Positions 1 to 10,260 of a stretch of 10,260 nucleotides of DNA are shown here, in pieces. Every line of letters starts with the position of its first letter. Position 1 is the stretch's first letter. The position numbers were made by a program, and so were the translations under genes. Source of the stretch: Candidatus Aminicenantota bacterium (lineage in GTDB: Bacteria; Acidobacteriota; Aminicenantia; Aminicenantales; JAFGAV01); assembly GCA_016867615.1 (NCBI GenBank), contig VGJG01000030.1, positions 1 through 10,260 on the forward strand, in the 5' to 3' direction. Below the pieces are notes generated by a model. That model was not told the origin of the DNA. It saw only the letters and a program-made list of their open reading frames with translations, and did no database searches.

Positions 1-1
1 C

Positions 2-949
2 GAGGAGGCTTCTGTTCTCCGCGAGGCCGGTCTTCGGGTCCCGGTCCTCATCCTCGGCTATGTGCCCCTCGACGGCCTCGGGGAGGCCGTCCGGCTCGGG
101 GCCAGGCTGACCGTGTCCGACGAGCGGACGGTGGCGCGCTTGGCCGATGTTTGCCGGCGGATGAAGAAGAAGGCCTTCCTCCACCTCAAGGTCGAGACCG
201 GCACCCATCGGCAGGGCATCCGGCCGGAGGACGCGCCGCGCCTGGCCCGCAGGATCCTCGCCCGACGGGAGCTCGTCCTCGAGGGGCTGTCCTCGCATTT
301 CGCCAACATCGAGGACACCACCGACCCGAGCTATCCCCGGAAGCAGCTCGAGCTCTACACCGCGACCCTTGCCGCCCTGGAGCGGAGAGGGGTGCGCGTC
401 CCGGCGGCCCACATGTCCTGCACGGCCTCGGCCATCCTCTTCCCCGAGACGCACCACGCCCTGGTCCGGGTCGGGATCGGCCTCTACGGCCTCTGGCCGT
501 CCAAGGAGACCTTCCTCTCCTGCCGCCTGCAGAAGCGCCGCCCCATCGAGCTCCGCCCCGTGCTGAGCTGGAGATGCCGCGTCTCCCAGGTGAAGCGGGC
601 GCCGCGGGGCGCGGCCATCGGCTACGGCGGCACCTACCGGACGACGCGCCCCTCGAAGCTCGCCGTCCTGCCCGTGGGCTACAGCGACGGCTACGGACGG
701 GCGCTGTCCAACGCTTCCTTCGTCCTCATCCGAGGCCGCCGGGCGCCCGTGCGCGGGCGGGTGGCGATGAATTTCACCGTGGCGGACGTGACCGACATCC
801 CCGGCGTCCGCCTCGAGGACAGGGCCACGCTCATCGGCCGGGACGGGGAGGACGCCTGCTCCGCGGAGCACCTGGCCTCGCTGACCGGCACGATCGCCTA
901 CGAGGTTCTCTCCCGCATCAGCCCCGTTCTCCCCAGGGTCCTCGTTTGA
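2..949 (+). CDS. alr: Alanine racemase, 3' part (5' end outside window)
   Basis: PLP enzyme interconverting L- and D-alanine, which supplies D-Ala for peptidoglycan. The reading frame is open from base 2, so the gene starts upstream. The visible product is about 315 residues and lacks the extreme N-terminus with the PLP lysine. Visible family signatures in order: a VLILGY segment, LKVETGTHRQG (family TG-x-x-R motif, with the lysine that is often carbamylated), CTASA, VRVGIGLYG (PLP-contacting region), IGYGGTY (the second catalytic base, a tyrosine, in the C-terminal beta domain), LPVGYSDGYGR and GRVAMNF, where many family members have a MDQ-type motif. The frame ends with TGA at 947-949. A 142-bp leader with its own promoter separates it from the next gene, so it is probably a separate transcription unit. 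Family assignment is secure; the symbol alr rather than dadX is by default. Confidence 0.93.
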   Translation, partial: EEASVLREAGLRVPVLILGYVPLDGLGEAVRLGARLTVSDERTVARLADVCRRMKKKAFLHLKVETGTHRQGIRPEDAPRLARRILARRELVLEGLSSHFANIEDTTDPSYPRKQLELYTATLAALERRGVRVPAAHMSCTASAILFPETHHALVRVGIGLYGLWPSKETFLSCRLQKRRPIELRPVLSWRCRVSQVKRAPRGAAIGYGGTYRTTRPSKLAVLPVGYSDGYGRALSNASFVLIRGRRAPVRGRVAMNFTVADVTDIPGVRLEDRATLIGRDGEDACSAEHLASLTGTIAYEVLSRISPVLPRVLV

Positions 950-953
950 CGGT

Positions 954-966
954 CCGGCTCCGCCGG
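954..966 (+). other. Short GC hairpin after alr, weak terminator candidate
   Basis: CCGGC (954-958) can pair with GCCGG (962-966) across a 3-nt loop, 5 bases after the alr stop. AT-rich sequence follows but there is no T run, so intrinsic termination is doubtful. Confidence 0.25.
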
Positions 967-996
967 CTCTAAATCCTATAATATTGATATGATTAC

Positions 997-1025
997 TTGA
1001 TTTTTAGGACGACGGGATTTATAAT
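997..1025 (+). promoter_or_regulatory. Sigma70-type promoter for the Fe-S operon
   Basis: A -35 TTGATT (997-1002) and a perfect -10 TATAAT (1020-1025) are separated by exactly 17 bases, in an AT-rich leader inside otherwise GC-rich DNA. Transcription would start near 1032, giving a 5' leader of about 60 nt before the Nfu gene at 1092. Another TATAAT at 977-982 has no convincing -35, and a TATAGT at 1060-1065 has only a poor one (TGGTAA, 1037-1042). Confidence 0.75.
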
Positions 1026-1091
1026 GTCCAAAGACGTGGTAATTCGGGCGGGAACATTTTATAGTATGTCCTTACCGCAAGGAGCGAAGCG

Positions 1092-1310
1092 ATGAAGGAA
1101 GAAATCCAAAAATCCCTCAATAAGATCCGTCCCGGCCTGCAGGCCGACGGCGGGGACGTCGAGCTCGTGTCCGTGGAGAACGGCCTGGTCAAGGTCAAGC
1201 TCAAGGGCGCCTGCGGCGGATGCCCCATGTCCCAGATGACCCTCAAGATGGGCATCGAGCGCCAGCTCAAGAAGGATGTCCCGGGCGTGACGGAGGTCGT
1301 CTCGGTCTGA
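1092..1310 (+). CDS. NifU C-terminal-domain (Nfu) Fe-S protein
   Basis: A 72-residue protein consisting only of the Nfu domain. Such proteins hold a labile [4Fe-4S] cluster, usually bridging two monomers, and pass it to target apoproteins. Signatures: an N-terminal amphipathic helix beginning KEEIQKSLNKIRPGL, then QADGGDVELV, and the cluster-binding CxxC in ACGGCPMS, followed by an MTLKMGIE helix and a VPGVTEVV strand. It lacks the A-type domain found in long Nfu/NfuA proteins and the IscU-like domain of full NifU. The start is supported by AAGGAG about 9 bases upstream (1079-1084). It is the first gene after a strong promoter and lies 26 bp before the IscS-like gene, so cluster delivery downstream of the IscU scaffold encoded in the same unit is the natural reading. 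Confidence 0.93.
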   Translation: MKEEIQKSLNKIRPGLQADGGDVELVSVENGLVKVKLKGACGGCPMSQMTLKMGIERQLKKDVPGVTEVVSV

Positions 1311-1336
1311 ACGGCCGCCGCCCGCGGAGGGGGGAG

Positions 1337-2518
1337 ATGAAGCGCGTCTATCTCGACCACATCGCCGCCACGCCCCTCGACCCGAGGGCGCTGGAGGCCA
1401 TGCTGCCCTTTCTCCGCGAGCGGTTCGGGAACCCGCAGAGCATCCATTCTTTCGGCCGGCCCGCTCAGGAGGCCGTGGAGGAAGCCCGGGCGCAGGTCGC
1501 CCGCCTCATCAACGCCTCGGCCGAGGAGATCTTTTTCGTCTCGAGCGGCTCGGAGGCCAACAACTTCGCCCTCAAGGGGCTGGCCCTCGCCCGGCGGGAC
1601 AAGGGACGGCACCTGGTCCTCTCGGCCGTCGAACACCAGTCCGTTCTCCACGCGGCCAAGAGCCTCGAGCGGCAGGGGTTCAAGACGACGCTCGTCGGCG
1701 TCGACCGGGAAGGGCTCGTCGACCCCGAGCGCCTCGCCGCGGCCGTCACCCCCGAGACGGCCCTCGTCTCGGTCCAGCTGGCCAACAACGAAGTGGGCAC
1801 GGTCGAGCCCGTGGCCGAAGTCGCGCGCCTCTGCAGGCCGCTCAGCGTCCCGGTGCACACCGACGCCGTGGCCGCGGCGGGCAGCATCCCCGTCGATGTC
1901 CGCGCCCTGGACGTCGACGCCCTGAGCCTGGCCGGCGACCAGTTCTACGGTCCCAAGGGCAGCGCCGCCCTGTACGTCCGCAAGGGTGCGCGCCTCCTGC
2001 CCCTCATCGACGGAGGCATCCAGGAGGGCGGGCGGCGGGCCGGGACGGAGAACGTGGCCGGGATCGTCGGCCTGGGCCGGGCGGCCGCCCTGGCGGCCGA
2101 GGAGCTCGAGTCCCGGTCGGTCCGGGCGGCGGCGCTCCGCGACCGGCTCATCGACGAGCTGCCCCGCAGGGTCGAGCAGGTGACGCTCACCGGGCACCGG
2201 TCGCGCCGGCTGCCCCATCACGCCAGCTTCTGCGTCGCTTTCGTCGAGGGCGAGGCCATGCTCCTCAACCTCGATCTCAAGGGGTTCGCCGTCTCGAGCG
2301 GTTCGGCCTGCACCTCGCGGGCCCTCAAGGCCTCCCACGTGCTTCTGGCCATGGGCCTCGACCATGCCCTGGCCCAGGGGTCGCTCGTCTTCAGCCTCAT
2401 CGAGGGAACAGCGGCCGGGGACATCGAGTCCCTGCTGGACGTTTTCCCGCCGATCGTTGAGCGGCTGAGGGCCCTGTCCCCCCTGTACACCCAATACCTC
2501 GAGGAGAAGGGGAAATGA
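1337..2518 (+). CDS. IscS/NifS-like class V PLP protein lacking the PLP lysine
   Basis: A 393-residue homologue of cysteine desulfurases, which normally take sulfur from cysteine as an enzyme persulfide and hand it to IscU. Start: ATG at 1337 directly after GGAGGGGGGAG. Conserved parts: YLDHIAATPLDP, FGNPQSIHSFG, GSEANN (71-76), H100 in VEHQSVL, NNEVGT (150-155), H174-T-D176, YGPKG (204-208), RRAGTEN and the mobile loop SSGSACTS with catalytic C325. Three active-site positions differ from E. coli IscS: the HK motif with the Schiff-base lysine is D201-Q202, the ring-contacting Gln after the HxDA motif is A179, and the substrate-carboxylate Arg of GSIRFSLGR is V351 (GSLVFSLIEG). From memory, A. 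fulgidus IscS has comparable replacements and the similar SPLY C-terminus. It overlaps iscU by 4 bp (ATGA), so partnership with IscU is likely. Ordinary desulfurase activity is doubtful. Confidence 0.9.
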   Translation: MKRVYLDHIAATPLDPRALEAMLPFLRERFGNPQSIHSFGRPAQEAVEEARAQVARLINASAEEIFFVSSGSEANNFALKGLALARRDKGRHLVLSAVEHQSVLHAAKSLERQGFKTTLVGVDREGLVDPERLAAAVTPETALVSVQLANNEVGTVEPVAEVARLCRPLSVPVHTDAVAAAGSIPVDVRALDVDALSLAGDQFYGPKGSAALYVRKGARLLPLIDGGIQEGGRRAGTENVAGIVGLGRAAALAAEELESRSVRAAALRDRLIDELPRRVEQVTLTGHRSRRLPHHASFCVAFVEGEAMLLNLDLKGFAVSSGSACTSRALKASHVLLAMGLDHALAQGSLVFSLIEGTAAGDIESLLDVFPPIVERLRALSPLYTQYLEEKGK

Positions 2519-3081
2519 ACTACACCGACAAAGTCATGGACCATTTCCAGAATCCCCGCAACGTGGGCGTCCTCAAGGACGCCGACGGGGTGGGCAAGGT
2601 GGGCAACCCCGTGTGCGGGGACATGATGACCTTTTATATAAAGGTCAAGGACGAGCGGCTGGCGGACATCAAGTTCCAGACCTTCGGCTGCGGGGCGGCC
2701 ATCGCCGTCTCGAGCATCGTCAGCGAGATGGCCCGGGGCAAGCCGCTCGGGGAGGCCATGGAGATCACCAACGAGCGCGTGGCCGAGGAGCTGGGCGGCC
2801 TGCCCAAGAACAAGCTTCACTGCTCCAATCTGGGCGCCGACGCCCTGCACAAGGCCATCGAGGATTACCGCGCCCGCCGGGGAGAAGCCGCGGACGCCAA
2901 GAAAAAGGGGAGCGGCCCGGCGGGGTGCTGCTGCCCGTACTGCGAGGGGCCGATGGAGGGCGCCGAGGGGCTGTGCCGATCCTGCCATATCGAGCTCGAG
3001 GAATGCCCCGTGTGTCACAAGTCCACGAAAGCCGGCGAGGATGCCTGCAGCCACTGCGGAGCGAAGATGCCCCCGGCTTGA
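2515..3081 (+). CDS. iscU: IscU Fe-S scaffold with C-terminal double zinc ribbon
   Basis: Scaffold protein on which Fe-S clusters are built from iron and sulfur. The 188-residue product has two parts. Residues 1 to about 122 are a standard IscU domain: YTDKVMDHFQNPRNVG, C34 and D36 in NPVCGD, C59 in FGCGAA, and H102-C103 in LHCSNLG, i.e. the three cluster cysteines plus the usual Asp and His. After a lysine/glycine linker (about 123-137) comes a cysteine-rich tail of about 50 residues with two CxxC pairs per ribbon: C140/C143 with C154/C157, then C164/C167 with C178/C181, preceded by extra C138 and C139. This reads as a double zinc ribbon; ordinary IscU ends near residue 128. The start overlaps the stop of the IscS-like gene (ATGA, 2515-2518), implying translational coupling. 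The IscU call is secure; the role of the tail is unknown. Confidence 0.94.
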   Translation: MNYTDKVMDHFQNPRNVGVLKDADGVGKVGNPVCGDMMTFYIKVKDERLADIKFQTFGCGAAIAVSSIVSEMARGKPLGEAMEITNERVAEELGGLPKNKLHCSNLGADALHKAIEDYRARRGEAADAKKKGSGPAGCCCPYCEGPMEGAEGLCRSCHIELEECPVCHKSTKAGEDACSHCGAKMPPA

Positions 3082-3138
3082 GCCGCCCGCCGGGGCTCCG
3101 CTGGAGGAGGTCCCCGGAAGGCGACCTGGAACGACGAT

Positions 3139-3372
3139 ATGAAGGCCGATAAAAAGCTCGATTGCTACGGGCTCCTGTGCCCGGTGCCCATCATCCGGAC
3201 GGCCAAGGCCGTCAAAGAGATGAAGGTCGGAGAAATCCTGGAAGTGTCCTCCACGGATGCGGGGATCAGGGAGGACATGCCCGCCTGGTGCCGGACCACC
3301 GGCCAGGAATTCCTCGGCCTGGAGGAGGAGGGCGAGGTCATCAAGGCCTATGTCCGCAAGGCGAGGGAATGA
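3139..3372 (+). CDS. TusA/SirA-family sulfur-carrier protein
   Basis: A 77-residue protein of the TusA/SirA/YedF family, small proteins that carry sulfur as a persulfide on a conserved cysteine. The family motif CPxP is present as LLCPVPIIR with the carrier C14, preceded by D8-C9-Y-G. The remainder follows the family beta-alpha-beta-alpha-beta-beta layout: KAVKEMKVGEILEV, a STDAGIREDMPAWC helix, and a GEVIKAYVRK end strand. The family is used in tRNA thiolation, molybdenum cofactor formation and dissimilatory sulfur metabolism, so the exact role cannot be read from sequence. It lies 57 bp after iscU and overlaps nadA by ATGA (3369-3372). Its place next to an IscS-like protein without the PLP lysine makes it a candidate sulfur donor or acceptor here (inference). 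The start has only a weak GGA about 8 bases upstream, but no other in-frame start fits the family. Confidence 0.9.
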   Translation: MKADKKLDCYGLLCPVPIIRTAKAVKEMKVGEILEVSSTDAGIREDMPAWCRTTGQEFLGLEEEGEVIKAYVRKARE

Positions 3373-4274
3373 GGTACGAAGAGCTGAGGGAGCGCCTGGC
3401 CCGTTTGAAGGCGGCGCGGCGGGCCGTCATCCTGGCCCACAACTATCAGGCGGGGCCCGTCCAGGACATCGCCGATTTCGTCGGCGATTCCCTGGAGCTC
3501 AGCCGCAAGGCGGCCGCCGTCGAAGCGGAGACGATCGTCTTCTGCGGGGTCCATTTCATGGCCGAGACGGCGGCCATCCTCGCCCCGAGCAAGACCGTCC
3601 TCCTCCCGGACGCCGGGGCCGGCTGTCCCATGGCCGACATGATCACCGCCGACGAGCTGCGCCGCTGGAAGGAGCGCCACCCCGGGCGGAAGGTCGTCTG
3701 TTACATCAACACCTCGGCCGAGGTCAAGGCCGAGAGCGACGTGTGCTGCACGTCGGCCAACGCCGTGCGCGTCGTGGAATCGCTCCCGGACGAGGAGGTC
3801 CTGTTCGTCCCCGACAAGAACCTGGCGGCCTTCGTCGCCCGGAACAGCCGCAAGAAGATCATCGCCTGGGACGGGTACTGCTACGTCCACCACCATATCT
3901 ACCCCGCCGACGTCGCCGCCGGGCGAAGGGAGCACCCCGAGGCCGAGGTGTGGGCCCATCCCGAGTGCCGGCCCGAGGTCATCGACCTGGCCGACAAAGC
4001 CCTGTCCACCGGCCAGATGATCGCCGAAGCCCGCCGCACCGCGCGGAGGGAGGTCGTGGTCGCCACCGAGGCCGGGATCACCTACCGGCTGAAAAAGGAG
4101 AACCCCGGCAAGGAATTCCACCCCGTCAAGCACACCGCGCTGTGCGCGAACATGAAAAAAACAACACTGCCGAAGGTCCTGGCCGCCCTGGAGGGGGGCG
4201 GGACGCGGATCACGGTCCCCGAGGACATCCGCCTTCGGGCGCTGGGCGCCATCGAGCAGATGATACGAATTTAA
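3369..4274 (+). CDS. nadA: Quinolinate synthase A
   Basis: Condenses iminoaspartate with dihydroxyacetone phosphate to quinolinate, the second step of de novo NAD synthesis; a cytosolic [4Fe-4S] enzyme. The 301-residue length fits the short form of the family. Signatures: LAHNYQ (22-27), DSLELSRKAA, FCGVHFMAET, the three cluster cysteines C86 (AGCPMAD), C171 (GYCYVHHHI) and C259 (ALCANMKKTTL) at the spacing known for NadA, and EVKAESDVCCTSANA. The start is the ATG overlapping the upstream stop (ATGA, 3369-3372); upstream in-frame sequence does not resemble NadA. No nadB or nadC is in the window, so iminoaspartate must come from an oxidase or dehydrogenase encoded elsewhere. Co-occurrence with Fe-S assembly genes fits its oxygen-labile cluster; B. 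subtilis also places a NifS-like gene next to nad genes. Confidence 0.97.
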   Translation: MRYEELRERLARLKAARRAVILAHNYQAGPVQDIADFVGDSLELSRKAAAVEAETIVFCGVHFMAETAAILAPSKTVLLPDAGAGCPMADMITADELRRWKERHPGRKVVCYINTSAEVKAESDVCCTSANAVRVVESLPDEEVLFVPDKNLAAFVARNSRKKIIAWDGYCYVHHHIYPADVAAGRREHPEAEVWAHPECRPEVIDLADKALSTGQMIAEARRTARREVVVATEAGITYRLKKENPGKEFHPVKHTALCANMKKTTLPKVLAALEGGGTRITVPEDIRLRALGAIEQMIRI

Positions 4275-4277
4275 AAT

Positions 4278-4283
4278 GAGGAG
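4278..4283 (+). promoter_or_regulatory. Ribosome binding site that decides the rubrerythrin start
   Basis: GAGGAG lies 7 bases before the ATG at 4291. An in-frame ATG at 4276 overlaps this site and has no ribosome binding site of its own, so 4291 is preferred. Confidence 0.8.
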
Positions 4284-4290
4284 ACACAAA

Positions 4291-4794
4291 ATGAAAAAGA
4301 TGACCGAGGAAAACCTGAAGAACGCCTTCGCCGGCGAGAGCCAGGCCCACATGAAATACTCGGCCTTCGCCGACAAGGCGGAGAGCGAGAGCCTGCCCAA
4401 CGCGGCCCGGCTGTTCCGGGCGAACTCCTTCGCCGAGCAGGTCCATGCCGTGAACCATCTCCGGGCCCTGGCGGGCATCAAGACAACCCTCGAAAACCTC
4501 CGCGAGGCCATGGGCGGAGAGAACTTCGAGGTCGAGGAGATGTACCCGGCCTACATCAGCGTCGCCGTGGAGCAGGGGGAGAAGGCCGCCGAGCAGACGA
4601 CGCGCTGGGCCCTGGCCGCGGAGAAGGTCCACGCCGGGCTGTACAAGAAGGCCGCCCAGGCCCTGGCCGGGGGGAAGGACGCCGATTTTACGAGCATCCA
4701 GGTCTGCGGCGCCTGCGGCTGGACCGGAGAGGGCGAAGCGCCCGACAAGTGCCCGCTCTGCGGCGCGCCGAAAGAGAAGTTCAAGAGGTTCTAG
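4291..4794 (+). CDS. rbr: Rubrerythrin
   Basis: Non-haem diiron peroxidase of anaerobes that reduces hydrogen peroxide with electrons from rubredoxin-type donors. The 167-residue protein has an N-terminal four-helix ferritin-like domain with likely iron ligands E15 (AGESQA), E49 and H52 (AEQVHAVNH), a glutamate in EVEEMYP (79-86), and E111 and H114 (AEKVHAGLY). A C-terminal rubredoxin-like domain follows with C139/C142 (CGAC) and C154/C157 (CPLC). Length and order match small rubrerythrins. The gene lies 16 bp after nadA and 4 bp before a second ferritin-like gene, in the same transcription unit as the Fe-S assembly genes. This suggests that peroxide detoxification is coupled to oxygen-sensitive Fe-S chemistry. 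Substrate and electron donor are inferred from the family. Confidence 0.95.
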   Translation: MKKMTEENLKNAFAGESQAHMKYSAFADKAESESLPNAARLFRANSFAEQVHAVNHLRALAGIKTTLENLREAMGGENFEVEEMYPAYISVAVEQGEKAAEQTTRWALAAEKVHAGLYKKAAQALAGGKDADFTSIQVCGACGWTGEGEAPDKCPLCGAPKEKFKRF

Positions 4795-4798
4795 CCCG

Positions 4799-5308
4799 AT
4801 GAAGCTTTCCAGCCGCCTGAAGCCCCATGAAGTCCTGGCCGCAGCCGTGAAGTCCGAGGCCGACGCCGCGGGCCTCTATGCCGCGATCAAGGAGAAAGTC
4901 CGCAGCCGCCTCCTGCTGCGCAAGCTCGATTTCCTGATCTTCGAGGAGAAGAAGCATCGCCGGATCCTGGAGACGCTTTTCGGTCAGCACTTCCCCGGCC
5001 AGGCCCTGAAGCTTCCCGCCCTCTCGCTGCTGCCCGCCTCGCTGCGCGTCAACCCCAAGACCCTGACCGTTCCCAAGCTCTTCCGGACGGCGCTCAAGGC
5101 CGAGAAGTTCTCCGAGGAGTTTTACCTGGCCGCCCGCGCCTCGATGAAAGACGCCGCGAGCCGCAAGATCCTGGAGTACCTGAGCCGGGTCGAGAGGAGC
5201 CACTATTTCCTCGTCCAGTCCGAGATCGACCTCCTGGAGAGGTTCCCGGATTCCTACAAGGTCGAGGAAGCCCACCTCGGCGAGGACCTCGTCCACGTCG
5301 GCCCCTGA
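4799..5308 (+). CDS. Ferritin-like (rubrerythrin-related) diiron protein
   Basis: A 169-residue, mostly helical protein whose residue pattern fits a four-helix ferritin-like diiron domain without a rubredoxin tail. Candidate ligands: E20 (VKSEADAAGLY), E50 and H53 in EEKKHRRIL, E102 (LKAEKFSEEFY) and E132 with H135 in ERSHYFLVQSE. These give the paired E and ExxH pattern of the family. A proline-rich linker of about 30 residues (70-95) separates the two helix pairs. It starts 4 bp after the rubrerythrin stop with AGAGG about 10 bases upstream, so the two are surely co-transcribed. It could be a peroxidase, iron store or iron donor to IscU; the sequence does not distinguish these. The intrinsic terminator just downstream makes it the last gene of the operon. 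Confidence 0.8.
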   Translation: MKLSSRLKPHEVLAAAVKSEADAAGLYAAIKEKVRSRLLLRKLDFLIFEEKKHRRILETLFGQHFPGQALKLPALSLLPASLRVNPKTLTVPKLFRTALKAEKFSEEFYLAARASMKDAASRKILEYLSRVERSHYFLVQSEIDLLERFPDSYKVEEAHLGEDLVHVGP

Positions 5309-5344
5309 AGCCCGAAATCACGCCCGGCCCGTCGCGGGTCTCAG

Positions 5345-5370
5345 ACGCACAACCGCCGGTGCGTTTTTTT
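5345..5370 (+). terminator. Intrinsic terminator of the Fe-S operon
   Basis: A 6-bp perfect stem ACGCAC (5345-5350) / GTGCGT (5359-5364) with an 8-nt loop is followed directly by T7 (5364-5370). It lies 36 bp after the ferritin-like gene. The T run is followed at once by eight G residues (5371-5378). Confidence 0.8.
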
Positions 5371-5577
5371 GGGGGGGGTAGCCGGCCTCGGCAGGCCTTT
5401 GATCCTGAAGTTGTCGCCGCGCCGGGCTGAGGCGCCGGAATCGCCCCAAACAAGCAGGCCGGCTGACCTCTCTGCGAGACCAACCCACGGCGAATGGAAG
5501 AGAGCCCAACAGATTGATTTGATGCGCGGCGGAAGAAGGCTTGGGCGTCGAGGGAAGTCGGCAAGGCGCGATATTCA
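5371..5577. other. Non-coding gap with no recognised gene
   Basis: About 200 bp between terminator and promoter. A + strand frame here (to 5590) reads as low-complexity Arg/Pro/Ser-rich sequence and begins inside the poly-T/poly-G tract, so I do not call it. A small hairpin GGCCT/AGGCC (5384-5397) followed by TTT may be a second weak terminator element. I see no tRNA, repeat or mobile element. Confidence 0.5.
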
Positions 5578-5608
5578 TTGTTTCAGATGACGAAAAAAAT
5601 GATATAAT
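5578..5608 (+). promoter_or_regulatory. Probable promoter for the M50 protease unit
   Basis: A perfect -10 TATAAT (5603-5608) lies in a locally AT-rich stretch. The best -35 is TTGTTT (5578-5583) with a long 19-base spacer. Transcription would start near 5615, leaving a leader of about 35 nt before the ATG at 5651. The position between terminator and gene supports the call. Confidence 0.6.
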
Positions 5609-5650
5609 CCCCGCTTGGCCGCCGGCAAGGCGCGGCCCCGGAGGGAAGGG

Positions 5651-6772
5651 ATGTTCAAGCACAAATGGCGGATCGCCCGCATTTTCGGGATCAACATCAA
5701 CATCGACCCGAGCTGGCTGATCATCTTTTTTCTTTTCACCTGGAGTCTGGGGGGGCAGTTTTTCCCGACGAGGTATCCGGCCTGGCCCAGGTCGCTGGCC
5801 TGGATGATGGGGCTGCTGACGAGCCTTCTCGTTTTCGCCTCGGTCCTCGTTCACGAGCTTTCCCACTCCCTGGTGGCCCGGCAGCAGGGGGAGAAGGTGG
5901 GGGACATCACCCTCTTCCTCCTGGGCGGCGTGGCCCAGATCAACGACGAGCCCAAGAAGCCGCTCCGGGAGTTCGGCATGGCCATCGTCGGCCCGCTGTC
6001 GAGCTTCGTCCTGGCCGGGCTGTTTTTCCTCGTGTCCGTGTTCCTTCACCCGGCGAGCCAGCCCCTGTCCGCCGCGGCCCTCACCCTGGCGGTCATCAAC
6101 ACCGGCCTGGGAGTGTTCAACCTCCTTCCGGGCTTCCCCATGGACGGCGGCCGCGTGCTGCGCTCGATCCTCTGGCAGGCGACCGGGGACATGAGAAAAG
6201 CCACCCGCATCGCCTCGGCCGTCGGCCAGGGCGTCGCCTTCCTGCTCATGGCCCTCGGGTTCCTCCAGGTCCTGAGGGGCGTCTTCTCCGGGCTGTGGCT
6301 CGTCTTCATCGGCTGGTTCCTGCAGAGCGCGGCGGCCCACGGATACGAGCAGGTCGTCGTCCGCAGCGTGCTCCAGGGCGTCAAGGCCAGGGACCTGATG
6401 TCCACGTCCTTCGGCACGGTCCCGGCCTCGCTGACCATCCAGGCCCTGGTCGACGATTTCATCCTCGAGCGCAAGGAGCGGATGTTCATGGTCATGGAGG
6501 GGGACGACCTGCGGGGCATCGTCTGCCTGGAGGACGTCAAGGCCACGCCCCGGAAGGATTGGCCGCGGGCGCGTGTCCGGGACATCATGACCCCCAAGGA
6601 GCGACTGGAAGCCGTCTCTCCCGAGACCGACGGGAGGGTGGTGCTCTCCAGCCTGGCCGCCAAGGACGTCAACCAGGTCCCGGTCATGGAGTACGACGGA
6701 AGCCTGGTGGGCATCATCTGCCGCACCGACATCCTCCGCTATATCAAGCTCAAGACCGAGCTGGGCCTGTAG
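5651..6772 (+). CDS. Site-2-type M50 membrane metalloprotease with two CBS domains
   Basis: Intramembrane zinc metalloprotease of the S2P/M50 family, the class that cuts membrane-anchored regulators; the substrate here is unknown. The 373-residue protein has a hydrophobic N-terminal half with several membrane segments (about 20-33, 50-67, 110-133, 142-156, 190-209, 212-225). It carries the zinc site H68-E69-x-x-H72 (VHELSH) and the third-ligand motif N157 to G167 with D165 (LLPGFPMDGG). The C-terminal half holds a CBS pair (about 245-300 and 308-368: KARDLMSTSFGTVPAS, VRDIMTPKERLEAVSPE, NQVPVMEYDGSLVGIICRTDIL). CBS domains often sense adenine nucleotides. The ATG at 5651 is chosen because GGAGG (5640-5644) lies 6 bases upstream; an in-frame TTG at 5615 sits at the predicted transcription start. 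The upstream promoter should drive this gene together with nth, 22 bp downstream. Confidence 0.93.
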   Translation: MFKHKWRIARIFGININIDPSWLIIFFLFTWSLGGQFFPTRYPAWPRSLAWMMGLLTSLLVFASVLVHELSHSLVARQQGEKVGDITLFLLGGVAQINDEPKKPLREFGMAIVGPLSSFVLAGLFFLVSVFLHPASQPLSAAALTLAVINTGLGVFNLLPGFPMDGGRVLRSILWQATGDMRKATRIASAVGQGVAFLLMALGFLQVLRGVFSGLWLVFIGWFLQSAAAHGYEQVVVRSVLQGVKARDLMSTSFGTVPASLTIQALVDDFILERKERMFMVMEGDDLRGIVCLEDVKATPRKDWPRARVRDIMTPKERLEAVSPETDGRVVLSSLAAKDVNQVPVMEYDGSLVGIICRTDILRYIKLKTELGL

Positions 6773-6794
6773 GCGCGGGCGCCGAGGAGGACGG

Positions 6795-7478
6795 ATGGAA
6801 GGGCCGCGGAAAAGGATCGGCCCGATCGTCCGCATCCTGAGAAGGACCTACCCCGGCAGCCGGACCGCCCTCGAGTTCCGGAGCCCCCTCCAGATCCTGG
6901 TGGCCACGATCCTCTCCGCCCAGTGCACGGACGATCGGGTCAACAGCCTGACGCCCGCCCTCTTCCGAAAATACGGGACCGCGGCCGACTTCGCCGCGGC
7001 CGACCGGACGGAGCTCGAGACAGAGATCCGGCCCGCGGGTTTCTTCCGCAACAAAGCCAAGTCGATCGTCGGCGCCGCCGGCCGGATCGTCTCGGTTTAC
7101 GGCGGAGCGGTGCCCGGTACGATGGAAGAACTCCTTACGCTTCCCGGCGTGGCCCGCAAGACGGCCAACATCGTCCTCGCCGCGGGCTTCGGCCGGGCCG
7201 AGGGGATCGCCGTGGACGTCCACGTGGCCCGGCTGGCCGGCCGCCTCGGCCTGAGCCGCGAGAAGGTCCCGGAGAAGATCGAGCGCGACCTCCTGAGGAT
7301 CGTTCCCCGCGGGGACTGGCTGGATTTCAACTTCATGCTCGTCAACCACGGCCGGGCCGTCTGCCGGGCCCGAAAGCCGCTCTGCGCCGCGTGCCCCCTC
7401 GGAGCGCTCTGCCCCTCGGCGGGACAACTCTGCATGGCGCGGGCCAAGGTCGGAGCAGGGCGCAAGTCGAGTAAATAG
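6795..7478 (+). CDS. nth: Endonuclease III (DNA glycosylase/AP lyase)
   Basis: Base-excision repair enzyme that removes oxidised pyrimidines and nicks abasic sites. The 227-residue protein shows the helix-hairpin-helix LPGVARKTANIV with catalytic K122 and the catalytic aspartate D141 in VDVHVARL. The [4Fe-4S] motif C190-x6-C197-x2-C200-x5-C206 is intact. Near the N-terminus are FRSPLQILVATILSAQCTDD, typical of Nth rather than MutY, and HGRAVC before the cluster. The start has GAGGAGG a few bases upstream. It needs an Fe-S cluster, so it is another client for the upstream assembly genes. It follows the M50 gene by 22 bp and is probably co-transcribed with it, without an obvious functional link. 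Confidence 0.97.
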   Translation: MEGPRKRIGPIVRILRRTYPGSRTALEFRSPLQILVATILSAQCTDDRVNSLTPALFRKYGTAADFAAADRTELETEIRPAGFFRNKAKSIVGAAGRIVSVYGGAVPGTMEELLTLPGVARKTANIVLAAGFGRAEGIAVDVHVARLAGRLGLSREKVPEKIERDLLRIVPRGDWLDFNFMLVNHGRAVCRARKPLCAACPLGALCPSAGQLCMARAKVGAGRKSSK

Positions 7479-7548
7479 AGCCGCCAGGAAAACTCGGGCG
7501 AGAGGCGGGTTCTTCGGGCCGGCAGGAGCCCGTGCCGGGGAGAGGGAG

Positions 7549-8562
7549 ATGATCCACGAGGCGAGTCACTGGCTTCCGGACGAAAGAGGGACCGTCGTCT
7601 GCGGCCTGTGCGGCCACCGCTGCCGCATCAAGCGCGGGGATTTCGGCGTGTGCGGCGTCCGCAAGAACCTCGAGGGACGCCTCGTGACCTGCGCCTACGG
7701 CGAAGTCATCGCCGCCCACGTGGACCCGATCGAGAAGAAGCCGCTCTATCATTTCCAGCCCGGGTCGCGCTCCCTGTCGATTGCCGCGGCGGGCTGCAAC
7801 TTCCGCTGCCCCTTCTGCCAGAATTGGGAGATCTCGCAGCTGCGCCACGCGGACGGGAGCGTCAGGGGGAGCCGGCCGCTGCCTCCGGAGGAGGCCGTCC
7901 GGATGGCCGAGGCCTCGAACTGCCGGAGCGTCTCCTACACCTACACCGAGCCGACGATCTTTTTCGAGTACGCCGCCGACTGCGGCCTCTTGGCGAAGCG
8001 TGCCGGGCTGGCCAACGTCTTCGTCACCAACGGCTACATGACCGCCGAAGCCCTGGAAGCGGCCCGGCCGTGGCTCGACGCCTGTAACGTGGACCTCAAG
8101 GCGTTCCGGGAGGAGACTTATAAAAGGATATGCGGCGCCCGGCTCGAGCCCGTCCTGGAGTCGATCCGGCTCATGGCCCGGCTGGGGATATGGGTGGAGG
8201 TGACGACCCTGGTCGTGCCCGGACTGAACGACGGGACGGACGAGCTCCACGACATCGCCCGGTTCATCGCCGGAGTCGGGGCCGAAATCCCCTGGCACAT
8301 CAGCCGCTACCATCCGGATTACAAATACGATGAGGCGCCGCCCACGCCGCTCGAGACCCTGAAAAAAGCGGCGTCCATCGGAGCGGAGGAGGGGCTGCGC
8401 TTCGTTTACATCGGAAACGTCGCGGCCGGCGCCGACGACACGCTCTGCCCTTCCTGCCGGGCGACGCTCATCAAGCGCTCGGGCTTCTCGGTCTCCGCCG
8501 ACCGCCTCCGCGACGGCCGCTGCCCCCGATGCGGGGCGGCGATCCCCGGCGTCTTTTTCTAG
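7549..8562 (+). CDS. amrS: Radical SAM protein of the AmmeMemoRadiSam system
   Basis: A 337-residue radical SAM protein of the AmrS type, related to pyruvate formate-lyase activating enzymes; its substrate is not established as far as I know. The N-terminal cysteine motif C18-x2-C21-x3-C25 ... C35 (CGLCGHRCRIKRGDFGVC) and DPIEKKPLYHF are typical of AmrS. The radical SAM [4Fe-4S] motif is C83-x3-C87-x2-C90 (CNFRCPFCQNWEIS). Further family signatures are SYTYTEPTIFFEY, NVFVTNGYM, CNVDLKAF, VPGLND, HISRYHPDYK and FVYIGN. A C-terminal zinc ribbon follows with C300/C303 and C325/C328, ending in IPGVFF. The start has GGGAGAGGGAG directly upstream. The usual partners in the name (AMMECR1 and Memo) are not visible in the window. 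It lies 70 bp after nth. Confidence 0.93.
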   Translation: MIHEASHWLPDERGTVVCGLCGHRCRIKRGDFGVCGVRKNLEGRLVTCAYGEVIAAHVDPIEKKPLYHFQPGSRSLSIAAAGCNFRCPFCQNWEISQLRHADGSVRGSRPLPPEEAVRMAEASNCRSVSYTYTEPTIFFEYAADCGLLAKRAGLANVFVTNGYMTAEALEAARPWLDACNVDLKAFREETYKRICGARLEPVLESIRLMARLGIWVEVTTLVVPGLNDGTDELHDIARFIAGVGAEIPWHISRYHPDYKYDEAPPTPLETLKKAASIGAEEGLRFVYIGNVAAGADDTLCPSCRATLIKRSGFSVSADRLRDGRCPRCGAAIPGVFF

Positions 8563-8616
8563 GCCTTTCGCAGGTTGAATGTCCGAGTCACGTTTTTTCG
8601 ACGGGAAAAATTCTCT

Positions 8617-8724
8617 CTAGAAAATTGCGGATAAGAAGGAATATCCTTCCCGGAGGGTGTCTTTTAGTTTTTTCTCGATAATTCTTGATATCATGGTATC
8701 CATATTAGAAAAATATGGATACCA
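8617..8724 (-). pseudogene. Possible 5' remnant of an AAA_14/DUF4143-type ATPase gene
   Basis: On the - strand a frame starting at ATG 8724 (or the ATG near 8715) reads MDTMISRIIEKKLKDTLREG and stops (TAG) about 35 codons after the first ATG. The opening resembles the N-termini of AAA_14/DUF4143 ATPases, which continue into a GxRQxGKTT P-loop. No P-loop is found in any frame after the stop. The segment is AT-rich against GC-rich neighbours, and its ATG sits inside the inverted repeat at 8692-8726. It could equally be chance sequence in a non-coding gap. Confidence 0.25.
8635..8649. repeat. Small hairpin in the AT-rich gap
   Basis: GAAGGA (8635-8640) and TCCTTC (8644-8649) form a perfect 6-bp stem with a 3-nt loop. 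There is no T run after it on either strand, so its role is unknown. Confidence 0.35.
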
Positions 8725-8726
8725 TG
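8692..8726. repeat. Perfect 15-bp inverted repeat with 5-nt centre
   Basis: CATGGTATCCATATT (8692-8706) is exactly complementary to AATATGGATACCATG (8712-8726), with AGAAA between. The 35-bp element is strongly AT-rich and lies 43 bp before the archease ATG. It has no T run, so it is not a standard terminator. It may be an operator, a recombination or element-end sequence, or the start region of a lost - strand gene. Confidence 0.9.
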
Positions 8727-8769
8727 TCAGCCAATTCCACCATTGTTGTGTCCAGGCAAAGCCATTAAG

Positions 8770-9213
8770 ATGGAAGCGGAGGCGAGATTGGAGCGCTACC
8801 GGTTTCTCGACCACACGGCCGACGCCAAGTTCGAGGCCTTCGGCGCGACGCTGGAGGAGGCCTTCGGGAACGCCGCGCTGGCCGTGGCCTCGGTGATGTG
8901 GGACTGGTCCCGGGTCGGACGCCGGACGCGGATTCCGGTCGAAGTCTCGGGCCCGGACCGGGAAAGGCTGCTCTTGGACTTTCTCGAGGAGGTCCTTTAC
9001 CTGCTCGACACCCGGGGCTTCCTCCTGGCGGGCGTGGAGAACGTCGGCATCCGGGAGGACGGCGGAAGCTGGCGGCTCTCGGCCGACTTCCTCGGGGACG
9101 CGGACCCCGACCGCTACGAGATCACCGGCGAAGTCAAGGCCGTCACCCTGAACGAGATGCGTGTCGCAACCGGTCCCGGGGGGGCCTCGGTCCGGGTCGT
9201 CATCGACCTTTGA
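8770..9213 (+). CDS. Archease
   Basis: Small protein that activates the RNA ligase RtcB, helping guanylylation and multiple turnover. The 147-residue product has the family N-terminus YRFLDHTADAKFEAFG with the conserved metal-binding aspartate of DHTAD, then TLEEAFGNAALA, an internal LLLDFLEEVLYLLDTRGFL helix, and the C-terminal KAVTLNEMRVATGPGGASVRVVIDL. The end matches the usual terminal strand with its conserved aspartate. The ATG at 8770 has no good ribosome site, whereas an in-frame TTG at 8788 has GGAGG 5 bases upstream and still includes the DHTAD motif. The true protein may therefore be six residues shorter. It lies 8 bp before rtcB, its known partner, so a two-gene operon is clear. 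Confidence 0.93.
   Translation: MEAEARLERYRFLDHTADAKFEAFGATLEEAFGNAALAVASVMWDWSRVGRRTRIPVEVSGPDRERLLLDFLEEVLYLLDTRGFLLAGVENVGIREDGGSWRLSADFLGDADPDRYEITGEVKAVTLNEMRVATGPGGASVRVVIDL
8778..8782 (+). promoter_or_regulatory. Shine-Dalgarno favouring a TTG start for archease
   Basis: GGAGG lies 5 bases before TTG 8788, within the 5' end of the annotated archease gene. The ATG at 8770 has only weak purine-rich sequence upstream, so this site may mark the real start. Confidence 0.45.
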
Positions 9214-9221
9214 GGAGAGAC

Positions 9222-10260
9222 ATGGAGTTAAAGAAGCTCAACGACAACACCTGGGAGATCCCGCGGCAGGGGGAGATGAAGGTTCCGGCGGTCGTCTACG
9301 CCTCGGCCCGGCTCATGGAGGACATCCGGCGCGACCAGACCCTGACCCAGGCCCGCAATGTCGCCTGCCTGCCGGGCATCCTCGACAAAGCCTATGTCAT
9401 GCCCGACGCTCACCAGGGATACGGCTTTCCCATAGGCGGGGTCGCGGCTTTCGACGCCGGAGAGGGGATCATCTCGCCCGGCGGAGTGGGCTACGACATC
9501 AACTGCGGCGTGAGGCTTCTGCGCACTGATTTCCGGGAGGACGACATCTCGGCCCGAAGGCGCGAGCTCCTGGCCGAGATCTTCAAGGAGGTACCGGCCG
9601 GCGTGGGCAAGGGAGGGGTGACGAAGCTCGGCAGGGGAGAGCTGCGGGAGATCTTGGTCAGGGGAGCCGCATGGGCCGTGGATCAGGGCTACGGGACGAA
9701 GGAAGACCTGAGCTTCACCGAGGAGAACGGCCGGATGCCGGGCGCCGAGTGGCGGCACGTTTCGGAGCGGGCCATGGAGCGGGGCATCCCGCAGCTCGGA
9801 ACGCTCGGCGCCGGGAATCATTTTCTCGAGTTCCAGAAGGTCGAGAAGATTTTCGACCCCGGGACGGCCCGCGCTTTCGGCATCGACGAGGAGGGGCAGA
9901 TCCTGGTCATGATCCACTGCGGCAGCCGCGGGCTGGGGCACCAGGTGGCCACGGACTACATCAAGCTCATGGAGGACCGGGTGGGGGTCAAGGGCCTTCC
10001 CGACCGCGAGCTCGTCCACGCGCCGCTCGGCTCGGACGTCGGCCGGGAGTACTACGCCTCGATGGCCGCGGCGGTCAACTACGCCTTCGCCAACCGCCAG
10101 ATGATCGCCCACTGGGTGCGGGAGGTTTTCAAGCGGGTTCTGGGGCGCTCGGACGGCATGCGGCAGGTGTTCGACGTCTGCCACAACGTGGCCAAGCTCG
10201 AGACGCACGAGGTCGGCGGCGGGAAGAGGAAGGTCTGCATCCACCGCAAGGGCGCGACGG
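9222..10260 (+). CDS. rtcB: RNA-splicing ligase RtcB (3' end outside window)
   Basis: GTP- and Mn-dependent RNA ligase joining 2',3'-cyclic phosphate or 3'-phosphate ends to 5'-OH ends, used in RNA repair or tRNA splicing. 346 codons are visible and the frame stays open to the window edge. Signatures: MPDAHQGYGFPIGGVAAF, SPGGVGYDINCGVRLL with metal ligand C95, GTLGAGNHFLE with H200, MIHCGSRGLGHQV with H232, and DVCHNVAKLE with H321. It ends in the HRKGAT motif region. The guanylylated histidine (HGAGR motif) would lie just beyond the window. The start ATG 9222 has GAGGAG (from 9212) overlapping the archease stop. About 346 of the usual 470-480 residues are present, with no frameshift seen. 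Confidence 0.97.
   Translation, partial: MELKKLNDNTWEIPRQGEMKVPAVVYASARLMEDIRRDQTLTQARNVACLPGILDKAYVMPDAHQGYGFPIGGVAAFDAGEGIISPGGVGYDINCGVRLLRTDFREDDISARRRELLAEIFKEVPAGVGKGGVTKLGRGELREILVRGAAWAVDQGYGTKEDLSFTEENGRMPGAEWRHVSERAMERGIPQLGTLGAGNHFLEFQKVEKIFDPGTARAFGIDEEGQILVMIHCGSRGLGHQVATDYIKLMEDRVGVKGLPDRELVHAPLGSDVGREYYASMAAAVNYAFANRQMIAHWVREVFKRVLGRSDGMRQVFDVCHNVAKLETHEVGGGKRKVCIHRKGAT

Follow-up and report, generated by a model that had tools for sequence, protein, structure and literature searches.

Iron–sulfur cluster assembly by the ISC pathway is taught as starting with cysteine desulfuration. An IscS without its catalytic lysine is nevertheless known from two archaea. The A. fulgidus protein (PDB 4eb5, 4eb7 and 4hvk; D-to-K variant 4r5f) is reported to be inactive since its lysine is Asp, and to give a Cys ligand to the [2Fe-2S] cluster of IscU (PMC7585200); a figure legend elsewhere shows 4EB5 with PLP (PMC9769115). 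M. acetivorans IscS1, described as lacking the catalytic lysine, is paired with IscU1 (PMC7585200). In E. coli, the IscS variants K206A and Q183E are reported to have no activity, R354K is fully active and K206A retains some PLP binding (PMC9978102). IscU and TusA bind different sites on E. coli IscS, the cysteines lying ~4 angstrom apart in the TusA complex, and IscS without residues 376-404 fails to bind IscU, according to the structural account of these complexes (PMC2854127). Anaerobic E. coli without iscS is reported to build IscU clusters from H2S (PMC13015791).

The window analysed here, a 10,260-nucleotide stretch of DNA from a Candidatus Aminicenantota bacterium, encodes an IscS-like protein of 393 amino acids (1337..2518, + strand; PF00266, E 3e-65). 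The protein has the class V aminotransferase fold and an IscS-type Cys loop (GSAC at residues 322-325), and its best PDB sequence matches are cysteine desulfurases. Scores against NCBIfam models fall below the cut-offs: 471.8 of 530.75 bits for NifS (TIGR03402), 355.7 of 643.2 for TIGR02006 and 368.6 of 548 for NF010611. The initial annotation had placed the gene at these positions and reported the loss of three catalytic residues, which sequence and translation confirm. Q202 (CAG, 1940-1942) replaces the Schiff-base Lys, A179 (GCC, 1871-1873) the PLP Gln after H-x-D-A, and V351 (GTC, 2387-2389) the substrate Arg of the S-I-R-F-S motif, so the protein lacks the Lys, Gln and Arg of a group I cysteine desulfurase. 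That list of losses was incomplete. The canonical S-x-H-K motif reads A199-G-D201-Q202-F-Y-G-P-K-G here, with the Ser and His also replaced, by A199 and by D201 (GAC, 1937-1939; the D201 and Q202 codons together occupy 1937..1942, + strand). We take the A199 and D201 sites to be PLP-phosphate ligands in canonical enzymes; in group I desulfurases the Gln presumably contacts PLP and the Arg presumably binds the substrate carboxylate. No other lysine fills the Schiff-base position: aligned with a solved lysine-bearing enzyme, the protein shows no gap in the motif, and K207 pairs with the usual YGPKG lysine. C325, the mobile Cys (TGC, 2309-2311), is kept, and so are H100 and D176, as had been noted at the outset; we assume that the last two sites touch PLP in active enzymes. 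The reading frame is intact and ends in a C-terminal SPLY tail; its stop codon overlaps the iscU start (ATGA, 2515-2518). Substitutions in a series of solved cysteine desulfurase variants (PDB 9wep to 9wfy) include Ala→Ile, Gln→Pro and Arg→Val, and two of the variant residues agree with the window protein (I9 and V351).

A single scan of the named-genome collection, using a DNA pattern that spanned residues 201-212 and excluded Lys, returned at least 117 stretches; among the matches listed, an IscS-like ORF was present at 117/117 loci. Because the pattern covered residues 201-212 only, the Gln, Arg and Cys states were not selected for. The 95 unique loci among the matches listed fall in Nitrospirota (38), Chloroflexota (23), Bacillota (5) and other bacteria (Myxococcota, Thermodesulfobacteriota, Elusimicrobiota, Omnitrophota, Deferribacterota, Aminicenantes and others), and also in archaea (Bathyarchaeota, Thermoplasmatota, Methanobacteriota, Hermodarchaeota and Promethearchaeota). 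For residue counts, 303 loci gave 276 IscS-like ORFs, 243 after removal of 33 duplicates, and 240 once three rows with no letter at position 202 were left out. Of these rows, 78 carry Lys and 162 do not; one of the latter, an N-interrupted fragment (L219), was left out of class counts. The lysine-bearing rows do not describe lysine-bearing IscS in general, because their sources are the window's order and 36 genomes picked for holding a lysine-less copy.

Gln and Arg are both lost in 151 of the 152 lysine-less rows readable at both sites, and both kept in 76/77 lysine-bearing rows. The three substitutions, whose co-occurrence the initial annotation had raised as a question, thus go together. 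Wherever lysine-less rows have a letter, the mobile Cys is present in 154/154, D176 in 160/160 and H100 in 156/158, and the Arg site is V, L, Q, I, E, T or A in 152/153, which would leave the carboxylate of an amino acid without its partner. The sole exception to the joint loss, L044 (genome G006, 2972-4246), keeps Arg; it has an S-A-H-T-L motif, with H100 changed to D and Gln to His, and IscU adjoins it. This locus is perhaps an independent, younger loss. Two genomes hold two different lysine-less IscS each (L333 and L327 in G092; L330 and L334 in G071), and G071 also has a lysine-bearing IscS in which the Gln is Ile. Six loci (L042, L043, L178/L203, L181, L294 and L304) have frames of ~1130-1180 amino acids that join a lysine-bearing IscS domain to a larger unassigned part.

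A tree of 100 rows, computed with the trait columns removed, resolves two lysine-less clades. Clade A is the window type (motif D/N/H-Q-F-Y-G-P-K-G) and is almost wholly bacterial in the sample analysed; clade B (support 99/95) is the A. fulgidus type (motif S-S-N-D-I-Y-G-P-K-G, PDB 4eb5), and the window lies outside it. A. fulgidus IscS had been named for comparison in the initial annotation. The archaeal protein has the same triple loss by alignment (K to D, Q to A and R to L), together with the IscS fold, the mobile Cys and an IscU partner, yet its motif is S-S-N-D-I-Y where the window has A-G-D-Q-F-Y. The nearest lysine-bearing rows (L185 for A; L202, L187 and L192 for B) are all IscU-linked, which suggests that an IscU-bound enzyme lost its chemistry. 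The lysine-bearing solved enzyme 9wep is weakly nested in clade A (94/75). Two separate losses of the lysine are favoured, because the best tree has two clades and a constraint that unites A and B to the exclusion of every other row has an AU p of 0.029. This is weakened by the p of 0.155 obtained with 9wep and L044 left free, so that the AU tests do not firmly reject a single loss. The tree program marked the window row, among others, for unusual composition, and reported L048 and L049 as long branches. Pair tests on the tree (TusA or IscU against Lys loss) have only 2-3 independent contrasts and cannot reach significance.

The gene that overlaps iscS encodes an IscU/NifU_N scaffold (2515..3081, + strand; residues 3-123; PF01592, E 1e-48; TIGR03419, 193.3 bits, above cut-off) with a cysteine-rich C-terminal tail (2886-3081) that resembles a double zinc ribbon (DZR, E 5.7e-4, below its cut-off). 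Tails with at least two CxxC occur in 53/134 complete IscU frames beside lysine-less IscS, and at 14 loci outside the window's order iscU is followed by a distinct small ORF that resembles a zinc ribbon. Counting IscU as adjacent when it lay within 600 bases on the same strand by match coordinates, we found it beside 137/149 lysine-less loci versus 6/78 lysine-bearing loci from the same order or genomes. By class, the link holds for 125/131 assessable A loci, 11/17 B loci and L044 (1/1 other). The best matches to L185 in one Bacillota class served as controls: all 30 are lysine-bearing and 29/30 are IscU-linked. A tail of the SPL(Y/W/F) type ends 84/123 IscU-linked clade A rows versus 5/77 lysine-bearing rows; it is a weak marker of IscU binding, because only 5/11 IscU-linked clade B rows and 1/6 IscU-linked lysine-bearing rows have it. 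One contig (L039, G031, of the same order) carries a B-type lysine-less IscS with IscU ~5 kb from an active-type lysine-bearing IscS.

SufB/D gave no match in 49/59 genomes of the order (29/39 good genomes), and 14/14 controls were positive. The remaining 10/59 genomes carry a SUFBD match, as do G069, G093 and G094, so a rule that lysine-less genomes never have SUF is rejected. In 16/39 good genomes of the order there is no SufB/D match and a single NifU_N match directly follows a clade A iscS. The Lys position is readable in 15 of these 16 genomes (unreadable in G054) and is never Lys; it was read in the linked copy in 14 and, for G009, in another fragment (L261), because the linked copy there had been removed as a duplicate. 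Neither the metagenome-assembled genome (MAG) that holds the window nor its same-genus relative has a SufB/D match, and the only NifU_N match in the window MAG is the IscU just described.

Downstream of iscU lies a TusA-family sulfur carrier with a CPVP motif (3139..3372, + strand; PF01206, E 2.1e-23), followed by nadA, for quinolinate synthase (3369..4274, + strand; NF006878, 416.4 bits). NadA is a 4Fe-4S client. An Nfu-type Fe–S carrier (NifU C-terminal domain; 1092..1310, + strand; PF01106, E 1.3e-30) precedes iscS. Among window-clade loci of the order, Nfu is upstream in 42/42 assessable cases and nadA downstream in 17/17. Beyond these genes, the window encodes alanine racemase, rubrerythrin-like and ferritin-like proteins, a membrane protease-like protein with CBS domains (weak matches), endonuclease III, a radical-SAM protein, archease and RtcB.

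Clustering the neighbours of the 95 named loci, with representatives identified by Pfam, gave IscU at 64, TusA-family proteins at 57, an Rrf2 regulator at 33 and DsrE-family proteins at 21; the carrier Cys motif is kept in 57/57 of the clustered TusA. We scored linkage as TusA or DsrE within 2 kb of iscS, at loci where both flanks span 1300 bases or more. TusA lies beside 41/46 clade A loci of other phyla, 9/13 clade B loci and 8/36 clade A loci of the window's order, and beside 0/61 lysine-bearing loci. The corresponding counts for DsrE are 12/46, 6/13, 0/36 and 0/61. The 30 Bacillota controls, taken from 79 genomes (25 with both flanks long enough), have TusA at none, DsrE at none and Rrf2 at 29; L185 itself is counted both among them and among the 61. 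Altogether, none of 90 lysine-bearing iscS loci, roughly 30 of which are linked to IscU, has tusA beside it. TusA is present at four of five lysine-less Bacillota loci, the other being unassessable. TusA is upstream in 31/35 Nitrospirota loci that have it and mostly upstream in B, and is downstream in Chloroflexota (15/15) and Bacillota (4/4); the linkage therefore occurs in more than one gene order. In CP070693.1 (G069) the order is iscS-iscU-dsrE-tusA. What is new here is TusA, sometimes with DsrE, beside a lysine-less iscS. Among the matches listed from the open-access PMC literature, we saw nothing that describes the bacterial clade, the loss of all three residues together across phyla, or tusA/dsrE as neighbours.

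By analogy with A. fulgidus IscS and the E. coli mutants, we infer that the window protein lacks desulfurase activity; that it is not a cysteine desulfurase and works with IscU is, in our judgement, highly likely. The triple co-loss across phyla, the kept mobile Cys and the linkage to iscU and tusA/dsrE, all of them features of sequence and gene order, support the reading of an IscU partner or persulfide relay with which the initial annotation had closed. We think it probable that the protein is a conserved pseudo-desulfurase that partners IscU and is fed by sulfide or by carrier persulfide. The IscS fold would no longer release sulfur from cysteine and would still dock IscU, placing Cys325 where the cluster is built, to ligate the cluster, to accept persulfide or to do both. 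Sulfur would come from sulfide or from TusA persulfide, with DsrE in some lineages, and not via the protein's own PLP. Both this ligand or relay role of Cys325 and the sulfur source are what we infer for the family. As a tentative suggestion, sulfur borne by TusA/DsrE may be a main source in tusA-linked lineages, with sulfide otherwise.

A simpler model would cast the protein as a ligand donor only, as for A. fulgidus IscS. Cys325 would supply the fourth ligand and shape the IscU site, free sulfide would enter directly, and the TusA linkage would reflect other sulfur needs (tRNA, Moco). The reported structure and inactivity of the A. fulgidus IscS-IscU pair (PMC7585200, PMC9769115) and the anaerobic use of H2S by E. 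coli IscU (PMC13015791) speak for this model, as does the window's own order, in which no TusA was found at the 28 assessable loci other than the eight above. It leaves unexplained why tusA/dsrE should sit beside lysine-less iscS but beside 0/90 lysine-bearing ones, and we regard it as rather unlikely.

Cysteine-derived sulfur could also reach IscU in trans, because 28 of the 36 genomes searched with a canonical query (E 1e-15) hold a lysine-bearing IscS-type or a SufS-type protein: a lysine-bearing paralogue would pass persulfide to Cys325, or form mixed dimers, and the sulfur would go on to IscU. An IscS-type paralogue is present in 24/36 genomes (IscU-linked in 6/24) and a SufS-type protein only in 4/36. 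For the window MAG, where a canonical IscS or SufS elsewhere in the genome had been in question, there is a contig-end N-terminal fragment of a canonical-looking NifS, which fits such a relay. This MAG also encodes other class V aminotransferase-fold proteins, one of them PvdN/SufS-like but scoring below the family cut-offs (the contigs concerned, for these and the NifS fragment, are C240, C147 and C180). Against a relay in trans, this search found neither type in 8/36 genomes, which are drafts except for G069 and G074. A more sensitive PF00266 search covered seven of the eight, all but G092; G074 contains a second NifS-like gene as an N-interrupted fragment and G082 a SufS-like protein well below the family cut-off, so these three count with reservations. 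In G069 (CP070693.1, titled a chromosome, from Dehalococcoidia), neither search found a lysine-bearing IscS or SufS: an aminotransferase of the BhcA/PhnW kind ranks second among the PF00266 matches, four weaker matches (E 5.5e-6 or worse) have no assignment, and there is one SufB-like match. Supply in trans seems unlikely to us. The eight genomes, mostly drafts and with the reservations on G074, G082 and G092, also speak against the view that an active desulfurase occurs wherever a lysine-less IscS does.

Residual or altered chemistry, in which PLP held without a Schiff base would still desulfurate cysteine or another substrate, is much less likely again. Because D176 and H100 are conserved, PLP or some other ligand may still occupy the pocket, and both the PLP in the 4EB5 figure legend (PMC9769115) and the partial PLP binding of E. 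coli K206A (PMC9978102) are compatible with this. A changed Arg is not necessarily fatal by itself, because R354K keeps full activity in E. coli. The reported inactivity of K206A and of Q183E (PMC9978102) weighs the other way, as do the joint loss of Lys, Gln and Arg and the change of the Arg site in 152/153 rows.

The altered residues define a conserved family, far from chance. Among the 120 best homologues listed, query included, residue 202 is Q in 119 and R in 1, and every one of the 120 carries Ala179, Cys325 and either Val or Ile at position 351. The nearest named homologue, from Candidatus Aminicenantes, is 83% identical, and a same-genus genome has a homologue at 81% identity with IscU directly downstream. 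Comparison with relatives from the order, including one of the same genus, gave dN/dS of about 0.20, 0.13 and 0.18 for three of the four (the fourth is saturated at synonymous sites), so the window gene is under purifying selection; with the ATGA overlap and the relatives, this bears out the description of the gene as intact, coupled to iscU and not a decaying copy. A completeness of 82.7% and a contamination of 5.65% speak for decay, sequencing error or a chimaera in this one MAG (2.44 Mb, 542 contigs), but these can be dismissed with near certainty, since independent relatives share the changes, which excludes a one-codon sequencing error, and the dN/dS values and the same-genus copy with its adjoining IscU tell against the rest.

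If lysine-less IscS does work with IscU across many phyla, what IscS does as platform and donor of Cys would be separable from its chemistry, and the name 'cysteine desulfurase' would be wrong at scale for lysine-less IscS proteins. Sulfide- or TusA-fed assembly, possibly near to pre-oxygen cluster making, would become testable in E. coli. A bolder possibility, which we hold to be on the unlikely side, is an ISC class without cysteine desulfuration, in which the lysine-less IscS would be a hub where TusA hands persulfide sulfur to IscU. TusA would be charged via DsrE or directly from sulfide or polysulfide, and the flow would be the reverse of that from IscS to TusA in E. coli. Some anaerobes (CP070693.1) would then have no other IscS-family protein, and IscU would be the sole recognised scaffold in the 16/39 good genomes of the order.

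Compared with described systems, the window protein has the fold, H100, D176, Cys loop and SPL-type tail in common with group I E. coli IscS/NifS, but the E. coli residues that we take to be numbered Lys206, Gln183, Ser203 and His205, and the substrate Arg, are all replaced. For M. acetivorans IscS1, the main text of the report describes four neighbour genes of no known function, and the word TusA is absent from it (PMC7585200). SMS (SmsBC) is described as Fe–S assembly able to use sulfide, without an identified desulfurase (PMC12192291); its scaffold is unrelated to the window's IscU. MIS, the minimal ISC system of Barras and colleagues, is described as including a cysteine desulfurase (PMC12192291), and the window IscS, judged by its residues only, is without those needed; in common with MIS, the window has a minimal IscS-IscU pair, encoded by the overlapping genes at 1337-3081.
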